A stretch of DNA of 64,000 nucleotides, taken from Nitrospira sp. GTDB taxonomy: Bacteria > Nitrospirota > Nitrospiria > Nitrospirales > Nitrospiraceae. The stretch covers positions 1,040,734 to 1,104,733 of the forward strand of contig CP092081.1 of the NCBI GenBank assembly GCA_022226935.1, written 5' to 3'. Positions 1 through 64,000 of this stretch are shown piece after piece; within the stretch, counting starts at the first letter, position 1, and every line of letters begins with the position of its first letter. The notes beneath the pieces are model-generated. The model was not told the DNA's origin, made no database searches, and saw only the letters and a program-made list of their open reading frames with translations. Made by a program: the position numbers and the translations under genes.

Positions 1-1361
1 GCCGGCGCATCGATTCGCTCGTAGACCGGCTCGCCGAGTTGGGCCGTCAATTCACCGTACAATTGCGCCGGGTCTTTTCCCGTGACCGCCAGCATCTCCG
101 CCGCGAGCAGATTCATGATGATGCCGTCTTTATCGGTCACCCAGGTGGTGCCATCGAGCCGAAGAAAGGCCGCGCCCGCGCTTTCTTCTCCGCCGAATCC
201 CAAGGAGCCGTCGCTGAGGCCCGGTACGAACCATTTGAATCCCACGGGCACTTCGACCAGCCTCCGTTTCAGCGACCGGACGAGGCGGTCGATGATGTTG
301 CTACTAACGACCGTCTTGCCGACTCCTGCCGTACTCTTCCACCCGGGACGATGGGTGAAGAGATAAGAGATCGCGGCCGCGAGGTAGTGGTTCGGGTTCA
401 TCAAACCGGCCCCGGGCGTCACGATGCCGTGGCGATCCGTATCGGTGTCGTTCCCAAAAGCCAGATCGAATCGGTTCTTGAGCGTAATGAGCGAGGCCAT
501 GGCATAGGGGGAGGAGCAGTCCATACGGATCTTCCCGTCCCAATCGAGCGTCATGAAGCGAAAGGTCGGATCGACAGATTCGTTGACGATCTCCAGATTC
601 AATCCATATCGCTCAGCCAGGGGGCGCCAGTACGCCACGGCTGCACCACCCAGCGGATCGACGCCCAGGCGCAGGTTCGCTGCCTTGATGCGATCGAGAT
701 CGACGACATGGGCAAGATCTGCGATGTAGGTCCCGGCGAAATCGTAGCGCGTGGTAGAGGCCGCTCGAATCGCCTGCTCGTAGGGTATGCGTTTCACACC
801 CTGCAGGTTGGCCGCCAGGAGTTCATTGGCGCGGTTCTCAATGGCTTTCGTCACGTCGGTGTCGGCAGGGCCGCCATGGGGCGGATTGTATTTGAATCCG
901 CCGTCCTCCGGTGGATTATGCGAGGGCGTGACGATGATGCCATCGGCGAAGCCGGACGTTCGGTCGCGATTGGTTTGAATGATCGCATGGGACATGACCG
1001 GGGTCGGCGTGTAGCCGTCGTCCTTATCCATGCGGACGTGGACACCGTTCGCGGCCAGCACCTCCAGGGCGCTGCGCTGAGCAGGAGCGGAGAGCGCATG
1101 GGTATCTTTGCCGATGAAGAGGGGGCCTGTCGTGCCGGCTTTGATCCGGTACTCGCAGATCGCCTGAGTGATTGCAAGAATGTGCGCTTCGTTGAACGTT
1201 CGTTTCAAGGATGAGCCGCGATGGCCGCTGGTGCCGAAGCTGACGCGCTGGTGAACATCGGCTGGGTCCGGCGTCTCCTGGTCATAGGCCTGCTCCAGTC
1301 GGGCGAGATCAACAAACTGTTCCGGTTGTGCCAGTTGGCCGGCGCGGGGATGGTGAGCCAT
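1..1361 (-). CDS. pgm: Phosphoglucomutase (alpha-D-glucose specific), 3' end outside window
   Basis: Interconverts glucose 1-phosphate and glucose 6-phosphate in the cytoplasm, linking glycogen and sugar-nucleotide pools to glycolysis. About 453 residues are visible, starting at an ATG whose complement is at 1359-1361. The E. coli Pgm family is about 546 residues, so roughly 90 C-terminal residues lie beyond the left edge. The N-terminal motif [11 protein letters not shown] and the phosphoserine loop [20 protein letters not shown] are diagnostic of this branch, and a metal-binding DTDTDRHG motif follows. Apparently a stand-alone gene transcribed leftward, divergent from the glutaredoxin-like gene. 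Identification is firm. Confidence 0.93.
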
Positions 1362-1516
1362 GGACGCCTCAATAGAATTGATGACGGGCGGATGATGAGT
1401 GCAGATCCGTTTTCGCTCAGTATATACACCTCGATCTCGATTGTCAGGCACGCTTGGTTGCGCGGTCCTCGGCGCGGGTGTTAAGATCCGGTCACGTTAA
1501 GGAGAGGGGTTTGACC

Positions 1517-1783
1517 ATGCCGAATATCACCTTATTGCATTCACCAACCTGCGGAGCTTGCCCTTCGGCGAAACGCCTCTGGAAGGAGCTCAGGGTAAAG
1601 TATAGCTTTAGCTATCGCGAGGTCGATATTACGACCCCGGACGGCCAGGAGCTGGCAAACCGGCATTCGGTCCGGGCGGTACCCGCGACCATTATCGATG
1701 GCCGGTTGACGTTCGTCGGGGTGCCGCCTCGCCAAAGTGCGGAAAAAGCGCTGCAGCTGAAGATGAAACCGCAGGGAGCGTGA
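1517..1783 (+). CDS. Small thioredoxin/glutaredoxin-fold protein with CGAC active site
   Basis: An 88-residue thioredoxin-fold protein. The start is a beta strand followed by TCGACPSAKR, a CxxC redox pair at about residues 11-14, then a helix, a strand and the cis-proline region (RAVPATIID), ending in a short helix. The length fits a glutaredoxin or thioredoxin-like thiol oxidoreductase. The ATG at 1517 is preceded by AAGGAGAGGGG, which is why I prefer it to the longer in-frame start at 1454. It is probably cytoplasmic, as there is no signal peptide. The next gene, a 54-residue zinc-ribbon protein, follows after 12 bases and is likely cotranscribed. The partner or substrate is unknown. Confidence 0.75.
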   Translation: MPNITLLHSPTCGACPSAKRLWKELRVKYSFSYREVDITTPDGQELANRHSVRAVPATIIDGRLTFVGVPPRQSAEKALQLKMKPQGA

Positions 1784-1795
1784 GATCGGAGATAT

Positions 1796-1960
1796 ATGAC
1801 CGTTCCTGATGACGATGATTTCGAGCTGCCGATCCTTCCTATGATCGACAAGGGACCGCCACCGGAATGCGGCACCTGCGGCGATCCCATGAAATTTATC
1901 GACGGCGACTGGGCCTGTGTTGATTGCAACGGCGAACTGCTGGGTCCGGAAACCGGCTAG
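1796..1960 (+). CDS. 54-residue CxxC...CxxC zinc-ribbon-like protein
   Basis: A short gene just after the thioredoxin-fold gene. It begins with an acidic stretch (MTVPDDDDFELP) and then has two cysteine pairs, CGTC at about residues 25-28 and CVDC at about residues 41-44, spaced as in a zinc ribbon. A purine-rich stretch (CGGAGA) sits about 5-10 bases before the ATG. I do not recognise a named family. Zinc binding is inferred only from cysteine spacing. The tight spacing suggests it is made together with its neighbour, possibly as a redox-sensitive or metal-binding partner. Confidence 0.55.
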   Translation: MTVPDDDDFELPILPMIDKGPPPECGTCGDPMKFIDGDWACVDCNGELLGPETG

Positions 1961-2056
1961 TGGAGGAATCGTCCCCCGGTCGATGTCGAATGAACACGAT
2001 CAGTCCACATGCAGGCCGTTGAACATGCCCCATTCACCGTTGCTGACGTCCGTTAG

Positions 2057-5000
2057 ATGCTCCGCCTCGTAACCGGCCCATTCCATCCCACGCTCGAAAC
2101 GCGCCTCGTTCACGATCTCCGTGCTCTGAAATCAACGGACCTGCTGGCTTCGCTGGCCATCATTGTCCCTTCCGATCAGTTGCGTCGCTCCCTCAAACGT
2201 CTCGTGATCCTGCAAGAGAAGCTGTCCCTCCTCAACGTGCACATCCTCTCCTTTCATCAGCTGGCGCTGCATGTGGATCGGGAACGTCGCACGGCTGAAG
2301 GAGCGAAATCCGTGCGGCACATAGACCTGGTGTCCGATGTCTTCTTCGAGCATCTCTTGCGGCACATCGGACAACGCCGGATGCCGCAAACCGGGTCGCT
2401 GCATCTGTCACAGCTCCCGCATGGAGCGTGGCCCGCTCTTTGGGCGAGTCTTCGCGACCTGAAGGATGCCACCGTGGATTCGGCCGTCGCGGTGCGCGCG
2501 GTAGAGGAGGGGCAATTCGCGCCGGAGGACGGGGAAAAGCTCAAGAGCTTATTCACGTTATACGCGGCTGTTCGGGAAGGCAGTGCGGCTTTGGGCGTCG
2601 GATCACCGGACGACTTGGCCTCGCTCGTTACGCCATTTGTGCCTACCTCACCATTCATTCGTGGCCTCCACGAACTCTGGTACTACGGCTCGTACGATCT
2701 CACGCAAACCCAGCTGACGTTACTGGAAAGTCTCGCCGCTACGCTTCCGGTCACGGTGTATTTTCCGGTGGATGTTCAGCCGGCCTATGGATTCGCGCGA
2801 CAGTTCCTCGAACGGCATCTCTATCCGATTGCGGGCACTAATGACACCTCAGCTCCTGACTCAGTCGAGCGGGCTGGATCCGATGCTGGAAGAGTTCCTG
2901 TATCGGTTGAAGTCCGAAATGCGGCAGGCGTCGACGACGAGTTGACGCTGGTCTGCAAGCAGATCCTCACCTTGGTCGAAACCCATGGGTATCGATTTGA
3001 GGAGATCGGAGTCGTGGGACGGACACTCGTGCCCTATCAATCTGCAGTCACGCGTATCTTCGATCAGCATCGCATTCCCTTTACGTCGACCGCGGCCGTT
3101 CTGTTGTTGCGAGAGCCAGCGATCAAAACCCTGCTCCACCTGGCCCGGCTCAAGGGGAATGATTTGCATCGCCCGGCCGTACTTGAAGTCATCACCTCAC
3201 CGTGGAATCGCCGTTTGACGGTTCCCCAGGGAGCCGTCCCGCCGCGACCAGACCTCTGGCGGTTAGCCGTGCACGCATTGGGGATCACTCGAGGCGAAGA
3301 GGAATGGCGGCGACTGGCGCAACTCGGACGCCTTGAGTCCTGGGCGGGGACCGGTGATGAGTTCTCCGAAGATCCGCTCGATGCCCTCTCGATTGACGGG
3401 CCTCAACTGCGATTGCTCTGGGACTGCGTCTCCCCATTGATAGCTGGCGTCACGAGTCTGCCGGAATCCGGCGGATATGGCGCCTTAACGGATGCGTTCT
3501 GCGCGCTGGCGGAGGGTCATCTGTCCATTCCCCTCAGTACATCTGATTCCATCGACGCGGTTGCGCAGTCTGAAGAGACAACCAATGTTACCGAGGCACT
3601 GGTCGGGGTTCTTGCGCAACTCCGTGAGTTGGATCGGCTCGATGTCCATATCACGTGGCAGGAATGGACGGACACGTTCGAAGAAGTTCTCGAGCGGACG
3701 ACTTATGCGTTGACGCCCCTCTCCCAGCAGGGTGTGCAGGTGCTGGATGCCATGGCAGCAAGGGGACTTGGATTCCGCGCGCTGTTTATCGTCGGCATGA
3801 ACGAAAAAATGTTTCCACGTTACATTCATGAAGACGGATTTCTCCGCGATAGCCATCGTCTCGTGTTGAGTGAGACACTGGGCTACAAGATCGATCAAAA
3901 ATTGCAGGGCTACGGGGAGGAAGCCTTACTGTTCGAGCTGCTGCGCGCCTCGGCCCGTGAGCGTCTCTACCTGTCGTATCAACGGGCGGACGCGACCGGG
4001 CGGCCGTTGGCACCATCGGGATATTTGGATGCCATCGGCGCTGTGCCACATGCGGCGGAGCCACAGTCGTTATTTGCCTTGCCACGCCGGTGGAAGGATC
4101 GCGCCACGCTGCCTCTGTTCGTGCCGCCGCTCTTGACGCGAGAAGAACTCACGATAAGCAGTGTCTTGCACGGGCGCGATGTGGTGGCCCTGTTGAATGC
4201 AGGCGGGCGCGACGGAGAACTCTTTTCTCATAGCCTTGCTGCGCAAGCCCTGATCGAAAGCGGCGTGCCGGCCTTGAGCGCCTACGATGGCATGTTGACA
4301 GATGCCACCACTCATTGGAATTGGATCTGCGAGCGCGGCGTTTCGCCGACTGCTCTTGAAACCTATGCCCGTTGCCCCTTTCAATATTTCTCCGCGCAGG
4401 TACTCGACCTCGAAGCGGTACGGCAAAAGGTCTCGATGGAGCTGTCACCGCCGGCCATGGGGCAGCTGTGCCATGATGCGCTGCGGCTCTGTTATCTGGC
4501 GTTGATCCGACAGGGGTGGGGGGCAGCTGCGTCGTCCGCTGCGGTTGTCACCGCGGAAGTCACTCGGGCCGTCACAGAGGCGTTCGCGGCCTATGCGATG
4601 ACCCACGGGACCGGATATGCCCTTATCTGGCAATTGGCCCAGGAAACGGTGCGACGTGTGGTCGACGCGACGGTCAGGTTCGATCGCGAGGCAGCCGCAG
4701 CTTCAGGGTTTATTCCGGTCGAGTGCGAAATCGATGCGAAGGGAGCTTTCCCTGATGGCACTGGAGGGGATGCCATTCCCCTGCGTGGACGATGGGACCG
4801 TCTGGACTGGCATCCGCTGTCGGGGGCGCTACGGGTCATCGATTATAAGTATCGCGCGAACGACCGGGTAGAAGCGAAGGATCGACAACTTCTGCAAGCG
4901 GCGGTGCGTGCGCAGCGGTTACAGCCTCCGCTGTACGCGCTGATGGCCGTCGACGGCTCCGGCGAATACACTCAGAGTCCTCGGCCTGAACAGGTGGAGT

Positions 5001-5287
5001 TTGTGTATCTCTTGCCGCAAGGGGAACCGGCGATTGAGCGCGCGTCGTTTGCGGCCGCTTATTGGCAGGGTCCATCCGGTCCGACATTGAGCCGAACGGT
5101 GCAACTTTTGGTCGATGGCATCCGGAGCGGACACCATTTCATCCTGCCGGATACGGCCCACTGCGACCATTGCGCGTTTTCGACTGCCTGCCGGAAGGCG
5201 CATCAGCCCAGCTGGTGGCGGGCTCGCCGTTCCTCCCTGGCCGGGGCATTACGCGCGGTGCGTGTTGAGAAGGTGGCACGTGATTGA
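2057..5287 (+). CDS. AddB-like PD-(D/E)XK nuclease subunit of a helicase-nuclease
   Basis: A 1076-residue protein resembling the AddB/RexB subunit that works with AddA in double-strand break end resection. The C-terminal nuclease domain is clear: RGRWDRLDW followed by LRVIDYKY carries the D...DxK catalytic residues. A cysteine at about residue 773 (YARCPFQYF) plus C-x2-C-x5-C at about residues 1036-1045 exactly match the 4Fe-4S staple known in AddB. The N-terminal helicase-like half shows no convincing Walker A (it begins MLRLVTGPFHPT), so ATPase activity is doubtful. The gene overlaps the addA-like gene by 8 bases, so the two are translationally coupled. An alternative label is a generic RecB-family nuclease. 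Confidence 0.85.
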   Translation: MLRLVTGPFHPTLETRLVHDLRALKSTDLLASLAIIVPSDQLRRSLKRLVILQEKLSLLNVHILSFHQLALHVDRERRTAEGAKSVRHIDLVSDVFFEHLLRHIGQRRMPQTGSLHLSQLPHGAWPALWASLRDLKDATVDSAVAVRAVEEGQFAPEDGEKLKSLFTLYAAVREGSAALGVGSPDDLASLVTPFVPTSPFIRGLHELWYYGSYDLTQTQLTLLESLAATLPVTVYFPVDVQPAYGFARQFLERHLYPIAGTNDTSAPDSVERAGSDAGRVPVSVEVRNAAGVDDELTLVCKQILTLVETHGYRFEEIGVVGRTLVPYQSAVTRIFDQHRIPFTSTAAVLLLREPAIKTLLHLARLKGNDLHRPAVLEVITSPWNRRLTVPQGAVPPRPDLWRLAVHALGITRGEEEWRRLAQLGRLESWAGTGDEFSEDPLDALSIDGPQLRLLWDCVSPLIAGVTSLPESGGYGALTDAFCALAEGHLSIPLSTSDSIDAVAQSEETTNVTEALVGVLAQLRELDRLDVHITWQEWTDTFEEVLERTTYALTPLSQQGVQVLDAMAARGLGFRALFIVGMNEKMFPRYIHEDGFLRDSHRLVLSETLGYKIDQKLQGYGEEALLFELLRASARERLYLSYQRADATGRPLAPSGYLDAIGAVPHAAEPQSLFALPRRWKDRATLPLFVPPLLTREELTISSVLHGRDVVALLNAGGRDGELFSHSLAAQALIESGVPALSAYDGMLTDATTHWNWICERGVSPTALETYARCPFQYFSAQVLDLEAVRQKVSMELSPPAMGQLCHDALRLCYLALIRQGWGAAASSAAVVTAEVTRAVTEAFAAYAMTHGTGYALIWQLAQETVRRVVDATVRFDREAAAASGFIPVECEIDAKGAFPDGTGGDAIPLRGRWDRLDWHPLSGALRVIDYKYRANDRVEAKDRQLLQAAVRAQRLQPPLYALMAVDGSGEYTQSPRPEQVEFVYLLPQGEPAIERASFAAAYWQGPSGPTLSRTVQLLVDGIRSGHHFILPDTAHCDHCAFSTACRKAHQPSWWRARRSSLAGALRAVRVEKVARD

Positions 5288-8200
5288 CCAGGGGCAGATC
5301 CCGGATCAAACGGCGCGGGAAGCGGCGGCCACCACCTTCGACCGCAACGTGGTGGTGATCGCCGGCGCGGGAACGGGGAAAACCACCTTGCTGGTAAACC
5401 GGCTTGTGTATCTGCTCATGCGCCGGACCGATCCACTGGATCTTTCCCGTATCGTGGCTCTGACGTTTACGAATAAGGCCGCCACGGAGATGAAACTGCG
5501 ATTGCGCGAGAGGCTGCGATCACTGGTGAGCCGTGAAGGGCAGGATAGTGCAGCCACCGGGAGCGGGACGGTTTCAATAGCTGATTTGTGCATGCGTTTC
5601 GGCTGGACGACGGACGACATTGCGGCACGCGCTGAAGCGGCGTTGCGCGATGTCGAAAAAGCCCAAATCGGGACGTTGCACAGTTTCGCCGCGCATCTGC
5701 TGCGTCTATATCCCATCGAGGCCGGAGTCAGTCCGACATTTCAAACCGATGAGGACGGCTCTCGCTTTGAGGCGCACTTCACCGGCGAATGGGAGCTCTG
5801 GTTGGATCGTGAGTTGGGATCGACGGGCCCTAATCATGGGCGTTGGCGGCTGCTGCTGGCGGCATTCAGTTTGGAAGCCTTGCGGGAATTGGCCTACAGC
5901 CTGCACAGCGAGTTGATCGATCTTGATGGCCTGAGAGAGCAGATCACGGACAGCCGTCTCAACCCGGTGCTTCGCGACTGGTTCGCCGAGCGGAAGGCGG
6001 AAGCAGAAGGTCTTCTGGCCCGCTATGACAGCCAGAAACGGCGTAAGGTTGAATCCATGCTTGCGGCGATTGCACATCTGTTCGGCCTGCTGCTCGACGA
6101 TGGCTTGGATGGAATCCACGCGCTCCCGGCTGAATCTCGAGAATTGCTGGTCAAGGATCTTGGCAAGGCTCCGACCGGATGGGTCGAAGCAGATTTCGAA
6201 GAAGCTGAATCGCTGCAGCGGATCGCCAATCGCTTGCTGAGGGTCGATCAAGGGCTGCTCGGACAACTGTTGGATGTATTGGCGCCGTTTATCGGCGCAG
6301 TCAGAAAATCATTCCTCGATACGGGCTGGCTGACCTTTGACGGGTTGGTGGGCAAAGCGCGCAGCCTGCTTCGGGATTTTCCCATGATTCGTGAGCAGCT
6401 GAAACGGGACTATCGCGCCCTATTGGTCGATGAATTTCAGGATACCGATCCGGTGCAATACGAAATCGTCTTGTATTTGGCGGAGCGGCTGGGTGAGCAG
6501 TCTGAGTCTTGGCGGACTCTCGAGCTGGAATCGGGAAAGCTGTTCATCGTCGGCGATCCGAAGCAATCGATTTACGCCTTCCGGCGGGCGGATATCGAAG
6601 CCTTCGATCATGTGGTCGAGCGGCTGGAGCGAGGCGGCGCCTTGCGCTGCGAACTCGCGACCAATTTCCGGAGTCACGCGCAGGTGCTCGACCTGGTCAA
6701 CGGGGTGTTCAACCGTCTGCTGGTGGCGCAATCGTCGGTGCAGCCGCCGAACGTGCCCTTGACCGTGCAGCCGAATCGATCGAGTCAGTTTCGCAATTCC
6801 GGCGTTGAACTTCGACTGGTGCAGGCCGACGAGGAAGGCGATCTGGACTCGGCGGCGGCCACCAGGGTGGAAGCGGAGCATATTGCGAGCACGATCTCCC
6901 GGTGGCTGAATCCGACTGCGCCGGCAGACGCAGCGACAGGTCCTGAGTCCGGGTTGCGTCCCGGCCACATCGCGCTCCTCTTTCGGAAGTTGACTCAGGC
7001 CGAAGAATACCTTGAGGCGCTCCGGCGGTATGACATTCAGTACATCATCGACGGGGAAAAGCATTTCTATCGCCGGCAGGAAGTCATCGACCTGGTGAAT
7101 CTTCTCCGCTGCATCGAGAATCCCCACGATCGTATTGCGTTGGTGGGTCTCTTACGGTCGCCTGTCGGCGGCCTGCCGGATTCCGCGCTGGTCAGTCTCC
7201 ATGAGGCGGAGGCCTTGGATTATCGCGAAGCCGGCCGGCTTTCGAATTGGACGAGTCCCCAGGCTCAACCGCTCCGACGGTTCTATGCGGTGCTGGCACG
7301 GTTGCATGACGCAGCTCCCCATTGTCCATTGCCGCAGGTGATCGATCTGGTGTTTCAGCAGCTTCCCTTGCTTGAACTGGCTGCCGCCTCGATTCACGGG
7401 GAACAGGCTGTGGCCAATCTGCTGAAGGTGCGGCAAATGGCGGCCGATCTGGCTGATCGGCCGGCGCTTACCTTGAACGGGTTCGTGGAGCTGATGCTGG
7501 AGCGCCTTCGCGAGCAACCGGACGAAGCGGAGAGCGCGCTGTCGGAAGATACGTTGGATGCGGTGCGGGTGTTGACCATCCATAAGGCCAAGGGGTTGGA
7601 GTTTCCATTGGTGATTCTGGCCGGGTTACACCATGGAGACGGGGCTGGCCGGGGGCCCGCGCGACCTCAGATCTGGCACGATTGGTCCACCGGCATGCAG
7701 GGGCTGGATTTCGGCGGGCGATGCACGGCAGGCGCCGTTCTCGTTGCCGAAAAGGCGCGCATCCGCGAGCAGGCGGAACGCCGCAGGCTGTTTTATGTCG
7801 GGATGACCCGTGCACGGGAGTCTCTGGTGTTGTCGGGCGCTTTGCCGAAACGCCGGATACGCGGAGCTCTTCTGGATCTCCTGGAGCAGGCGGCTGGAGC
7901 TGAGTTGAGCGGGATTGGGCAGGGCGGCCTATCAGTAGGAGGTGTCGGCCTGCGACACACGATCCTCAAAGGAGAAGATCGTCCTCCTTTCCGGGTACGG
8001 CCACAGCCGACGAGATTAGAAGAGAACGCCGTGGACCAGGCGCTTTGCGATCGCTGGGCGCAACGCGATCGAGTCTGGGAGGAGCATCGGACCATGTCGC
8101 TGATCATCTCGCCTTCGGATTTCATTCGAAAGCCCCCTTCGATGCCGTACTCCACTATGCAGCCCCGACAAGGACGGAGTTCGACTTCTGGAACAGCCGT

Positions 8201-8672
8201 CGGGACGATCGTGCACCGGGTTCTGCAATATTGGGATTTCACCGCTGATGCGGAACGGCAAGTGGCGGCAATCAGTAGCGCATCCCTGGCACTCGAGGAG
8301 CAGGAGTCGACAACCAGTCAGGCCATCGTGGAGGACGTTCAGGGCTTGCTGCGGACCTTTATCCAGTCGTCCGCCTATGCTCGCCTCCGACAGGCGACCG
8401 TGATCGGACGAGAACTGCCGTTTCTCATACCCTGGCATGATGGCCGGCAAATCCTAGAAGGTGCGATTGATCTTCTCTACCGCATCGAGGGCCGGCTCTG
8501 GATTGCCGATTACAAGACGGATATGATCCCCGTCGATCAGGTCGCCGCCAGAGCGGACCTCTATCGTGGGCAAGCGCAGTTGTACCGGGAGGCGGTAACC
8601 CAGTCGCTGGGAGAACCAGTCGCTGGATTCGAATTTATTTTTCTCCGCTTGGGGGTGACGGTTCCGGTCTGA
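5280..8672 (+). CDS. AddA-like UvrD/RecB-family helicase-nuclease
   Basis: A 1130-residue superfamily 1A helicase fused to a RecB-type nuclease, the expected motor partner of the AddB-like protein upstream. Helicase motifs appear in order: AGAGTGKT (about residues 28-35), LTFTNKAATEM, DEFQDTDPVQYE (about 384), VGDPKQSIYAFRRAD, NFRSH, LTIHKAKGLEFP and YVGMTRARE. The C-terminal nuclease core is LEGAIDLL then IADYKTD (Asp about 1077). I chose the GTG at 5280, which overlaps the end of the previous gene and begins MIDQGQIPDQTAREA, a normal AddA/UvrD start. The longer in-frame start at 5115 lies deep inside addB. Probable role: RecA loading and end processing in recombination repair. Confidence 0.88.
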   Translation: MIDQGQIPDQTAREAAATTFDRNVVVIAGAGTGKTTLLVNRLVYLLMRRTDPLDLSRIVALTFTNKAATEMKLRLRERLRSLVSREGQDSAATGSGTVSIADLCMRFGWTTDDIAARAEAALRDVEKAQIGTLHSFAAHLLRLYPIEAGVSPTFQTDEDGSRFEAHFTGEWELWLDRELGSTGPNHGRWRLLLAAFSLEALRELAYSLHSELIDLDGLREQITDSRLNPVLRDWFAERKAEAEGLLARYDSQKRRKVESMLAAIAHLFGLLLDDGLDGIHALPAESRELLVKDLGKAPTGWVEADFEEAESLQRIANRLLRVDQGLLGQLLDVLAPFIGAVRKSFLDTGWLTFDGLVGKARSLLRDFPMIREQLKRDYRALLVDEFQDTDPVQYEIVLYLAERLGEQSESWRTLELESGKLFIVGDPKQSIYAFRRADIEAFDHVVERLERGGALRCELATNFRSHAQVLDLVNGVFNRLLVAQSSVQPPNVPLTVQPNRSSQFRNSGVELRLVQADEEGDLDSAAATRVEAEHIASTISRWLNPTAPADAATGPESGLRPGHIALLFRKLTQAEEYLEALRRYDIQYIIDGEKHFYRRQEVIDLVNLLRCIENPHDRIALVGLLRSPVGGLPDSALVSLHEAEALDYREAGRLSNWTSPQAQPLRRFYAVLARLHDAAPHCPLPQVIDLVFQQLPLLELAAASIHGEQAVANLLKVRQMAADLADRPALTLNGFVELMLERLREQPDEAESALSEDTLDAVRVLTIHKAKGLEFPLVILAGLHHGDGAGRGPARPQIWHDWSTGMQGLDFGGRCTAGAVLVAEKARIREQAERRRLFYVGMTRARESLVLSGALPKRRIRGALLDLLEQAAGAELSGIGQGGLSVGGVGLRHTILKGEDRPPFRVRPQPTRLEENAVDQALCDRWAQRDRVWEEHRTMSLIISPSDFIRKPPSMPYSTMQPRQGRSSTSGTAVGTIVHRVLQYWDFTADAERQVAAISSASLALEEQESTTSQAIVEDVQGLLRTFIQSSAYARLRQATVIGRELPFLIPWHDGRQILEGAIDLLYRIEGRLWIADYKTDMIPVDQVAARADLYRGQAQLYREAVTQSLGEPVAGFEFIFLRLGVTVPV

Positions 8673-8687
8673 ACACAAGGAGTAGGC

Positions 8688-9092
8688 ATGAAACATTTTG
8701 GATGGATGGTCATGGTGATCGTGACGATCGTGGGCTGTGCGGGTCAGCGGAAAGCAGAGATACGGCCGCTCCACGCGCCGGCCGGAACCACCGAAGCGGT
8801 GAGTCAACAATTGGAGCAGGGCAACCAGTTGCTCCTCAAGCAGGAGTGGGCCGGAGCGCGAGACGCATATCTCGCGACGATCCAGGCCGATCAGTCACTG
8901 GCAGAAGCGCATTACAATCTCGCGCTGGCCTTGGAGAAACTGGGCGAGAAAGCCGAAGCCAGGAAACATTATGTTGCTGCGGCCAATCTGGCTCCCGGCA
9001 ATAAGGTCATCTGGGACGCGCCGCCGCTCAGGAAGTACGACAGCGAGCTGACCCTGGGAAAGAAGTCCTGGATGGACGCCAATCCCAAATAG
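8688..9092 (+). CDS. Small TPR lipoprotein
   Basis: A 134-residue protein with an N-terminal hydrophobic stretch ending in a lipobox (IVGCAG, cysteine at about residue 17), so it should be lipid-anchored in the envelope. Residues about 40-105 form TPR-type helical pairs (AHYNLALALEKLGEKAEARKH). It is preceded by a good ribosome site (AAGGAG) and lies 15 bases after the addA-like gene, so it may be cotranscribed with it, although no functional link is evident. It converges with lgt. TPR domains mediate protein contacts, and the partner is unknown. Confidence 0.75.
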   Translation: MKHFGWMVMVIVTIVGCAGQRKAEIRPLHAPAGTTEAVSQQLEQGNQLLLKQEWAGARDAYLATIQADQSLAEAHYNLALALEKLGEKAEARKHYVAAANLAPGNKVIWDAPPLRKYDSELTLGKKSWMDANPK

Positions 9093-9116
9093 GAACCTTC
9101 CGCGAAGATCGCGCAC

Positions 9117-9965
9117 TCACAGCGTCGCGGTTGAGCTGGAGTCCGGGCGAAGCGGCCGCTTGCGCTGGGAGACGATTGCAAGGATCACGGCTCCCGCAAC
9201 GATCATGGGGATACTGAGCATCTGCCCCATGGAAATCGTGCCGACAATGAAGCCGATCTGCGCATCCGGCTCCCGAAAAAACTCCACCACGATCCGGCAC
9301 AGCCCGTAGCCGATCAGGAAAGCTCCAAAGACAGTCCCCGACGGCGGCAGGCGGCGGGTGATCAACCACAGCACCGTAAACAGTAACAGGCCCTCCAGGA
9401 ACGCTTCGTAGAGCTGCGAGGGGTGGCGGCAGACCATACCGCCGGCCGGAAATACCATGCACCAATCCACATCGGTCGGCCGCCCGTACAGCTCACCATT
9501 GATAAAGTTGCCAATTCGCCCCAGTCCGAGGCCGACCGGGGTCACACCTGCGGCAAGGTCGGCAATGGTGAGCACCGTCATCCCTTGCCGTTTTGCAAAG
9601 AGAATCAGCGCCACGATGGTGCCGATCAATCCGCCATGGAACGACATGCCGCCTTCCCAGACCGCGAAGATCTTCAGTGGATTCTCCAGATAATAGGACA
9701 GGTTGTAGAACAGTACATAGCCCAGCCGTCCGCCGGAAAACACGCCGACCGCCGCATACACGATCATGTCGTAGACCTGATCCTTGTTCAGCGGAAGTTT
9801 CTGCGCCCTCGCTCGCGCTTCGATGATGAAATAGGCAAGCGTGAGTCCAATGAGATACATCAGTCCGTACCATCGGAACTGCAAGGGGCCCAATCGAAGA
9901 AATACGGGATCGATATCAGGATAGGGAATGGCGTGTAACCAGGGCAGCATAGAAGGACTCCACAT
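9117..9965 (-). CDS. lgt: Prolipoprotein diacylglyceryl transferase
   Basis: Transfers the diacylglyceryl group from phosphatidylglycerol to the lipobox cysteine of prolipoproteins in the inner membrane. It has 282 residues and about seven membrane segments. The Lgt signature GLGRIGNFINGELYGRPTD is present, as is the early FRWYGLMYLIG motif carrying the conserved Arg and Tyr. The start at 9965 gives MWSPSMLPW; an internal ATG at 9950 (MLPWLHAIPYPDIDP) matches usual Lgt N-termini slightly better. Neither has a strong ribosome site. The window encodes several clear client lipoproteins (8688, 25002, flgH). Confidence 0.93.
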   Translation of the reverse strand: MWSPSMLPWLHAIPYPDIDPVFLRLGPLQFRWYGLMYLIGLTLAYFIIEARARAQKLPLNKDQVYDMIVYAAVGVFSGGRLGYVLFYNLSYYLENPLKIFAVWEGGMSFHGGLIGTIVALILFAKRQGMTVLTIADLAAGVTPVGLGLGRIGNFINGELYGRPTDVDWCMVFPAGGMVCRHPSQLYEAFLEGLLLFTVLWLITRRLPPSGTVFGAFLIGYGLCRIVVEFFREPDAQIGFIVGTISMGQMLSIPMIVAGAVILAIVSQRKRPLRPDSSSTATL

Positions 9966-10276
9966 AGTTTCGCGATCTTATGTGAGCGTGGTCTACATTG
10001 CAAGGTAACCAGCGAGCCCGCGCCAGGCAAGGCGTGAGCCGCCTTCAGGAATGTTCCCTACGCACACCTGTCGCTTTTCTGAAACGGTTGTCTCCTGCCG
10101 TTGTTCACAAAACAGCACCCTTTATGAGGCGTCTCTAACGTGTCGCGCTTGAACCACGCAAATCAGGCTGAACCCCGCATACTCATCGTCTGGCACGCTT
10201 GATGCTGTATGTAGAGATAGCTATTCGCCGAGTCAGTGAACCATCAACCTTGTTGTACGAGAGGGAGGAAGTCACG
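9966..10276. other. Intergenic region between lgt and the YtxH gene
   Basis: A 311-base non-coding stretch between divergent genes. The only structure I can support is the sigma-54 promoter match at 10191-10206 and, just before the YtxH gene, the ribosome site GAGGGAGGAA at 10261-10270. No RNA gene or repeat was recognised in the left two thirds. Confidence 0.5.
10191..10206 (+). promoter_or_regulatory. Predicted sigma-54 (-24/-12) promoter of the YtxH gene
   Basis: TGGCACGCTTGATGCT has a perfect -24 box (TGGCACG), and GG and GC are separated by exactly 10 bases. The -12 box is ATGC rather than the consensus TTGC. The expected transcription start is near 10217, about 60 bases before the ATG at 10277. 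Confidence 0.6.
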
Positions 10277-10528
10277 ATGTCTACCAAGGGGCGCGAAGCA
10301 GCCAAGATTGCAGCGATCATCGGTGGCGGGGCGGTTGTGGGCGCGGCGTTGGGTCTGTTGTTGGCGCCGAAGTCCGGTGCGGAAACACGGCGCGATGTCG
10401 CCCGCTATGCCAAGAAAGCCCAGCTTCAGGCGACCCGGTTCAGCCGTTCCGTGAAAACCGGCGTGTCGACGATGGTGGAACGTAGCAAGGCGCTGGTGAA
10501 GAAAGACGATCAGAAGGAAGCCGCCTAG
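10277..10528 (+). CDS. YtxH domain protein
   Basis: An 83-residue protein with one glycine/alanine-rich hydrophobic segment (about residues 12-30) followed by LLAPKSGAETRRD, the hallmark of the YtxH family (general-stress-associated small membrane proteins). The C-terminal half is basic and helical, rich in Lys and Arg. I chose the ATG at 10277 because GAGGGAGGAA lies 6 bases upstream; the longer in-frame start at 10199 has no such signal. The gene is monocistronic: it has its own sigma-54-like promoter and a 13-bp hairpin downstream. The biochemical role of the family is not established. Confidence 0.8.
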   Translation: MSTKGREAAKIAAIIGGGAVVGAALGLLLAPKSGAETRRDVARYAKKAQLQATRFSRSVKTGVSTMVERSKALVKKDDQKEAA

Positions 10529-10565
10529 CGGCGGTTGACATAGCAGTCGGTCAGAGAGAATGGTG

Positions 10566-10601
10566 TGCAACGGCCTGTTTCATACGGGACAGGCCGTTGC
10601 A
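10566..10601 (+). terminator. Strong hairpin after the YtxH gene
   Basis: A perfect 13-bp inverted repeat, TGCAACGGCCTGT and ACAGGCCGTTGCA, with a 10-base loop, lies 37 bases after the stop codon. It is not followed by a run of T, so it could be a non-canonical terminator or an mRNA-stabilising structure. Confidence 0.55.
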
Positions 10602-10628
10602 TAGTGCAAAGATCTTATCTCCAGCAGC

Positions 10629-10657
10629 TTGACCCTCCGGTACCCGGGTGTTAGATT
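10629..10657 (+). promoter_or_regulatory. Predicted sigma-70-type promoter of tRNA-Leu
   Basis: TTGACC and TAGATT are separated by 17 bases, and the expected start of transcription is about 20 bases before the mature tRNA 5' end at 10685. Confidence 0.55.
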
Positions 10658-10684
10658 TCGCCGCGACGGTTGACGGTTGTTGAC

Positions 10685-10773
10685 GCGGGAGTGGTGGAAT
10701 CGGCAGACACCCAGGACTTAAAATCCTGTGTCATACCAATGGCGTGCGGGTTCAAGTCCCGCCTCCCGCACCA
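10685..10773 (+). tRNA. tRNA-Leu (anticodon TAA)
   Basis: An 89-base tRNA including encoded CCA. The acceptor stem GCGGGAG pairs with CTCCCGC, followed by discriminator A and CCA. The anticodon loop CTTAAAA, closed by AGGA/TCCT, gives anticodon TAA. A long variable arm, as expected for leucine, lies between the anticodon stem and the GCGGGTTCAAGTCCCGC T-arm. It reads UUA (and UUG by wobble) codons. Confidence 0.95.
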
Positions 10774-11044
10774 CAAGACCGGTCAACTGTTTATGGCCCG
10801 CCGCGGTTCGATGTCGTTCAATGACCTCTCCGACTCAATGATCAAGCTCTCGCGGTGCAGATATTCACGTTCTCGAGCGGAGCACTGAGTCATCGTGGGG
10901 TCGATTGATCAGGACATGAGCCTGTCACAAACGACGGGCACTACATCGGGGTTCATCTGTGCTGAAACGCGACAACGTTCCCTCGTCACAGCCGACCGAG
11001 GCAAGACGAGCTTGCCTGTGAACAGGGAGCGGGCAGCAGATCGG

Positions 11045-11389
11045 CTAGAGCCCGCGCACTGATCTGATGGGCTTTTGATAATTTTGGTCGTCGGTGCCGA
11101 GATCGTCATGGCAGATCCGGGAATCGGTCGAGGCCTTGACCTTGTCGATGATGTTGCGAGACACGAGCAGTTCCTTCAGGAGATCCGGCGTGGGAAAGCT
11201 GTCCATCACCACGGCGGGGCAGACCAGAAGGGTGCGCTCAACCACGTTGTTGTGGATCACTTTATATTTCGTATCGGCCAACGGATCTCTCCTCGGCAAG
11301 ATGGCTTCCACGACATGGGGAGCCGGAAATTGCGCCTCGAGAAACTCCTTGATGACTTGTACTTTCCTGCGCGCGTAGTCGTCTGTCAC
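11045..11389 (-). CDS. Conserved-looking hypothetical protein, 114 residues
   Basis: I do not recognise the family. The GTG start at 11389 is preceded by GAAAGGA at good spacing. The protein begins MTDDYARRKVQVIKEFLEAQ and continues with alternating strands and helices, including a segment around TLLVCPAVVMDSF. It has no signal peptide or membrane segment and is probably a small cytoplasmic protein. Open frames on the opposite strand cover the same span, but the leftward frame has the better ribosome site and a more natural amphipathic composition. The gene stands alone between non-coding stretches of about 270-290 bases. Confidence 0.55.
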   Translation of the reverse strand: MTDDYARRKVQVIKEFLEAQFPAPHVVEAILPRRDPLADTKYKVIHNNVVERTLLVCPAVVMDSFPTPDLLKELLVSRNIIDKVKASTDSRICHDDLGTDDQNYQKPIRSVRGL

Positions 11390-11615
11390 GGTCGATAGTC
11401 CTTTCGGATTCCGCCCTGTCGGCTTGCCGGCGGCAGGGGAAGCAGCGGTTGTGGTTTCAGGCCTCTTGTGGCACAGTGCCGTCGGGCAGAGTATTGATAT
11501 TAGGAGAAAAACAGACTGAAAACCAGAGGCTTGTCCAGGTCCGTAGCTGATAGGTCAGATCGTCTCTTGACTGCACAGCGAATAGCCGAGCGCAGCCAGG
11601 ATCTGCCGTGGCGTC

Positions 11616-11624
11616 TGATATACT
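11616..11624 (+). promoter_or_regulatory. Possible extended -10 promoter of the 165-residue hypothetical gene
   Basis: TGATATACT is a TGn-extended -10 box 55 bases before the ATG at 11680. A short inverted repeat GCCAT...ATGGC (11626-11643) lies over the expected transcription start and could be an operator. Both are weak on their own. Confidence 0.3.
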
Positions 11625-11679
11625 TGCCATAGTTAATCATGGCATCGTGCCATTACGCATTCCGGCGGGAGTTTCATAG

Positions 11680-12177
11680 ATGGTCCACCGCACCGCTGAG
11701 GTCACTGTGCAGGGAAACGAATGTTCCGGGGCGGCAGGCGATGCGGCTCCACCATCCACACCAGTTCCGTGTCCCGAGCAGATCTTAAAGGACCCGGACG
11801 GATCTCGTTGCCCGGTCCAAAAATGCGACGGTCGCATGAAGGTCTGCGCCGCGGAGTATGATAGTCGTAGCGGATTGGAATCGCTGGTCTGCACGAAATG
11901 CAAGCATCGGGGCTTGCGATCGCGCGAGGGCGTCATCCCGTTGTTTCGAGGGGGGCACGAGTTCAAATTCAGTTACGGGCCTTCCACGCGCACAGTCACG
12001 GTGGTATTGAGTTCCGCAGCGGTGAATTTGTGGGGCACGCACGGAGTCAATGAGGAACAAGTGGCGAAACTTGCGGCCGAATGGACGCTCCTATGCGGCA
12101 ATACGAAGAAGCCGGTGCAATTGGGACTTCCGTCTGAAGAATTCGCCGACTTTTATCTCTACTTCTGCGGAAAGTAA
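11680..12177 (+). CDS. Hypothetical cysteine-rich protein, 165 residues
   Basis: No family recognised. The N-terminal 35 residues are low complexity (Ala, Pro, Gly, Thr). Next comes a cysteine cluster, CPVQKC at about residues 45-50 and VCTKCKHRG at about residues 71-78, which could form a zinc ribbon. The C-terminal half (about 85-165) mixes strands and helices and ends LYFCGK. There is no signal peptide. A GGCGGGAG element lies about 10 bases before the ATG. Zinc binding is inferred from cysteine spacing only. Confidence 0.5.
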   Translation: MVHRTAEVTVQGNECSGAAGDAAPPSTPVPCPEQILKDPDGSRCPVQKCDGRMKVCAAEYDSRSGLESLVCTKCKHRGLRSREGVIPLFRGGHEFKFSYGPSTRTVTVVLSSAAVNLWGTHGVNEEQVAKLAAEWTLLCGNTKKPVQLGLPSEEFADFYLYFCGK

Positions 12178-12273
12178 TGCGGTCTCCCTTCCGGTGCAGT
12201 CATCGCCACCTCACCATATTCTCCTATCCTTCTTTGAAGAGCCTGACACGCGCACTGTCTGCCGGTGGACCGC

Positions 12274-12840
12274 CTACCACTTTCCCAGCCAATTCCGGCA
12301 TCCTGCGTAATACGACGCGATCGCAATAGCCAAAACGAAGAGCACCTGCATGACGTGTTGCACCAACACGCTTGGGTCGATGGTGCGCGTGACAAACAGG
12401 ATACCCGCCGCAATCAGGGTGACGACGAAGGTGGTCCGTTTAGGGCAGAGACTGCCGTCGCGCTTACTTTGTGCCGCCAAGACAATCCACACACAGGCCC
12501 ACCCGATCGCGCCGACGACGAGGGCGGCGGCAAGGTCGGTCATGCCGACCATCAGACTACTGAAACCGAGTTCCATTTTTGGGCGCCGCGGCAACTCGAT
12601 CCGAATGCGGTAGAGTTCGCCGACTGATAGCGCTAGCCAGATCAGCACGATCCCGAGCACAAAACTCCCGCGGCCCATTTCTTCCGAGAAGAGACGTTTC
12701 CGCGGCGCGGCTCCCGCGGCGGATTTCAGCGGAAAGCCTTCGAAGTGTGGAGTAAAGTCGTACCCGCATTCGCAATACTGCGCGGCATCGGGGTTGGCCA
12801 GGAGACAGCGGGGACACTCAAGCGGAATGGGTTTACTCAT
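12274..12840 (-). CDS. Membrane protein with N-terminal zinc ribbon
   Basis: A 188-residue protein. Residues about 9-26 carry CPRC and CECG (two cysteine pairs 14 residues apart), a typical short zinc ribbon. Four hydrophobic segments follow (roughly residues 58-75, 93-125, 137-152 and 160-178), so the ribbon should sit on one face of the inner membrane. It is divergent from the DUF423 gene, with 69 bases between the two starts. I do not recognise a functional family. Confidence 0.6.
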   Translation of the reverse strand: MSKPIPLECPRCLLANPDAAQYCECGYDFTPHFEGFPLKSAAGAAPRKRLFSEEMGRGSFVLGIVLIWLALSVGELYRIRIELPRRPKMELGFSSLMVGMTDLAAALVVGAIGWACVWIVLAAQSKRDGSLCPKRTTFVVTLIAAGILFVTRTIDPSVLVQHVMQVLFVLAIAIASYYAGCRNWLGKW

Positions 12841-12909
12841 TTCCGATCGACATTCGTGTTAGAATCTCGCGCCTTGCCTCCGGTAGAGGCGGGCCTTCAC
12901 GAGGTTTGT

Positions 12910-13302
12910 ATGCAGGAATCAACGCCATCGTTCCGATTCGCATTTGTCGGGGCGCTGTGTGCGGCGGCGGCCGTGGCAGCCGGCGCGTTCGGGGCACACG
13001 CTCTGAAATCGGTTCTGGAGCCGGCCATGCTCACTGTATATGAAACGGCGGCGCGCTACCAAATGTACCATGCTCTCGGCCTCTTTGTCGTAGCCTGGTT
13101 GTCTCGTGAGACCAACAATCCACTGGCGATCAAGGCTGGTTGGTTGTTCTGCGCCGGCATTCTCCTGTTCAGCGGGAGTTTGTATCTTGTGGCGCTGGCT
13201 GGAATCAAATGGATGGGCGCACTCACTCCCTTGGGCGGGGTGTCGTTTATCAGCGGCTGGGCTTGCGTCGCCTGGACCGCTTGGCGAGCCGGCCGACCTT
13301 AG
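12910..13302 (+). CDS. DUF423 family membrane protein
   Basis: A 130-residue protein with four membrane segments. The motif AGAFGAHALKSVL near residues 22-35 and RYQMYHALGL near 58-67 are characteristic of the DUF423 (YgdD-like) family of small inner-membrane proteins of unknown function. The ATG at 12910 follows CGAGG and excludes the hydrophilic upstream extension of the longer frame starting at 12745. It converges with the next gene, and the two stop codons overlap by 4 bases. Confidence 0.8.
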   Translation: MQESTPSFRFAFVGALCAAAAVAAGAFGAHALKSVLEPAMLTVYETAARYQMYHALGLFVVAWLSRETNNPLAIKAGWLFCAGILLFSGSLYLVALAGIKWMGALTPLGGVSFISGWACVAWTAWRAGRP

Positions 13303-14267
13303 TGATGCTGGCGACGCGGTGAGGTCGGTTTGCCCCCATCGTTGAAACAGCTGGCAGTGCGTTTGCCGGTGATGGAACCCCATCCCCCCGCCGTATTCAC
13401 GAAGGTGCCTTCCAACCGTTGTCCCTCTCCGGAAAAAAGCAGACTGTCTTCCTGCACACCGGCTCTGGTTTCCCATCGTAGATAGACGCTATCGCCCAAG
13501 ACAATGATCTCCGCTGGACTGGTGGCCGACACTGATCCCGGAGGAGCAAAGATGACCGCCGTCTTTTCTTCGCGATGATTTTGGTGATTGTGAATGGACC
13601 ATTGCCAGGTCCCGCACAACCGCACAAGGCCGCGCTGCTGTCTCACCTGGTCTTTCCAATTGTAGATCCTGAACCATTCGCGATGCACGGTGTCGATAGC
13701 CCAGGCTTCGATCTGGGCCACAGCTCCGCCGATGAGAGCCGCGGTCTCTTCTGTCGGCGCGGTTGCAGTGAGCGACTGCAGGCGCCCCAGCGCTGGAGCC
13801 AGCGTGGTGCCTTCGCTCAACCAGGCCGTCTGTGCCTCAATCCGTTTTTTCATGTCTTCACGCGATTCTGCTGCGCCGGATGTGCCAAGGTCTCGAGCGG
13901 CTTGTGCCAATTGCCATGCGGTCAACCCGCGCACCAACTCATTGGCGGCTTGCGTCAGATCAGTGATGAGCAGTTCTTGACTCATCGTCGGAGTCAGCCC
14001 TTTGGCCCCGACGGTCATCGCGGCATCGCCCAACCCCAACTGCGGGCCGATCACCGTCTTGAATAGGGGCAGTGCCTCACCCTGCGCGGGAAGAGCCGAC
14101 AACTGCGCCGCATTGGCCCGCGCCACATCCTGAAAGGCCGGCAGGCGGTTGGCCAGAGTCGGCTTGGGTGGAGAAGATACCTCGTCGGCACGGACAGCGA
14201 TCGGCGCGGTCAGCAGGGTGGCGACGCAGCAGGCGACGAGGAGGAGGCGAACACGAAAATTCGGCAT
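13299..14267 (-). CDS. Secreted hypothetical protein, 322 residues
   Basis: The product starts MPNFRVRLLLVACCVATLL and has a classical signal peptide ending near PIAVRADE, so it should be exported. The middle is helical (many Ala, Gln and Leu). The C-terminal third is strand-rich with aromatic and Gly residues (LVRLCGTWQWSIHNHQNH, then GQRLEGTFVNTAGGWGSITG), suggesting a small beta domain. The frame is open to 14435, but that would overlap the hydrolase gene and bury the signal peptide, so I place the start at 14267. It is probably cotranscribed with the hydrolase upstream. Function unknown. Confidence 0.6.
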   Translation of the reverse strand: MPNFRVRLLLVACCVATLLTAPIAVRADEVSSPPKPTLANRLPAFQDVARANAAQLSALPAQGEALPLFKTVIGPQLGLGDAAMTVGAKGLTPTMSQELLITDLTQAANELVRGLTAWQLAQAARDLGTSGAAESREDMKKRIEAQTAWLSEGTTLAPALGRLQSLTATAPTEETAALIGGAVAQIEAWAIDTVHREWFRIYNWKDQVRQQRGLVRLCGTWQWSIHNHQNHREEKTAVIFAPPGSVSATSPAEIIVLGDSVYLRWETRAGVQEDSLLFSGEGQRLEGTFVNTAGGWGSITGKRTASCFNDGGKPTSPRRQHH

Positions 14268-14364
14268 GGGGCTATGTTCTTTCTCTGCGAGAAGGAGAGT
14301 ACCCACATGAGGCGGGCGAAAAGAATCGGTCGACGCCGTCACTACCGGGTCACCCACGATACGG

Positions 14365-15156
14365 TTAGGTTCCCTGGAAACAGGTTTTGAGAAATGCCAC
14401 GGTGGCATCCCAGGCCTGTGCGGTCGCTGCGGCATTGTGCTCGGCTTGTCTGGTTTCGTCGCAGAAGGCGTGGGTGGTACCGGGATAGGTCTTGATCTCG
14501 ATACGTTTACCCTGGGCCGCAGCGGTCCGGAGCAGATCGACGTCTGCTTGTGTCGCCCACGTATCGTTCTCCGCCTGGTGGTACAGCAAGGGACTCATCA
14601 TGTTGGTGAGTTGATCCGGCGCCGTGACTTTGCCGTAATAGGCCACCGCGGCCCGCAACCGTTTGCGCTGGCAAGCAAAGCGGATCGCCAATGTGGCACC
14701 CAGGCCGAATCCGACGACTCCATGGATATTTCGCTTCGTGCGTTCGGTCGTATTGAGATATTCGCAGCAGGTGTTGATGTCCTGGAGCAGGAGTGACTCG
14801 TTGCACTTGGCCGCCAACGCTTCCGCGACTTCGGCATTGGCCGTGACCATGCCGCCGAGCCGGCCATAGAGTTTCGGGATGATCACACCGTATCCCTCGC
14901 ACGCTAAACGCGCCCCCAGGGCCGTAATCTGAGAATTCATGCCCCACCAGTCATGCAAGAGCACGATTCCGGGATAGGTGACCTTGTCCTGCGGCCAGAA
15001 CTGAATGCATTCCACATGGACGTCTTTGCTGATTCGCGTGCGGATGTAGGGATCCACCATCGCATCGGTCGGAGTGGGAATCGCCATTCCACTCGGAAAG
15101 CGAGCCGTGCCGGTTCCAATCTGATTCAGGGAAAATGGTGCGGTCTGCGTAGTCAT
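14365..15156 (-). CDS. Dienelactone hydrolase family protein lacking the usual nucleophile
   Basis: A 263-residue alpha/beta hydrolase. The fold is clear: GIVLLHDWWGMNSQI supplies the oxyanion region, followed by a nucleophile-elbow region, then ENDTW (Asp about 198) and GTTHAFCDE (His about 229). At the elbow, family members have GxCxGG (Cys) or a Ser. Here the sequence is VVGFGLGATL, with Gly at residue 151 in the nucleophile position, read directly from GGC. The protein may therefore be non-hydrolytic or use another residue. There is no signal peptide. It is transcribed leftward and is probably in an operon with the secreted protein at 13299. Confidence 0.8.
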   Translation of the reverse strand: MTTQTAPFSLNQIGTGTARFPSGMAIPTPTDAMVDPYIRTRISKDVHVECIQFWPQDKVTYPGIVLLHDWWGMNSQITALGARLACEGYGVIIPKLYGRLGGMVTANAEVAEALAAKCNESLLLQDINTCCEYLNTTERTKRNIHGVVGFGLGATLAIRFACQRKRLRAAVAYYGKVTAPDQLTNMMSPLLYHQAENDTWATQADVDLLRTAAAQGKRIEIKTYPGTTHAFCDETRQAEHNAAATAQAWDATVAFLKTCFQGT

Positions 15157-15310
15157 GGGCGATCGGGTCCTTTCTCGATTGGCGTCTGCGTCCAGCGGGT
15201 AGCCGCCTGGTACTATAGGGAGCGGATTTGCACATTGTCAATCGACGCAACCGTGGCGGAACGAGGAGTCTTGACCCGTTGAAGTCGGGGCGGTACAGTG
15301 CGCGCCCACG

Positions 15311-16297
15311 ATGCCTCACGAATCTCGCATACCGCTCGGAATTGGCTTGGTCGGGCTTGGCCATCACGGCAGCCGTTACGCCAAACATCTCTTGCACGAC
15401 CTTCCCGAGGCCCGTCTGGTTGCTGTGTGCCGACGCCGGACCGAGAAGGGAAATGGCTTGGCCGACGCGCCGACCGTTCCCTGCTATTCTGACTATCTCG
15501 AGTTGATTGCCGATTCTCGGGTGGAGGCTGTCGTGGTGGTGACGCCGCCTGTATTGAATCGAGACATTTGTCTATCCGTTGCACTGGCGAAGAAGGCGCT
15601 CTTAGTGGAGAAGCCGCTGGCGACGACGGCGGAGGACGCGCGCGCCATTGCGCAGGCGGCGCAGGCGAGCGGGCAGGTGATGATGACGGCACAGACTCTG
15701 CGCTTTGATGCGGCAGTGACGGCGCTGCGTGCGCGGCAGGCGGAGGCCGGGGCGCTTCAGTATCTCAGCCTGGCCAGTCGAATGGAACCGCATGCGGAGA
15801 CTGAGGATTGGGGGTTCGGCGGGCGAGGCTGTGTCCTCGAGATCGGCATCCACCTTCTGGATTTGGTCCGTGTCTTGACGCAAGACGAGGTTCACACGGT
15901 GTGCTGTGAGATGGATCGCGTGGCGCCTGCTGGTGGTGAGCGGCGAATGCTGGGGCGCTTGACGACCAGAAGCGGGTTGGTCTGCCTGCTGGATGTGTCC
16001 CGGGTCACATCGGGGCGGATCGGGCGGGTGGAACTGATCGGCAGTGAAGGGCAGTTATCGGCGGACTGGTGCGGGCAGCGTGTGACACGAGTCTCCGCCC
16101 GGCATGGCGCCGGAGAGTGGCCGACCGCGGCGGAACCAACCGTGCTCAGCACGCTGCGAGCCTTCGTGCGATCCGTGCGCGAGAACTTGCCGCCTGCTAT
16201 CACCATCGAAGACGGCAAGCGCGCCGTTGAAATTGCCGAGGCCTGTTACGCCTCCGCCCGCCAGGGTGGGCAGGTGGTCACGGTCGAGTACCGGTGA
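15311..16297 (+). CDS. Gfo/Idh/MocA family NAD(P)-dependent oxidoreductase
   Basis: A 328-residue two-domain oxidoreductase. The N-terminal Rossmann fold contains GIGLVGLGHHGSRYAKHL (residues about 10-27), and the family's EKPLATT motif with the conserved Lys is at about residues 98-104. The C-terminal domain carries the LEIGIHLLDLVRVL helix with the conserved His. Such enzymes oxidise or reduce sugars, inositol or related compounds; the substrate cannot be read from sequence. It stands alone, converging with the small AsnC-type gene with one base between the stop codons. Confidence 0.85.
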   Translation: MPHESRIPLGIGLVGLGHHGSRYAKHLLHDLPEARLVAVCRRRTEKGNGLADAPTVPCYSDYLELIADSRVEAVVVVTPPVLNRDICLSVALAKKALLVEKPLATTAEDARAIAQAAQASGQVMMTAQTLRFDAAVTALRARQAEAGALQYLSLASRMEPHAETEDWGFGGRGCVLEIGIHLLDLVRVLTQDEVHTVCCEMDRVAPAGGERRMLGRLTTRSGLVCLLDVSRVTSGRIGRVELIGSEGQLSADWCGQRVTRVSARHGAGEWPTAAEPTVLSTLRAFVRSVRENLPPAITIEDGKRAVEIAEACYASARQGGQVVTVEYR

Positions 16298-16298
16298 G

Positions 16299-16535
16299 CT
16301 AGGTTTCCGCGACGATGTGTGTATCGGTTTCTTCCACGCCTTCGATGGCATGAATCCGCGTAATCACCACATCGGACAGCGCCCGCTCATCTGCCACATT
16401 GATAAAGACGAAAATGTCGGGTTGGCCGAAACAGGCATGGATCTGCTCGACTCCCGCAATGCCCTTCAGCGCCGTGAGGACGGACTTCCCTTTGCCGGCC
16501 TTGACCTTGATGAGAATGTACGCTTTCGTTGCCAT
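16299..16535 (-). CDS. Stand-alone Lrp/AsnC ligand-binding (RAM) domain protein
   Basis: A 78-residue protein matching only the C-terminal effector domain of Lrp/AsnC regulators: KAYILIKVKAGKGKSVLTAL...GVEQIHACFGQPDIFVFINV...ALSDVVITRIHAIEGVEETDTHIV has the alternating strand-helix pattern and the Gly-rich FGQPDIF turn. There is no helix-turn-helix, so it cannot bind DNA by itself. Such stand-alone domains form small-molecule-binding oligomers, and the ligand here is unknown. The ATG at 16535 has a purine-rich AGGAGG about 5 bases upstream. Confidence 0.8.
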   Translation of the reverse strand: MATKAYILIKVKAGKGKSVLTALKGIAGVEQIHACFGQPDIFVFINVADERALSDVVITRIHAIEGVEETDTHIVAET

Positions 16536-16608
16536 GATGCCTCCTCAAGCTGCGATTCGTAAAAGAGTGCGATGGATGATGGTGGCTGCGCTCGTTGCTA
16601 GGGGATAG

Positions 16609-17244
16609 TCATTCCGATTTGGCCCCTGGCATCTCCCGGCGGCGCTGGGCATAGACTTCTTGGAAGCTTTTGCCTTGAGTGGAAAATGCGCGGCTGCTCT
16701 GTTGGTACAATTCCGCGAGGATGTCGAAATCCTGTTTCCCGATATTGAATTCCCGGAACCCCTCACTGAGACCGTCGGCGTTCCAGGCCGTTTCGAATTG
16801 TCCGGCCGTCATCACCGCATCGAACGTATCTGCCGACCACCCGCTTTGGCGGAAGGAGGTTTCCACTTCGTCGGCTCTCGATCCCAGCTTGGCGCGATGG
16901 GCCTCCGTAAAAAACTGCCGGACGGCCGGATGATCGCTCTTGAGAAAGGCGGACTGGAATTGGATGACCGCCTTGATGATCCGATTGGCCTGGGGGGTGC
17001 CTTCAGGAGGCAGAATCCCGGCGTCTTCAAAGGTGGCTAGCATGGCCATCACCGAACCGATATAGACCGATGACGTCCGTGCCGGCTGGGCAACCGTTCG
17101 CATCACCGGTGTCGGTTGAATGACCGGCTGACTCCAGCTTGTATCAGGAACCAGCGGCGCGAGAGAGAGGAGGGTGATGGCCAGATAGGCTCTGATGAAG
17201 GGGCTCGGTGCCTCTCCCAGCCGTGCTACTGGAGCTGCAGGCAT
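16609..17244 (-). CDS. Secreted hypothetical protein, about 211 residues
   Basis: No family recognised. I prefer the start at 17244 (MPAAPVARLGEAPSPF), which puts a hydrophobic signal-like segment (YLAITLLSLAPLVPDTSWS) near the N-terminus; the frame is open to 17292. The mature part is helical and mostly polar, with FQSAFLKSDHPAVRQFF and a Gln/Arg-rich C-terminus (QGKSFQEVYAQRRREM). It is probably periplasmic. It is divergent from the yifB gene. Confidence 0.55.
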   Translation of the reverse strand: MPAAPVARLGEAPSPFIRAYLAITLLSLAPLVPDTSWSQPVIQPTPVMRTVAQPARTSSVYIGSVMAMLATFEDAGILPPEGTPQANRIIKAVIQFQSAFLKSDHPAVRQFFTEAHRAKLGSRADEVETSFRQSGWSADTFDAVMTAGQFETAWNADGLSEGFREFNIGKQDFDILAELYQQSSRAFSTQGKSFQEVYAQRRREMPGAKSE

Positions 17245-17470
17245 GACAGCACTCGTATTGACACGACCACGGCAATCCAAGGGAGACGACATGGCGGCAT
17301 TATACAGAAGCGCCGCTACGCACGCTACCGCGGGAAACTAGACCCTCTAGGAGTCCGTGGCATCATTGAATTCAACGGAGGCAACTGCCTATAATTCGGC
17401 CACTGGAGCCAATTTGCGACCAGTTGACCGCCCTTCTTCATGACGGATTGATGGCGTGCCGGAGGAATCT

Positions 17471-19000
17471 GTGCTGGCGAATGTCTTGAGTGCAGCAATT
17501 GTCGGGATCGACGCGCATCTGGTGGACGTGGAAGTCGATATCTCCGCTGGATTGCCTCAGTTCTCCATCGTCGGTCTTCCCGATGCGACGGTACGCGAGA
17601 GTCGCGACCGGGTTCGGGCTGCTCTCAAAAACAGCGGCTTTCAATTTCCCGTCAAAAAAGTCACGGTCAATTTGGCGCCGGCCAATATCAAGAAAGAAGG
17701 CGCCGGACTCGATCTGGCCATTGCTCTGGGCATTCTCGCGGCCGAAGACGTCATTCCTCAGGAAGCCGTCAAAAACGCTGTGTTCGTCGGGGAGCTTTCA
17801 CTGGATGGCCGCCTCAAACCGATTCCAGGCGCCCTTTCGATCGGCGTGGTCTGCCGCCGCCGCCATCGAATTCTTGTCCCCGCCGAAAATGCCGAGGAAG
17901 CGGCCTTGGCCGACGGCGCGGAGGTATTTCCCATTCACACGCTTCCGCAAGCCGTAGAATTTTTGCGTGGCGCTCAGCCGATTGCCGCCTTGTCAGTGAC
18001 GGGCGGTGGCGTCGTTACATCCCTTCTTCCGGACGACGAAGACTTCGCCGATGTGAAAGGGCAGGCGCACGCGAAGCGCGCGTTGGAGGTGGCTGCCGCC
18101 GGGGGACACAATCTCCTGATGATGGGGCCGCCGGGATCCGGGAAAACCATGTTGGCGCGCCGCCTCCCCGGTATTTTACCCATGTTGGCGCAGGAAGAAG
18201 CCTTGGAGACCAGCCGAATCCACAGCGTGGTCGAACAACTTTCACGAGATCACCCGTTGATGCGCCGCCGCCCGTTTCGCGCCCCGCATCACAGTGTTTC
18301 AGAAGCGGGCCTCATTGGTGGTGGAACCCTGCCGCGCCCGGGCGAGGTGTCCCTCGCGCACAATGGGGTCTTATTTCTGGACGAAGCCGGTGAGTTCGGT
18401 CGCGCCACGCTCGACGCGTTGCGACAGCCACTGGAAGACGGGCATGTCACCGTGACGCGGGCAAGCGGCTCCTTGAAATTTCCCGCCCGCTTTATGCTGG
18501 TGGCCGCGATGAATCCCTGTCCCTGCGGCTATTATGGCGACCGTACCAGGGATTGTGTCTGTAGTGTCGCTCAGGTGCGGCGTTATCGGGGACGATTGTC
18601 AGGACCGCTCCTGGATCGTCTCGATCTGCAGATCGAGGTGCCGGCTGTGCCGATTCGCGCGCTCGATGATGACGTGCCGGCGACCGATTCCTCGGCGACG
18701 ATCCGGACCAAGGTGATGGCGGCCCGGACCCGTCAGGCCGAACGCTATCGTGGCGACGGAATTTACACGAATGCGCAATTGAAACCGCGTCATCTGAAGC
18801 AGTATTGTGCTCTGGATAGCCAGGGGCGCGAGTTGCTTGAGCAGGCCATGGCGCGATTGGGGTTTTCGGCCCGCGCACATGGACGCATTCTCCGTGTCGC
18901 TCGGACTATTGCTGACTTGGCTGAGTCTGATAGTATCGGGCCGGCTCATCTGGCCGAGGCTATTCAGTATCGAAGTTTCGACCGTCGAGTGGAATTGTGA
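17471..19000 (+). CDS. YifB/ComM-type Mg-chelatase-like AAA+ ATPase
   Basis: A 509-residue cytoplasmic ATPase of the YifB/ComM family; ComM is a hexameric helicase promoting branch migration during natural transformation. It has an N-terminal Lon-S5-like (ChlI) domain, then GPPGSGKTMLARRLPGILP (Walker A, about residues 219-226), LFLDEAGEF (Walker B), and NPCPCGYYGD, the family's cysteine-containing zinc signature. I chose the GTG at 17471: it follows GGAGGAATCT and gives MLANVLSAAIVGIDAH, the usual family N-terminus. The frame opens 15 bases earlier at 17456. The next gene overlaps by 4 bases. Confidence 0.88.
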   Translation: MLANVLSAAIVGIDAHLVDVEVDISAGLPQFSIVGLPDATVRESRDRVRAALKNSGFQFPVKKVTVNLAPANIKKEGAGLDLAIALGILAAEDVIPQEAVKNAVFVGELSLDGRLKPIPGALSIGVVCRRRHRILVPAENAEEAALADGAEVFPIHTLPQAVEFLRGAQPIAALSVTGGGVVTSLLPDDEDFADVKGQAHAKRALEVAAAGGHNLLMMGPPGSGKTMLARRLPGILPMLAQEEALETSRIHSVVEQLSRDHPLMRRRPFRAPHHSVSEAGLIGGGTLPRPGEVSLAHNGVLFLDEAGEFGRATLDALRQPLEDGHVTVTRASGSLKFPARFMLVAAMNPCPCGYYGDRTRDCVCSVAQVRRYRGRLSGPLLDRLDLQIEVPAVPIRALDDDVPATDSSATIRTKVMAARTRQAERYRGDGIYTNAQLKPRHLKQYCALDSQGRELLEQAMARLGFSARAHGRILRVARTIADLAESDSIGPAHLAEAIQYRSFDRRVEL

Positions 19001-19227
19001 AAGAATCTCCCGTCATCCATACCGCGCGTGTCTTTGCCTGGTGGTTCATCGTCGGCGCGACGATGGCTTTGGCGGTCATTCTTTTGCAAGGGGGCATCAG
19101 GGAGGCGATGCAGGCCCAAGGATCGGTTTGGGAGCTCAAACTCGTTGAATTCCTCACGACCATTTTGGGCGGCGGCTTATTGGGCGGATGTATTGCGCTG
19201 ATTTTAGACCGTATCAAGAAATCGTGA
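18997..19227 (+). CDS. Small two-helix membrane protein
   Basis: A 76-residue protein whose GTG start overlaps the TGA of the yifB gene (GTGA), implying translational coupling. It has two hydrophobic segments, about residues 11-30 and 50-70, the second glycine-rich (TILGGGLLGGCIALIL), and a basic C-terminus (DRIKKS). No family recognised. The coupling to a ComM-like ATPase is the only hint of function. Confidence 0.6.
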   Translation: MKESPVIHTARVFAWWFIVGATMALAVILLQGGIREAMQAQGSVWELKLVEFLTTILGGGLLGGCIALILDRIKKS

Positions 19228-19270
19228 CGAGGCATCTCCGGATGCCGGGCAGCATAAAGGAGTGGTGGCC

Positions 19271-19696
19271 ATGGATATTGAAGTCGGATCGAATCTGTAT
19301 CGAAACTCCAACGGTATCATCGATATCGAAGGCGTGCCGCAGTTCGAAGTCGCGATCAAGGAGCCGGCGCGGGCGCTACTGGTCAATTTCGCCTTGTTCG
19401 ATGAAGTGGGGCGAATGATGGCAAAGGTGGTGGACAGCAATCTGACCTTCAACGAGCGCCGTGCGTATCAGCTCGCCAAGAGTCCGACCAGCGTCTCACT
19501 GAAACACGAAGAATCTGGGACGGTGGTCTTTGCGCTGGAATTGCGCGAGGGCAACCGCGTGGTGTTCAGTAAGGGGTCGTTTCATACGATCAAAGGCCAT
19601 CGTCTCGACGTGTCCCAGACGGAATGGCGGATCGATAAGAAACACTTCAGCGGCAAAGAGACCGACACGAAGGGAGGGGCGGTCTTTTTAGGATAA
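19271..19696 (+). CDS. Hypothetical protein, 141 residues
   Basis: Not recognised. The protein is strand-rich with alternating polar and hydrophobic residues (GVPQFEVAIKEPARALLVNF, SGTVVFALELREGNRVVFSK), has no cysteine pairs and no signal peptide, and ends in a short Gly-rich tail. It looks like a compact beta-sandwich. The start at ATG 19271 follows AAAGGAG at 8 bases; an in-frame GTG at 19262 is too close to that site. It lies 43 bases after the two-helix membrane gene and converges with clpB. Confidence 0.55.
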   Translation: MDIEVGSNLYRNSNGIIDIEGVPQFEVAIKEPARALLVNFALFDEVGRMMAKVVDSNLTFNERRAYQLAKSPTSVSLKHEESGTVVFALELREGNRVVFSKGSFHTIKGHRLDVSQTEWRIDKKHFSGKETDTKGGAVFLG

Positions 19697-19730
19697 CCGC
19701 CCCCGTTTATACATCGTCGCCCTGGTCGGA

Positions 19731-22331
19731 TTATGCTGAAGGGGCGACGGTCGGAACGATGCAGATCCGCCCGTCCTTCAAATCCACCACGGCCGTATCT
19801 CCGTCCCGCAGCTCTCCCTTGATCAACTGTCTGGCCATCGGCGTCTCAATTTCTTGCTGAATGAGGCGCTTGAGTGGCCGCGCGCCATAGACCGGATCGT
19901 ACCCGCGGCGGCCGAGATTCTGTAGCGCTTCCGGCGTCACCGTCAGGGTGATCCGCCGCTCCATCAAACGGGCTCGCAGCCGCTCCAACTGAATCTCTAC
20001 AATCTTCGCCAAGTGTTCGTTGCCGAGTGCGTGGAAGACAACGATCTCATCCACCCGGTTCAGGAACTCCGGCCTGAAGTGCGCCCGCAATTCGCCGGTC
20101 ACCTGATTCTTCATCGTCTCATAGGAGGCGCCGGCTTGCTGCGCTTCCAGGATATGCTGACTGCCGATATTCGAGGTCATGATCAACACCGTGTTTTTGA
20201 AATCCACGGTGCGTCCCTGCGAATCGGTCAGCCGTCCGTCGTCGAGCACCTGCAATAGAATATTGAAGACGTCGTGGTGCGCTTTTTCGATCTCGTCAAA
20301 GAGGATCACGGAGAACGGGTGCCGACGCACCGCTTCCGTCAGTTGCCCGCCTTCCTCATAGCCCACATAGCCGGGAGGTGCCCCGATCAATCTGGCAACC
20401 GTGTGCTTCTCCATATATTCCGACATGTCGATCCGGATGAGGTTCGATTCGTCATCGAAGAGGGTAACGGAGAGGGCACGGGCCAATTCCGTCTTGCCCA
20501 CGCCGGTGGGACCAAGAAACAGGAATGAGCCGATGGGTCGGTTGGGGTCTTTGATGCCGGAGCGGGCGCGCACCACCGCATCGGCCACGGCGGTGACGGC
20601 CTGTTCTTGCCCCACGACACGCTTGTGGAGCAGTTCGTCCAGCTTGAGGAGTTTTTCCATCTCCCCCTCGACGAGACGCGTCACCGGAATCCCGGTCCAA
20701 CGGCTCACCACGGCGGCAATATCTTCTTCATCCACCTCTTCTTTCAGCAAGCGGGTTTCGTTTTGCTTTTTGCCAAGGGATTGCTGCTCCAATTCGAGCT
20801 CTCGCTCCAGCCGGGGCAATTCGCCGTACCGCAGTTCGGCGACCTTGTTCAAATCGTAGGCTCGTTCGGAGCGTTCGATTTTTTGTTTCACCTCTTCGAT
20901 CTGCTGGCGGATTTTCCTCAGCTTGCTGACTGAATTTTTTTCCGATTCCCACCGAGTCTTGAGGGCCTGCAGATCGCGATTCTTCTCGTTCAGCTCTTTT
21001 TCAATCGATTGGAGACGCGCCTTGCTGCCCGCGTCGGTTTCTTTTTTGAGCGCTTCCCGCTCAATTTCCAGTTGGAGGACTTTCCGTGAGACTTCATCGA
21101 GTTCCGCGGGCAAACTGTCGATTTCCGTGCGGAGACGCGCGGCGGATTCGTCCACGAGATCAATCGCTTTGTCCGGCAAAAACCGGTCGCCGATATACCG
21201 GTTCGAGAGCTTGGCGGCCGCGACGAGCGCAGCGTCTTTGATGCGCACGCCATGATGCACTTCGTAGCGTTCTTTGAGCCCCCGCAAAATAGAAATGGTG
21301 TCCTCGACCGTCGGCTGATCCACCAGCACAGTTTGAAAGCGTCGCTCCAGCGCGGCATCTTTCTCAATGTGCTTGCGATACTCATCCAGTGTGGTGGCGC
21401 CGATGAGGTGCATTTCACCCCTGGCCAACATCGGCTTGAGGAGATTCGCCGCATCCATCGCGCCTTCCGCCGCGCCTGCGCCCACCACGGTGTGCAGTTC
21501 ATCGATGAAGAGCAGCACTTGCCCCTGCGCCGATTGTATTTCCTTGAGGACGGCCTTCAGCCGCTCTTCGAACTCGCCGCGAAATTTGGCCCCGGCGACC
21601 AGCGCCCCCATATCGAGGACGACGACGCGCTTCTGTTTGAGCCCTTCAGGCACGTCGCCTTTCACGATGCGTTGCGCCAAGCCTTCGACGATGGCCGTCT
21701 TACCGACACCCGGCTCACCGATCAGGACGGGATTGTTTTTGGTTCGTCGTGACAGAATTTGGATGGTTCGCCGGATCTCGTCATCACGGCCAATGACCGG
21801 ATCGAGCTTGCCCTGGCCCGCGAGTTTGGTGAGATCGCGGCCATATTTCTCTAAGGCTTGGTAGGTGCCTTCCGGATCCTGGCTCGTCACCCGCTGGTTG
21901 CCGCGAACCTGTTGCAATGCCGCGAGGAGACGGTCTCGTGTCAGATTGAGCCGGCGAAATATGCCGCCTTCCTCGACCATCGCCAGAACGACATGTTCGA
22001 CGCTGATGAACTCGTCGCGCAATTCCTTCATCTGGTCTTCGGCTTTGGTCAACACTGCGCCGAGCCGAGGCGTGAGGTGAATTTGTCCGGGAGCCGCGCC
22101 GGGCCCTTGCACTTGAGGCACTTTCGCCAGTGCTTGGTCCGCCGCTTGGCGAACGGCCGCCGGCGATACGCCGGCCTGTTCGAACAGAGAGCTCGCAATA
22201 CCCCGCTCTTGTTCCAGAAGCGCCAGCAGGAGATGCTCGACATCTATGCCCTGATGTCCCCGGCGCATGGCAAGGGCTGATGCGCTTTGCAGGGCCTCTT
22301 GTAGCTTGACGGTCATCCGGTTCATATCCAT
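19731..22331 (-). CDS. clpB: ATP-dependent disaggregase ClpB
   Basis: The 866-residue Hsp104/ClpB disaggregase, which with DnaK rescues aggregated proteins in the cytoplasm. The domains are in order: N-domain repeats ([18 protein letters not shown]...), AAA-1 with GEPGVGKTA and an [13 protein letters not shown] Walker B, the long coiled-coil middle domain (about residues 400-530) that separates ClpB from ClpA/ClpC, then AAA-2 with GPTGVGKTE and [11 protein letters not shown]. The length is normal. The ATG at 22331 is preceded by AGGAGT, and a promoter match lies upstream. Monocistronic, transcribed leftward. Confidence 0.96.
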
Positions 22332-22369
22332 GTGGGTGACTCCTGGTGGATGTATCTCTCTACGGAGAG

Positions 22370-22397
22370 AACATAATCATATCGGTGGGCAAGTCAA
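22370..22397 (-). promoter_or_regulatory. Predicted sigma-70-type promoter of clpB
   Basis: On the minus strand TTGACT and TATGTT are separated by 16 bases, with the -10 box about 39 bases before the ATG. I saw no CIRCE inverted repeat and no heat-shock sigma-32 box here. Confidence 0.45.
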
Positions 22398-22567
22398 TAG
22401 CAATCGATGCCCCGTGTTTCTTCCAGACCTTGCTGATACCGGCGTGATTTCCCGCGAGTTGCGACTTGACCTCTCAGGGGAATCCATCTTATTGTCCGCC
22501 CGACATGTGGAATCGGCTTCCCAACAGGGGCGCCTCTCGATGTTCGACGACCCGCATTGACTGATCC

Positions 22568-23386
22568 ATGTTGACCATATTGAATTCGACGCTCCAACTC
22601 TATCGTGACGCGCTTCACGCCACCTGGCGTTCCCTGGTTCGCGGGTGGTTCGTGATTCTCGCTGTCATCGTGTTTACGCTCCTGATGATGTTGGCCCATC
22701 AGATCGCCCGTCCCCTCGGGATGCTCGGAGGATTCCTGCTCGGGGCCGTCAATGCGCTGTTGATCGGGGCGACGCTCAGCCTGATCGAACAATCCATTAA
22801 GGGCCTGCGGACGATCACGTTGCATGACGTGATGGAAAGTATGGGACATTATTTTTGGGATGTCATCAGTGTCGGGTTTGTCCTCTGGATTCCCACAATG
22901 CTGCTGGACACGAGCCTGCGCGCGAACCCGGACAGCCAATTTCTGGTGATGGCTTGTTTATTACTGGTCTTCATTTTGCTCAATCCCGCTCCTGAAGTGA
23001 TCTATCTTACCAGGCATGATTCGCCGTTGGATGTCTTGAAGCGCAGTTATGATTTCGTATTGGATAATTGGATTGAATGGTTCCTGCCGATGGCCTTGGT
23101 GTTGGCGCCACTCGGATTGTCCCTCTTCTTTAAACTGTCGAGTCAGTTGGGGCGGGGGGCGGGGCTAGATTTCATCCAGTTGGTCTTAGTGCCCTTTACC
23201 ATTCTCAGCGCCTGGTTGACCGATCTCGGGATTTCCGCCAGCCTTACCGGGACGATGGCGCTGCTGCTCACCCCACCGCTCATGGTCGGCATGCTCCTCT
23301 TTCGTGGCCATCTTTTTTCGGCCCTCTCTTCCACGTCTCGGCGACAACGCGCGTATCAATCGCAGTTCCACGACTCAGCTCGCTAG
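22568..23386 (+). CDS. Polytopic membrane protein of unknown function
   Basis: A 272-residue inner-membrane protein with about six hydrophobic segments, starting FVILAVIVFTLLMML and GMLGGFLLGAVNALLIG. The loop TRHDSPLDVLKRSYDFVLDNWIEWF and the general layout recall bacterial membrane proteins that carry paired helices around a conserved polar loop, but I cannot assign a family. It is divergent from clpB. A weak promoter (TTGACC-18-TATTGT, 22466-22495) lies in the shared 236-base gap. The C-terminus is basic and cytoplasmic. Confidence 0.6.
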   Translation: MLTILNSTLQLYRDALHATWRSLVRGWFVILAVIVFTLLMMLAHQIARPLGMLGGFLLGAVNALLIGATLSLIEQSIKGLRTITLHDVMESMGHYFWDVISVGFVLWIPTMLLDTSLRANPDSQFLVMACLLLVFILLNPAPEVIYLTRHDSPLDVLKRSYDFVLDNWIEWFLPMALVLAPLGLSLFFKLSSQLGRGAGLDFIQLVLVPFTILSAWLTDLGISASLTGTMALLLTPPLMVGMLLFRGHLFSALSSTSRRQRAYQSQFHDSAR

Positions 23387-23532
23387 GAGGTCATTCCATC
23401 CAGACAAGGACGGCGTCCTGTTCCTGCATAATATGGATAACTTGTTGAGGGGATGCGGGAAGTGGTGTATGGCTTAACCTACACTGCTGCTTATGCAAGG
23501 CCTCGCGTCTATCCCAGGGAGGGGACTTGGTC

Positions 23533-25002
23533 GTGCGCCTCTCGATTTTCTGGCGATTAGTTCTGACCTATCTGGTCATTATCGCAGTCATGATCGGGGT
23601 CAATATCTATGCGTTGTTGCAGATTCGGACACTGGCCAGCCTCAATACAGAGGTCGGCTCTCACCATCATCCGGAGATTGATTCAGCCAAGCGCTTGCTG
23701 ACGTCGATCTATGAGCAGGTTCAAGGCGAGAAGAAATATGTGGCCGTTCCTGCCGCCACGTTTCTCGAGCATTTCGATAGCGAGAGCAAAGAGTTTCAAC
23801 AAGTCCTACAAGGGTTGCTCGCTCATGACGTCTCAGAGCCGGAGATGAGGTTGCTGAAAGAGATCGAGGGGCTTCAGCAAACGCATTTGGCTCTGTTTCA
23901 ATCCCAGCTGGCTGAGTCCGGCAGGCATCCGGAGTCGAGCTCAGGCTACGATGCGCGGCGCGAAGCGGTAGTGGGGAAAATGACGGCGGCGCTTCAGCAG
24001 TACATCAGTCTCCACGAGCGGCGTATCGCTGTGGGCGTCAATGAATCGCATGCCAGCTCTGTGCATGCGGAAGCCGTCACACGCAATTTAGTATTAGTCG
24101 CTCTTCTGTTCGGTCTCGGCATGGCTGCGGTGGCTAGTTACAACATTCTTCGACCCTTGCGTCGGCTCCAGGCCACGATTCAGGAGATGGGGCAGGGGAA
24201 TTTCAAAGCCTCATGGGATGGTCAGGCCCCTCGCGAATTGCGGGAATTAGGAGAAACGGTCAAGTGGATGGGCACCAAGTTGCAGCAGCTGGACGATATC
24301 AAAAGCGAGTTTCTCGCCCATGTATCCCATGAACTGCGTACACCCATGGCTTCAATCCAGGAAGGCACGCATCTCCTATTGGACGAAATTCCCGGTCCTT
24401 TGACACAGGACCAACGAACAACTCTGCGCATCATGTCGGACAGTAGCCGGCGGTTAATGTATCTCATTTCGACGATTTTAGATCTGTCGAAAATGGAGTC
24501 CGGCATGATGGAATATCGGTTTGTCCCCACGGATCTGCGGCGGGTCGCGGATATTTCAGTCAATAAAATCCGTCTGTTGGCGGATGCCAAACATGTACAG
24601 CTCTTAATTGAGGCCCCCATGGAACGGCACTGGGTCAGAGCCGATAGTACGAGGATCGAACAAGTACTGGACAATCTGCTCTCGAATGCGTTGAAGTACA
24701 GCCCCGAGGGCGCGGTTGTCAGGTTGCAGATGACACCCAGGCGCGATGAAGGCCTGCTCTTCGTCGACGTAGCAGATGCGGGGCCTGGTATACCAGGGGA
24801 GGAACTGCCGCATATTTTCGAGCGGTTTTATCAAGGGCGAACCAGAAACCGGCAGGTTTCCGTGGGAAGCGGCCTTGGGCTAGCCCTGGCGAAAAAGGTC
24901 GTCGAAGCCCACGGCGGGAGGATTTGGGTAGAAAGTGAAGTCGGAAAAGGGACGACCGTGCGATTCATCTTACATCTAACCAAACCAGGGATGTTGGCCT
25001 AG
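23533..25002 (+). CDS. Membrane sensor histidine kinase, GlrK (QseE)-like
   Basis: A 489-residue sensor kinase. It has one transmembrane segment at about residues 9-28, a periplasmic helical sensor region, a second at about 178-197, then HAMP. HisKA carries SHELRTPMASIQEGTHLLLD with the phosphoacceptor His about 266. The HATPase domain has N-box DNLLSNALKYSPEG, G1 DAGPGIPGEELPHIFERFYQG and G2 GSGLGLALAKKVVEAHGG. The following lipoprotein and sigma-54 regulator reproduce the glrK-qseG-glrR order of enterobacteria, hence the call. I chose the GTG at 23533, 7 bases after GGGAGGGGA. The stop codon shares one base with the next start. Confidence 0.82.
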   Translation: MRLSIFWRLVLTYLVIIAVMIGVNIYALLQIRTLASLNTEVGSHHHPEIDSAKRLLTSIYEQVQGEKKYVAVPAATFLEHFDSESKEFQQVLQGLLAHDVSEPEMRLLKEIEGLQQTHLALFQSQLAESGRHPESSSGYDARREAVVGKMTAALQQYISLHERRIAVGVNESHASSVHAEAVTRNLVLVALLFGLGMAAVASYNILRPLRRLQATIQEMGQGNFKASWDGQAPRELRELGETVKWMGTKLQQLDDIKSEFLAHVSHELRTPMASIQEGTHLLLDEIPGPLTQDQRTTLRIMSDSSRRLMYLISTILDLSKMESGMMEYRFVPTDLRRVADISVNKIRLLADAKHVQLLIEAPMERHWVRADSTRIEQVLDNLLSNALKYSPEGAVVRLQMTPRRDEGLLFVDVADAGPGIPGEELPHIFERFYQGRTRNRQVSVGSGLGLALAKKVVEAHGGRIWVESEVGKGTTVRFILHLTKPGMLA

Positions 25003-25772
25003 TGCAACGGTGTCGCCCCCTAGCCATGATTGTATTGTGTGGACTCCTGTCCGCCTGTGGCACCCTCCCTCCGCCCTCGTCTCAGACGCCATATTTCTCC
25101 AATGACGGGGGAGAGGGCAAAATGTTGCAGGCCATTTTACGTAAAGATTCCTCGTCAACGGCCAAATGCGCTAGTAAAAATACCTGCGATCATGTATTCT
25201 TCACGCGCGCATTGACGTCTCTGTATGAAAGTCGAGAATCGGCCATCCATAACTTCGAGAAAGTCATTGCCGTCGCCCCCAAGAGCCAGTTGGCCGTGTC
25301 GAGCCGACTCTGGCTGCAACTGCTGCAGGCCGGTGAAGTGTCGCCTGATCAGTCGTGGATGCGTTCCGTCTGGAATGGGCCTGCGATTGCGCAGACGCAA
25401 GGGGTGCTTTCCCAAACAATTGAACGCACCGTGCGGGATCTTCTCGACCGCGAACTTATCATCCAACAATTGCGAGCCTTGCAGGACAGCGAAGCCCAAT
25501 CGCTCGAGGCCATGCAGCGCGAGCTTCAGGATCAGGAGCGAAAGGCGGAGTTGTTCAATTCCAGGCGTGAGTCCCATCGCATGTCGATTGAGCCGGCTAC
25601 GCTTCAGAGCTTGCAGCGGCAGGTCAGCGATCGCGACAAGAAAATCGAGGAACTCACAAGCCAGCTTGAAGCCCTCAAGCGCATCGATCAGGAGATGAGA
25701 GGCAAAACCCGTCCGATCAAGCCTCCATCGAGCGTTGTCCCATCGCACCAGTCGGAACCGTCCAAACCGTAA
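25002..25772 (+). CDS. QseG-like lipoprotein between kinase and regulator
   Basis: A 256-residue lipoprotein. The signal peptide ends in LLSACGT (lipobox cysteine about residue 19). The mature N-terminal part has a helical, TPR-like segment (FTRALTSLYESRESAIHNFEKVI...), and the C-terminal third is a coiled coil (LQDSEAQSLEAMQRELQDQE...). By position and build it corresponds to QseG, the outer-membrane lipoprotein that interacts with GlrK in enterobacteria. The direct similarity is loose, so the name is inferred from the operon. Translation is coupled to both neighbours: it overlaps the kinase stop by one base and ends 8 bases before the regulator. Confidence 0.65.
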   Translation: MQRCRPLAMIVLCGLLSACGTLPPPSSQTPYFSNDGGEGKMLQAILRKDSSSTAKCASKNTCDHVFFTRALTSLYESRESAIHNFEKVIAVAPKSQLAVSSRLWLQLLQAGEVSPDQSWMRSVWNGPAIAQTQGVLSQTIERTVRDLLDRELIIQQLRALQDSEAQSLEAMQRELQDQERKAELFNSRRESHRMSIEPATLQSLQRQVSDRDKKIEELTSQLEALKRIDQEMRGKTRPIKPPSSVVPSHQSEPSKP

Positions 25773-25780
25773 GGACCGTC

Positions 25781-27196
25781 ATGGAACAAGAACGCATTCT
25801 CGTTGTGGATGATGACGAAGGCCTGCTGCATTTGTTGCGGATGCGCTTGTCTGCGCTTGGGTTTTCGGTGACCCCCTGCACGACAGGACGCGATGCGCTG
25901 GTTGCCGCTCGACAGGAAACGTTCGATATCGCGATCACCGATTTGCGTTTGCGCGCAGAAGACGGATTGGTGCTCACGGAAGAACTCCTACAGGCTCAGC
26001 CGGGGCTTCCCGTCATCATTCTGACCGCGCATGGGAGTATCCCTAATGCGGTAGAGGCCATGCAGCGGGGGGCCTTTGGGTATCTGACGAAGCCGTTTGA
26101 TGACAAGGAATTGAAAGCAACGATTGATAAAGCGTTGATTCAGTTGCGGATGACGCGAGAGATTCAGCGGCTGAAATCACTGGTCAAGGAGCTCTATGGC
26201 TTAGAAAATGTCATTGCGAGAAGCCCCGCCATGCAGCGATTGTTTCAGCAGGTCGCTCAGATTGCCGATTCAGATGCAACCATTCTCTTGACGGGCGAAA
26301 CTGGGACAGGAAAGGAAGTGCTGGCCAGAGTACTCCATGCGAATAGCCGTCGATCAAAGGGCCCTTTTGTCGCATTGAACTGTGCCGCGATCAGTGAACA
26401 TCTTTTTGAAAGCGAACTATTCGGGCATATTCGTGGGGCATTTACCAATGCAATGGCGGCGAAGCGAGGACTTTTTCAAAGCGCGAATGGAGGGACTCTT
26501 TTCCTCGACGAAATTGCCGAAATGTCCCTGCCGATGCAGGTGAAACTTCTGCGCGCCGTACAGGAGCGGGAAGTGCGTGAGGTTGGCGCAGATTATACGA
26601 CAAAAGTTGATGTGCGGATCATTACGGCAACGAACAAGGATTTGGCAGAATGTGTGAAGCAGGGAACATTCCGACACGACTTATATTACAGAATTTCTGT
26701 TGTGCCGCTTAATATTCCGGCCTTACGAGAACGGAGGGACGACATTCCCCTCTTGGCCCAGCATTTTTTGAAGCAGAGTGCCAGACGTTCCAACAAAGAT
26801 GTTCGTGGATTTACACCGGCAGCCATGCATCGGCTCATAGGTTATCCATGGCCTGGTAATGTCAGGGAACTTGAAAATGCAGTGGAAAAAGCTGTGGTCA
26901 TGTCCCGGCAGGACATGGTATTGCCGGAACTACTTCCGTCGGCTGGAGCATCGACCGATATCGGTTTGAAACCATTGACCGAAGCAAAGGAAGAATTTGA
27001 GCGGTCGTATTTGCGTAATGTGTTACAGATGACGGGTGGAAATATTTCACGAGCAGCCCAGTTTGCCGGCCGGTATCGTGCGGATTTTTATAAGATGTTA
27101 AAGAAGTATGGGTTGCACCCTTCAATGTTGAAGGAGCGTCATGATCTGGACCTTGCTGAGATTGAGGACGCGACTGAGGAGGTCAAAGACGCCTAG
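25781..27196 (+). CDS. Sigma-54-dependent response regulator, GlrR (QseF)-like
   Basis: A 471-residue NtrC-family regulator: receiver domain with D10/D11, phosphoacceptor D54, T82 and K104; AAA+ domain with Walker A GETGTGKE and FLDEIAEM; and a C-terminal HTH with SRAAQFAGRYRADFYKML, close to the atypical GlrR recognition helix. The sigma-54-contacting loop normally reads GAFTGA but here reads GAFTNA (26436-26453, AAT for the fifth residue). Third gene of the GlrK/QseG/GlrR-like operon; it should be phosphorylated by the kinase at 23533. By eye the second half of the gene is richer in A+T than its neighbours. Confidence 0.83.
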   Translation: MEQERILVVDDDEGLLHLLRMRLSALGFSVTPCTTGRDALVAARQETFDIAITDLRLRAEDGLVLTEELLQAQPGLPVIILTAHGSIPNAVEAMQRGAFGYLTKPFDDKELKATIDKALIQLRMTREIQRLKSLVKELYGLENVIARSPAMQRLFQQVAQIADSDATILLTGETGTGKEVLARVLHANSRRSKGPFVALNCAAISEHLFESELFGHIRGAFTNAMAAKRGLFQSANGGTLFLDEIAEMSLPMQVKLLRAVQEREVREVGADYTTKVDVRIITATNKDLAECVKQGTFRHDLYYRISVVPLNIPALRERRDDIPLLAQHFLKQSARRSNKDVRGFTPAAMHRLIGYPWPGNVRELENAVEKAVVMSRQDMVLPELLPSAGASTDIGLKPLTEAKEEFERSYLRNVLQMTGGNISRAAQFAGRYRADFYKMLKKYGLHPSMLKERHDLDLAEIEDATEEVKDA

Positions 27197-27199
27197 CGT

Positions 27200-27535
27200 T
27201 CAAGTGGAGGAAGCGCCGCAGAGTTGATTCCCTACTAAGCGTTCTAATCGTTTTGCCGTCGCATGACGAATCTTTCTAATCTGAATGCCGAAGTCTTTTC
27301 CACTGACCCATTGAACTGATGCCTCTTCAATTTCCAACGGGGCATTTTGATCGGGCAGTTCCATTCGTAATGTAAGTTTCATCCCTATGCTGACTTGATG
27401 GTCGCCTTGCAGGCGCCATCCTCCGTTCGAAATATCCCGGATGATTCCTTTACCAAGAAAATGTTCTGACAGGTAGTAGCCAATATTGCAACGCATGACC
27501 CTCTGGTAGGTGCGAAGCCTAAAATGCTTTGGCAT
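27200..27535 (-). CDS. PilZ domain protein (c-di-GMP binding)
   Basis: A 111-residue single-domain PilZ protein. It has both binding motifs: RTYQR (R8-xxx-R12) near the N-terminus and DISNGG (D-x-S-x-x-G) about 25 residues later, with the usual strands after it (ASVQWVSGKDFGIQIRKI). It should bind cyclic di-GMP in the cytoplasm; the output is unknown. The ATG at 27535 follows AGGAG. It converges with the GlrR-like gene (3 bases between stops) and is followed upstream by a second PilZ gene on the same strand. Confidence 0.8.
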   Translation of the reverse strand: MPKHFRLRTYQRVMRCNIGYYLSEHFLGKGIIRDISNGGWRLQGDHQVSIGMKLTLRMELPDQNAPLEIEEASVQWVSGKDFGIQIRKIRHATAKRLERLVGNQLCGASST

Positions 27536-27583
27536 GACTGGGCTCCTGTGAAAGTCAGGTCATGAATAAGTTTGAAGAGGCAT

Positions 27584-27949
27584 TCATTGCCCTGTCGCCC
27601 CAAGAAGGACTATGCTTTCGCGCCAGGTCGATGGACTACTGTAAGCGGGACTCCTCCGGACAAATTGCTCAAGGCGGCGCTGTTCATCTTCAGATGTTCG
27701 AATAAATTCGATGCCAAGCTTAGAACCCGCTACCCATCTGACTGCGGCCAGGGCCACGTGCAGCGGAGCTTGATGATCAGGCAAGAACAATCTCAGCTGC
27801 AGGTACTCGCCTGCGGTTAATTTTTTCGGGCTTTCAAGGAGACAGCCTGGAAGAGAAATGTCTAAAATGCGCCCTTCCCCCACACAATCATCTCCTGCAA
27901 ACATCACCGAACAGTCCGTAGGCACTCGCTGACTGTATCGATTCTGCAT
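27584..27949 (-). CDS. Second PilZ domain protein (c-di-GMP binding)
   Basis: A 121-residue PilZ protein with RYSQR (R4-xxx-R8) and DISLPG (D-x-S-x-x-G). The core continues AAVRWVAGSKLGIEFIR, parallel to AS VQWVSGKDFGIQIR in the neighbour, so the two are likely an old tandem duplication. The ATG at 27949 follows AGGAGG at 4 bases. The last 20 residues (after RRLEQFVRRSP) are a short non-conserved tail. The pair is separated by 48 bases and may be one transcript. Confidence 0.8.
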   Translation of the reverse strand: MQNRYSQRVPTDCSVMFAGDDCVGEGRILDISLPGCLLESPKKLTAGEYLQLRLFLPDHQAPLHVALAAVRWVAGSKLGIEFIRTSEDEQRRLEQFVRRSPAYSSPSTWRESIVLLGATGQ

Positions 27950-28220
27950 GGCGCCTCCTCTTCGTATAACCTAGGTCAAATACTCTCGCTTTACAATTGG
28001 ACTGTATTCTAAGAACTACCCTTCGCCTAGTCCTCAGAATTGGTAACTCGATAGAGGGGAATGTGCCGGTCCGTATGCGAGGAGAGAAATCCGAGGGCTA
28101 TAACCGTAGAAGATTACGAGATGAAATCTTGAGACATTTTTCCGGACTGGATCTTTTAGCGAGCGGGCAGAAGACACTTCGACGATACCAATCGTCATCT
28201 GAAACTGAATGAAATTGTAG
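27950..28220. other. Non-coding stretch before the integrase relic
   Basis: No gene, RNA or repeat recognised. The stretch is more A+T-rich than the surrounding genome. Together with the relic that follows, it is probably what remains of an integrated element. Confidence 0.35.
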
Positions 28221-28445
28221 AAACCAATACTTCCCTTGCACTTTACGCCGCATTATTGGAGGCATACCTATGCTTCGCTCATGCAGCAACAGGGCGAGTC
28301 TATCTTTTATGTTCAGCAGCAGCTTGGGCCTGCAAGCATTCAGCTCATGATCGATACGGTATGGGAAAATGGTTACCGGCGGGAAATGAAGGCGCGGTGG
28401 ATCGTCTGGGACGGCAAAAGTGGTAGCAGAACGGTAGCAATCAGC
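28221..28445 (+). pseudogene. Remnant of a tyrosine-recombinase integrase (C-terminal catalytic part)
   Basis: Only the last 75 or so residues of a phage-type integrase remain. A stop codon (28218-28220) lies directly upstream in frame. The frame starting LPLHFTPHYWRHTYASLM keeps the HxxR box, then VQQQLGPASIQLMIDT, where the family usually has LGH. The rest is readable only across frameshifts: after IDT the next conserved residues (Y-G-K, with Tyr codon TAT at 28360-28362) are one base out of frame, then WLPAGNEGAVDRL is in a third frame, and DGKSGSRTVA returns to the first. Three single-base insertions explain this. The relic ends about 65 bases from the 3' end of tRNA-Thr, a classic integrase target. 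It cannot make an active enzyme. Confidence 0.75.
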
Positions 28446-28509
28446 ATTGGTGCGGATGGTCTTCCCTCAATTCTCTCGATTCAACCCGTTGATGGTTCGC
28501 AATATTTTA

Positions 28510-28585
28510 TGGAGCTGGCGAGAGGAATCGAACCCCCAACCGGCGGTTTACAAAACCGCTGCTCTGCCAATTGAGCTACGCCAGC
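28510..28585 (-). tRNA. tRNA-Thr (anticodon TGT)
   Basis: 76 bases including encoded CCA. The acceptor stem GCTGGCG pairs with CGCCAGC, the anticodon loop TTTGTAA closed by GCGGT/ACCGC gives TGT, and the T-arm is GGGGGTTCGATTCCTCTC-like. It reads ACA. The 3' end faces the integrase relic, so the 3' part of this gene is the likely attachment site of the lost element. Confidence 0.95.
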
Positions 28586-28881
28586 CCGCAAGATTAACTA
28601 TCGAGAGAATCGTGAAAGTCCAGCAGAGCAGAAACCCTACAATTCTTCTTTCTAGCTGTCAAGCTGCATGTAGGCACCATGAGTCCGTAGATTACCGTGT
28701 GGGTGTCTTTCTTGCGCAATTTTCCCACAAGGTCTTACTTTTACTTGAATAAAGTCTGAATTCCCAATAAGCTGAACCAACACATGTCTACTACAAAAGC
28801 CACATGTTTGATTCTTATCCATAGTCGTCTTGTCCCAAGCCGTCTCCCGGATTTCGATTCTCCAGAGAGGAGTGCTCGCTT
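28586..28881. other. Intergenic region between tRNA-Thr and the orphan regulator
   Basis: The minus-strand promoter of tRNA-Thr is at 28634-28662. On the plus strand a weak GG-N10-GC match (28701-28716) could be a sigma-54 site for the regulator at 28882, but its -24 box is poor and it lies 166 bases away. An ordinary ribosome site (GAGAGGAG) sits before the regulator. Confidence 0.4.
28634..28662 (-). promoter_or_regulatory. Predicted sigma-70-type promoter of tRNA-Thr
   Basis: On the minus strand a perfect TTGACA is followed after 17 bases by TAGGGT. Transcription would start about 40 bases before the mature tRNA. Confidence 0.6.
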
Positions 28882-30297
28882 ATGAGCCAGTCACACATTC
28901 TCGTGATCGATGATGATCCCGCAGTCCGCCAACTCCTGGCGGAAACACTTGCGAGTGAAGGCCATCAGGTCACGGTCATGTCGAGCGGGCTGGACGGGGT
29001 GGAGGCGGTGAAGGACCAACCGGTACACGTCGTCCTGACGGATCTTCAGATGCCGGGTATCGACGGACTGGAAACCATTGACAGAATCTCAAAGATCGAC
29101 TCCAAAGTGATTGCGATCGTCATGACCGGCTATGGAACGGTTGATTATGCCGTGCGAGCGATGAAAGCCGGCGCGTTCGACTTTATCACCAAACCGTTTG
29201 AGCCTGACACCGTTGCGGTCGTGGTGCGAAAGGCATTGGACGTCTACAAACTGAAACAGGAAAATCACCTGCTACGAAAAGCAGTGCGAGATCAGTATCG
29301 CCTTGAGCATTTGGTAGGCACCAGCGCGCCGATGCGGATGGTGCTGGATTTCGTCGAGAAGGTGGCTGATAGCGATAGTACCGTCTTGATCGAAGGGGAG
29401 AGCGGAACGGGTAAAGAATTGATTGCGCGCATGCTGCATTTCAACAGTATGCGACGAGATCGCCCGCTCGTGCCGGTCAATTGCGGTGCGATTCCTGAAA
29501 CGTTACTGGAGTCCGAGCTGTTCGGCCATGAAAAGGGAGCGTTTACCGGAGCCGCACACACACGGCTTGGTCGATTTGAACTGGCGCATGGCGGCACCAT
29601 CTTTTTAGATGAAGTCGGCGAGATGAGCCTGCCATTGCAGGTGAAACTGTTGCGCGTGTTGCAGGAGCGATGCTTCGAACGAGTCGGTGGAACCAGGACG
29701 ATTAACGTGGATGTGCGCATCATTGCCGCCACGAATCAGGATTTGGCGCAAGCCGTACAGGAACGCCGATTCCGGCAGGACTTGTATTACCGATTGCATG
29801 TCATTCCCATTCACATTCCTCCCTTACGGGAACGGCGCAGCGATATTCCGCTCCTCGTCAACCACTTTATCGCTCAATTCAATCAACTGCGCCGGACGGA
29901 GATTCTTGGCATGGAGCCGGATGCGCTGGTTCGCATGACAGAAGAGGAATGGCCGGGAAATATCCGTGAACTTGAGAACATGATTGAACGTCTCTGCGTG
30001 TTGAAGAAGAGGGGGATGATCACGCTGGCCGATCTCCCTGAACGTTCGTTAAAAACGGCAGGAGGAAAGGCGACTGAGGCGCCCGAGCAGTTTATTCGCT
30101 TCTCGGAAGATGGCATCAATCTGACGAAGGAGCTCGAACATTACGAAAATCGTCTTATCGGAGAAGCCCTTCGGAAAGCCAATGGCATTACCAGTCGGGC
30201 CGCGCAGTTGCTTCAGGTCAATCGAACGACGCTGGTGGAAAAATTAAAGCGGAAAGGTTTTGATCCGAAAAGTCACGGGTATTCCATTCAAAACTGA
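28882..30297 (+). CDS. Orphan NtrC-family sigma-54-dependent response regulator
   Basis: A 471-residue activator. The receiver has D10-D12, phosphoacceptor D54, T82 and K104, so unlike FlrA/FleQ it keeps phosphorylation residues. A linker helix (VYKLKQENHLLRKAV) leads to the AAA+ domain with GESGTGKE, an intact GAFTGA and FLDEVGEM. The C-terminal Fis-type HTH reads ITSRAAQLLQVNRTTLVEKL. No kinase gene is adjacent. It sits directly upstream of the sigma-54-promoted TPR-kinase-regulator operon, so it is a candidate master activator of that operon; this is an inference from position. Confidence 0.85.
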   Translation: MSQSHILVIDDDPAVRQLLAETLASEGHQVTVMSSGLDGVEAVKDQPVHVVLTDLQMPGIDGLETIDRISKIDSKVIAIVMTGYGTVDYAVRAMKAGAFDFITKPFEPDTVAVVVRKALDVYKLKQENHLLRKAVRDQYRLEHLVGTSAPMRMVLDFVEKVADSDSTVLIEGESGTGKELIARMLHFNSMRRDRPLVPVNCGAIPETLLESELFGHEKGAFTGAAHTRLGRFELAHGGTIFLDEVGEMSLPLQVKLLRVLQERCFERVGGTRTINVDVRIIAATNQDLAQAVQERRFRQDLYYRLHVIPIHIPPLRERRSDIPLLVNHFIAQFNQLRRTEILGMEPDALVRMTEEEWPGNIRELENMIERLCVLKKRGMITLADLPERSLKTAGGKATEAPEQFIRFSEDGINLTKELEHYENRLIGEALRKANGITSRAAQLLQVNRTTLVEKLKRKGFDPKSHGYSIQN

Positions 30298-30442
30298 CTG
30301 ATCTCCACCACCTCTCTCGGCATGTCATTTTTTTGACCAGACCCTGATCACGGACGTTGGTGTTTCTGACACCCCTCTCAGGTTTCCACCGTCGGATTGC
30401 CTAAATCATCAAGCGAGGCGGTGAGTTACCGCGCTCCTCTAG

Positions 30443-30458
30443 GGGCACAGGACTTGCT
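30443..30458 (+). promoter_or_regulatory. Predicted sigma-54 promoter of the TPR-flrBC operon
   Basis: GGGCACAGGACTTGCT matches the sigma-54 consensus at GG, CAC and TTGC, with exactly 10 bases between GG and GC. With the C of -12 at 30457, transcription should begin near 30469, only about 2 bases before the GTG at 30471. Confidence 0.6.
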
Positions 30459-30470
30459 GATTCTCCGCCT

Positions 30471-32642
30471 GTGCGAACCTCATCCACCACAGCCCACTAC
30501 GCCCTCACTTGCACAGGCTACTTTTTGAGCTGGCTTCTGCTCGTAGGAATAGACCTTACCCTGGCCGCGGACGGCATCTCCACGATGCGCCAAGAGTTGC
30601 CGGCCATGATGCCCGAGCCATCGGAACTTGTCCGTGGAGCATTGCCCGATCCAGGGCCTCGGTTCGAGCGCCTGCCGGAAATCCCCGAATGGAAGCCGTT
30701 TGAACAGGGAGTAGGCCTCTACCATCAGGGGCAATACCTTGAGGCACGCCTCCATTTCACCAACATGCTTCGCGATCACCGCGAGTCGCCGCTGAGATCA
30801 TCCATGCAGGCGTTTCTCGCGGAAAGTACACTTCAGAGTCACGACCCTGATGTCCGCCCCCTCGACATCATCGATCAATACAAAACACTGATGCGCGAGA
30901 ATCCTCAAGCGACGAATGCCAAGCGGGCAGCCTGGCGTATCGGCGATGTGTATCGCATCGAGGGCTGGTTCCAGGAAGCGCAGATTGCCTATCAGCATGC
31001 GCTCTCCCTCTCGGAAACCGACTCGTTTGATGCCAATCGAGCCATGCTCGGCCTGGCCTATGTCCAGCGCGGATTTAAGAATTGGAAGGAAAGCACCCAA
31101 ACTTTCGATCATGTGTTGAAACGCACCGTTGACCCCACGCTGCTGGTATCCGCTTCGCTGGGCGAAGCGCACAGTCTCTACCGGTTGGGTCGGATGAGAG
31201 ATGCCGATGCGCTCTACGAAAGCATCTCCAGCCGGTGGCCGGCCGCACTTCGGAGCGATGCCTTTGCGTTGTTGCGGTATGCCGACACCGCTGGGGAAGC
31301 TAAGCGGGGCCCGGTGATGCGAGAGCAGTTGCTGCATTTCTACAATCTATATCCAAATCGGCCCGAAACTCCGTTCGTGCTGACCTACCTCGCCGATAGT
31401 TACAAAGAAGCCGGGCGGTGGGCGGAGTCGAGCATTTTCTACGCAGCATTATTAAGCCAATACCCTGAGGCTCCTGTAGCTGCGACGGCCCGCCTTCGGT
31501 ATGCCGATGTGCAGGAACATCTGGATCCGGAAGGGGAGGAGATCAATCTTCGACATACCATCTCGGCGCATCTGGCCAAGGTTCCATTGAAACCGGGGGA
31601 GATGCTCAGCCCTCGCCGGCTGTTCGAACAGAGCGCTAAGGAGTATGACAGCTCAATCGTCGGCAGCGAGGCCCTGTTTCACCTCGGAGAAACCTTAGAG
31701 AGGGCAGGCAAAGCAGAAGACGCCCTCCGCGCGTATGAACAGGTCGTGCTGCGCACCGGTAAGTTTGAAAATGATCCCTGGCCGGAAAAAAGCGGCGCGC
31801 AGTTGGTCCGTTTCCTTCGCCCTCGTCTTGAAGCCGCCCTTAAGGCAGAAGATGATTTTGAACTGATCAACATCTTCCATCGGCATGGCCCATTTGCCGA
31901 TCGGTTGTACGCCGGCACGGAGCTGCTGTTCAAGATCGCAGAAGCGCACCGCCGTCTGGGGTTTCCCGTAGAGTCTGCCCGCCTGTTCCAGTCCCTGGTT
32001 CGCGATCCCAAAGCAGAGAAGGTTCATGAAACGGCGTTAATGGGGTTGGCCTACAGCTACATGGAACAAAAAGATATGCGAGCCGCGCGTTCGGTGTTTG
32101 AACGATACCGCCTGGAGTTCCCAACCGGCCGGTTTTCAGGAGAGGCCCTGCGTGGAATTTTGAACTCGTTCGAGGGGGAAGAAAATTTTGCCGCGTTGCT
32201 CAAGCTCGGCAAGCAATGGTTGGCGCACAATCCGCGGCACCATGACCGCACGATGGTGCAGCTTAAACTAGCCGCGGTGTTGGCTCAGTCAAAACAAGAC
32301 GTTGAGGCGGCGGCCATCTACGACGGCCTAATCAAAGCCGGTCAGGAACTTCCCGCCGCGGACCTGCTGCGGCATGCCGACGCCCTGGCTCGTCTCAATC
32401 GCCGGGTGCAGGCACTGGCCATGTACAAAGAGGCTGTCGTCGCAGGGCTCGAGCCAGAACAGGAGGCCTGGGCCCAACTACAGATGGTTCAATTGGCACG
32501 CGGGGAGAAGCGCGAGGATTTTGCCAAGAACGGGCTGCGCGCACTCAGCGTCAATCCGGACAGTCTCGTTCGCCGCATGGCGGCCATGTTGGACAATGAA
32601 TTGCCGGAACCGCCGGCCGACAAACGGGGGAAAAAACCGTGA
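30471..32642 (+). CDS. Exported TPR-repeat protein coupled to the FlrBC-like two-component system
   Basis: A 723-residue protein. An N-terminal signal-like segment (GYFLSWLLLVGIDLTLAAD) suggests export. The rest is almost entirely helical tetratricopeptide-type repeats (for example LFHLGETLERAGKAEDALRAYEQV and FKIAEAHRRLGFPVESARLF), ending in a lysine-rich tail (PPADKRGKKP). Its TGA overlaps the GTG of the following sensor kinase by 4 bases (GTGA), so the two are translationally coupled. TPR arrays bind proteins, so it could be a periplasmic scaffold reporting on flagellar assembly. No family name is assigned. The GTG at 30471 has no clear ribosome site. Confidence 0.7.
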   Translation: MRTSSTTAHYALTCTGYFLSWLLLVGIDLTLAADGISTMRQELPAMMPEPSELVRGALPDPGPRFERLPEIPEWKPFEQGVGLYHQGQYLEARLHFTNMLRDHRESPLRSSMQAFLAESTLQSHDPDVRPLDIIDQYKTLMRENPQATNAKRAAWRIGDVYRIEGWFQEAQIAYQHALSLSETDSFDANRAMLGLAYVQRGFKNWKESTQTFDHVLKRTVDPTLLVSASLGEAHSLYRLGRMRDADALYESISSRWPAALRSDAFALLRYADTAGEAKRGPVMREQLLHFYNLYPNRPETPFVLTYLADSYKEAGRWAESSIFYAALLSQYPEAPVAATARLRYADVQEHLDPEGEEINLRHTISAHLAKVPLKPGEMLSPRRLFEQSAKEYDSSIVGSEALFHLGETLERAGKAEDALRAYEQVVLRTGKFENDPWPEKSGAQLVRFLRPRLEAALKAEDDFELINIFHRHGPFADRLYAGTELLFKIAEAHRRLGFPVESARLFQSLVRDPKAEKVHETALMGLAYSYMEQKDMRAARSVFERYRLEFPTGRFSGEALRGILNSFEGEENFAALLKLGKQWLAHNPRHHDRTMVQLKLAAVLAQSKQDVEAAAIYDGLIKAGQELPAADLLRHADALARLNRRVQALAMYKEAVVAGLEPEQEAWAQLQMVQLARGEKREDFAKNGLRALSVNPDSLVRRMAAMLDNELPEPPADKRGKKP

Positions 32643-33928
32643 TCAGGCAGGAGAGCGACACCACCAACAACGATCTGCTGACGCGCGCGTTTCGCGATTT
32701 TGATCAGGCCGCCACCGTGTTGCAGCAGTCGTATGACGCATTAACCACGCGCCTGCAGCAAATGGATCTCGAGCTTGCACAAACCAATGCCAGTCTCCGC
32801 GAGCATCTTCGTGAAACCGAGGAAATGCGTGCCCATGTCACGGCAGTGTTGGAATCCCTGGACACCGGCGTCATTGTAGCCGACTCACAGGATGTGGTGG
32901 TGCGGTGCAATCATTCCACGGAGCAGCTGCTCGGCGTGCCGCAGGCACAACTGCGAGGGCGTCAAGCCAGCGCCGTGTTGGCAGAGATCCGCAAAGACCA
33001 CGGGGAGTACCCGGTCCTGCTTCCCAGCGGTGTCACCATTGCTTTGTCACAAACCGACTTGACCGATGAATCGGGCAACCTGAACGGAAAACTCGTGCTG
33101 ATCCATGACGTCACGCGCGTCCGCCAGCTCGAGGATCGTTTGCAACGGCGCAACCGATTGGAAGCCATGGGGCAGATGGTGGGCAGCATCGCGCATGAAA
33201 TCCGAAATCCGTTGGGCAGTGTCGAGTTATTTGCCTCCATGTTACGCAAGGATCTTCGCGACCAACCTCAATTGCGGAGTTATGCGGAACATATTTCCAT
33301 GGCGGTTCACTCCATGGATCAGCTCCTCTCCAATCTGCTCATGTATACCAGGCCCGACTGTTCGCGGTTGGAATGGCACGACACCGAAGTACTGATTCGC
33401 GACGTTCTGACACTGGCTAGTCACGCCATCTCGCCGGACTCTGTCGAGGTCCGGTGCCAGGTGCATCCGCTCGTGCCTCAGCTCTGGTGCGATGGCCCCA
33501 AGATGAAGCAGGTCCTCTTAAATTTGGTCTTGAATGCCGTTCAGGCCATGCCGAAGGGCGGAACGCTCGCCCTCACCGCCTGTCCTGCTCCTCCGGAAAT
33601 CCAGGAATCGCCGGCGGTCCACGTGACGGTGACTGACACCGGGATGGGCATTCCAGCCGAATTGCAATCGAGGGTTTTTGATCCGTTTTTTACCACAAAG
33701 GATCAGGGGACCGGTTTAGGCCTCGCCATCGTGCACGCATTGGTCGAGGCCCACCATGGACGAATCGATGTGGAAAGCAGCCCGGGGCAGGGCACCTCGT
33801 TTGTGATCACGCTGCCGCGAGGGCCAGTGCAGACGTCTTCGACGTCTGCTTCGCTTGTCACCGTGTCCGGCCGTTCGGAGAGTTCACGTCAGATTACGAG
33901 CATCACCGAAGAAAAGAGGTACGAATGA
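32639..33928 (+). CDS. Cytoplasmic sensor histidine kinase, FlrB/FleS-like
   Basis: A 429-residue kinase with no transmembrane segment. It has an N-terminal coiled coil (about residues 5-65), a PAS domain (VTAVLESLDTGVIVADSQD..., about 68-165), and HisKA with IAHEIRNPLGSVELFASMLRKDL (His about 186), close to FlrB/FleS. The HATPase domain follows, with N-box LNLVLNAVQAMPKGG, DTGMGIPAELQSRVFDPFFTTK and GTGLGLAIVHALVEAHHG. The downstream regulator overlaps by 4 bases. In Vibrio and Pseudomonas this pair controls mid-class (hook-basal-body) genes with sigma-54, and this operon likewise lies just before flgB. Confidence 0.82.
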   Translation: MIRQESDTTNNDLLTRAFRDFDQAATVLQQSYDALTTRLQQMDLELAQTNASLREHLRETEEMRAHVTAVLESLDTGVIVADSQDVVVRCNHSTEQLLGVPQAQLRGRQASAVLAEIRKDHGEYPVLLPSGVTIALSQTDLTDESGNLNGKLVLIHDVTRVRQLEDRLQRRNRLEAMGQMVGSIAHEIRNPLGSVELFASMLRKDLRDQPQLRSYAEHISMAVHSMDQLLSNLLMYTRPDCSRLEWHDTEVLIRDVLTLASHAISPDSVEVRCQVHPLVPQLWCDGPKMKQVLLNLVLNAVQAMPKGGTLALTACPAPPEIQESPAVHVTVTDTGMGIPAELQSRVFDPFFTTKDQGTGLGLAIVHALVEAHHGRIDVESSPGQGTSFVITLPRGPVQTSSTSASLVTVSGRSESSRQITSITEEKRYE

Positions 33929-35343
33929 GCGCGCAACCAGCCTTACAGGGACCTTCAGCTTGTGCCGAGGAAGCCCGAACAGTCCTGATCGTCGATGATG
34001 AACCGTCGATGCGGACGGCGTTGTCTGAAACGGTGCGTCGAATGGGATATCAAGTCCGTAGCGCCATCGACGGGGCTGATGCGATCGAACAGGTGGAACG
34101 GTTGAAGCCCTGGTTGGTGGTGACCGACTTAAAAATGCCGCGGCTGAACGGTCTCGAACTCGTCAAAGCCTTAAAACAGAAAGCCCCCCACACGTTCATC
34201 ATCCTCATGACCGCCTACGGAACAGTCGAGACTGCCGTAGAAGCCATGAAATATGGGGCGAATGATTACATCTTAAAACCGTTCTCCACCGACCTCCTCG
34301 AGCGGGTCATCATCAATCTGCAAGCCAGCACAGAGCCGGATGAGCAGGACGCTCCTGCAGCGCTGGAAGCGCGCGCGATCTTGACGCAAGACCCAGGCAT
34401 GATCCGCCTGCTCACAACGTTGGAGGGTGTCGCGGCCAGCCAAGCCACGGTGTTGATCAGCGGCGAAAGCGGCACGGGAAAAGAGCTATTGGCACGCTAC
34501 ATTCATGCGAGAAGCCCTCGCGCCCATCGCCCCTTTGTGGCCCTCAATTGTGCCGCGCTTCCGGACAGTTTGCTGGAGAGTGAGTTATTCGGTCATGAGC
34601 GCGGGGCGTTCACGGGGGCGATTCAGAAAAAGCTCGGCAAGTTTGAAATGGCCCATACCGGGACGCTGTTTCTCGATGAAATCAGCGAAATGAATTTAGG
34701 CCTGCAATCGAAACTCTTGCGGGTGCTGCAAGAACGGGAAGTCGATCGCATCGGAGGGCGCGAACCGGTCCCGGTCAATATCCGGGTGATCGCCACGACG
34801 AATCGCTCGCTCTACCACGAGGTGACACAAGGGCGCTTCCGGGAGGATCTATTTTACCGCTTGAATGTCTTTCCGGTGACGGTGCCGCCGCTCCGCGAAC
34901 GACCGGGCGACATTCCGCTCCTCGCACGGCATTTTCTCCGGTCGTCGGCGCACCGCAACGGCCTGAGCGTACCCACACTGTCTGAGCGCGCCATCGCCGA
35001 TCTCCAACAGCGGGCATGGAAGGGAAACGTGCGCGAGCTTGAAAATGTCATGGAACGCGCCATTTTGGTGACAACCGGAAACGCGGTTGACGTCGATCAT
35101 TTGATGCCTGGGGATGGGACGGTCCCCATTCAACCGATCGAAACCGTGGAAGCGCTCGTGGCACCCTCGGCACACGGATCGTTGTGGGAAATGGAACGGG
35201 AGCTGATCTTCAAGACCCTGGCACGAGTGAAAGACAATCGCACCCATGCCGCCAAGGAGTTAGGCATCAGTATTCGCACGTTGCGCAATAAACTCCGAGA
35301 ATATCGTGACATGGGGTATCAGGTGGAGGCGGAAAAATCCTGA
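33925..35343 (+). CDS. Sigma-54-dependent flagellar response regulator, FlrC/FleR-like
   Basis: A 472-residue NtrC-family activator: receiver with D24/D25, phosphoacceptor D68, T96 and K118; AAA+ with GESGTGKE, intact GAFTGA (GHERGAFTGAIQKKLGKFEMA) and FLDEISEM; and a Fis-type HTH, THAAKELGISIRTLRNKLRE. The ATG overlaps the kinase stop (ATGA). Expected function: phosphorylated by the FlrB-like kinase, it activates sigma-54 promoters such as those predicted before flgB, fliL and flgF. The separate orphan regulator at 28882 could sit above it in the hierarchy. Confidence 0.82.
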   Translation: MSAQPALQGPSACAEEARTVLIVDDEPSMRTALSETVRRMGYQVRSAIDGADAIEQVERLKPWLVVTDLKMPRLNGLELVKALKQKAPHTFIILMTAYGTVETAVEAMKYGANDYILKPFSTDLLERVIINLQASTEPDEQDAPAALEARAILTQDPGMIRLLTTLEGVAASQATVLISGESGTGKELLARYIHARSPRAHRPFVALNCAALPDSLLESELFGHERGAFTGAIQKKLGKFEMAHTGTLFLDEISEMNLGLQSKLLRVLQEREVDRIGGREPVPVNIRVIATTNRSLYHEVTQGRFREDLFYRLNVFPVTVPPLRERPGDIPLLARHFLRSSAHRNGLSVPTLSERAIADLQQRAWKGNVRELENVMERAILVTTGNAVDVDHLMPGDGTVPIQPIETVEALVAPSAHGSLWEMERELIFKTLARVKDNRTHAAKELGISIRTLRNKLREYRDMGYQVEAEKS

Positions 35344-35460
35344 GGCCGTCCACTCGCTGGTGGGCAAAATTTTCCTGCTCAGGTCGTATTTGCCTGGTGC
35401 CGCCTGGGCGGGAATTATCCAACGGACGCGAGAGATCCCGGAACTGTCCCTATCAGGACG

Positions 35461-35476
35461 GGGTACATAGCTTGCA
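35461..35476 (+). promoter_or_regulatory. Predicted sigma-54 promoter of the flgB operon
   Basis: GGGTACATAGCTTGCA has GG-N10-GC and a perfect TTGCA -12 box; the -24 box is partial (GGGTAC). The expected start is near 35487, 25 bases before the flgB ATG. Confidence 0.55.
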
Positions 35477-35511
35477 CAGTCGACGGCCGAACTTTCTACG
35501 GAGTGTGGACC

Positions 35512-35919
35512 ATGACCATTTTTGACAGGACCATGCAGCTGCTCGAACGTTCATTGGACCTGCGCGGGGCCCGCCAGCAGGTCATCGCCGCCAATATTGC
35601 CAACGAAGAAACGCCGAAGTATCGCGCCACCGACTTGAACTTCGGGCAGGCGCTGGCCAATGCGCAACAGGGCAAACTGCCGATCACGTTGGTCTCGACC
35701 CATCAGCGCCACATCGGGCCGCAGGGCAGCGGCTTTCAACGAGTGCAAGGTCGCATTGAAGAGGTGCCGGCCGGCGATCTGCCGCTGGATGCCAATTCGG
35801 TCAACATCGAACTGGAAATGGCCAAGATGTCGGACAACGCGCAGCAGTACAACACGTCGGCTGCCATCATCAGCATGAAATTCAAAGGCCTCCTCAATGC
35901 GATCCGCGAAGGACGGTAG
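35512..35919 (+). CDS. flgB: Flagellar proximal rod protein FlgB
   Basis: A 135-residue rod subunit exported by the flagellar type III system and assembled next to FliE on the MS ring. The N-terminal rod signature is DLRGARQQVIAANIANEETPKYRATDLNF. The C-terminus ends with a helix (SAAIISMKFKGLLNAIREGR). The ATG at 35512 has ACGGAGTG at proper spacing; the in-frame GTG at 35503 overlaps that site. First gene of the main flagellar operon. Confidence 0.93.
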   Translation: MTIFDRTMQLLERSLDLRGARQQVIAANIANEETPKYRATDLNFGQALANAQQGKLPITLVSTHQRHIGPQGSGFQRVQGRIEEVPAGDLPLDANSVNIELEMAKMSDNAQQYNTSAAIISMKFKGLLNAIREGR

Positions 35920-35981
35920 ACGTTCCGGCGACAAACTGATGCGATTTCTCAGGTCACGGGCGAACCATAACGAGGTGTGTG

Positions 35982-36431
35982 ATGGATTTATCGGATAGTC
36001 TCGCCGTCTCCGTATCGGCGCTCGACGCGCAACGACACCGGTTGAATGTGATCGCCAGCAATCTGGCGAACGCGCAATCCACGAAAACCAGCACCGGGGG
36101 ACCGTATCGCCGCCGTGATGTCGTGTTTCAGGCGGCACCGGTGTCCTCGGCCTTTCAAAAGGCGTTCACCCAGGTGTCCAAAGGATCCGGCCGGCATGCC
36201 TTGGATGGCGTGAAAGTCGCCCGGGTCATCGAAGATCAGAAACCGGGGCAGACGGTGTATGACCCGCGCCATCCGGATGCCGACAAGAAGGGATTTGTCA
36301 CGATGCCCAACGTGAACGTCATGGAAGAAATGGTCAATATGATCGGCGCATCCCGCGCCTATGAGGCCAATGTGCAAGCCGTCAATGCGACCCGTACCAT
36401 GTGGAATCGCGCCCTGGAAATCGGGAGGTAG
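35982..36431 (+). CDS. flgC: Flagellar proximal rod protein FlgC
   Basis: A 149-residue rod subunit with the characteristic SVSALDAQRHRLNVIASNLANAQSTKT N-terminus and the C-terminal NVNVMEEMVNMIGASRAYEANVQAVN motif shared by axial proteins. The ATG at 35982 follows CGAGG; the adjacent GTG at 35979 is less likely. FlgC joins FlgB, FlgF and FlgG in the rod. It is followed after 2 bases by fliE. Confidence 0.95.
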   Translation: MDLSDSLAVSVSALDAQRHRLNVIASNLANAQSTKTSTGGPYRRRDVVFQAAPVSSAFQKAFTQVSKGSGRHALDGVKVARVIEDQKPGQTVYDPRHPDADKKGFVTMPNVNVMEEMVNMIGASRAYEANVQAVNATRTMWNRALEIGR

Positions 36432-36433
36432 CC

Positions 36434-36745
36434 ATGTCCGATATGCACATCGCGGGAGCCAATCTCATCCGGCCGATCGAGGCGCCCGAGCTCCAGCAAG
36501 CCGGGTCTCCCGGCGAGACCGGAGGGGCAAACTTTTTAGGCTCATTAAAAGAAGCCATCGGGCATATCAACGATGCGCAAGCAGGGGCCAGTCAGGCCGT
36601 CGAGTCGTTGGTGACCGGCCAGAGCACCAACATTCATCAAACCATGGTGGCGTTGCAACAGGCTGACGCCTCGTTTCAGCTCATGATGCAGGTGCGAAAC
36701 AAACTCGTGACGGCCTACGAAGAAATCCAACGGATGCAGATTTAA
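36434..36745 (+). CDS. fliE: MS-ring/rod adaptor FliE
   Basis: A 103-residue protein joining the MS ring to the rod, and the first export substrate of the flagellar secretion system. It has the family pattern: a variable N-terminus, FLGSLKEAIGHINDAQAGASQAVESLVTGQ, and the end QLMMQVRNKLVTAYEEIQRMQI. The ATG at 36434 follows GGGAGG and replaces the longer frame start at 36401, which lies inside flgC. Confidence 0.93.
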   Translation: MSDMHIAGANLIRPIEAPELQQAGSPGETGGANFLGSLKEAIGHINDAQAGASQAVESLVTGQSTNIHQTMVALQQADASFQLMMQVRNKLVTAYEEIQRMQI

Positions 36746-36792
36746 CGATCGGTTGCCCGCGCGGATATCACGCATAAAGGATTTCATCGCCC

Positions 36793-38349
36793 ATGTTCTC
36801 AAAATTCAGCCAGTTCACGATCAACCAACGGTTCATCATTCTGCTCGCCCTGGCCGGGTCCATTGCCGGTCTGGTGGCCGTGACTCTCTGGACACAACAG
36901 CCGGACATGCAGGTCTTGTTTGCCAATCTGGCGACGGATGATGCCGCTGGCATCATCGACAAATTAAAAGACGCCAAAGTGCCCTATGAGACCACCAACG
37001 GCGGCACGACCATCCTCGTGCCCAATGCGCAGGTGCACGACCTGCGATTGGAAATGGCCGGGCAGGGTCTTCCCCATGGCGGCGGAGTCGGATACGAAAT
37101 TTTCGATCGCACCACCATGGGCATGTCGGACTTCGTGCAGAAGTTGAATTATCGCCGGGCGCTCCAAGGCGAATTGGCGCGCACGATCACGCAGATGCCG
37201 GAAGTCGAGCGGGCGCGTGTGCACTTGGCGATTCCTGAGCGGCGCCTGTTTGCGACCGAGCAGGACCGCGCGCGCGCATCGGTGGTCGTCTCTCTCCGGT
37301 CCAACCAGAACTTGTCCAAAGCCCAGGTTCAGGGCGTAGTGCATCTCGTCTCCAGCAGTGTGGAAGGGCTTCAAGCCCGTGACGTGACCGTCGTCGACGG
37401 TCATGGAAATCTCCTCTCCAATTCCAATAGCGATGAGTCGGCCGGTCTGTCCGGTACTCAAATGGAATACCAGCGTACCTTGGAGAAAGACATCGAGACG
37501 CGCATTCAAACCATGTTGGAACGCATTGTCGGGGTCAATAAAGCAGTTGTCCGGGTGTCGAGTGTGCTCGACTTCAGGAAAATCGAAACCACCGAAGAAC
37601 GCTATGACCCGAACGGCCAAGTCGTGCGCAGCGAGCAGCGCGGACAGGAAAAGTCCAGCGGGGTGAACGGGACCTCCGGCGGCGTACCGGGGGTGGAATC
37701 GAATGTGCCCGGCGGTGCAGAAGCCGAGGGCGGGCAAACCAGCTCGAACAACAATCAGACGAAGAATGAGACCGTGAACTATGAGATCAGCCGGACCGTC
37801 TCTCGCATCGTCGAACCGACCGGCACGATCAAGAAGCTCTCTGTTGCCGTTCTGGTCGACGGCACATATGAAGGGGGCAAGGCAGGGGAGGGTGCCGCTG
37901 ACCAGCCGAAGAAATATGTGCCTCGTTCAGAGGAAGAAATGAAGCGCATTGAAGAAATCGTCAAGAAAGCCATGGGGTATTCCACGGAACGTCAAGATCA
38001 GGTGGAAGTGGTGAGTATCCAATTCGGGCTCGGAGTGGAAGAACCGGTCGGCGCAGGGGTGGAAGCTGCAGCCGACAGCACCAAGGCCTGGATGCCGTAC
38101 ATCCGCTATGCCGTGGGCGGTCTGTTGTTCTTCTTGATTCTCTTCATGGTGGTCCGTCCGCTGATGGTCATGCTCGTACAGTCCGCGCCGGCTGCCGCGG
38201 TCGGTGAGACACCGGCCTTGCCGGCATCGGTTGGGCAGGTTGAAGCGGCCATCTCCGGGAAACAGCCCGGCCAGATTCTCGACATGGCGAAAAACAACCC
38301 GGCGAATACCGCCGTCGTGGTCAAGCAGTGGCTGAAGAGTAACGCGTAA
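36793..38349 (+). CDS. fliF: MS-ring protein FliF
   Basis: A 518-residue inner-membrane protein that oligomerises into the MS ring housing the export gate. The N-terminal membrane segment (INQRFIILLALAGSIAGLV) is followed by YscJ/FliF-type ring-building motifs (YRRALQGELARTITQMPEVERARVHLAIPER). A Ser/Gly/Asn-rich beta-collar stretch lies near residues 280-330, a second membrane segment near 437-455, and a cytoplasmic tail whose end binds FliG. Length is normal. fliG starts 5 bases after it. Confidence 0.95.
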   Translation: MFSKFSQFTINQRFIILLALAGSIAGLVAVTLWTQQPDMQVLFANLATDDAAGIIDKLKDAKVPYETTNGGTTILVPNAQVHDLRLEMAGQGLPHGGGVGYEIFDRTTMGMSDFVQKLNYRRALQGELARTITQMPEVERARVHLAIPERRLFATEQDRARASVVVSLRSNQNLSKAQVQGVVHLVSSSVEGLQARDVTVVDGHGNLLSNSNSDESAGLSGTQMEYQRTLEKDIETRIQTMLERIVGVNKAVVRVSSVLDFRKIETTEERYDPNGQVVRSEQRGQEKSSGVNGTSGGVPGVESNVPGGAEAEGGQTSSNNNQTKNETVNYEISRTVSRIVEPTGTIKKLSVAVLVDGTYEGGKAGEGAADQPKKYVPRSEEEMKRIEEIVKKAMGYSTERQDQVEVVSIQFGLGVEEPVGAGVEAAADSTKAWMPYIRYAVGGLLFFLILFMVVRPLMVMLVQSAPAAAVGETPALPASVGQVEAAISGKQPGQILDMAKNNPANTAVVVKQWLKSNA

Positions 38350-38354
38350 CGACT

Positions 38355-39356
38355 ATGGCCATCAACAAAGAGCTCAGCGGCGCACAGAAGGCGGCCATTC
38401 TACTTCGAGCGATGGGAGAAGAAGCCGCGGCGGCGGTCATGAAGTCACTCGATCCGAAAGATATTCGGAAGCTCGGCGAGTTCATGAAAGAAACCGCGAA
38501 TATTACCAAGCAGGAAGAAGACAGCGTGATCGCGGAGTTTGAGCAGGCGAGCTCTTCAGGAGAAGTGCAATTCGAAGGGCGGGAGTTCATGGAAGCCATC
38601 CTCAAGAAAGCGCTGGGCCCCGAAAAGGCCGCGCGGATGATGGAATCCCTGAACACCAAAACCTATCCTGGGATCGACGCGTTGAAATGGGTCGACGCTC
38701 GCACGGTCGCGCAGATCCTCAAGATCGAACATCCGCAGACCATTGCCGTGTGTCTGGGCCAAATGGAAGCCGAACAGGCGAGCGCCGTCCTGGCCCTCTT
38801 GCCGGTGCATTTGCATGCCGACGTCTCTCTGCGGCTGGCGACTATGCAAGAAGTGCAGCCGGAAGTATTGGCGGAGCTCAGCGACAGTTTGCAGGAAATT
38901 CTGTCGGCTTCGATGGGGATGTCGAGCATGTCGGTCGGCGGAGCCGAGTTGATGGCCGACATCCTGACCCGCGTCGATAAGAATACTGAAGGCGCCATCA
39001 TGGCCAAGATCACCGAGCGCGATCAGGCCCTCGCGGAAAGTATCCGCGCCTTGATGTTTGTCTTCGACGACCTCGTGGATCTGGATTCGCGCGGCATGCA
39101 AGAGCTCATGAAGGAAATCAGCAAAGAAGACCTTCCGATCGCCTTGCGTGGCGCGACTCCGGAAATCAAAGACAAGTTCCTCAAGAATATGTCGAGCCGT
39201 GCGGCAGAAATGTTGAAAGAGGACATGGAGACGCGCGGGCCGGTCAAGGTGTCGGATGTCGAAAAGGCCCAGCAGAACATTCTCAAAGTCTGCCGCAAAC
39301 TCGAGGAGGAGGGCCGCATCGTCATCGGAGGCGGCGGAGGCGAGGAGTTATTGTAA
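38355..39356 (+). CDS. fliG: Flagellar motor switch protein FliG
   Basis: A 333-residue C-ring component that transmits torque and binds FliF, FliM and MotA. It has the N-terminal FliF-binding part (LSGAQKAAILLRAMGEEAAAAVMKSL), an armadillo-type middle (EHPQTIAVCLGQMEAEQASAVLALLP), and the torque helix region with charged residues (FVFDDLVDLDSRGMQELMKEI; ARDxx-type downstream helices). The gene ends with GGGGGEELL and its stop TAA is directly followed by the ATG of the REC-FliH gene. Confidence 0.96.
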   Translation: MAINKELSGAQKAAILLRAMGEEAAAAVMKSLDPKDIRKLGEFMKETANITKQEEDSVIAEFEQASSSGEVQFEGREFMEAILKKALGPEKAARMMESLNTKTYPGIDALKWVDARTVAQILKIEHPQTIAVCLGQMEAEQASAVLALLPVHLHADVSLRLATMQEVQPEVLAELSDSLQEILSASMGMSSMSVGGAELMADILTRVDKNTEGAIMAKITERDQALAESIRALMFVFDDLVDLDSRGMQELMKEISKEDLPIALRGATPEIKDKFLKNMSSRAAEMLKEDMETRGPVKVSDVEKAQQNILKVCRKLEEEGRIVIGGGGGEELL

Positions 39357-40406
39357 ATGGGGAGCGCTGCCGCGGGCACGGGCGTTTCGATGGCGGCTTC
39401 GCCCGAGTCAGAAAAGGAACTGTCGCCGCGGGCCGTCTTGATCGTCGACGACGAGCCCTCTATCTGTTTGTTGCTGGCCGAGATGCTGGAGCCCACGGGA
39501 CATCCCGTTCTCACGGCCGGCTCCGTTCAAGAAGCGCTCCGTCATCTCCGAACCCGCTCCGTGGCCGTGGTGATCGTGGATGTGCAGCTCGGCGGCGCCG
39601 ATGGCATCGCCTTTCTGCAGCAGGCTCTCGACATCGATAATCGCCTGCTGGGGATCGTGATGACGGGCCACGGCAACATTGAGTTGGCCGTCCGGGCCAT
39701 GAAGTCCGGAGCGGCGGATTTTCTCACCAAACCGTTTCAAGTCGAGCTGGTCCGGCTCGCTGTATCCAGATTGCTGGAACTCTACCGGTTGCGGCAGGAG
39801 AATACCGTGCTCACCCGCACGTTAATTCGCTCCGGCAACATTCAATTACGTCCCGTGCCGCTGGCGGATTTCAGCCGGGGGAATCGTCCATTTGGAACCG
39901 AGGATGTCACGGAGTTTGAGCGGGGAGTCGCAGAAGGAGAGAAGCGTTCGACCGAGCGGGTGGCTGCGGCTCGACAACGAGAGCAGAGTCTCGTGGCGTC
40001 CCTGATGACGCGCCTGGAAGAAACCTGGCAGAGCCTGCACGAGACAGTCGAAGAGGAAATCGCCTCCCTCTCGTTTATGATCGCGCACAAGGTGGTACGG
40101 GATGTCGTCACGGAAAAACGCGACCTGATCGTGACGCAAGTCCGAACCGCTCTCGCCCACTTGCATGAAAGCGGGCTCGTGCGCGTACGGGTCCATCCAT
40201 CTGATCTCTCCGTGCTCGAATCGTCGCGGACTGCATTGAGTCAGACACCGCACGGCCTCTTGACCTTAAAATTTGAAACCGACCCTTCCATCAGTCCGGG
40301 GGGATGCCTCGTCCAGGCGCAGAGCCTGCTGATCGATGCGACTCTGGACACCCAGTTGTTACGGCTGGGCGAAGCCTTAAAAAAGCGGGACGCCGGTGAA
40401 GCTTAG
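39357..40406 (+). CDS. fliH: Response-regulator receiver domain fused to FliH (export ATPase regulator)
   Basis: A 349-residue fusion in the normal fliH slot. Residues about 25-140 are a complete receiver domain: D31/D32, phosphoacceptor D75 in VVIVDVQLGG, T103 in IVMTGHG and K125 in LTKPF. Residues about 138-157 form a coiled helix (LLELYRLRQENTVLTRTL). Residues about 185-349 are FliH: a charged coiled coil (EFERGVAEGEKRSTERV), then RVRVHPSDLSVLE, DPSISPGGCLVQ and LIDATLDTQLLRLGEAL, the FliI-binding end. FliH dimers hold and inhibit FliI and tie it to the C-ring through their N-terminus, which the receiver replaces here. fliI overlaps by 11 bases. There is no frameshift or second start between the domains, so the fusion is read as one chain. 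Confidence 0.9.
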   Translation: MGSAAAGTGVSMAASPESEKELSPRAVLIVDDEPSICLLLAEMLEPTGHPVLTAGSVQEALRHLRTRSVAVVIVDVQLGGADGIAFLQQALDIDNRLLGIVMTGHGNIELAVRAMKSGAADFLTKPFQVELVRLAVSRLLELYRLRQENTVLTRTLIRSGNIQLRPVPLADFSRGNRPFGTEDVTEFERGVAEGEKRSTERVAAARQREQSLVASLMTRLEETWQSLHETVEEEIASLSFMIAHKVVRDVVTEKRDLIVTQVRTALAHLHESGLVRVRVHPSDLSVLESSRTALSQTPHGLLTLKFETDPSISPGGCLVQAQSLLIDATLDTQLLRLGEALKKRDAGEA

Positions 40407-41703
40407 CGAACGGTTGGAACATGTCGAGCCATTGTCGGTCACGGGCAGGGTCGCTCAGGCTGTCGGCATTGTCATTGAAGCCTCAGGACCGTTCACCTCC
40501 GTCGGGGAGGTCTGTGAGATCACTCGTGAGGGAGGCCACGGAGCCGTCATGGCGGAAGTCGTGGGCTTCCGTGAAGATCGCGTGCTGCTGATGCCATTGG
40601 GTGAAATGCAGGGGATCGGGCCGGGTAGCCGTGTGGTGATGAAGGGACATGTCGCATCCGTCCCCGTCGGCCCACAAATGTTGGGACGTATCTTTGACGG
40701 CCTCGGTCATCCATTGGACGGACTGCCGCCTCTTCGCAGCGACGTGCGTGTCCCCCTGTATGCGGCGCCGTTGAATCCCTTGCATCGGGCCAGAATCACA
40801 CAGCCCGTCGATCTGGGTATTCGCGCCATCAATGCCTTGCTGACGTGCGGCCAAGGCCAGAAGATCGGTGTATTCGCCGGGTCAGGCGTGGGCAAAAGCG
40901 TGCTCCTGGGCATGATCAGCCGCTATACGCAGGCTGATGTCCGGGTCATTGCCCTGGTCGGGGAACGGGGGCGGGAAGTCAAAGAATTCCTGGAACGCGA
41001 TCTCACGCCTGAAGCCAGAGCCCGTTCCATTGTCGTCGTGGCGACGTCCGATCAACCACCGCTGGTTCGCATTCGTGGGGCGCTGGTCGCCACTGCGATT
41101 GCAGAATATTTTCGCGATTGCGGCAAACATGTCCTCCTCATGATGGACTCGCTTTCCCGATTGGCGTACAGCCAGCGCGAAGTCGGATTGGCCATCGGGG
41201 AACCGCCGACGACCAAGGGCTATACGCCCTCTGTGTTTGCCGTCTTGCCGAAACTCCTGGAGCGGGTCGGACCGGCACAAAGCGGGGGCAGCATCACCGG
41301 ACTGTACACCGTGTTGGTCGACGGCGACGATCTCAATGATCCGGTAGCGGATGCCGTGCGCTCTATTCTTGATGGCCATATCGTGCTGTCGCGGGAACTC
41401 GCCGCGCGGAATCATTTTCCGGCGATCGATATTCTGCAGAGCACCAGCCGGGTGATGCGGGATATCGTGACACCCGCACATTATGCGGCTGCGCGCCTGG
41501 TTCTCGAACGTACGGCACTGTATCGGCGATCCGAAGATCTGATCACGCTGGGCGCGTACAAGCCCGGCACGAGCAAAGATCTCGATAAAGCCGTGTCCGC
41601 TCATGACGGCATCACGGCGTTTCTGCGGCAGGAGACCAAACAGGCGGTCGGCTTGCCGCAATCAATCGACGCCCTCCTGGCACTGGCAGGAACGATTCAA
41701 TGA
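40396..41703 (+). CDS. fliI: Flagellum-specific export ATPase FliI
   Basis: The 435-residue ATPase of the flagellar type III export machine, related to F1-beta. Walker A is FAGSGVGKSVLLGMISRYT (about residues 156-174), followed by VGERGREVKEFLERDL and MMDSLSRLAYSQREVGLAIGEPPTTKGYTPSVF, all FliI signatures. The GTG start at 40396 lies inside the end of the REC-FliH gene, coupling the two. fliJ overlaps the end by 4 bases. Confidence 0.96.
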   Translation: MKLSERLEHVEPLSVTGRVAQAVGIVIEASGPFTSVGEVCEITREGGHGAVMAEVVGFREDRVLLMPLGEMQGIGPGSRVVMKGHVASVPVGPQMLGRIFDGLGHPLDGLPPLRSDVRVPLYAAPLNPLHRARITQPVDLGIRAINALLTCGQGQKIGVFAGSGVGKSVLLGMISRYTQADVRVIALVGERGREVKEFLERDLTPEARARSIVVVATSDQPPLVRIRGALVATAIAEYFRDCGKHVLLMMDSLSRLAYSQREVGLAIGEPPTTKGYTPSVFAVLPKLLERVGPAQSGGSITGLYTVLVDGDDLNDPVADAVRSILDGHIVLSRELAARNHFPAIDILQSTSRVMRDIVTPAHYAAARLVLERTALYRRSEDLITLGAYKPGTSKDLDKAVSAHDGITAFLRQETKQAVGLPQSIDALLALAGTIQ

Positions 41704-42140
41704 ACGTGACCGTGCTCCGAGCCTATGCGGTGCAGCTTGAAGAAGTCGCCAAACTGGAGCTGGCGGAACTCAGTCATGCCCTGCAGCAGACAGTGAATCG
41801 AATGGTTCTGTTGGAATCACGCGCCAAAGAAGATGCCGACCGGTATCTTCTGCAGGTCCGTGAAGGCAGCACCGTTGATCAGGTCTATGGCCACCTCGAT
41901 GCCATGGACCAGGCCATCGCAGCACGAAAAGGGTTGGAGAAGGCGTTGGCGACGGAGCAAGCCAGGATGGAACAGAAGCGGGCTGAACTTCTCGAAGCGA
42001 TGCAGTATCGCAAGAAGCTCGATCTCCTCGATGCGCGAGCCGCGCTGGATGCACGACGCCGTCGCGAACGCCAAGATCAGCAATTGCTCGATGAACGCGC
42101 CTGGAGACGAAGCCCATTGCACAAGGGAGAACGGGCATGA
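41700..42140 (+). CDS. fliJ: Export chaperone-escort FliJ
   Basis: A 146-residue all-helical protein of FliJ type: two long heptad helices (LEEVAKLELAELSHALQQTVN and AMDQAIAARKGLEKALATEQA) and a basic C-terminus. FliJ fits into the FliI ring like the gamma subunit of F1 and activates the export gate at FlhA. Sequence identity in this family is low, so the call leans on the position after fliI and on the coiled-coil build. The ATG overlaps the fliI stop (ATGA). Confidence 0.82.
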   Translation: MNVTVLRAYAVQLEEVAKLELAELSHALQQTVNRMVLLESRAKEDADRYLLQVREGSTVDQVYGHLDAMDQAIAARKGLEKALATEQARMEQKRAELLEAMQYRKKLDLLDARAALDARRRRERQDQQLLDERAWRRSPLHKGERA

Positions 42141-42769
42141 CGCAGACGGGGAGCCGTACTGAACAGGGATGGTGTGCCGGCGCGGCGACGCGGGTGCTTT
42201 TCAGTGCGCTCTTGCTCACGGTCGCACTCTCAGCTCACGCGGCGGAAGAATCGAAGCCGGCTCCTGCGGTACAGAAAGAAGAGCCGAAGCCCGAGAGCAT
42301 AAAAAAAGACATCCAGGGGCCGGCCACCATCGCCCCACGTGAAATTTATGAAATGCTGGAGCAGCGTAAACGGCTCTTGGACAAGCGTGAGACGGCCGTG
42401 CGTGGATCGGAGACGCATCTCTTGGAACTGAAGGCGGAGTTGGAGCAGATCGTCACGCGCCACGAGCAAGCGGTGGAGGCGGAAAAGAAACGCCGCCAGG
42501 CCGCTCAGGCCAAAGGCGCGGGCGAGGCCGACAAAGCAAAAACGCCGGGCAAAGCCACTCCGGCTGTCAACGTCAATCAGGCCCAACTGGCGAAGATCTA
42601 CGAAGCGATGCCGGCCGAAGAAGCCGCGGCCAGGCTGGAACGCATGCCCGAACGCAAGGCGCTCGAAGTTCTCCGGCTCCTCAAAGGCAAGTCTGCGGGG
42701 GCCATTCTGGCGGAGGTCAAGCCGGAACGCGCAGCCCGGCTGACCGAGCAATTACTGACCACACCCTAG
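42137..42769 (+). CDS. MotE/FlbB-like stator chaperone, periplasmic
   Basis: A 210-residue exported protein. The signal segment (VLFSALLLTVALSAHAAEE) is followed by a Pro/Lys/Glu-rich linker, a coiled coil (about residues 75-115) and a C-terminal MgtE-N-like helical domain (LAKIYEAMPAEEAAARLERMPERKALEVLRLLKGK), the arrangement of MotE. In other bacteria MotE binds MotC or acts with the stator in the periplasm. The ATG overlaps the fliJ stop by 4 bases. No motA or motB is in the window. Confidence 0.72.
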   Translation: MTQTGSRTEQGWCAGAATRVLFSALLLTVALSAHAAEESKPAPAVQKEEPKPESIKKDIQGPATIAPREIYEMLEQRKRLLDKRETAVRGSETHLLELKAELEQIVTRHEQAVEAEKKRRQAAQAKGAGEADKAKTPGKATPAVNVNQAQLAKIYEAMPAEEAAARLERMPERKALEVLRLLKGKSAGAILAEVKPERAARLTEQLLTTP

Positions 42770-42902
42770 CTTGTCGTTTCACGCATTCTTCCTCCGGCAT
42801 CTTTTGCCGTCTCCAACTGCAGAAATTTCCTTCTCGCGATTCCCGAATCGCCACGTCCCTTCAAAACCTCGCGTCAGACCGCTTTTTCCAGCAACGGCCT
42901 CA

Positions 42903-42918
42903 TGGCACGGCCTTTGTA
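42903..42918 (+). promoter_or_regulatory. Possible sigma-54 promoter upstream of fliK
   Basis: TGGCACGGCCTTTGTA has a perfect TGGCACG -24 box, but the -12 element is TTGT instead of TTGC. It lies in the 195-base gap before fliK, whose ATG is 47 bases downstream. Confidence 0.35.
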
Positions 42919-42964
42919 ATAGTGTCCACTGTCTATTCACGGGCTCGTCACAGACAGGAATTGT

Positions 42965-44551
42965 ATGGCCACTGATATGCAACCAGTCTTCAACGGATTT
43001 CCGAACCATTCCTCACAGGGGATTCAGGATGCCAGGGATCGTCAGACGGCGCTCCAAGGTTCGGATCCATCACGAAATTTTGAGACGGTGCTCGGGCGGG
43101 CGGAGGCTCGCCACATGCCACCGAAGCACGATGCTCCGGCACCTCGCAATGGGGAGAGGACAGGTCTCCACGCGCGCCCAGTTCTTCGCTCCACCTCAGA
43201 CTCATCCAGCCAGCCACCGGAGCGATCAACCGTCGCGCAGGCCGATGACCAGCCGTCGAACCGTAGTGAACGCTCTGGGGAGAAGGCCCGACAGTCGGCG
43301 GATGAATCAGAAGAAACAAGCGCCGCTCAGGGATCGAAAAAGAAAAGCCATGAGCAAGGCGCCGTGCCGCAGGACATGATGCTTGCCGCCATGATGGTGC
43401 CGTCCGCTCCGGCGGCTCCGGTCGAACAGCCATCGCCGCAAACGGAGACGGGTGAGAACCCCTCTGAGACAGCCAGCAGCGCGGTTGCGTCCATCTCAAC
43501 CGACCATGCAGCAGAAGGATCTGCCTCAGCCGCATCCCTGGTCGTCTCTGCACCCGGAGCTGATGCCGCAACACAAGGGGTTCCGGCGCACGATCCGGCC
43601 GCCGCGGCAGCCGCAGGTAAAGAATCGGCCCCGTCCAAGCAAATCGCAGGGAAGGAGATGGCGCAGAACGAGGCGAAGGAGATGCCCTTGATCACCGGCC
43701 AAATTCCTGCTCCCGAAGAAAGACCGGCAGACCGCACGGAGTCCGACGCAGGAGTTCGAATTGATGCGGACCATCTGAATTCCGCTCTTGCCGCTATGAC
43801 CGCGTCCAAGCCCAACCTCAAAATGGCGGAGCAAGGCCAAATCGATCACATGGATCGTTCGACGATTCTCGATGGGCTCGCGCAAGGCACGTCCCTGAGC
43901 GACGGTCTAGCAGGGGCCAGCACGGGACGTTTCCTGGAGCAGGACGGTCAGAGTCTTTCCGATTCGCCCGGGGGAACTGATCGTTCCCTCTCCAACCAAA
44001 CTCCGTCAGTCGAGCAGAACGGTCGCCCGGTGTTTATGGAAAGACTGAATGATCTTCATCAACCGGCGCCTTCCGCAAGCGAGAGTTCCTTCGCTCGGAG
44101 CGAATCCAGCCAGACCACCGCAGTGCTTCGGGCTTCTGAATCGGAACGGGTGGGCGAGCTTCGAGGGATGGCTCCCGTGTCACAGAGTGTGACGTTGGAT
44201 CTGGATCCGTTGGATATGGGGCCGTTGCGCGTTCGAGTCATGATGAGCGATCAGACGGTTCATGCGCATATCCGAACGGAACACGGCGAGTTGGGCCAGG
44301 GGCTGCTCCAACAGGGGCAATCGTTGGAGTCGTCTCTGCGCACGTCGGGCCTCGAAATGGGCATGTTGCGAGTCACAGTCGACCAGCAACAAGGGCGCGG
44401 AGACAACGCCTGGATGTTTCAACAGCAGCAACAGCAGCAGAGCCGGCCACCATCACCCAGCCTATCCCAGGCCGCGGCACGAGAGGATGAGCGTGGAGCG
44501 AGGGGAGAACGTAGTACCGGATCGAACGAACGTGTCAGCTTTTTTGCCTGA
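42965..44551 (+). CDS. fliK: Flagellar hook-length control protein FliK
   Basis: The 528-residue molecular ruler that sets hook length and switches export specificity through FlhB. The long N-terminal part is disordered and rich in Ser, Pro, Ala, Glu and Gln, as usual. The conserved C-terminal domain is LDLDPLDMGPLRVRVMMSDQTVHAHI...LLQQGQSLESSLRTSGLEMGMLRVTVD. Near the end is an uninterrupted run of seven Gln in codons CAG/CAA (about 44419-44439). It is cotranscribed with flgD, 12 bases downstream. Confidence 0.85.
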   Translation: MATDMQPVFNGFPNHSSQGIQDARDRQTALQGSDPSRNFETVLGRAEARHMPPKHDAPAPRNGERTGLHARPVLRSTSDSSSQPPERSTVAQADDQPSNRSERSGEKARQSADESEETSAAQGSKKKSHEQGAVPQDMMLAAMMVPSAPAAPVEQPSPQTETGENPSETASSAVASISTDHAAEGSASAASLVVSAPGADAATQGVPAHDPAAAAAAGKESAPSKQIAGKEMAQNEAKEMPLITGQIPAPEERPADRTESDAGVRIDADHLNSALAAMTASKPNLKMAEQGQIDHMDRSTILDGLAQGTSLSDGLAGASTGRFLEQDGQSLSDSPGGTDRSLSNQTPSVEQNGRPVFMERLNDLHQPAPSASESSFARSESSQTTAVLRASESERVGELRGMAPVSQSVTLDLDPLDMGPLRVRVMMSDQTVHAHIRTEHGELGQGLLQQGQSLESSLRTSGLEMGMLRVTVDQQQGRGDNAWMFQQQQQQQSRPPSPSLSQAAAREDERGARGERSTGSNERVSFFA

Positions 44552-44563
44552 GTAGGAGGATAT

Positions 44564-44854
44564 ATGGATATCAGTCAGATGATTACACAGAAAACTCAAA
44601 CGGATCCATCGACTCCGACGACTGATGGCCCGAAACCGCTCGGCAAGGACGACTTTCTCAAATTGCTCGTCACGCAGCTTCAGCATCAGGATCCTCTGAA
44701 GCCGATGGACAACGAGGCGTTTATTGCGCAGACGGCGCAATTTTCGCAGTTGGACCAGATGACGAAGATGGTGACGTTGATGGAGAAAAGCGTGGCACTC
44801 CAAGAGGCGGCCCAGAGCAAGACCACCCAGGCCGAGACGACGGCAGTCGCTTGA
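44564..44854 (+). CDS. flgD: Hook-capping protein FlgD, short form
   Basis: A 96-residue protein containing only the conserved FlgD N-terminal part: [44 protein letters not shown]. FlgD of Salmonella is about 230 residues and has an additional Ig-like/tudor region that forms the hook cap. That region is absent and no second FlgD gene is visible. The stop codon is genuine, not a frameshift within recognisable sequence. Scaffolds the assembly of FlgE into the hook. Lies between fliK and flgE as expected. Confidence 0.88.
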
Positions 44855-44927
44855 TCGAGGCCGGCGTGAATGCCGACCGCAGGAAGAGACAGAACGAGAC
44901 CGAGTACGGCAACAAGGAGGAGAGATC

Positions 44928-46154
44928 ATGGGTATTTTGACTTCGATGTTCACCGCGGTGACCGGATTGAGTTCATACGGGAACGCCATGGGTGTCATCG
45001 GCAATAACATCGCCAACGTAGGCACGGCAGGTTTTAAATCGAGCAGGGCCACGTTTTCGGATTTAGTCTCATCCAGTCTCGCAGGTGGCGGCGCTGGAAG
45101 CGACCAAATTGGTCTCGGCGTCTTTATGAACGACGTACAGCGCAATTTCTCACAAGGGTCGATGACCACTACGGGGAATACATTTGACCTCGCCGTAGAT
45201 GGAAATGGGTTTTATCTGGTTCGAAATCCCGCCGGAGCTAGCTTCTACACTCGAGCCGGGCAATTTCAGGTCAACAACCTGGGACAAGTCGTGGACAGCA
45301 GCGGAGCGTTGCTGCAGGGATATCAAGCAGACACCGTGGGGAACATCACCAGTATCGTCAGCGGGATTACGCTGACATCGAGCGCCGTCCCTCCGGTTGC
45401 AACGACTACCGCCGCAATTCTCGGCAATCTCAACGCCAACGCCACTGCACCAGCGTCAGCCTTCGCTGTGACCGATACGACGTCATACAATTTTTCGACC
45501 GGCATGACGTTCTATGATTCCCTGGGCAACTCGCATCAGATGCAGCTGTATTTCCGAAAGACGGCCGCTAATGCTTGGGGTGTCTACTCGCAGATTGACG
45601 GGGGCGCGGCGACGGCGCAAACCAATATGACGTTTAATGCGAGCGGCGCGGTGACGGCAGGCGGCACGCAGACCGTGACTGCGGCCTTGACCAACGGAGC
45701 CACGACGCCGCAAACCTTGACTGTCAACCTGGCTTCTCTGACTCAATTCGGCGCCGCGTCCGGAGTTGTGAGTCAAACGCAGAACGGCTATGCGTCCGGC
45801 ACCATGGACCGGATTAGCGTAGACAAGGACGGAAAAGTTATGGCGCAATTCACAAACGGTCAAACCCGTGCGCTGGCTCAAGTGGTCTTGAGTCGTTTCA
45901 TGAACCCCGATGGATTGGCCGATGTGGGCGACAACCACTTTTTAGAGACGGTCGAGTCCGGGGCCGCATTGTCCGGTGCCCCTACGGTCAATGGGTTGGG
46001 GAGGGTTTTATCCGGTACCGTGGAGCAATCCAATGTGGATCTCGGCAAAGAGTTTGTGGACATGATCATTACGCAGCGCGCCTTTCAGGCGAATTCTCGC
46101 GCGATCACGACCAGCGACGAAATGTTGCAAGAACTCGTGAATCTCAAGCGGTAA
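44928..46154 (+). CDS. flgE: Flagellar hook protein FlgE
   Basis: The 408-residue hook subunit, exported and assembled beneath the FlgD cap. Its N-terminus has the axial signature SSYGNAMGVIGNNIANVGTAGFKSSRATFSDLV; the middle D1/D2 region is rich in Thr, Ala and Asn; and the C-terminal helix is QSNVDLGKEFVDMIITQRAFQANSRAITTSDEMLQEL. A good ribosome site (AAGGAGGAGAG) precedes the ATG. It is the last gene of this operon section; a hairpin and a sigma-54 site follow. Confidence 0.95.
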   Translation: MGILTSMFTAVTGLSSYGNAMGVIGNNIANVGTAGFKSSRATFSDLVSSSLAGGGAGSDQIGLGVFMNDVQRNFSQGSMTTTGNTFDLAVDGNGFYLVRNPAGASFYTRAGQFQVNNLGQVVDSSGALLQGYQADTVGNITSIVSGITLTSSAVPPVATTTAAILGNLNANATAPASAFAVTDTTSYNFSTGMTFYDSLGNSHQMQLYFRKTAANAWGVYSQIDGGAATAQTNMTFNASGAVTAGGTQTVTAALTNGATTPQTLTVNLASLTQFGAASGVVSQTQNGYASGTMDRISVDKDGKVMAQFTNGQTRALAQVVLSRFMNPDGLADVGDNHFLETVESGAALSGAPTVNGLGRVLSGTVEQSNVDLGKEFVDMIITQRAFQANSRAITTSDEMLQELVNLKR

Positions 46155-46163
46155 GCGGTGAGG

Positions 46164-46196
46164 GCCCCGGCACGGTGTCACCGCCGTTGCCGGGGC
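46164..46196 (+). terminator. GC-rich hairpin after flgE
   Basis: GCCCCGGCA and TGCCGGGGC form a perfect 9-bp stem with a 15-base loop, 9 bases after the flgE stop. No T-run follows, so termination may be partial. Confidence 0.5.
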
Positions 46197-46429
46197 TCTA
46201 CTCGGCAATTTCTACCTACTTCGGGTGTTTATCCTCGCGGCTTTTCGTCTTCTTTCTCTCGTCAACATTCTGTCGGCTTCCAGAGAGCCCGCGTCACTAC
46301 CGTGACAACACGTATGTCGCACCGGCGACGTACCATCACGCGGAAGAACCCACGGCTCCAAATCATTGTCTTATCACGTGATCTACGACCCGTTCCGCGA
46401 CAGGCGAGAGGTCTCCTCTGCGCGGCACG

Positions 46430-46445
46430 TGGCATATGCATTGCA
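46430..46445 (+). promoter_or_regulatory. Predicted sigma-54 promoter of the fliL-flhA operon
   Basis: TGGCATATGCATTGCA has TGGCA at -24 and a perfect TTGCA at -12, with GG-N10-GC spacing. The predicted start is near 46456, 32 bases before the fliL ATG. Confidence 0.75.
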
Positions 46446-46487
46446 CAACTGACCGGCACCGGCAAACACTGTCCGCAGGAGGGTTGT

Positions 46488-47027
46488 ATGTCAGACGCAG
46501 CTGAAGAAAAGGCGCCAGCAGCACCGGCTGGTATTCCCATGAAGATGGTCATCATCATCGTCGGCGGGGTGTTGCTCCTCGCGTTGGGCGGCGCCTTTGC
46601 GATGATGAAAATGATGGGCGGATCCTCCGGCGAAAAAGCGCAGGCCGAGAGCGGGGGAGAAAAGGCTTCCGCGCATGGCGCAGCGGACGAGAAAGCCCCA
46701 AGCGAGCATGGCGCCGTCGCTGATGCGAGCGCCATTGCCGATTTGGATCCCTTCATCGTCAACCTCGCGGATTCACCGGAGATTCGGTACCTCAAAGTCA
46801 CCCTGAAGGTGGAAGCGGACAATGCCGGCACAGTCGAGCAAATCAAGGCGCGCACGCCGCAAATTCGCGATGCCATTCTCGTCCTGCTGACCAGTTTGGA
46901 CTCGGCCACGGCGCGCTCCCCGCAGGGCAAACACAAGTTGCGCGACGACATCACCGAACGGATCAACGGCCTGCTACCCAAGAAGTCGGTCAAATCGACG
47001 TACTTCACGGAATTTGTGATTCAGTAA
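46488..47027 (+). CDS. fliL: Flagellar basal-body-associated protein FliL
   Basis: A 179-residue single-pass membrane protein that surrounds and supports stator units. It has a short cytoplasmic start, a hydrophobic helix (MVIIIVGGVLLLALGGAFAMM, about residues 20-40), a charged Ala/Glu/Lys linker, then the periplasmic stomatin-like core (LDPFIVNLADSPEIRYLKVTLKVEA...PQIRDAILVLLTSL). The ATG at 46488 follows CAGGAGGG. The longer frame starting at 46158 would cross the promoter and is rejected. Confidence 0.9.
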   Translation: MSDAAEEKAPAAPAGIPMKMVIIIVGGVLLLALGGAFAMMKMMGGSSGEKAQAESGGEKASAHGAADEKAPSEHGAVADASAIADLDPFIVNLADSPEIRYLKVTLKVEADNAGTVEQIKARTPQIRDAILVLLTSLDSATARSPQGKHKLRDDITERINGLLPKKSVKSTYFTEFVIQ

Positions 47028-47049
47028 CCGGAATAAGCGCCAGGACTTC

Positions 47050-48021
47050 ATGGACAAGATACTCTCCCAGGAAGAAATCGATGCCTTGATGGGCGGAGTC
47101 ATGTCCGGCGAGGTCGAAACGGCGCCGAAGGAAGAGGAAGCCCCCGGGGGAATCAAAACCTACAGTCTGACGAGCCAGGAGCGGATCATTCGCGGGCGCA
47201 TGCCCACAATGGAAATGATCAATGACCGCTTCACGCGCCAGCAATCCGTCTCGTGGACCAGTGCCCTGCGCGAGAAGATCGAATTCAGCGTCCTTGGCAC
47301 GCAAATCATCAAGTTCGGGGATTTCATCCAAAAGGTCCCCGTGCCGTCCTCATTCAATCTGTTTGCCATGGAACCCTTGCGTGGCAACGGGCTTTACATC
47401 ATGGACGCCATGCTGGTGTACCTGATCGTGGATTTCTTCTTCGGTGGCAAGGTCCAGACGCATGTCAAGCCGGAAGGGAGAGAGTTCACGACGATCCAAC
47501 TCCGGTTGATCAAGAAACTGGTTCAGCAGGCGCTGGTCGATCTGGAGAAGGCATGGCAGGCCGTCATGCCTGTGAAGCTCAACTATCTGCGCTCGGAGAG
47601 CAACCCTCAATTCGCCATGGTGGTCACCACGTCGGAAATTGTCGTCGTGGTCACGCTCCAGGTGCATCTCGGTGACATTACCCGCGAAATGTTTATCGCG
47701 TATCCCTACTCCATGTTGGAACCGATCAAAGAAAAGCTCTACTCCGGCCTCTTTGCCGACAACGTGGAGCAGGACAGCAGCTGGGGCAGCCGGTTTAAGG
47801 ATTCGCTGCAGGAATGCGATGTGGCTGTGACGGTTCAACTGGGGACGGCCAAAATCAACGTGCAGGACCTGATGAACTTCAGTCCCGGCGATGTGTTGAT
47901 GCTGGATCAACATCCCGGCGATCCGATGCTGTGTCTGGTCGAGGGCGATCCGAAATTTCACGGGCAGCCCGGGGTTTTTAAAGGCAATCATGCCTGCCGC
48001 GTTACCAAGGTCTTGAGTTAG
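47050..48021 (+). CDS. fliM: Flagellar motor switch protein FliM
   Basis: A 323-residue C-ring subunit. It starts with the CheY-binding-type peptide MDKILSQEEIDALMGG, joined by an acidic linker to the middle domain (TMEMINDRFTRQQSVSWTSALR) and the C-terminal SpoA domain (VAVTVQLGTAKINVQDLMNFSPGDVLML). It binds FliG above and FliN below. Part of the fliLMNOPQR-flhBA operon. Confidence 0.96.
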   Translation: MDKILSQEEIDALMGGVMSGEVETAPKEEEAPGGIKTYSLTSQERIIRGRMPTMEMINDRFTRQQSVSWTSALREKIEFSVLGTQIIKFGDFIQKVPVPSSFNLFAMEPLRGNGLYIMDAMLVYLIVDFFFGGKVQTHVKPEGREFTTIQLRLIKKLVQQALVDLEKAWQAVMPVKLNYLRSESNPQFAMVVTTSEIVVVVTLQVHLGDITREMFIAYPYSMLEPIKEKLYSGLFADNVEQDSSWGSRFKDSLQECDVAVTVQLGTAKINVQDLMNFSPGDVLMLDQHPGDPMLCLVEGDPKFHGQPGVFKGNHACRVTKVLS

Positions 48022-48050
48022 GTCGCGCCGGAATCAAAGGAGATTTACGC

Positions 48051-48419
48051 ATGGGCAACGGCGATACAACCCCGCAGGCGGATGCGGCCAATGCCGCGGA
48101 CATGAGCCCGCAGGCGACCTCGTTTCCCCCGGTCGATAACCAGGGAGCGGTGCCAGCGAACAAAAATATCGATTTCGTGCTCGACATTCCGTTGCAGGTG
48201 ACGGTGCAGATCGGCTCGACACGCATGTTGATTCGCGAGTTGTTGCAGCTTGGACAAGGCTCCGTCATCGAGCTGAATAAGCTGGCAGGGGAGCCGATGG
48301 AAGTGCTGGTCAACAATAAGCTGGTGGCGCGCGGCGAGGTCGTGGTGGTCAACGAAAAGTTCGGCATTCGCTTGACGGATGTCGTAAGCCCCAATCAGCG
48401 CATTCAGCAACTCGGATAA
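48051..48419 (+). CDS. fliN: Flagellar motor switch protein FliN
   Basis: A 122-residue C-ring protein with a variable acidic N-terminus and a SpoA domain: FVLDIPLQVTVQIGSTRMLIRELLQLGQGSVIELNKLAGEPMEVLVNNKLVARGEVVVVNEKFGIRLTDV, nearly canonical. FliN forms the bottom of the C-ring and is the normal docking partner of the FliH N-terminus, which here is replaced by a receiver domain. The ATG at 48051 follows AAAGGAG. Confidence 0.95.
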   Translation: MGNGDTTPQADAANAADMSPQATSFPPVDNQGAVPANKNIDFVLDIPLQVTVQIGSTRMLIRELLQLGQGSVIELNKLAGEPMEVLVNNKLVARGEVVVVNEKFGIRLTDVVSPNQRIQQLG

Positions 48420-48475
48420 CCGCGGCGCGATCCGGCGAGACCGCCGGTGCGGGCGCGAAGAAGGTCGATCGTTCC

Positions 48476-48844
48476 ATGGAGATGTGGGAAAGTGTGGTCC
48501 GCATGGTCTCGGCGCTGGGGGTTGTGCTGGCGTTGATTCTTGGCCTGCTGGCCGTCGTGAAATCCAGAGTCGGCCAGCGCTTTCTCCCGGTCGGCGGGGC
48601 GCCGTTGATCAAAGTTCTGGGCAGCGGTTCGGTGGGATCCCGCAAGCAGGTCATGCTGGTTGCCGTTGCCGGTGAGGTTCTGATTCTCGGCACCACGGCG
48701 ACGGATCTGATTGCGCTCGGGAAAGTGACCGATCCAGAGCAGGTGAAACGGCTCCTGCTGGATGCCTCATCGAGTCCTGTCATCCCGCCATCCGATCCTG
48801 TCAGGTCTGAATCTCGCGAGGAGACGGTACATGCCGGACGGTAA
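48476..48844 (+). CDS. fliO: Flagellar export component FliO
   Basis: A 122-residue membrane protein with one transmembrane helix (VRMVSALGVVLALILGLLAVV, about residues 8-28) and a small basic cytoplasmic domain (GSGSVGSRKQVMLVAVAGEVLILGTTATDLIALG), the FliO pattern. FliO assists assembly of the FliP ring. The gene is followed by fliP, with 14 bases of overlap. Identity in this family is low; position supports the call. Confidence 0.85.
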   Translation: MEMWESVVRMVSALGVVLALILGLLAVVKSRVGQRFLPVGGAPLIKVLGSGSVGSRKQVMLVAVAGEVLILGTTATDLIALGKVTDPEQVKRLLLDASSSPVIPPSDPVRSESREETVHAGR

Positions 48845-49631
48845 CGTCACGTCTCTTCAGCAGGGGGGGAGAATGCATGCCGGCTCCGGCGCGCGGCGCA
48901 GGGGATTGTTCGGGCTGGTCTTCCTTATAATTCTGGTCAGCGCCTCCGCGGTCTATGCAGAGGGACCATCGCTGACGCTGGATCTCGGTCAAAGCGGTCC
49001 CAAACAGACCGCTGTGGTGCTGCAGATCCTCGCGCTGTTGACCGTCCTGTCGCTGGCGCCCGCGTTGTTCATCATGGTGACGTCGTTCACGCGCATGGTG
49101 ATCGTACTCTCCTTCCTTCGCCAGGCCCTCGGGACGCAGCAGGTGCCGCCCAACCAGGTGCTGATCAGTTTGGCCCTCTTTCTCACCATGTTTGTGATGG
49201 CTCCGGTGGGGCAGGCGGTCTACAAGGATGCGCTGCAGCCGCTGCTCGCGGAACAAATCGGGTACGAGGATGCGTGGAATCGGGGGATTCAACCGATTCG
49301 TGGCTTCATGTTGAAGCAAATGCGGGACAAGGATTTGGAACTGTTCTTGGAATTGTCCCATTCGCCCAAACCTGCGCAAGTGGATCAGGTTCCGACGCAT
49401 GTGATCATCCCCGCGTTCGTCCTCAGCGAATTGCGCATTTCGTTTCAAATCGGATTTCTGCTCTACATTCCGTTTCTCATCGTGGACATGGTCGTGGCCA
49501 GCGTCTTGATGTCCATGGGCATGATGCTGCTGCCACCCGTCATGATTTCGCTGCCGTTTAAGCTCATTCTCTTCGTCCTCGCAGACGGCTGGTATCTGGT
49601 GGTCGGCTCAATGGTGAAGAGCTTTCAATAG
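48831..49631 (+). CDS. fliP: Flagellar export gate protein FliP
   Basis: A 266-residue export-gate membrane protein. It has a cleavable N-terminal signal (LVFLIILVSASAVYAEG) as typical of FliP, then LSLAPALFIMVTSFTRMVIVLSFLRQALGTQQVPPNQVLISLALFLT and IPAFVLSELRISFQIGFLLYIPFLIVDMVVASVLMSMGMMLLPP. The ATG at 48831 follows GAGGAG and overlaps fliO by 14 bases; the longer frame start at 48762 lies inside fliO and lacks a ribosome site. Confidence 0.95.
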   Translation: MPDGNVTSLQQGGRMHAGSGARRRGLFGLVFLIILVSASAVYAEGPSLTLDLGQSGPKQTAVVLQILALLTVLSLAPALFIMVTSFTRMVIVLSFLRQALGTQQVPPNQVLISLALFLTMFVMAPVGQAVYKDALQPLLAEQIGYEDAWNRGIQPIRGFMLKQMRDKDLELFLELSHSPKPAQVDQVPTHVIIPAFVLSELRISFQIGFLLYIPFLIVDMVVASVLMSMGMMLLPPVMISLPFKLILFVLADGWYLVVGSMVKSFQ

Positions 49632-49642
49632 GATTGCTGCAG

Positions 49643-49912
49643 ATGACGATTGAAACAGTCACGGAAATCGGACGCCAGGCCATCGAAACCGCCATGCTGG
49701 TCTCGGCGCCCATCTTAGGCCTGAGCCTGATCGTCGGCCTGATGGTCAGCACCTTTCAGGCGATGACCCAGATCAACGAGGCGACGCTGACCTTCGTGCC
49801 GAAAGTGTTGGCGATATTCGCCGCCACGCTGCTGTTTCTGCCCTGGATGATGGGCGTGCTCATCTCGTTTATGACTCATATCATTACCAGCATTCCGACG
49901 TTGATTCACTGA
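49643..49912 (+). CDS. fliQ: Flagellar export gate protein FliQ
   Basis: An 89-residue two-helix membrane protein: IGRQAIETAMLVSAPILGLSLIVGLMVSTFQAMTQINEATLTFVPKVLAIF, a textbook FliQ. Four copies with FliP and FliR form the export channel. The ATG at 49643 follows AGGA; the in-frame TTG at 49634 is too close to the fliP end. Confidence 0.95.
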   Translation: MTIETVTEIGRQAIETAMLVSAPILGLSLIVGLMVSTFQAMTQINEATLTFVPKVLAIFAATLLFLPWMMGVLISFMTHIITSIPTLIH

Positions 49913-49927
49913 TAGGTCGTCCACAGC

Positions 49928-50716
49928 ATGAACGCCGCGCAAACTTTGCACCTCGCCTTGCCGCAATTTCAGTCTTTTTCGATTCTGTTAGTCAGGATCG
50001 CCGGCATGATCAGTGTCTTCCCCATCTTAAATACTCTGACCATTCCGATGCCGGTCAAGGCCGGGTTAGTCACGATGCTGGGCCTGGTGCTGGCGCCGAT
50101 CATCCAGTTGCCGGCATTTCCGGCTGATCCGGTTCTGGTGATCGCCGGCATCGGAAGCGAGTTTCTAATCGGCTTGACCATCGGCCTGGCGGTCCGACTC
50201 TTGTTTTCCGGCTTTCAAGTCGCCGGTGAGTTGGTCGGGACACAGATGGGGTTCAGCGCGATCCAGATGTTCGATCCCATGAGCCATCAGAACGCTCCCA
50301 TCATCGCGCAATTCCAGCTCACGCTCGGGTCGTTGGTGTTCCTGTCGCTCAATGCGCACCTGATGGTGGTGCATGCCATCGGAATGAGTTACGAGTTTGT
50401 GCCGCCTTTCGGCGCCAAACTGTCCGACGGCATTGCCACCGACATCATTCATCTGGCGCAAAACATGCTGGGTGTCGCGCTCAAGATGGCCGCTCCGGTC
50501 TTTGCCACCCTACTGATCGTCAATACCGTCCTCGCCATCCTCGGACGCGCCGTGCCTCAGATGAATGTCTTTGTCTTGAGTTTCCCCATCACGATCGGGG
50601 CGGGCCTGTTGGCCATGAGTTTGGCCATGCCCTTTACGCTGTCGCTGTTTGAGAAAGAATTCGAGAACCTGGTGGAGACGATCTTGAGTCTCCTGAAGGG
50701 GTTGGGGCATGGCTGA
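49928..50716 (+). CDS. fliR: Flagellar export gate protein FliR
   Basis: A 262-residue polytopic membrane protein closing the FliPQR channel. Motifs: FSILLVRIAGMISVFPILNTLTIPMPVKAGL and AGELVGTQMGFSAIQMFDPMSHQNAPII. The last 8 bases overlap flhB, with which FliR interacts. Confidence 0.95.
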   Translation: MNAAQTLHLALPQFQSFSILLVRIAGMISVFPILNTLTIPMPVKAGLVTMLGLVLAPIIQLPAFPADPVLVIAGIGSEFLIGLTIGLAVRLLFSGFQVAGELVGTQMGFSAIQMFDPMSHQNAPIIAQFQLTLGSLVFLSLNAHLMVVHAIGMSYEFVPPFGAKLSDGIATDIIHLAQNMLGVALKMAAPVFATLLIVNTVLAILGRAVPQMNVFVLSFPITIGAGLLAMSLAMPFTLSLFEKEFENLVETILSLLKGLGHG

Positions 50717-51791
50717 CAGCGCGCAAAATCGCACAGAGCAGGCAACACCGAAACGCAAAGCAGAAGCGAGATCGAAGGGGCAGATCGCGCTCAGCCGCGA
50801 TGCCGCCATGGCCGTCGCCTTGCTGGGAAGTTTTGCCGCGCTGTACTGGATGACGCCCGCCATCATGGAACGGCTGCGCCATTCCTTGCAGCACTGGCTC
50901 AGCCAATCCATGGAGGAATCGACACTCCGGGCGCTCAGTCTCGATCACCTGCATCTGATTCTGCGCCAGATCGGAATTGACGTGTTTGTGATGCTGGGTC
51001 CGGTCGTAGCCGGCATCGCCGTCGTGGGTGTGGGCGCCAACGTGATGCAAACCGGCTTCCTGTGGAGAAAAGACGGCCTCAGTATTGATTGGTCACGCAT
51101 CAGTCCAGTCGGAGGATTTTCGCGACTGTTTTCGGTCCGGGCCTTGAGCGAGTTGGTGAAATCCTGGCTCAAGATCCTGGCCATCGGCAGCATCGGCTAC
51201 TTCACCATTCAAGAAGATATGCTTCAATTTTCGCCGTTGACTCAATTCGGCATGGAAACCCTGCTGCCCACGGTGGGCTGGGCGACGTTCAAGGCCGCCC
51301 TCATGATGAGCGGCGCAGCGCTGGTCATCGGCGCCCTCGACTACGGGTATCAACGTTTCGAATGGGAGCGCGGTTTGCGGATGTCGCGCGATGAAATCAA
51401 GGAAGAGAGTCGCGCCGCAGAAGGAGACCCCGGTCTCAAAGCGAAGGTGCGCAGCACCCAGCGTGAGATGTCGCGCAAACGCATGATGGCTGCGGTGCCG
51501 AAAGCGGACGTCATCATCACGAACCCGACTCACCTGGCGGTGGCCTTGAAATACGATTCGAAAGCGATGGGGGCGCCGATCGTGGTGGCGAAAGGCGCCG
51601 GATTTGTCGCCGAAAAAATTCGGGAGATCGGCCGCCAACACGGCGTCATGATCGTGGAAAACAAACTGGTGGCTCGAACGTTGTACAAGCTGGTCGACGT
51701 GGGCCGAGAGGTTCCGGAAGACCTCTATCGCGCCGTGGCCGAGATTCTGGCCTTTGTGTATCGCGTGCGCGGCAAATTGCCGCCGGCTTAG
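50709..51791 (+). CDS. flhB: Flagellar export switch protein FlhB
   Basis: A 360-residue membrane protein with four helices and a cytoplasmic domain that autocleaves. It starts with the conserved NRTEQATPKRKAEARSKGQIALSRD. The cleavage motif NPTH is at about residues 272-275 in ADVIITNPTHLAVALKYD, so it should cut after Asn 272 to switch export from rod/hook to filament substrates in response to FliK. Confidence 0.96.
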   Translation: MADSAQNRTEQATPKRKAEARSKGQIALSRDAAMAVALLGSFAALYWMTPAIMERLRHSLQHWLSQSMEESTLRALSLDHLHLILRQIGIDVFVMLGPVVAGIAVVGVGANVMQTGFLWRKDGLSIDWSRISPVGGFSRLFSVRALSELVKSWLKILAIGSIGYFTIQEDMLQFSPLTQFGMETLLPTVGWATFKAALMMSGAALVIGALDYGYQRFEWERGLRMSRDEIKEESRAAEGDPGLKAKVRSTQREMSRKRMMAAVPKADVIITNPTHLAVALKYDSKAMGAPIVVAKGAGFVAEKIREIGRQHGVMIVENKLVARTLYKLVDVGREVPEDLYRAVAEILAFVYRVRGKLPPA

Positions 51792-51813
51792 TTCCGGACA
51801 GTAGGGAGCGAAG

Positions 51814-53922
51814 ATGGCGAAGGATAATACGTCGGTACCCAGCACATCCCTCGTGAAACATCCGGACATTCTGATGTCCGTAGGTGTAGTCGGCATTCTG
51901 ATGGTCATGCTGGTCCCGCTCCCGCGCTTCTTTCTGGACCTGTTGCTGAGTTTCAACATCACTCTGTCGATCATCATTCTCTTGGTCGGCATGCAGGTCC
52001 GGCGTCCGCTGGAGTTCTCGGTCTTCCCCTCGATTCTGCTGATGGTGACGTTGCTGCGGCTGGCTCTGAACATCGCGTCCACCCGTTTGATCCTGTTGCA
52101 CGGAAACGAAGGCGCGGCTGCGGCAGGAGAAGTCATCCGCGCGTTCGGCAATTTCGTCGTCGGCGGTAATTATACGGTCGGGCTGGTTGTGTTCACCATT
52201 CTGGTGATCATCAACTTCGTCGTCATCACCAAAGGTGCCGGGCGCGTGGCGGAAGTCGCCGCGCGGTTTACGTTGGATGCCATGCCAGGCAAACAGATGG
52301 CCATCGATGCGGATCTGAACGCCGGCCTGATCAATGACAAGGAAGCCCGTCAGCGGCGAAAGGAAATTGCGCAGGAAGCGGACTTTTATGGAGCAATGGA
52401 CGGTTCGAGCAAATTCGTCCGCGGCGATGCCATCGCGGCGGTCGTCATTACGCTGGTCAATATCCTGGGCGGCTTAACCATCGGTGTCCTGCAGCAGGGG
52501 ATGACGGTGGCCGCCGCGGCACAGACCTACACCTTGCTGACGGTGGGCGAAGGTCTCGTCGCGCAAGTGCCGGCGCTGATCGTCTCCACCGCGGCCGGTA
52601 TCGTCATCACCCGCGCGGCGTCCGAGGTCAATCTCGGGTTCGAAATCACGCGCCAAGTCCTCATCTCACCGAAGGCCATCGGCACCGCATCCGGCATTCT
52701 GCTCGCCATGGGGTTGGTGCCAGGCTTGCCCCATCTGGCCTTTCTCGCGCTCGGCAGTTTGACCGGCTGGATGGCTTTTCAACTCAATGAGCACCAGAAG
52801 GCGGCCGTCGCAGTTCCCGAACAGGACACGCCACAAGTCAAAGCTGAGGAAGCCGCGACTCAGGTCGTTCCGTTGGATCTCATGGAAGTGCAAGTGGGGT
52901 ACGGTCTCATCGGCCTGGTTGATGGAGGGCAGGGCGGCGCCTTACTCGACCGGATCAAAGGTCTCCGGCGCCAATTTGCCGAACAGATGGGATTCGTCCT
53001 GCCGCCGATCCACATTCGAGACAATCTGCAGCTCAGGCCCAACGAGTATGCGGCGCTCCTCAAGGGCGTCGAGTTGGCAAAATCCGAAGTGATGCCGGCC
53101 CACGTCTTGGCCATCGATCCGGGAACGGCTCAACGCGGCATCATTCATGGGTTGCCGACCAAGGAGCCGGCCTTCGGACTCCCGGCCATGTGGGTCCCGG
53201 AGCAACAGCGGGAACAGGCGCAGATGGCCGGATACACTGTGGTAGACCCCGGTTCCGCCATCGCAACCCATCTGTCGGAGTTGATCAAGCGGCATGCGCA
53301 TGAACTGCTGGGGCGGCAGGAAGTGCAGGGGTTATTGGATCAGCTAGGCAAGAATCACCCCAAGCTGGTCGAGGAAGTCATTCCGAATCTGATTCCCCTC
53401 GGGACGCTCGTGCGCGTGTTGTCGCATCTCTTGCGCGAAGGGGTGCCCATCCGCGACCTGCGCACCATCTTGGAAACCATCGCCGACCATGCGGCGAGCA
53501 CCAAAGATGCCGATATCCTCACGGAAGTCGCGCGCCAGGCGCTGGGACGGACGATTACGAAACAATATCTCGCGCCGGACGGATCGTTGCCGATCATCGG
53601 ACTCGACCCGCGCCTGGATCGCACGCTTGCCGATCAGGCCAATGCGGCCGGGCAGGGCAACCAATGGGTTCCTGACCCGTTGGTGGCACAGAAACTGCTC
53701 AATGCATTGAAGCAGGCCGCGGAGCGCATGGTCGGGAGAGGACATCAACCGGTGATTCTTTGTTCCCCTTCGTTACGCAGGCATCTCCGGAAACTGACGG
53801 ACCGCATTTTGCACTCGGTGCCGATCCTAGGATTGAACGAAGTGGATAGTGTGACGCGATTGCAGGCCATGGAAACAGTTCGTCTCGATCTCGACGGCGG
53901 TGACACGAGGAGCTTGGCATGA
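51814..53922 (+). CDS. flhA: Flagellar export gate protein FlhA
   Basis: A 702-residue protein with eight membrane helices in the first 330 residues, including the FHIPEP-type stretch RPLEFSVFPSILLMVTLLRLALNIASTRLIL and the GDAIAAVVITLVNILGGL motif, then a large cytoplasmic domain that docks chaperones and FliJ. Length is normal. The TGA overlaps the ATG of flhF. Confidence 0.96.
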   Translation: MAKDNTSVPSTSLVKHPDILMSVGVVGILMVMLVPLPRFFLDLLLSFNITLSIIILLVGMQVRRPLEFSVFPSILLMVTLLRLALNIASTRLILLHGNEGAAAAGEVIRAFGNFVVGGNYTVGLVVFTILVIINFVVITKGAGRVAEVAARFTLDAMPGKQMAIDADLNAGLINDKEARQRRKEIAQEADFYGAMDGSSKFVRGDAIAAVVITLVNILGGLTIGVLQQGMTVAAAAQTYTLLTVGEGLVAQVPALIVSTAAGIVITRAASEVNLGFEITRQVLISPKAIGTASGILLAMGLVPGLPHLAFLALGSLTGWMAFQLNEHQKAAVAVPEQDTPQVKAEEAATQVVPLDLMEVQVGYGLIGLVDGGQGGALLDRIKGLRRQFAEQMGFVLPPIHIRDNLQLRPNEYAALLKGVELAKSEVMPAHVLAIDPGTAQRGIIHGLPTKEPAFGLPAMWVPEQQREQAQMAGYTVVDPGSAIATHLSELIKRHAHELLGRQEVQGLLDQLGKNHPKLVEEVIPNLIPLGTLVRVLSHLLREGVPIRDLRTILETIADHAASTKDADILTEVARQALGRTITKQYLAPDGSLPIIGLDPRLDRTLADQANAAGQGNQWVPDPLVAQKLLNALKQAAERMVGRGHQPVILCSPSLRRHLRKLTDRILHSVPILGLNEVDSVTRLQAMETVRLDLDGGDTRSLA

Positions 53923-55202
53923 AGGTACGGACCTTTCACGTCGCATCGATGCATGAGGCCATCCGTTCCATCAAAGATACGCTGGGGCCGGATGCCGTCA
54001 TTCTGTCGACGAAGCGCGTGCGTTCTTGGGATAACGGGTTCGGCCTCCTGGGCGGCTCGATGCTCGAAGTGATGGCGGCGATTGAAGACGATGCCGCGGT
54101 GCCGGAATCCGCACCGATACTCGGCGAAGAGGATCGTCCCGCTCCCCTTACTGCGCAATCACCAACAGTACCGGCCGAGGAATCACGGTTCCAGAAAACG
54201 CTCCAAGGCGCGATAGAGAAACGAGACGACAAGCCCCGGGCGGCGGCTCGCCAGGCGTCGTTTACCCCGCAAGAGCTCCCGCGCGTGTTGAAGTCTTCCG
54301 ACGGCAACAGGGACAGTCAGACCACCACCTTCCAGTCATTCCAGCGTGTCTATGAAGATCTCTTGGCCCAAGGCGTGGAGCATGCCACCGCCGAAGCCTG
54401 CTTGCGGGAATTGCGCGAGACCTTGGTGGAACAGGGTGCGTCTCAGCGCAGTTCCTCTCTACAGCTCTTGCGGACGGTGTTGCTGGACCGGGTCACCACC
54501 GCCGGTCCGTTGCTGAGCACCGCCGGCGAACAGAAAATCGCCCTGTTTGTCGGCCCGAGCGGGGTCGGCAAAACCTCCACCATCGCGAAGCTGGCGACGC
54601 ACTACGGCATCGTCGAACAGCGGAGTGTCGCCCTGATCACCATGGATACCTATCGTCCGGCGGCGGTGGAACATCTGCGGCTGTACGCGGAAGTCCTGGG
54701 GATTGAGCTGGCGGTGGCCGCGTCATGCGAAGAAGCTCGCGCCGCCATTGCGCAAGCGCGCGAAGCCGAATTGATTCTGATCGATACCGCGGGATTCAAC
54801 CCCTATGAGCCAATAACAGCGCAGCGGTGGAGAGGGTTGATCGATGGCGCTCTTCCCATGGAGGTCCATCTCGTATTGGCCGCCGGTACGCGGGTGCCGG
54901 ATATCGTGGTCAGCACCAGCCAGTGTGTGGACGTGCCTTCGTTACGACTGCTGTTTACCAAGCTGGATGAAACGACCGGGTATGGTGGAATTTTTGAAGC
55001 CACGCATCGTACGGGCATCCCGCTTTCTTACTGGGGCACCGGTCAACGGGTGCCCGATGATTTAGTCCAGGCGCAAGTGAATCGCTTGGGCGACCTGCTG
55101 CTCGGAGGGCAGGTGCGGACGCCGGGGGAACAGCATGGTCAGCCATGGAGCAGGCAGGCCGCGCCGGCAGTTGTGCCAAGTATCAAGTCCTACACGCGAT
55201 AG
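53919..55202 (+). CDS. flhF: SRP-family GTPase FlhF
   Basis: A 427-residue SRP/FtsY-type GTPase that determines flagellar placement and number. It has the B-domain start MKVRTFHVASMHEAIRSIKDTLGPDAVILSTKRV, a variable linker, and the NG domain with LFVGPSGVGKTSTIAKLATHYG, DTYRPAAVEHLRLYAEVLG and LILIDTAGFNPYE. The final GTP motif TKLDETTGYGG is present. It pairs with flhG downstream, as in polarly flagellated bacteria. Confidence 0.95.
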   Translation: MKVRTFHVASMHEAIRSIKDTLGPDAVILSTKRVRSWDNGFGLLGGSMLEVMAAIEDDAAVPESAPILGEEDRPAPLTAQSPTVPAEESRFQKTLQGAIEKRDDKPRAAARQASFTPQELPRVLKSSDGNRDSQTTTFQSFQRVYEDLLAQGVEHATAEACLRELRETLVEQGASQRSSSLQLLRTVLLDRVTTAGPLLSTAGEQKIALFVGPSGVGKTSTIAKLATHYGIVEQRSVALITMDTYRPAAVEHLRLYAEVLGIELAVAASCEEARAAIAQAREAELILIDTAGFNPYEPITAQRWRGLIDGALPMEVHLVLAAGTRVPDIVVSTSQCVDVPSLRLLFTKLDETTGYGGIFEATHRTGIPLSYWGTGQRVPDDLVQAQVNRLGDLLLGGQVRTPGEQHGQPWSRQAAPAVVPSIKSYTR

Positions 55203-55229
55203 ACGGCAGCGAATAACAGGGGAGAGACG

Positions 55230-56096
55230 ATGGCGATCGAACCAGACATTTTGGATCCGCAACTGAACACGTTTGACGGCAGCGTCGGTCCCTCCCGCAC
55301 CCAGGTCATCACCGTCACCAGCGGAAAGGGCGGGGTGGGGAAGAGTAATGTGGTGGCGAACACGGCGATTGCTTTGGCCCAGACCGGCAAACGCGTGTTG
55401 GTGTTGGATGCCGATCTCGGGTTGGGGAATGTCGATATTTTGCTGGGGCTGACGCCGAAATACACGCTGGAGCATGTCCTCGCGAAAACCTGCCGGCTCG
55501 AGGACATCGCCTTGACCGGTCCCAATGGCATCGTCGTGCTGCCTGCCAGCACCGGTATTTCGCAGCTGACGGTGTTGACCGAGGCGCAGCAGCTCATTCT
55601 GCAGGAAGAATTAGAACGTCTCGCATCCACCATGGATGTGCTGTTGATCGACACCGGGGCAGGCATTTCTTCCACCGTGACCTACTTCGCGGCGGCCGCG
55701 CAATCCATCGTGGTGGTCGTGTCTCCTGAACCTACATCGCTCACGGACGCCTATGCGTTGATGAAGGTCCTGCTGCGGCAATACCGGGAACGGCGTTTTC
55801 ACGTCCTCGTCAATATGGTGAAGTCGCCGCGCGATGCGGCCCGCATCTACCGCAAGCTGGAAGTCGCCGTCAGCCGGTTTCTCCATATTTCTCTCGATTA
55901 TCTGGGCGCCATCCCTCAGGACGACTATGTGCCGATGGCGGTCTCCCAGCAGCGAGCCGTCATCGATCTGTTTCCTCACGCGCCGGCCAGCCGCGCATTT
56001 CGAGAGCTGACTGAAGCGGTGGCACAGTTGACGCCTCCGGCGCTTCCGAAGGGCACAGTGCAGTTCCTCTGGCAACAACTCTTGCGGACGCACTGA
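55230..56096 (+). CDS. flhG: MinD-like flagellar number regulator FlhG (FleN)
   Basis: A 288-residue ParA/MinD-family ATPase. It has a deviant Walker A SGKGGVGKSNVV (about residues 30-41), VLDADLGLGNVDILLGL and LLIDTGAGISSTVTYFAAAAQSIVVVVSPEP. It limits flagellar number and modulates FlhF and, in some bacteria, the FlrA/FleQ regulators. The FlhF-activating DQAxxLR peptide found near the N-terminus in several species is not evident here (it starts MAIEPDILDPQLNTFD). A C-terminal amphipathic helix follows the core. Confidence 0.92.
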   Translation: MAIEPDILDPQLNTFDGSVGPSRTQVITVTSGKGGVGKSNVVANTAIALAQTGKRVLVLDADLGLGNVDILLGLTPKYTLEHVLAKTCRLEDIALTGPNGIVVLPASTGISQLTVLTEAQQLILQEELERLASTMDVLLIDTGAGISSTVTYFAAAAQSIVVVVSPEPTSLTDAYALMKVLLRQYRERRFHVLVNMVKSPRDAARIYRKLEVAVSRFLHISLDYLGAIPQDDYVPMAVSQQRAVIDLFPHAPASRAFRELTEAVAQLTPPALPKGTVQFLWQQLLRTH

Positions 56097-56115
56097 CGGA
56101 AAGGACTGTACGCGC

Positions 56116-56877
56116 ATGATGGAAGCACGCAAAATGTCTGCGACCGGGAATGCCTCGCGGCGGGTGATTGCGGAAGCGGATCGTGAACGGGTCATTCAGG
56201 AATTCACCCATGTCGTGAAGGCCATGGCCCATCGGCTGGCCTTCCGCCTGCCGGCCTACATGGATGCAGAAGACCTGATGTCCGTGGGCATCATGGGGCT
56301 CATGGATGCGATGGACAAATACGACCCGACCCGCGAGGCCAAGTTCAAAACCTATGCGGAATTCCGGATTCGCGGCGCCATGCTCGATGAGATCCGGTCG
56401 ATGGACTGGATTCCGCGCTCAGTCCACGAGCGGATTTCCCTGCTTCAAAAAACCTATTCCGAACTGCTGCACCGATTCGGGCGCCCACCCACAGACCAGG
56501 AAGTCGGCAAAGAATTGAAAATGTCGGCGGACGAGCTCGACGAATTCCTGACCCGCTCGCGCGGCGCCGTCGTAATCAGCTTGGATGATCTCGGGGTGCA
56601 GGACGCGGATGGACACAAGATCATCAGCATGTTGACCGACTCCAACCAGCCGGACCCGCTCTCGGTCCTTGTGAACGAACGAGCCCGTCACGTGCTCGAA
56701 TCGGCGATTCAGGACCTGCCTGAAAAGGAACGTCTGGTGCTGTCGCTCTATTATTTCGAGGAACTGACCATGAAAGAGATCGGGCAAGCGTTAAAAGTCA
56801 CTGAATCGCGGGTCTGCCAGATCCATTCGAAAGCCATTCTCCATCTCAAAGCCCGGCTCGAACCGGTCGATGTCTAA
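56116..56877 (+). CDS. fliA: Flagellar sigma factor sigma-28 (FliA)
   Basis: A 253-residue group 3 sigma factor. Regions in order: 1.2/2 (LPAYMDAEDLMSVGIMGLMDAMDKYDPTREAKFKTYAEFRIRGAMLDEIRSMDWIPRSVHER), region 3, and region 4 with LPEKERLVLSLYYFEELTMKEIGQALKVTESRVCQIHSKAI. It directs late flagellar genes and is held in check by FlgM, encoded at 63073. Last gene of the fliL operon run; sigma-28-like boxes are found downstream at 56952 and 62988. Confidence 0.96.
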   Translation: MMEARKMSATGNASRRVIAEADRERVIQEFTHVVKAMAHRLAFRLPAYMDAEDLMSVGIMGLMDAMDKYDPTREAKFKTYAEFRIRGAMLDEIRSMDWIPRSVHERISLLQKTYSELLHRFGRPPTDQEVGKELKMSADELDEFLTRSRGAVVISLDDLGVQDADGHKIISMLTDSNQPDPLSVLVNERARHVLESAIQDLPEKERLVLSLYYFEELTMKEIGQALKVTESRVCQIHSKAILHLKARLEPVDV

Positions 56878-56951
56878 ACAGGCATTCGAATCCGCTCTTC
56901 TTCCTTGTTGTCGGTTCTTTGAACGACCTTCAGTGAGACCGCCACACCGCC

Positions 56952-56979
56952 TTTAGTTTTCTCCCGCTCTGTCCGATAC
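56952..56979 (+). promoter_or_regulatory. Predicted sigma-28 promoter of the GGDEF gene
   Basis: TTTAGTTT and TCCGATAC are separated by 12 bases (consensus TAAAGTTT and GCCGATAA). The next ATG is 19 bases downstream of the -10 box. The spacing matches that before flgM. Confidence 0.55.
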
Positions 56980-56998
56980 CCTCTAGACCCCAATATTC

Positions 56999-57892
56999 AT
57001 GGGGCAACCACCAGTTCTCTTCGCGCGTATGAGCGTGCCTCCACCTGGAACCAACGAGTCGAGCGCTGCCACCGAGCTCCCGCATCATCACGCCTGGTCG
57101 GACGATGAGGCGCTCTCTCGGTCGTACGATGCCGCCCGATTCGGCGCGCTGGTTTGTCTCCTGTTCATGGCAGGTGGCTTATATTGGACAGCGGCCATCG
57201 GCCTCCTGACCCTCTCGGCGTTAACCGCCTATCCTGTGATGGTCTCGATCGGGGTGGCCTTCACGCTGATGATTTTCGGGGCGACTTTTTGGTCTCCACG
57301 GAGCGGCACCTCTGCCGTGCGGACAAGCTGGAGGGCCTCAGAGAGTGATGGAACGAGCACCTACGATCCGGTCACCGGCTTACCGCTGAATCGCCTGTTT
57401 CTCTCACTGCTCAATCAGGCTCTCATCCGCGCACAGAAACATGGCCGCCAGGTGGCCGTGCTGATGATCGAGCTGGACTATTTCACGCCGGCCGTCAAAA
57501 CCCCTGCCGACCTGAACAGGCATCTCATGTACCGGATCGAGGCGGCCCGCGTGAAAAGCGCCTTGCGCACCACCGATACCGTGGCGAGGATCGCCGAACG
57601 GATCTTTGCCGTGTTGGTGGATCAAGTGACAGGTGCCGATGAGGTGGTGATACTCGCCAGAAAAATGCAGGGAGCGATCGCCTTACCGATCACCCTCGAT
57701 CAGCACGAAGTCTTTCTGACCAGCCGGATCGGTGTCGCGCTCTCCAACCGAGACGAGATGGACGCCAACCTCTTGCTCGACGCGGCCGCGCGGGCTCTGG
57801 AGGCAGCGCGAACCGACGTGTCGGGAATGTCCGGCCTCGAGAACGTATGCGCGAAGCCAGCAGCAGATTCCACCTCCACGATCGCCGTCTAG
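56999..57892 (+). CDS. Membrane protein with degenerate GGDEF domain and intact RxxD motif
   Basis: A 297-residue protein. Hydrophobic segments at about residues 48-75 and 78-97 anchor it in the inner membrane. A GGDEF-fold domain follows (DPVTGLPLNRLFLSLLNQAL, then VLMIELDYF). The active-site motif is AERIF (residues 199-203) instead of GGDEF, so diguanylate cyclase activity is not expected. Five residues before it the inhibitory-site motif RTTD (R190-xx-D193) is intact, which in other degenerate proteins binds c-di-GMP. The gene lies just after fliA behind a sigma-28-like promoter. The start could also be the Met at residue 11. It is read as a likely c-di-GMP receptor in the motility regulon. 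Confidence 0.75.
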   Translation: MGQPPVLFARMSVPPPGTNESSAATELPHHHAWSDDEALSRSYDAARFGALVCLLFMAGGLYWTAAIGLLTLSALTAYPVMVSIGVAFTLMIFGATFWSPRSGTSAVRTSWRASESDGTSTYDPVTGLPLNRLFLSLLNQALIRAQKHGRQVAVLMIELDYFTPAVKTPADLNRHLMYRIEAARVKSALRTTDTVARIAERIFAVLVDQVTGADEVVILARKMQGAIALPITLDQHEVFLTSRIGVALSNRDEMDANLLLDAAARALEAARTDVSGMSGLENVCAKPAADSTSTIAV

Positions 57893-58113
57893 TCCTTCCA
57901 GTGCTCGCTTTTAGGATCTGCCCAGGTAGGCAGGACTTTCCCCACTCTGCGGTAAAGACTTCCACCCGTCAGCATCTTTGACAGCTCTCGTCGGCCGCAG
58001 CAGCCTGCGCGCGCGTACATTCACACCGCATGTCGTCTCCATCTATCGGCAATCATGAGCGATTTCTTCCGCCGGAGGCTGCAGACTGCGTGGTTCGATG
58101 CATCTCTTCGCAA

Positions 58114-58129
58114 TGGCATGTCGATTGCT
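58114..58129 (+). promoter_or_regulatory. Predicted sigma-54 promoter of the flgF operon
   Basis: TGGCATGTCGATTGCT has TGGCA at -24 and a perfect TTGCT at -12, with GG-N10-GC. The expected start is near 58140, 34 bases before the flgF ATG. Confidence 0.75.
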
Positions 58130-58173
58130 AACTCTCCCTGTGACAGAAACAGAAGGGTTGGAATCGATACCAT

Positions 58174-58941
58174 ATGAATCGAGCCATCTATCCCATACTT
58201 TCCGGCGCCGTCGCCCAAGAAAAACAGCTACAGGTCTTCGCCAACAATTTGGCGAACGTCAATACGGCCGGCTTTAAACAGGATCAGCAGGGGTTTCGCG
58301 GACTCTTGGCTCGTGGCGGGTCGGTCGGGATGGGGACGGCATCGAGCGGCATCACGTCTGCCATTTCAACCAGACCGGCCGGCCCGACCGAGCGTGTGTT
58401 CACCGAAGCGAACGGCATGCGAACAACCTTCGAGCCGGGACGGATCCGCATCACCGGCAATCCGCTGGACCTTGCGATCCAGACCGATGGATTTTTTGAG
58501 GTCAAGACGCCTGACGGAGTGCGGTATACCCGCAACGGCATTTTCTCCCTCGATAGCCAACGTCGCCTGGTGACCAATCTCGGACATCCGGTCATGGGCA
58601 CGAAGGGCGAGATCAAAGTGCCGGCCGGCAACATTCAGATCAATGCCGAGGGCGGCATCCAAGTCGATGGCAACCCGATCGGTACGATCAAGGTGGTGGA
58701 ATTCCCTCCCAATGAGATGCCGCAGAAATTCGCCGAAGGGTTGTTTACCGGCGGCAAGCCCAGCGTGTCAAAGAAACCGCAGCTCCAGTCCGGCCATATC
58801 GAAGAATCGAACGTCAATTCGTTGAGTGAAATGGTGAAGATGATGCAGGGCATGCGGAGTTATGAATCGGCGCAGAAGCTCATTCAGACGCTGGACCATA
58901 TGACGGATACGGCCATCCAGGATCTCGGCCGGGTGCAATAG
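58174..58941 (+). CDS. flgF: Proximal rod protein FlgF
   Basis: A 255-residue rod protein with the axial signature LQVFANNLANVNTAGFKQDQQGF and C-terminal HIEESNVNSLSEMVKMMQGMRSYESAQKLIQTLDHM. It lacks the longer insert typical of FlgG and FlgE. It precedes flgG by 10 bases, the usual order. First gene of the flgFGAHIJ operon, downstream of a sigma-54 site. Confidence 0.9.
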   Translation: MNRAIYPILSGAVAQEKQLQVFANNLANVNTAGFKQDQQGFRGLLARGGSVGMGTASSGITSAISTRPAGPTERVFTEANGMRTTFEPGRIRITGNPLDLAIQTDGFFEVKTPDGVRYTRNGIFSLDSQRRLVTNLGHPVMGTKGEIKVPAGNIQINAEGGIQVDGNPIGTIKVVEFPPNEMPQKFAEGLFTGGKPSVSKKPQLQSGHIEESNVNSLSEMVKMMQGMRSYESAQKLIQTLDHMTDTAIQDLGRVQ

Positions 58942-58951
58942 GAGGAGTGTT

Positions 58952-59743
58952 ATGATTCGCGCAATGTGGACGGCCGCGACCGGCATGACGGCCCAGCAAC
59001 TCAACGTCGACACGATCGCCAACAACCTGGCGAACGTGAACACGAATGCGTTCAAGCGCAGCCGGGCGGAATTCGGCGACTTGCTCTACCAGATCCAACG
59101 CTTGCCGGGCACCAACGCGTCGAACGTGGGCGTCTTTCCCGTGGGCGTACAGGTCGGCGGCGGCGTCCGTCCCATTACCGTCGCCAAGGAATGGATGCAG
59201 GGGAACATGCGGCAGACAAGCAACGATCTCGATCTGGCCATCGACGGCGCGGGATTTTTCCAAGTTGCGCGCCCGGACGGCACCATCATGTACACGCGTA
59301 ACGGGTCCTTCAAGCGCGATAACGTCGGTAATCTGGTCACCGGCGACGGCGACCAGCTCACCCCGGTCATTACCATCCCCTCCGGCGCGCTCAAGATCGA
59401 CATCGGCCAGGACGGCACGGTCTCGGTGCTGCTCCCCGGCGTGACCCAAGCGTCGCAGGTGGGACAGATTCAGCTGGTGCGCTTCGACAATCCCTCCGGT
59501 CTGGTCGCGATGGGCGGCAATTTGTTCCTCGACAGTTTCGCGTCGGGGCCGGCGCAGCAGGGAACCGGCGGATTTTCGACCGGCTTCGGCACGTTGCAAC
59601 AGGGATTTCTCGAGAGTTCCAACGTCAATCTGGCGGAAGAGATGGTCAACATGATCATCGCCCAGCGCAGTTACGAGATTAACTCGAAGACGATCCAAGC
59701 GTCCGACGAAATGATGCAGATCGCCAACAACCTGCGCCGGTAA
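58952..59743 (+). CDS. flgG: Distal rod protein FlgG
   Basis: A 263-residue distal rod subunit. N-terminal MIRAMWTAATGMTAQQLNVDTIANNLANVNTNAFKRSRAEFGDLLYQ and C-terminal FLESSNVNLAEEMVNMIIAQRSYEINSKTIQASDEMMQIANNLRR are highly conserved for FlgG. The ATG follows AGGAG. Confidence 0.97.
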   Translation: MIRAMWTAATGMTAQQLNVDTIANNLANVNTNAFKRSRAEFGDLLYQIQRLPGTNASNVGVFPVGVQVGGGVRPITVAKEWMQGNMRQTSNDLDLAIDGAGFFQVARPDGTIMYTRNGSFKRDNVGNLVTGDGDQLTPVITIPSGALKIDIGQDGTVSVLLPGVTQASQVGQIQLVRFDNPSGLVAMGGNLFLDSFASGPAQQGTGGFSTGFGTLQQGFLESSNVNLAEEMVNMIIAQRSYEINSKTIQASDEMMQIANNLRR

Positions 59744-59776
59744 TCGGCGCCGTACCTTGAACCAGGGGTGACACCT

Positions 59777-60574
59777 GTGAATCGAGCCGGCCTTATCTGT
59801 GTGGCGACCATGAGCTTGTTGGCGAGCGCGGTTCCTCCCGTGACGGCAGGGGAGCGAGCTCCGATCAGGCCCCTGCTCCGTGTGCATGAAGCCCTCGTGC
59901 AGAGTGCGCACAGTCTTCCGCTGGCACGCGGGAAACGCACGATTTACCCGGAACAGATTCGCGGGGTCATCCGTGACTTCGTCAAGCGTGAACTCGCCGG
60001 ACGAGCCGTCGATTGCCAGGTGGCGCTGGGCGATCCCCAGCAGCCGATTGTAGTGCCTTCCGGAACGATGGACCTGCAAGTCAGCGCGAATCATTCCGAA
60101 GAACCACTCGGTCGCCGGGTGTTTCAGATTCATCTGACCGTCAACGGCCGGTTCATCAAGACCGTCGAGGCTACGGCAGATGTCGCCGCCGTCGTCGAAG
60201 TGGTAGTCCCGGTGCGTTCGATTAAAGTCGATGAGGAGATCGCTGCGGACGACGTGGCAACCGAGCGCCTGGTGCTGTACGACCTCAAACAACCCTTTGC
60301 CACCAATCCGGCAGACGTCGTGGGCAAAGCGGCGATCCGGCCATTGGCGCCACAAAACGCGATCCGGCTGACCTTACTACGGCGCCCGTTTGCCGTGCAC
60401 AAAGGCGATCGGGTGACGATCGAGGCTCGGCAGGGCGGACTCTCCATTCAAACCGTGGGTGTCACGAAATCGCACGGCGAACTGGGGCAAACCATCACCG
60501 TGTCCAACGTCGATTCCGGCAAAGATCTGCGAGCGACCGTCGTGGGTCCGGGGGTGGTCCGTGTCAGCTTCTAA
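59777..60574 (+). CDS. flgA: P-ring assembly chaperone FlgA
   Basis: A 265-residue periplasmic chaperone for FlgI. The signal segment (ICVATMSLLASAVPPVTAGE) is followed by a SAF-type C-terminal domain (VPVRSIKVDEEIAADDVATERLVLYDL...VVGKAAIRPLAPQNAIRLTLL...VHKGDRVTIEARQGGLSIQT). I chose the GTG at 59777, 8 bases after AGGGG; an in-frame GTG at 59768 is too close to that site. flgH overlaps the end. Confidence 0.9.
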   Translation: MNRAGLICVATMSLLASAVPPVTAGERAPIRPLLRVHEALVQSAHSLPLARGKRTIYPEQIRGVIRDFVKRELAGRAVDCQVALGDPQQPIVVPSGTMDLQVSANHSEEPLGRRVFQIHLTVNGRFIKTVEATADVAAVVEVVVPVRSIKVDEEIAADDVATERLVLYDLKQPFATNPADVVGKAAIRPLAPQNAIRLTLLRRPFAVHKGDRVTIEARQGGLSIQTVGVTKSHGELGQTITVSNVDSGKDLRATVVGPGVVRVSF

Positions 60575-61277
60575 CCCATCATTCACGAGTTATCAGACGA
60601 TCGGGTTCATGCTCTGCGGGCTTGCGCTCTGCATCCTGCCCGGCTGTTCGAGTTCGTCGACCGCGAAACCCACGAAGACGGAGCTGGCTAAAATGCCGCC
60701 TCCCAAGACGACCGGCTCGTTGTGGCAGGAAGAGAATGGCCGGGCCTATCTCTATGAAGACCTGCGCGCCATGCGTGCCGGCGACATCATCACGATATTG
60801 ATCTCCGAAAAACACAAGGGGTCCAAGAGCGCCGACACCAGCGCGGAAAAGGATTCCACGGTGTCGAACGGGCTCGGCGGCACAGGCATGGGCTATCTCG
60901 GCCTTCCCGGTATCCGGCTCGGCGGAGAAGCCAAGCGGGGATTCGGCATCGACGCCAGCGCCAAAAACAAGTTCGGTGGAAAAGGCGCCACGAATCGCGA
61001 AGACACGTTGACCGGCACCATCTCAGCGATCGTGACCGAAGTGCTGCCCAACGGTGATTTGCGGATCGAAGGCCGGCGCGAAGTCACGGTCAATTCGGAG
61101 CGGCAGATCATGACGATCGCCGGCATCGTCCGCCGTGTCGACGTCAATACCAAGAACACGGTGCAATCAAGCGCCATTGCCGACGCGAAAATCGAATATT
61201 CCGGCCTGGGCGTGGTGGACGATGTGCAGCGGCCGGGTTGGTTCGTCAGGATTCTGGATTGGGTCTATCCGTTTTAA
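60561..61277 (+). CDS. flgH: L-ring lipoprotein FlgH
   Basis: A 238-residue outer-membrane lipoprotein that forms the L ring. The lipobox LCILPGCSSSS (Cys about residue 27) follows a hydrophobic segment. The mature part has GSLWQEENGRAYLYEDLRAMRAGDIITILISE and EVLPNGDLRIEGRREVTVNSERQIMTIAGIVR, FlgH hallmarks. I chose the GTG at 60561 within the end of flgA (14 bases overlap); the longer frame start at 60459 would add a basic extension before the signal. Confirms a Gram-negative envelope. Confidence 0.93.
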   Translation: MSASNPSFTSYQTIGFMLCGLALCILPGCSSSSTAKPTKTELAKMPPPKTTGSLWQEENGRAYLYEDLRAMRAGDIITILISEKHKGSKSADTSAEKDSTVSNGLGGTGMGYLGLPGIRLGGEAKRGFGIDASAKNKFGGKGATNREDTLTGTISAIVTEVLPNGDLRIEGRREVTVNSERQIMTIAGIVRRVDVNTKNTVQSSAIADAKIEYSGLGVVDDVQRPGWFVRILDWVYPF

Positions 61278-61320
61278 TTTCCAAGCGAGCAGGGCGAACA
61301 GGAGCGAGACAGGAGTCATC

Positions 61321-62631
61321 ATGACGAGGCCACGCAAACAACAACGGGCGATGATCATGCAGTGTTTTCGTCTCATGCTGTCGAGCGGGGTCCTCCGGAC
61401 GCCCTCGATGGATCCGGAGCTTCTGGCCCGTCCATGGACACCGCCGCCGCCCAAACCAGCGCCAGTTGCGGAACCCCGCCGGCAGATGAGTCCCTGGCTT
61501 CGCCGCACCGCGGTGGGGATGCTGGCCTTCTTGATGATCTCGTTCTTCAGCGCCTCGCTGGCGCACGCCGTCCGCGTCAAAGACGTCGCAACCATTGAAG
61601 GCGTACGGGAAAACCAATTGATCGGATATGGATTGGTGGTGGGTCTGGATCGTACGGGCGATCAGGTCATCGGCGGCCAGTTCACGATTCAAGCCATGAT
61701 GTCCATGTTGAACAAGATGGGCATTAATCTGGTCATCGATCCGATTCAGTTGCTCACGCGAAATATCGCCTCCGTCATGGTCACGGCCAAACTGCCGCCC
61801 TTTGTCAAACCGGGTATGACGCTTGATGCCGTGGTGTCTTCCATGGCGAACGCCAAGAGCCTCCAAGGCGGAACCTTGCTGTTGACGCCGCTCAAAGCGC
61901 CGAACCAACAAGTGTTTGCGGTCGCGCAAGGGCCCGTGTCCATCGGCGGGTTTTTGGGCGGGACGGGCGGCGCCGGGGGCGCCACGGTCACGAAGAATCA
62001 CCAGGCCGCAGGCGTCGTGCCGGCTGGCGCCATCGTCGAAAAAGAATTGGTCGTGGATATCGACCAATGGGATACCGTGTCGGTGCTCTTGCGGCATCCG
62101 GATTTCACCACTGCCATTCGCACGGCCGAAGCCATCGACGGCACGTTCGGAAAGGGTACCGCGGTTCCGGTCAATGCAGGCCTCGTCAAAACGACGCTGC
62201 CGTCAACCTTCCAGGGGCGGGTCGTGGAGTACATCGCGACGATGGAAGGCCTGGATGTGAGTGTGGATGTGGCGGCCAAGGTGGTGGTGAACGAACGCAC
62301 CGGCACCGTGGTGCTGGGAGAACATGTCCGCCTCTCCACCTGCGCCATTTCGCATGGCAACCTCACCATTTCCGTGAAAAACACGCTCAATGTGTCGCAA
62401 CCGCCGGCTCCGGTGATCGGCTCTACCCAGGGCCAAACGACGGTTACCCCGGATGTGCAGACCGATGTGGCTGAGGAGCAGTCCCGGCTGATTGTCGTCG
62501 ATCAAACCGTCACGCTTGGAGAAGTGGTTCGGGCGCTTAACGCCGTCGGCGTGACACCGCGAGATCTGGTCGCGATTTTGTCGGCCCTCCGTGCGGCCGG
62601 AGCACTTCAAGCCAATCTTGAGATTGTATAG
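61321..62631 (+). CDS. flgI: P-ring protein FlgI with N-terminal extension
   Basis: A 436-residue periplasmic P-ring subunit. The core from VRVKDVATIEGVRENQLIGYGLVVGLDRTGD to the end is canonical. The signal peptide is MSPWLRRTAVGMLAFLMISF...ASLAHA, beginning at an internal ATG (61486). Yet the only good ribosome site (ACAGGAG) is before the ATG at 61321, which adds 55 residues (MTRPRKQQRAMIMQCF... and a Pro-rich patch TPPPPKPAPVAEP) ahead of the signal peptide. Either the extension is translated, which would be unusual, or 61486 is the true start without a clear ribosome site. The gene is otherwise complete. Confidence 0.88.
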   Translation: MTRPRKQQRAMIMQCFRLMLSSGVLRTPSMDPELLARPWTPPPPKPAPVAEPRRQMSPWLRRTAVGMLAFLMISFFSASLAHAVRVKDVATIEGVRENQLIGYGLVVGLDRTGDQVIGGQFTIQAMMSMLNKMGINLVIDPIQLLTRNIASVMVTAKLPPFVKPGMTLDAVVSSMANAKSLQGGTLLLTPLKAPNQQVFAVAQGPVSIGGFLGGTGGAGGATVTKNHQAAGVVPAGAIVEKELVVDIDQWDTVSVLLRHPDFTTAIRTAEAIDGTFGKGTAVPVNAGLVKTTLPSTFQGRVVEYIATMEGLDVSVDVAAKVVVNERTGTVVLGEHVRLSTCAISHGNLTISVKNTLNVSQPPAPVIGSTQGQTTVTPDVQTDVAEEQSRLIVVDQTVTLGEVVRALNAVGVTPRDLVAILSALRAAGALQANLEIV

Positions 62632-62648
62632 GGAAGAGTCAGGTAATT

Positions 62649-62972
62649 ATGGACATTAAGAATCTATTGAGCGGGCAACTCGATCTGGCGCAGATGAATG
62701 CGACTCAACCCGCCGGCCTGGAGCGGGTTCAGGGTCAGGCAGGACAGAAATCCACTGAAGCGATGCATAAAGCCGGGCAGGAATTCGAAGCATACTTTAT
62801 TTCCTATCTAATTGGAAAAATGAGAGAAACTATTCCAAAAGGCCTGTTGGACAGGAAGGCCGAGCAAGTCTGGTACTCCTTTTACGATCAGGAAATTGCC
62901 AAGCTGGCGACACAGGCGGGGGGGATCGGCCTCACGGCCTTTGTGGATGCCTACGTCGAAAAAAACAAATAA
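62649..62972 (+). CDS. flgJ: Rod-binding protein FlgJ, muramidase-less
   Basis: A 107-residue protein with only the FlgJ N-terminal rod-cap domain: KAGQEFEAYFISYLIGKMRETIPKGLL...VWYSFYDQEIAKLATQAGGIGLT. Gammaproteobacterial FlgJ adds a C-terminal peptidoglycan hydrolase domain that is absent here, so the hole for the rod must be made by another enzyme outside the window. It follows flgI by 17 bases. Confidence 0.88.
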   Translation: MDIKNLLSGQLDLAQMNATQPAGLERVQGQAGQKSTEAMHKAGQEFEAYFISYLIGKMRETIPKGLLDRKAEQVWYSFYDQEIAKLATQAGGIGLTAFVDAYVEKNK

Positions 62973-62987
62973 ATCGACCGTTTCTCC

Positions 62988-63015
62988 TAAAGTTCCCGCC
63001 CGATCCCGCCGATAG
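62988..63015 (+). promoter_or_regulatory. Predicted sigma-28 promoter of flgM
   Basis: TAAAGTTC and GCCGATAG are separated by 12 bases, very close to the sigma-28 consensus TAAAGTTT and GCCGATAA (usual spacing 11). It lies 57 bases before the flgM ATG. Confidence 0.65.
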
Positions 63016-63072
63016 AGTACTCGATTAGGGGAAAGTCTACGGAACACCCTGCGAAGGGGAGGAGAAGCAGTC

Positions 63073-63378
63073 ATGGAGATCTCAAACAATGGCCGGGCCG
63101 CAGATCTCGCGAAAATTCTCTTAGGCGTTCAGGAGACCGACCGGACACAGAACAAGAAACACGCATCCCAGACCACGCAGTCGCAAGACCGCGTGCAGAT
63201 TTCGGAGCGGGCCAAGGAACTCCAACGTCTGAGGGCGGCGGCGGAACAGCCGGATCACGAGCGTGACGCCAGAGTCGGCCAGATTCAGCAGTCCGTCGAA
63301 GGGGGCACCTACAACGTCGACGGCAAAAAGGTTGCGGATGCCATCATTCGTAACGTGTTGACGGACGCGGTTCTGTAA
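63073..63378 (+). CDS. flgM: Anti-sigma-28 factor FlgM
   Basis: A 101-residue protein that binds FliA and is exported once the hook is finished. The N-terminal half is disordered and polar; the C-terminal sigma-binding helices are VQISERAKELQRLRAAA and ARVGQIQQSVEGGTYNVDGKKVADAIIRNVL, the FlgM signature. GGGGAGGAGAAG precedes the ATG at 63073. The gene has its own sigma-28-like promoter as well as read-through from flgI-flgJ. Confidence 0.9.
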   Translation: MEISNNGRAADLAKILLGVQETDRTQNKKHASQTTQSQDRVQISERAKELQRLRAAAEQPDHERDARVGQIQQSVEGGTYNVDGKKVADAIIRNVLTDAVL

Positions 63379-63453
63379 CGAGTCGCTTCACCGGCTCGAC
63401 CCTTCGCTCGCTGTCCTCGTAGGCCGGAATGTTACTGTCGAGGAGGAAGCACG

Positions 63454-63897
63454 GTGTCGACCCTCTCGCAACATACTCCCACTGAATCAGACCTGCTCGT
63501 GCGGGGCATGCTCGACAAAATGCTCGCGTTCCAGTCCTTGCTTTTGGAGGAACAGGAGGCGATCCGGTCCTTGTCGTTCGGCCAATTCACTTCCGTCACG
63601 ACGCGAAAAACTCAACTTCTGGATGAGATTCGAGACTTGGAGCAACAGCGGCGTCATCGAACCTCGACCGAACGACCTCAACCGGCGGCGCGTACCTCGA
63701 TGGAAGCCAAATTGCTCACGGCCATCGGCGAGACTGACCGCTTGAATCGATTCAACGCCACACTCATTGGGCAGTCCCTTGAATTCTTGCATGGCGCGCT
63801 CAAGCGCTGGCAACGGTCTCCTGAATCTGCAGCACTCTATTCATCGTCCGGCACCGCGGTGGCGGACGGCGCCGGCCTGGTGAGAGCCAAAGGATAA
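63454..63897 (+). CDS. flgN: Flagellar chaperone FlgN
   Basis: A 147-residue all-helical protein of FlgN type, the export chaperone for the hook-filament junction proteins FlgK and FlgL. A long N-terminal helix pair (VRGMLDKMLAFQSLLLEEQEAIRSLSFGQFTSVTTRKTQLLDEIRDLEQQ) is followed by ETDRLNRFNATLIGQSLEFLHGAL. Sequence conservation is low in this family, and the call rests on helical build and on the position between flgM and flgK. A GTG start follows GAGGAGGAAG. Confidence 0.82.
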   Translation: MSTLSQHTPTESDLLVRGMLDKMLAFQSLLLEEQEAIRSLSFGQFTSVTTRKTQLLDEIRDLEQQRRHRTSTERPQPAARTSMEAKLLTAIGETDRLNRFNATLIGQSLEFLHGALKRWQRSPESAALYSSSGTAVADGAGLVRAKG

Positions 63898-63908
63898 CGA
63901 GTGGTCGT

Positions 63909-64000
63909 ATGTCAGGACTGAACGGATTATTCGGCATGGGTTCCAATGCGCTGGCCAGCTTTCAGCGCGCGATGTCGGTCACCGGGCAAAATATCGCTAA
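63909..64000 (+). CDS. flgK: Hook-filament junction protein FlgK, start only
   Basis: Only the first 30 codons are inside the window. They read MSGLNGLFGMGSNALASFQR and then AMSVTGQNIA, the N-terminal axial helix and signature of FlgK (the family has xALxAAQxAxxVxGxNIAN). It lies 11 bases after flgN. The gene continues past the right edge. Confidence 0.85.
   Translation, partial: MSGLNGLFGMGSNALASFQRAMSVTGQNIA

Follow-up and report, generated by a model that had tools for sequence, protein, structure and literature searches.

FliH joins the ATPase of the flagellar type III export apparatus to the base of the motor. In Salmonella, residues 1 to 18 of FliH (W7, W10 and L15 among them) dock on FliM–FliN (PMC4443714), W7 and W10 also touch FlhA, and the protein is a dimer (PMC9114704). 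A signaling system of the flagellar kind, FleSR, has been reported for Nitrospira (PMC5767232). Direct signal input to FliH, we did not find in the literature searched. Here we describe a FliH that carries a response-regulator receiver in the same chain. Such a built-in receiver would give type III export a point of post-translational control.

Receiver and FliH in One Chain

The stretch of DNA we analyzed (the window) comprises 64,000 nucleotides of a Nitrospira sp. genome of 4.23 Mb in a single contig (GCA_022226935.1, CP092081.1, positions 1,040,734 to 1,104,733), and the flagellar genes, the sigma-54 regulators and the soluble kinase described below lie on its forward strand. Its fliH occupies 39357–40406, a single frame of 349 aa with an ATG start, directly after the stop codon of fliG (38355–39356; stop at 39354–39356) and overlapping at its 3′ end the start of fliI at 40396. 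We assign fliI, the export ATPase (40396–41703), from position and sequence. Behind it come fliJ (41700–42140), an ORF with an MgtE_N-type C-terminal part (42137–42769; possibly a MotE-like flagellar chaperone) and, further on, fliM (47050–48021) and fliN (48051–48419, with the hydrophobic stretch EVVVV). In relatives, too, fliG and fliI are found next to the gene.

Two Pfam families, and only two, rise above cut-off in the protein. Response_reg (PF00072) covers aa 27–134 (39435–39758; E = 2e-22, well over the curated cut-off), and FliH (PF02108) covers aa 213–336 (E = 7e-21; 74.9 bits against a curated cut-off of 24.1). The AAA+ sigma-54 interaction and DNA-binding domains are absent. The original prediction of a receiver and FliH in one chain, in the slot between fliG and fliI, is thus borne out, as is its reading of the receiver residues D31/D32, D75 (codon at 39579–39581), T103 and K125. 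Between the two domains runs a predicted linker helix (aa 141–158, 39777–39830) that prolongs helix 5 of the receiver and is common to fused FliH and NtrC-type regulators; it is followed by the C-ring docking motif that FliH has kept, IQLRPVPLADF (aa 162–172, 39840–39872), and then by the stalk and C-terminal domain of FliH (aa 186–345, 39912–40391). An AlphaFold model built with 32 family sequences shows the same order of parts: a receiver with block pLDDT mostly 86–93 whose helix 5 runs on to aa 158, a low-confidence coil or predicted disordered loop at about aa 159–185 with the docking motif inside it, then the stalk as a long helix, and last the C domain of FliH. With a pTM of 0.42, the relative positions of the domains in the model are not fixed.

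Could two genes have been fused by a frameshift, a misassembly or an annotation artefact? Within the genus, FliH was found in 28 of 29 genomes, and all 28 have both parts in a single open reading frame. This frame is 349 aa long in 26 of them and 347 aa in another; the last, of 338 aa, meets a contig end. Another 28 fused sequences from elsewhere in the family agree, so a frameshift, for which the original prediction had allowed, or a chimeric assembly is ruled out. Both parts are also under purifying selection. Nei–Gojobori comparison over genus pairs puts dN/dS lowest in the linker (141–158), at 0.016, followed by the loop (159–185; 0.035), the FliH C-terminal domain (0.053), the receiver (0.065) and the stalk (0.083), with the N-terminal tail highest at 0.265. 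Constraint on the receiver is thus similar to that on FliH proper. An artefact thus has a negligible chance of being the explanation, and the receiver–FliH architecture is secure.

Two records deserve a remark of their own. One draft genome of the genus (G007) has two differing fliH copies on separate contigs, L011 and L037, 92% and 81% identical to the window's, and is probably a mixed bin. The other, L039, has the record title "uncultured Nitrosospira"; its FliH shares 98% identity with the Nitrospira protein of the window, and the title is probably a mislabel.

A Receiver of the NtrC Type

The receiver has its fold with the acidic pair, the acceptor aspartate, the T/S and the lysine all present. 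All 57 aligned fused sequences have D75, T103 and K125, and a pseudo-receiver is out on that count. The acidic pair is more variable: 55 sequences have D at position 31 and the other two have E; at position 32, D is found in 50, and the rest have A (four: L149, L150, L153, L169), H (two: L060, L173) or G (one: L159). Since the second acidic residue of receivers is expected to help bind Mg2+, phosphorylation may be weaker in the minority that lacks it; loss of D32 may be a sign of weaker phosphorylation or of a phosphorylation-independent state. By sequence, fold and tree the receiver is NtrC-type and not CheY-type. Among solved structures, it matches DctD and NtrC1 best by sequence and NtrX best by fold.

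The Docking Motif Behind the Receiver

The original prediction held that the N-terminal docking segment of FliH had been replaced by the receiver. It has not been; the segment now lies inside the chain, directly behind the receiver. Unfused FliH across the phylum share an N-terminal motif (IKPYIPSAFDE and VHAFEMTEL are examples), which can be written phylum-wide as hydrophobic-x-P-[YFW]-x-hydrophobic-x-x-[FL]. In profile–profile alignment with hhalign, the window's SGNIQLRPVPLADF aligns onto this motif. Scored with a motif profile, 34/58 fused linkers exceed 5 bits, against 6/1,160 shuffled and 0/58 NtrC-type linkers; the 58 fused linkers are mutually related, so these scores are to be read as support and not as a probability.

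What has changed is a clamp residue. The aromatic equivalent to W10 is found in 37/39 unfused FliH and in 2/57 fused ones, the two being members of the earliest-branching genera. In the receiver-bearing core clade the residue is aliphatic (V167 in the window), and F172 is kept in 55/57 fused sequences. The receiver-less clade of the family has an aromatic at the clamp position (YQL, YEI). Fused FliH have lost only this aromatic and the extreme N terminus, of the KWSKVIK type in the sister family. As we read these sequences, the receiver was added ahead of FliH, and the docking peptide stayed, to be altered later in the core clade. The clamp change maps to one event on the tree, so the correlation between receiver and clamp rests on a single change.

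The window also has a candidate internal start, an AGGAG–GTG site at V151, from which a second, receiver-free FliH might be made. We reject it: the GTG is found in 19/57 only, and the GGAG upstream is variable.

Distribution

We scanned 396 genomes of the phylum for FliH, then fetched the loci and aligned 57 fused sequences. The fusion is found in nearly the whole of the window's family, for which we use the name Nitrospiraceae. Three sequences from two genera have a FliH without receiver (L152 and L165 in genus g3, L167 in genus g6). The sister family and other classes have plain FliH, of about 200–280 aa in most of the listed frames; the longest frames there are 294 and 313 aa, and the one of these that we read has long glycine repeats and no fusion. 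A partial match, L061, is a receiver–FliH fusion interrupted by a contig end. Some fairly complete genomes of the family, such as G103, G127, G167 and G179, have no FliH match whatever, which is consistent with flagella loss of the sort reported for N. japonica (PMC5767232).

Outside the phylum, we searched five others with a profile of the fused alignment, scoring 6–10 candidates in each of 1,287 genomes, and found no receiver–FliH fusion (247, 349, 247, 246 and 198 genomes, from the phyla of the Desulfarculaceae, Pseudomonas, Acidobacteriaceae, Planctomycetota and Spirochaetes records). The matches there were NtrC-type receivers with linker only. As a positive control, true fusions score 425–525 bits with this profile, and either half alone scores at most 166. 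A scan of 84,980 species, by a method that detects close relatives only, returned full-length relatives only in Nitrospira-type records, N. defluvii among them.

Origin of the Receiver

In a tree of FliG and FliI, the receiver-less genera g3 and g6 are nested within the receiver-bearing family. The node joining them with the other receiver-bearing genera, to the exclusion of g11 and g14, has support of 0.999; the family node is weak (0.37). One gain and one loss of the receiver is the simplest reading of this tree. The loss has left a natural control group, and as a whole clade keeps FliH without the receiver, export as such can do without it.

Where did it come from? The FliH receivers are monophyletic (0.954), and their sister is the receiver of an NtrC-type regulator (REC-AAA-Fis, 28882–30297) encoded about 10 kb upstream of fliH, at the same spacing in Nitrospiraceae and the sister family. 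In the genome of the window this is also the best other receiver match, with 40% identity and 106.9 bits against 78.4 for the next. The sister family's orthologue of the regulator falls outside the grouping of FliH receivers and 28882-type receivers. A 28882-type regulator is likely the donor lineage of receiver and linker. The sequences place the capture, a single one, in the stem of Nitrospiraceae, from a regulator lineage of the same cluster: a domain of a transcriptional regulator has passed to the machine that the regulator's own cluster encodes.

The regulator itself is 52–73% identical outside the genus, and no kinase gene directly adjoins it. In L152, L165 and L167 the receiver is gone from FliH and the 28882-type regulator is kept. 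In the window, a 723-aa TPR protein (30471–32642) separates the regulator from a soluble kinase.

What the Receiver Might Do

That kinase (32639–33928) is a PAS-HisKA-HATPase protein of the FlrB/FleS type, with no transmembrane-like stretch, and next to it is an FlrC/FleR-like sigma-54 regulator (33925–35343). We pick it, from position and solubility only, as the most likely phosphodonor for the FliH receiver; the specificity regions of the receiver do not point to any one kinase. The original prediction had proposed FlrB-like and GlrK-like kinases; the former stands as the nearest soluble kinase, and the latter, at 23527, becomes the weaker candidate, because the receiver descends from the 28882 regulator and the nearest soluble kinase is that at 32639.

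Receiver–linker modules of the DctD/NtrC1 type shift their dimer arrangement on phosphorylation. FliH is itself dimeric, and in the fused protein the linker helix ends just ahead of the retained docking peptide. The path from anatomy to function would be shortest if phosphorylation altered the docking of FliH–FliI. That the protein is a single-chain response regulator with the export-ATPase stalk as its output, and phosphorylation a candidate tuner of C-ring docking, is a reading we believe and doubt in about equal measure. In this reading D75 would be phosphorylated by a histidine kinase, for which the soluble FlrB/FleS-like protein is the likeliest choice; this would alter the dimer geometry of the receiver, and the change would be relayed via the linker helix; the relayed change would modify binding of the docking peptide to FliM–FliN (and FlhA); and FliI recruitment, hence the rate of export or the stage of assembly, would follow the signal. 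We infer each of these steps. Against the reading stand the 7/57 sequences with A, H or G at position 32, the clade that keeps FliH after losing the receiver, the single event behind the clamp change and the choice of kinase by position. A bolder form we hold more tentatively, with doubt slightly ahead of belief. It has a two-component phosphorelay acting directly on the type III export ATPase, with receiver phosphorylation switching the docking of FliH–FliI at the C-ring and the kinase setting export post-translationally, in parallel to transcription and CheY/FliM. The phospho-control hypothesis of the original prediction survives the sequence tests, with the fusion and the residue set found family-wide, and has lost the replaced docking segment.

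Suppose instead that the receiver has a constitutive part in the structure, serving FliH dimerization or C-ring docking in part substitution for the aromatic clamp, with phosphorylation minor or nil. The clamp aromatic, kept in the receiver-less clade and in nearly all unfused FliH and gone from nearly all fused ones, fits such a role, as do the 7/57 sequences substituted at D32. A structural role does not, however, demand that D75, T103 and K125 be invariant across the family, and we think it unlikely, though worth taking seriously. The signal might also run the other way, with the FliH receiver draining or recruiting a flagellar kinase so that the two sigma-54 regulators (28882 and 33925) would respond to the state of assembly, through a checkpoint or phosphate sink. 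A receiver derived from a regulator of the same cluster may share that regulator's kinase, and there is precedent for a link between a kinase and the export gate in H. pylori, where FlgS binds FlhA (PMC6978683); but FliH would have to be abundant enough to compete for the kinase, and we regard this reversal as improbable.

More doubtful still is a receiver that works like CheY, phosphorylated by CheA and binding FliN or the N terminus of FliM at the C-ring, there affecting switching or anchoring the ATPase. The fliM of the window does begin with a CheY-binding-type N terminus (LSQEEIDAL), and the genome encodes CheA-type kinases; yet the NtrC type of the receiver, on which sequence, fold and tree agree, leaves such a role little room. 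Phosphorylation-tuned docking is the reading we prefer, and it suggests that a sensor kinase controls the building of the flagellum directly at the export machine. The Nitrospiraceae are environmentally important nitrifiers, and the fused protein is spread across them. The evolutionary series (a sister family without the receiver, a family with it, one clade that lost it) makes the idea testable.

Comparison with Known Systems

The original prediction had left room for the architecture being well described already. In open-access full text we found no description of a receiver–FliH fusion (subscription papers and database annotations lay outside the search), and a survey of FliH repeats makes no mention of one. 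In receiver–FliH, two families that are each well known form a new combination of domains, and the protein resembles, in part, several described systems. With Salmonella-type FliH (PF02108) it shares the slot between fliG and fliI, the stalk, the C-terminal domain and the C-ring docking motif; unlike that protein it has a receiver and linker ahead, an internal docking peptide and no aromatic clamp residues. Its receiver and linker helix ally it with the NtrC-, DctD- and NtrX-type regulators on sequence, fold and tree alike; it has no AAA+ or DNA-binding domain, and its output is FliH. The FleSR/FlrBC system of polar flagella has its counterpart in the soluble kinase and sigma-54 regulator of the window's cluster; its known outputs are transcriptional, and here the receiver sits on a protein of the export apparatus. 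CheY is a stand-alone receiver, and the one in the window is fused to FliH and is NtrC-type by tree and best matches. In H. pylori, a soluble flagellar kinase is tied to the export apparatus through the contact of FlgS with FlhA (PMC6978683). The partner on the signaling side is a kinase in that case, and in the window it is a receiver that forms part of FliH itself.
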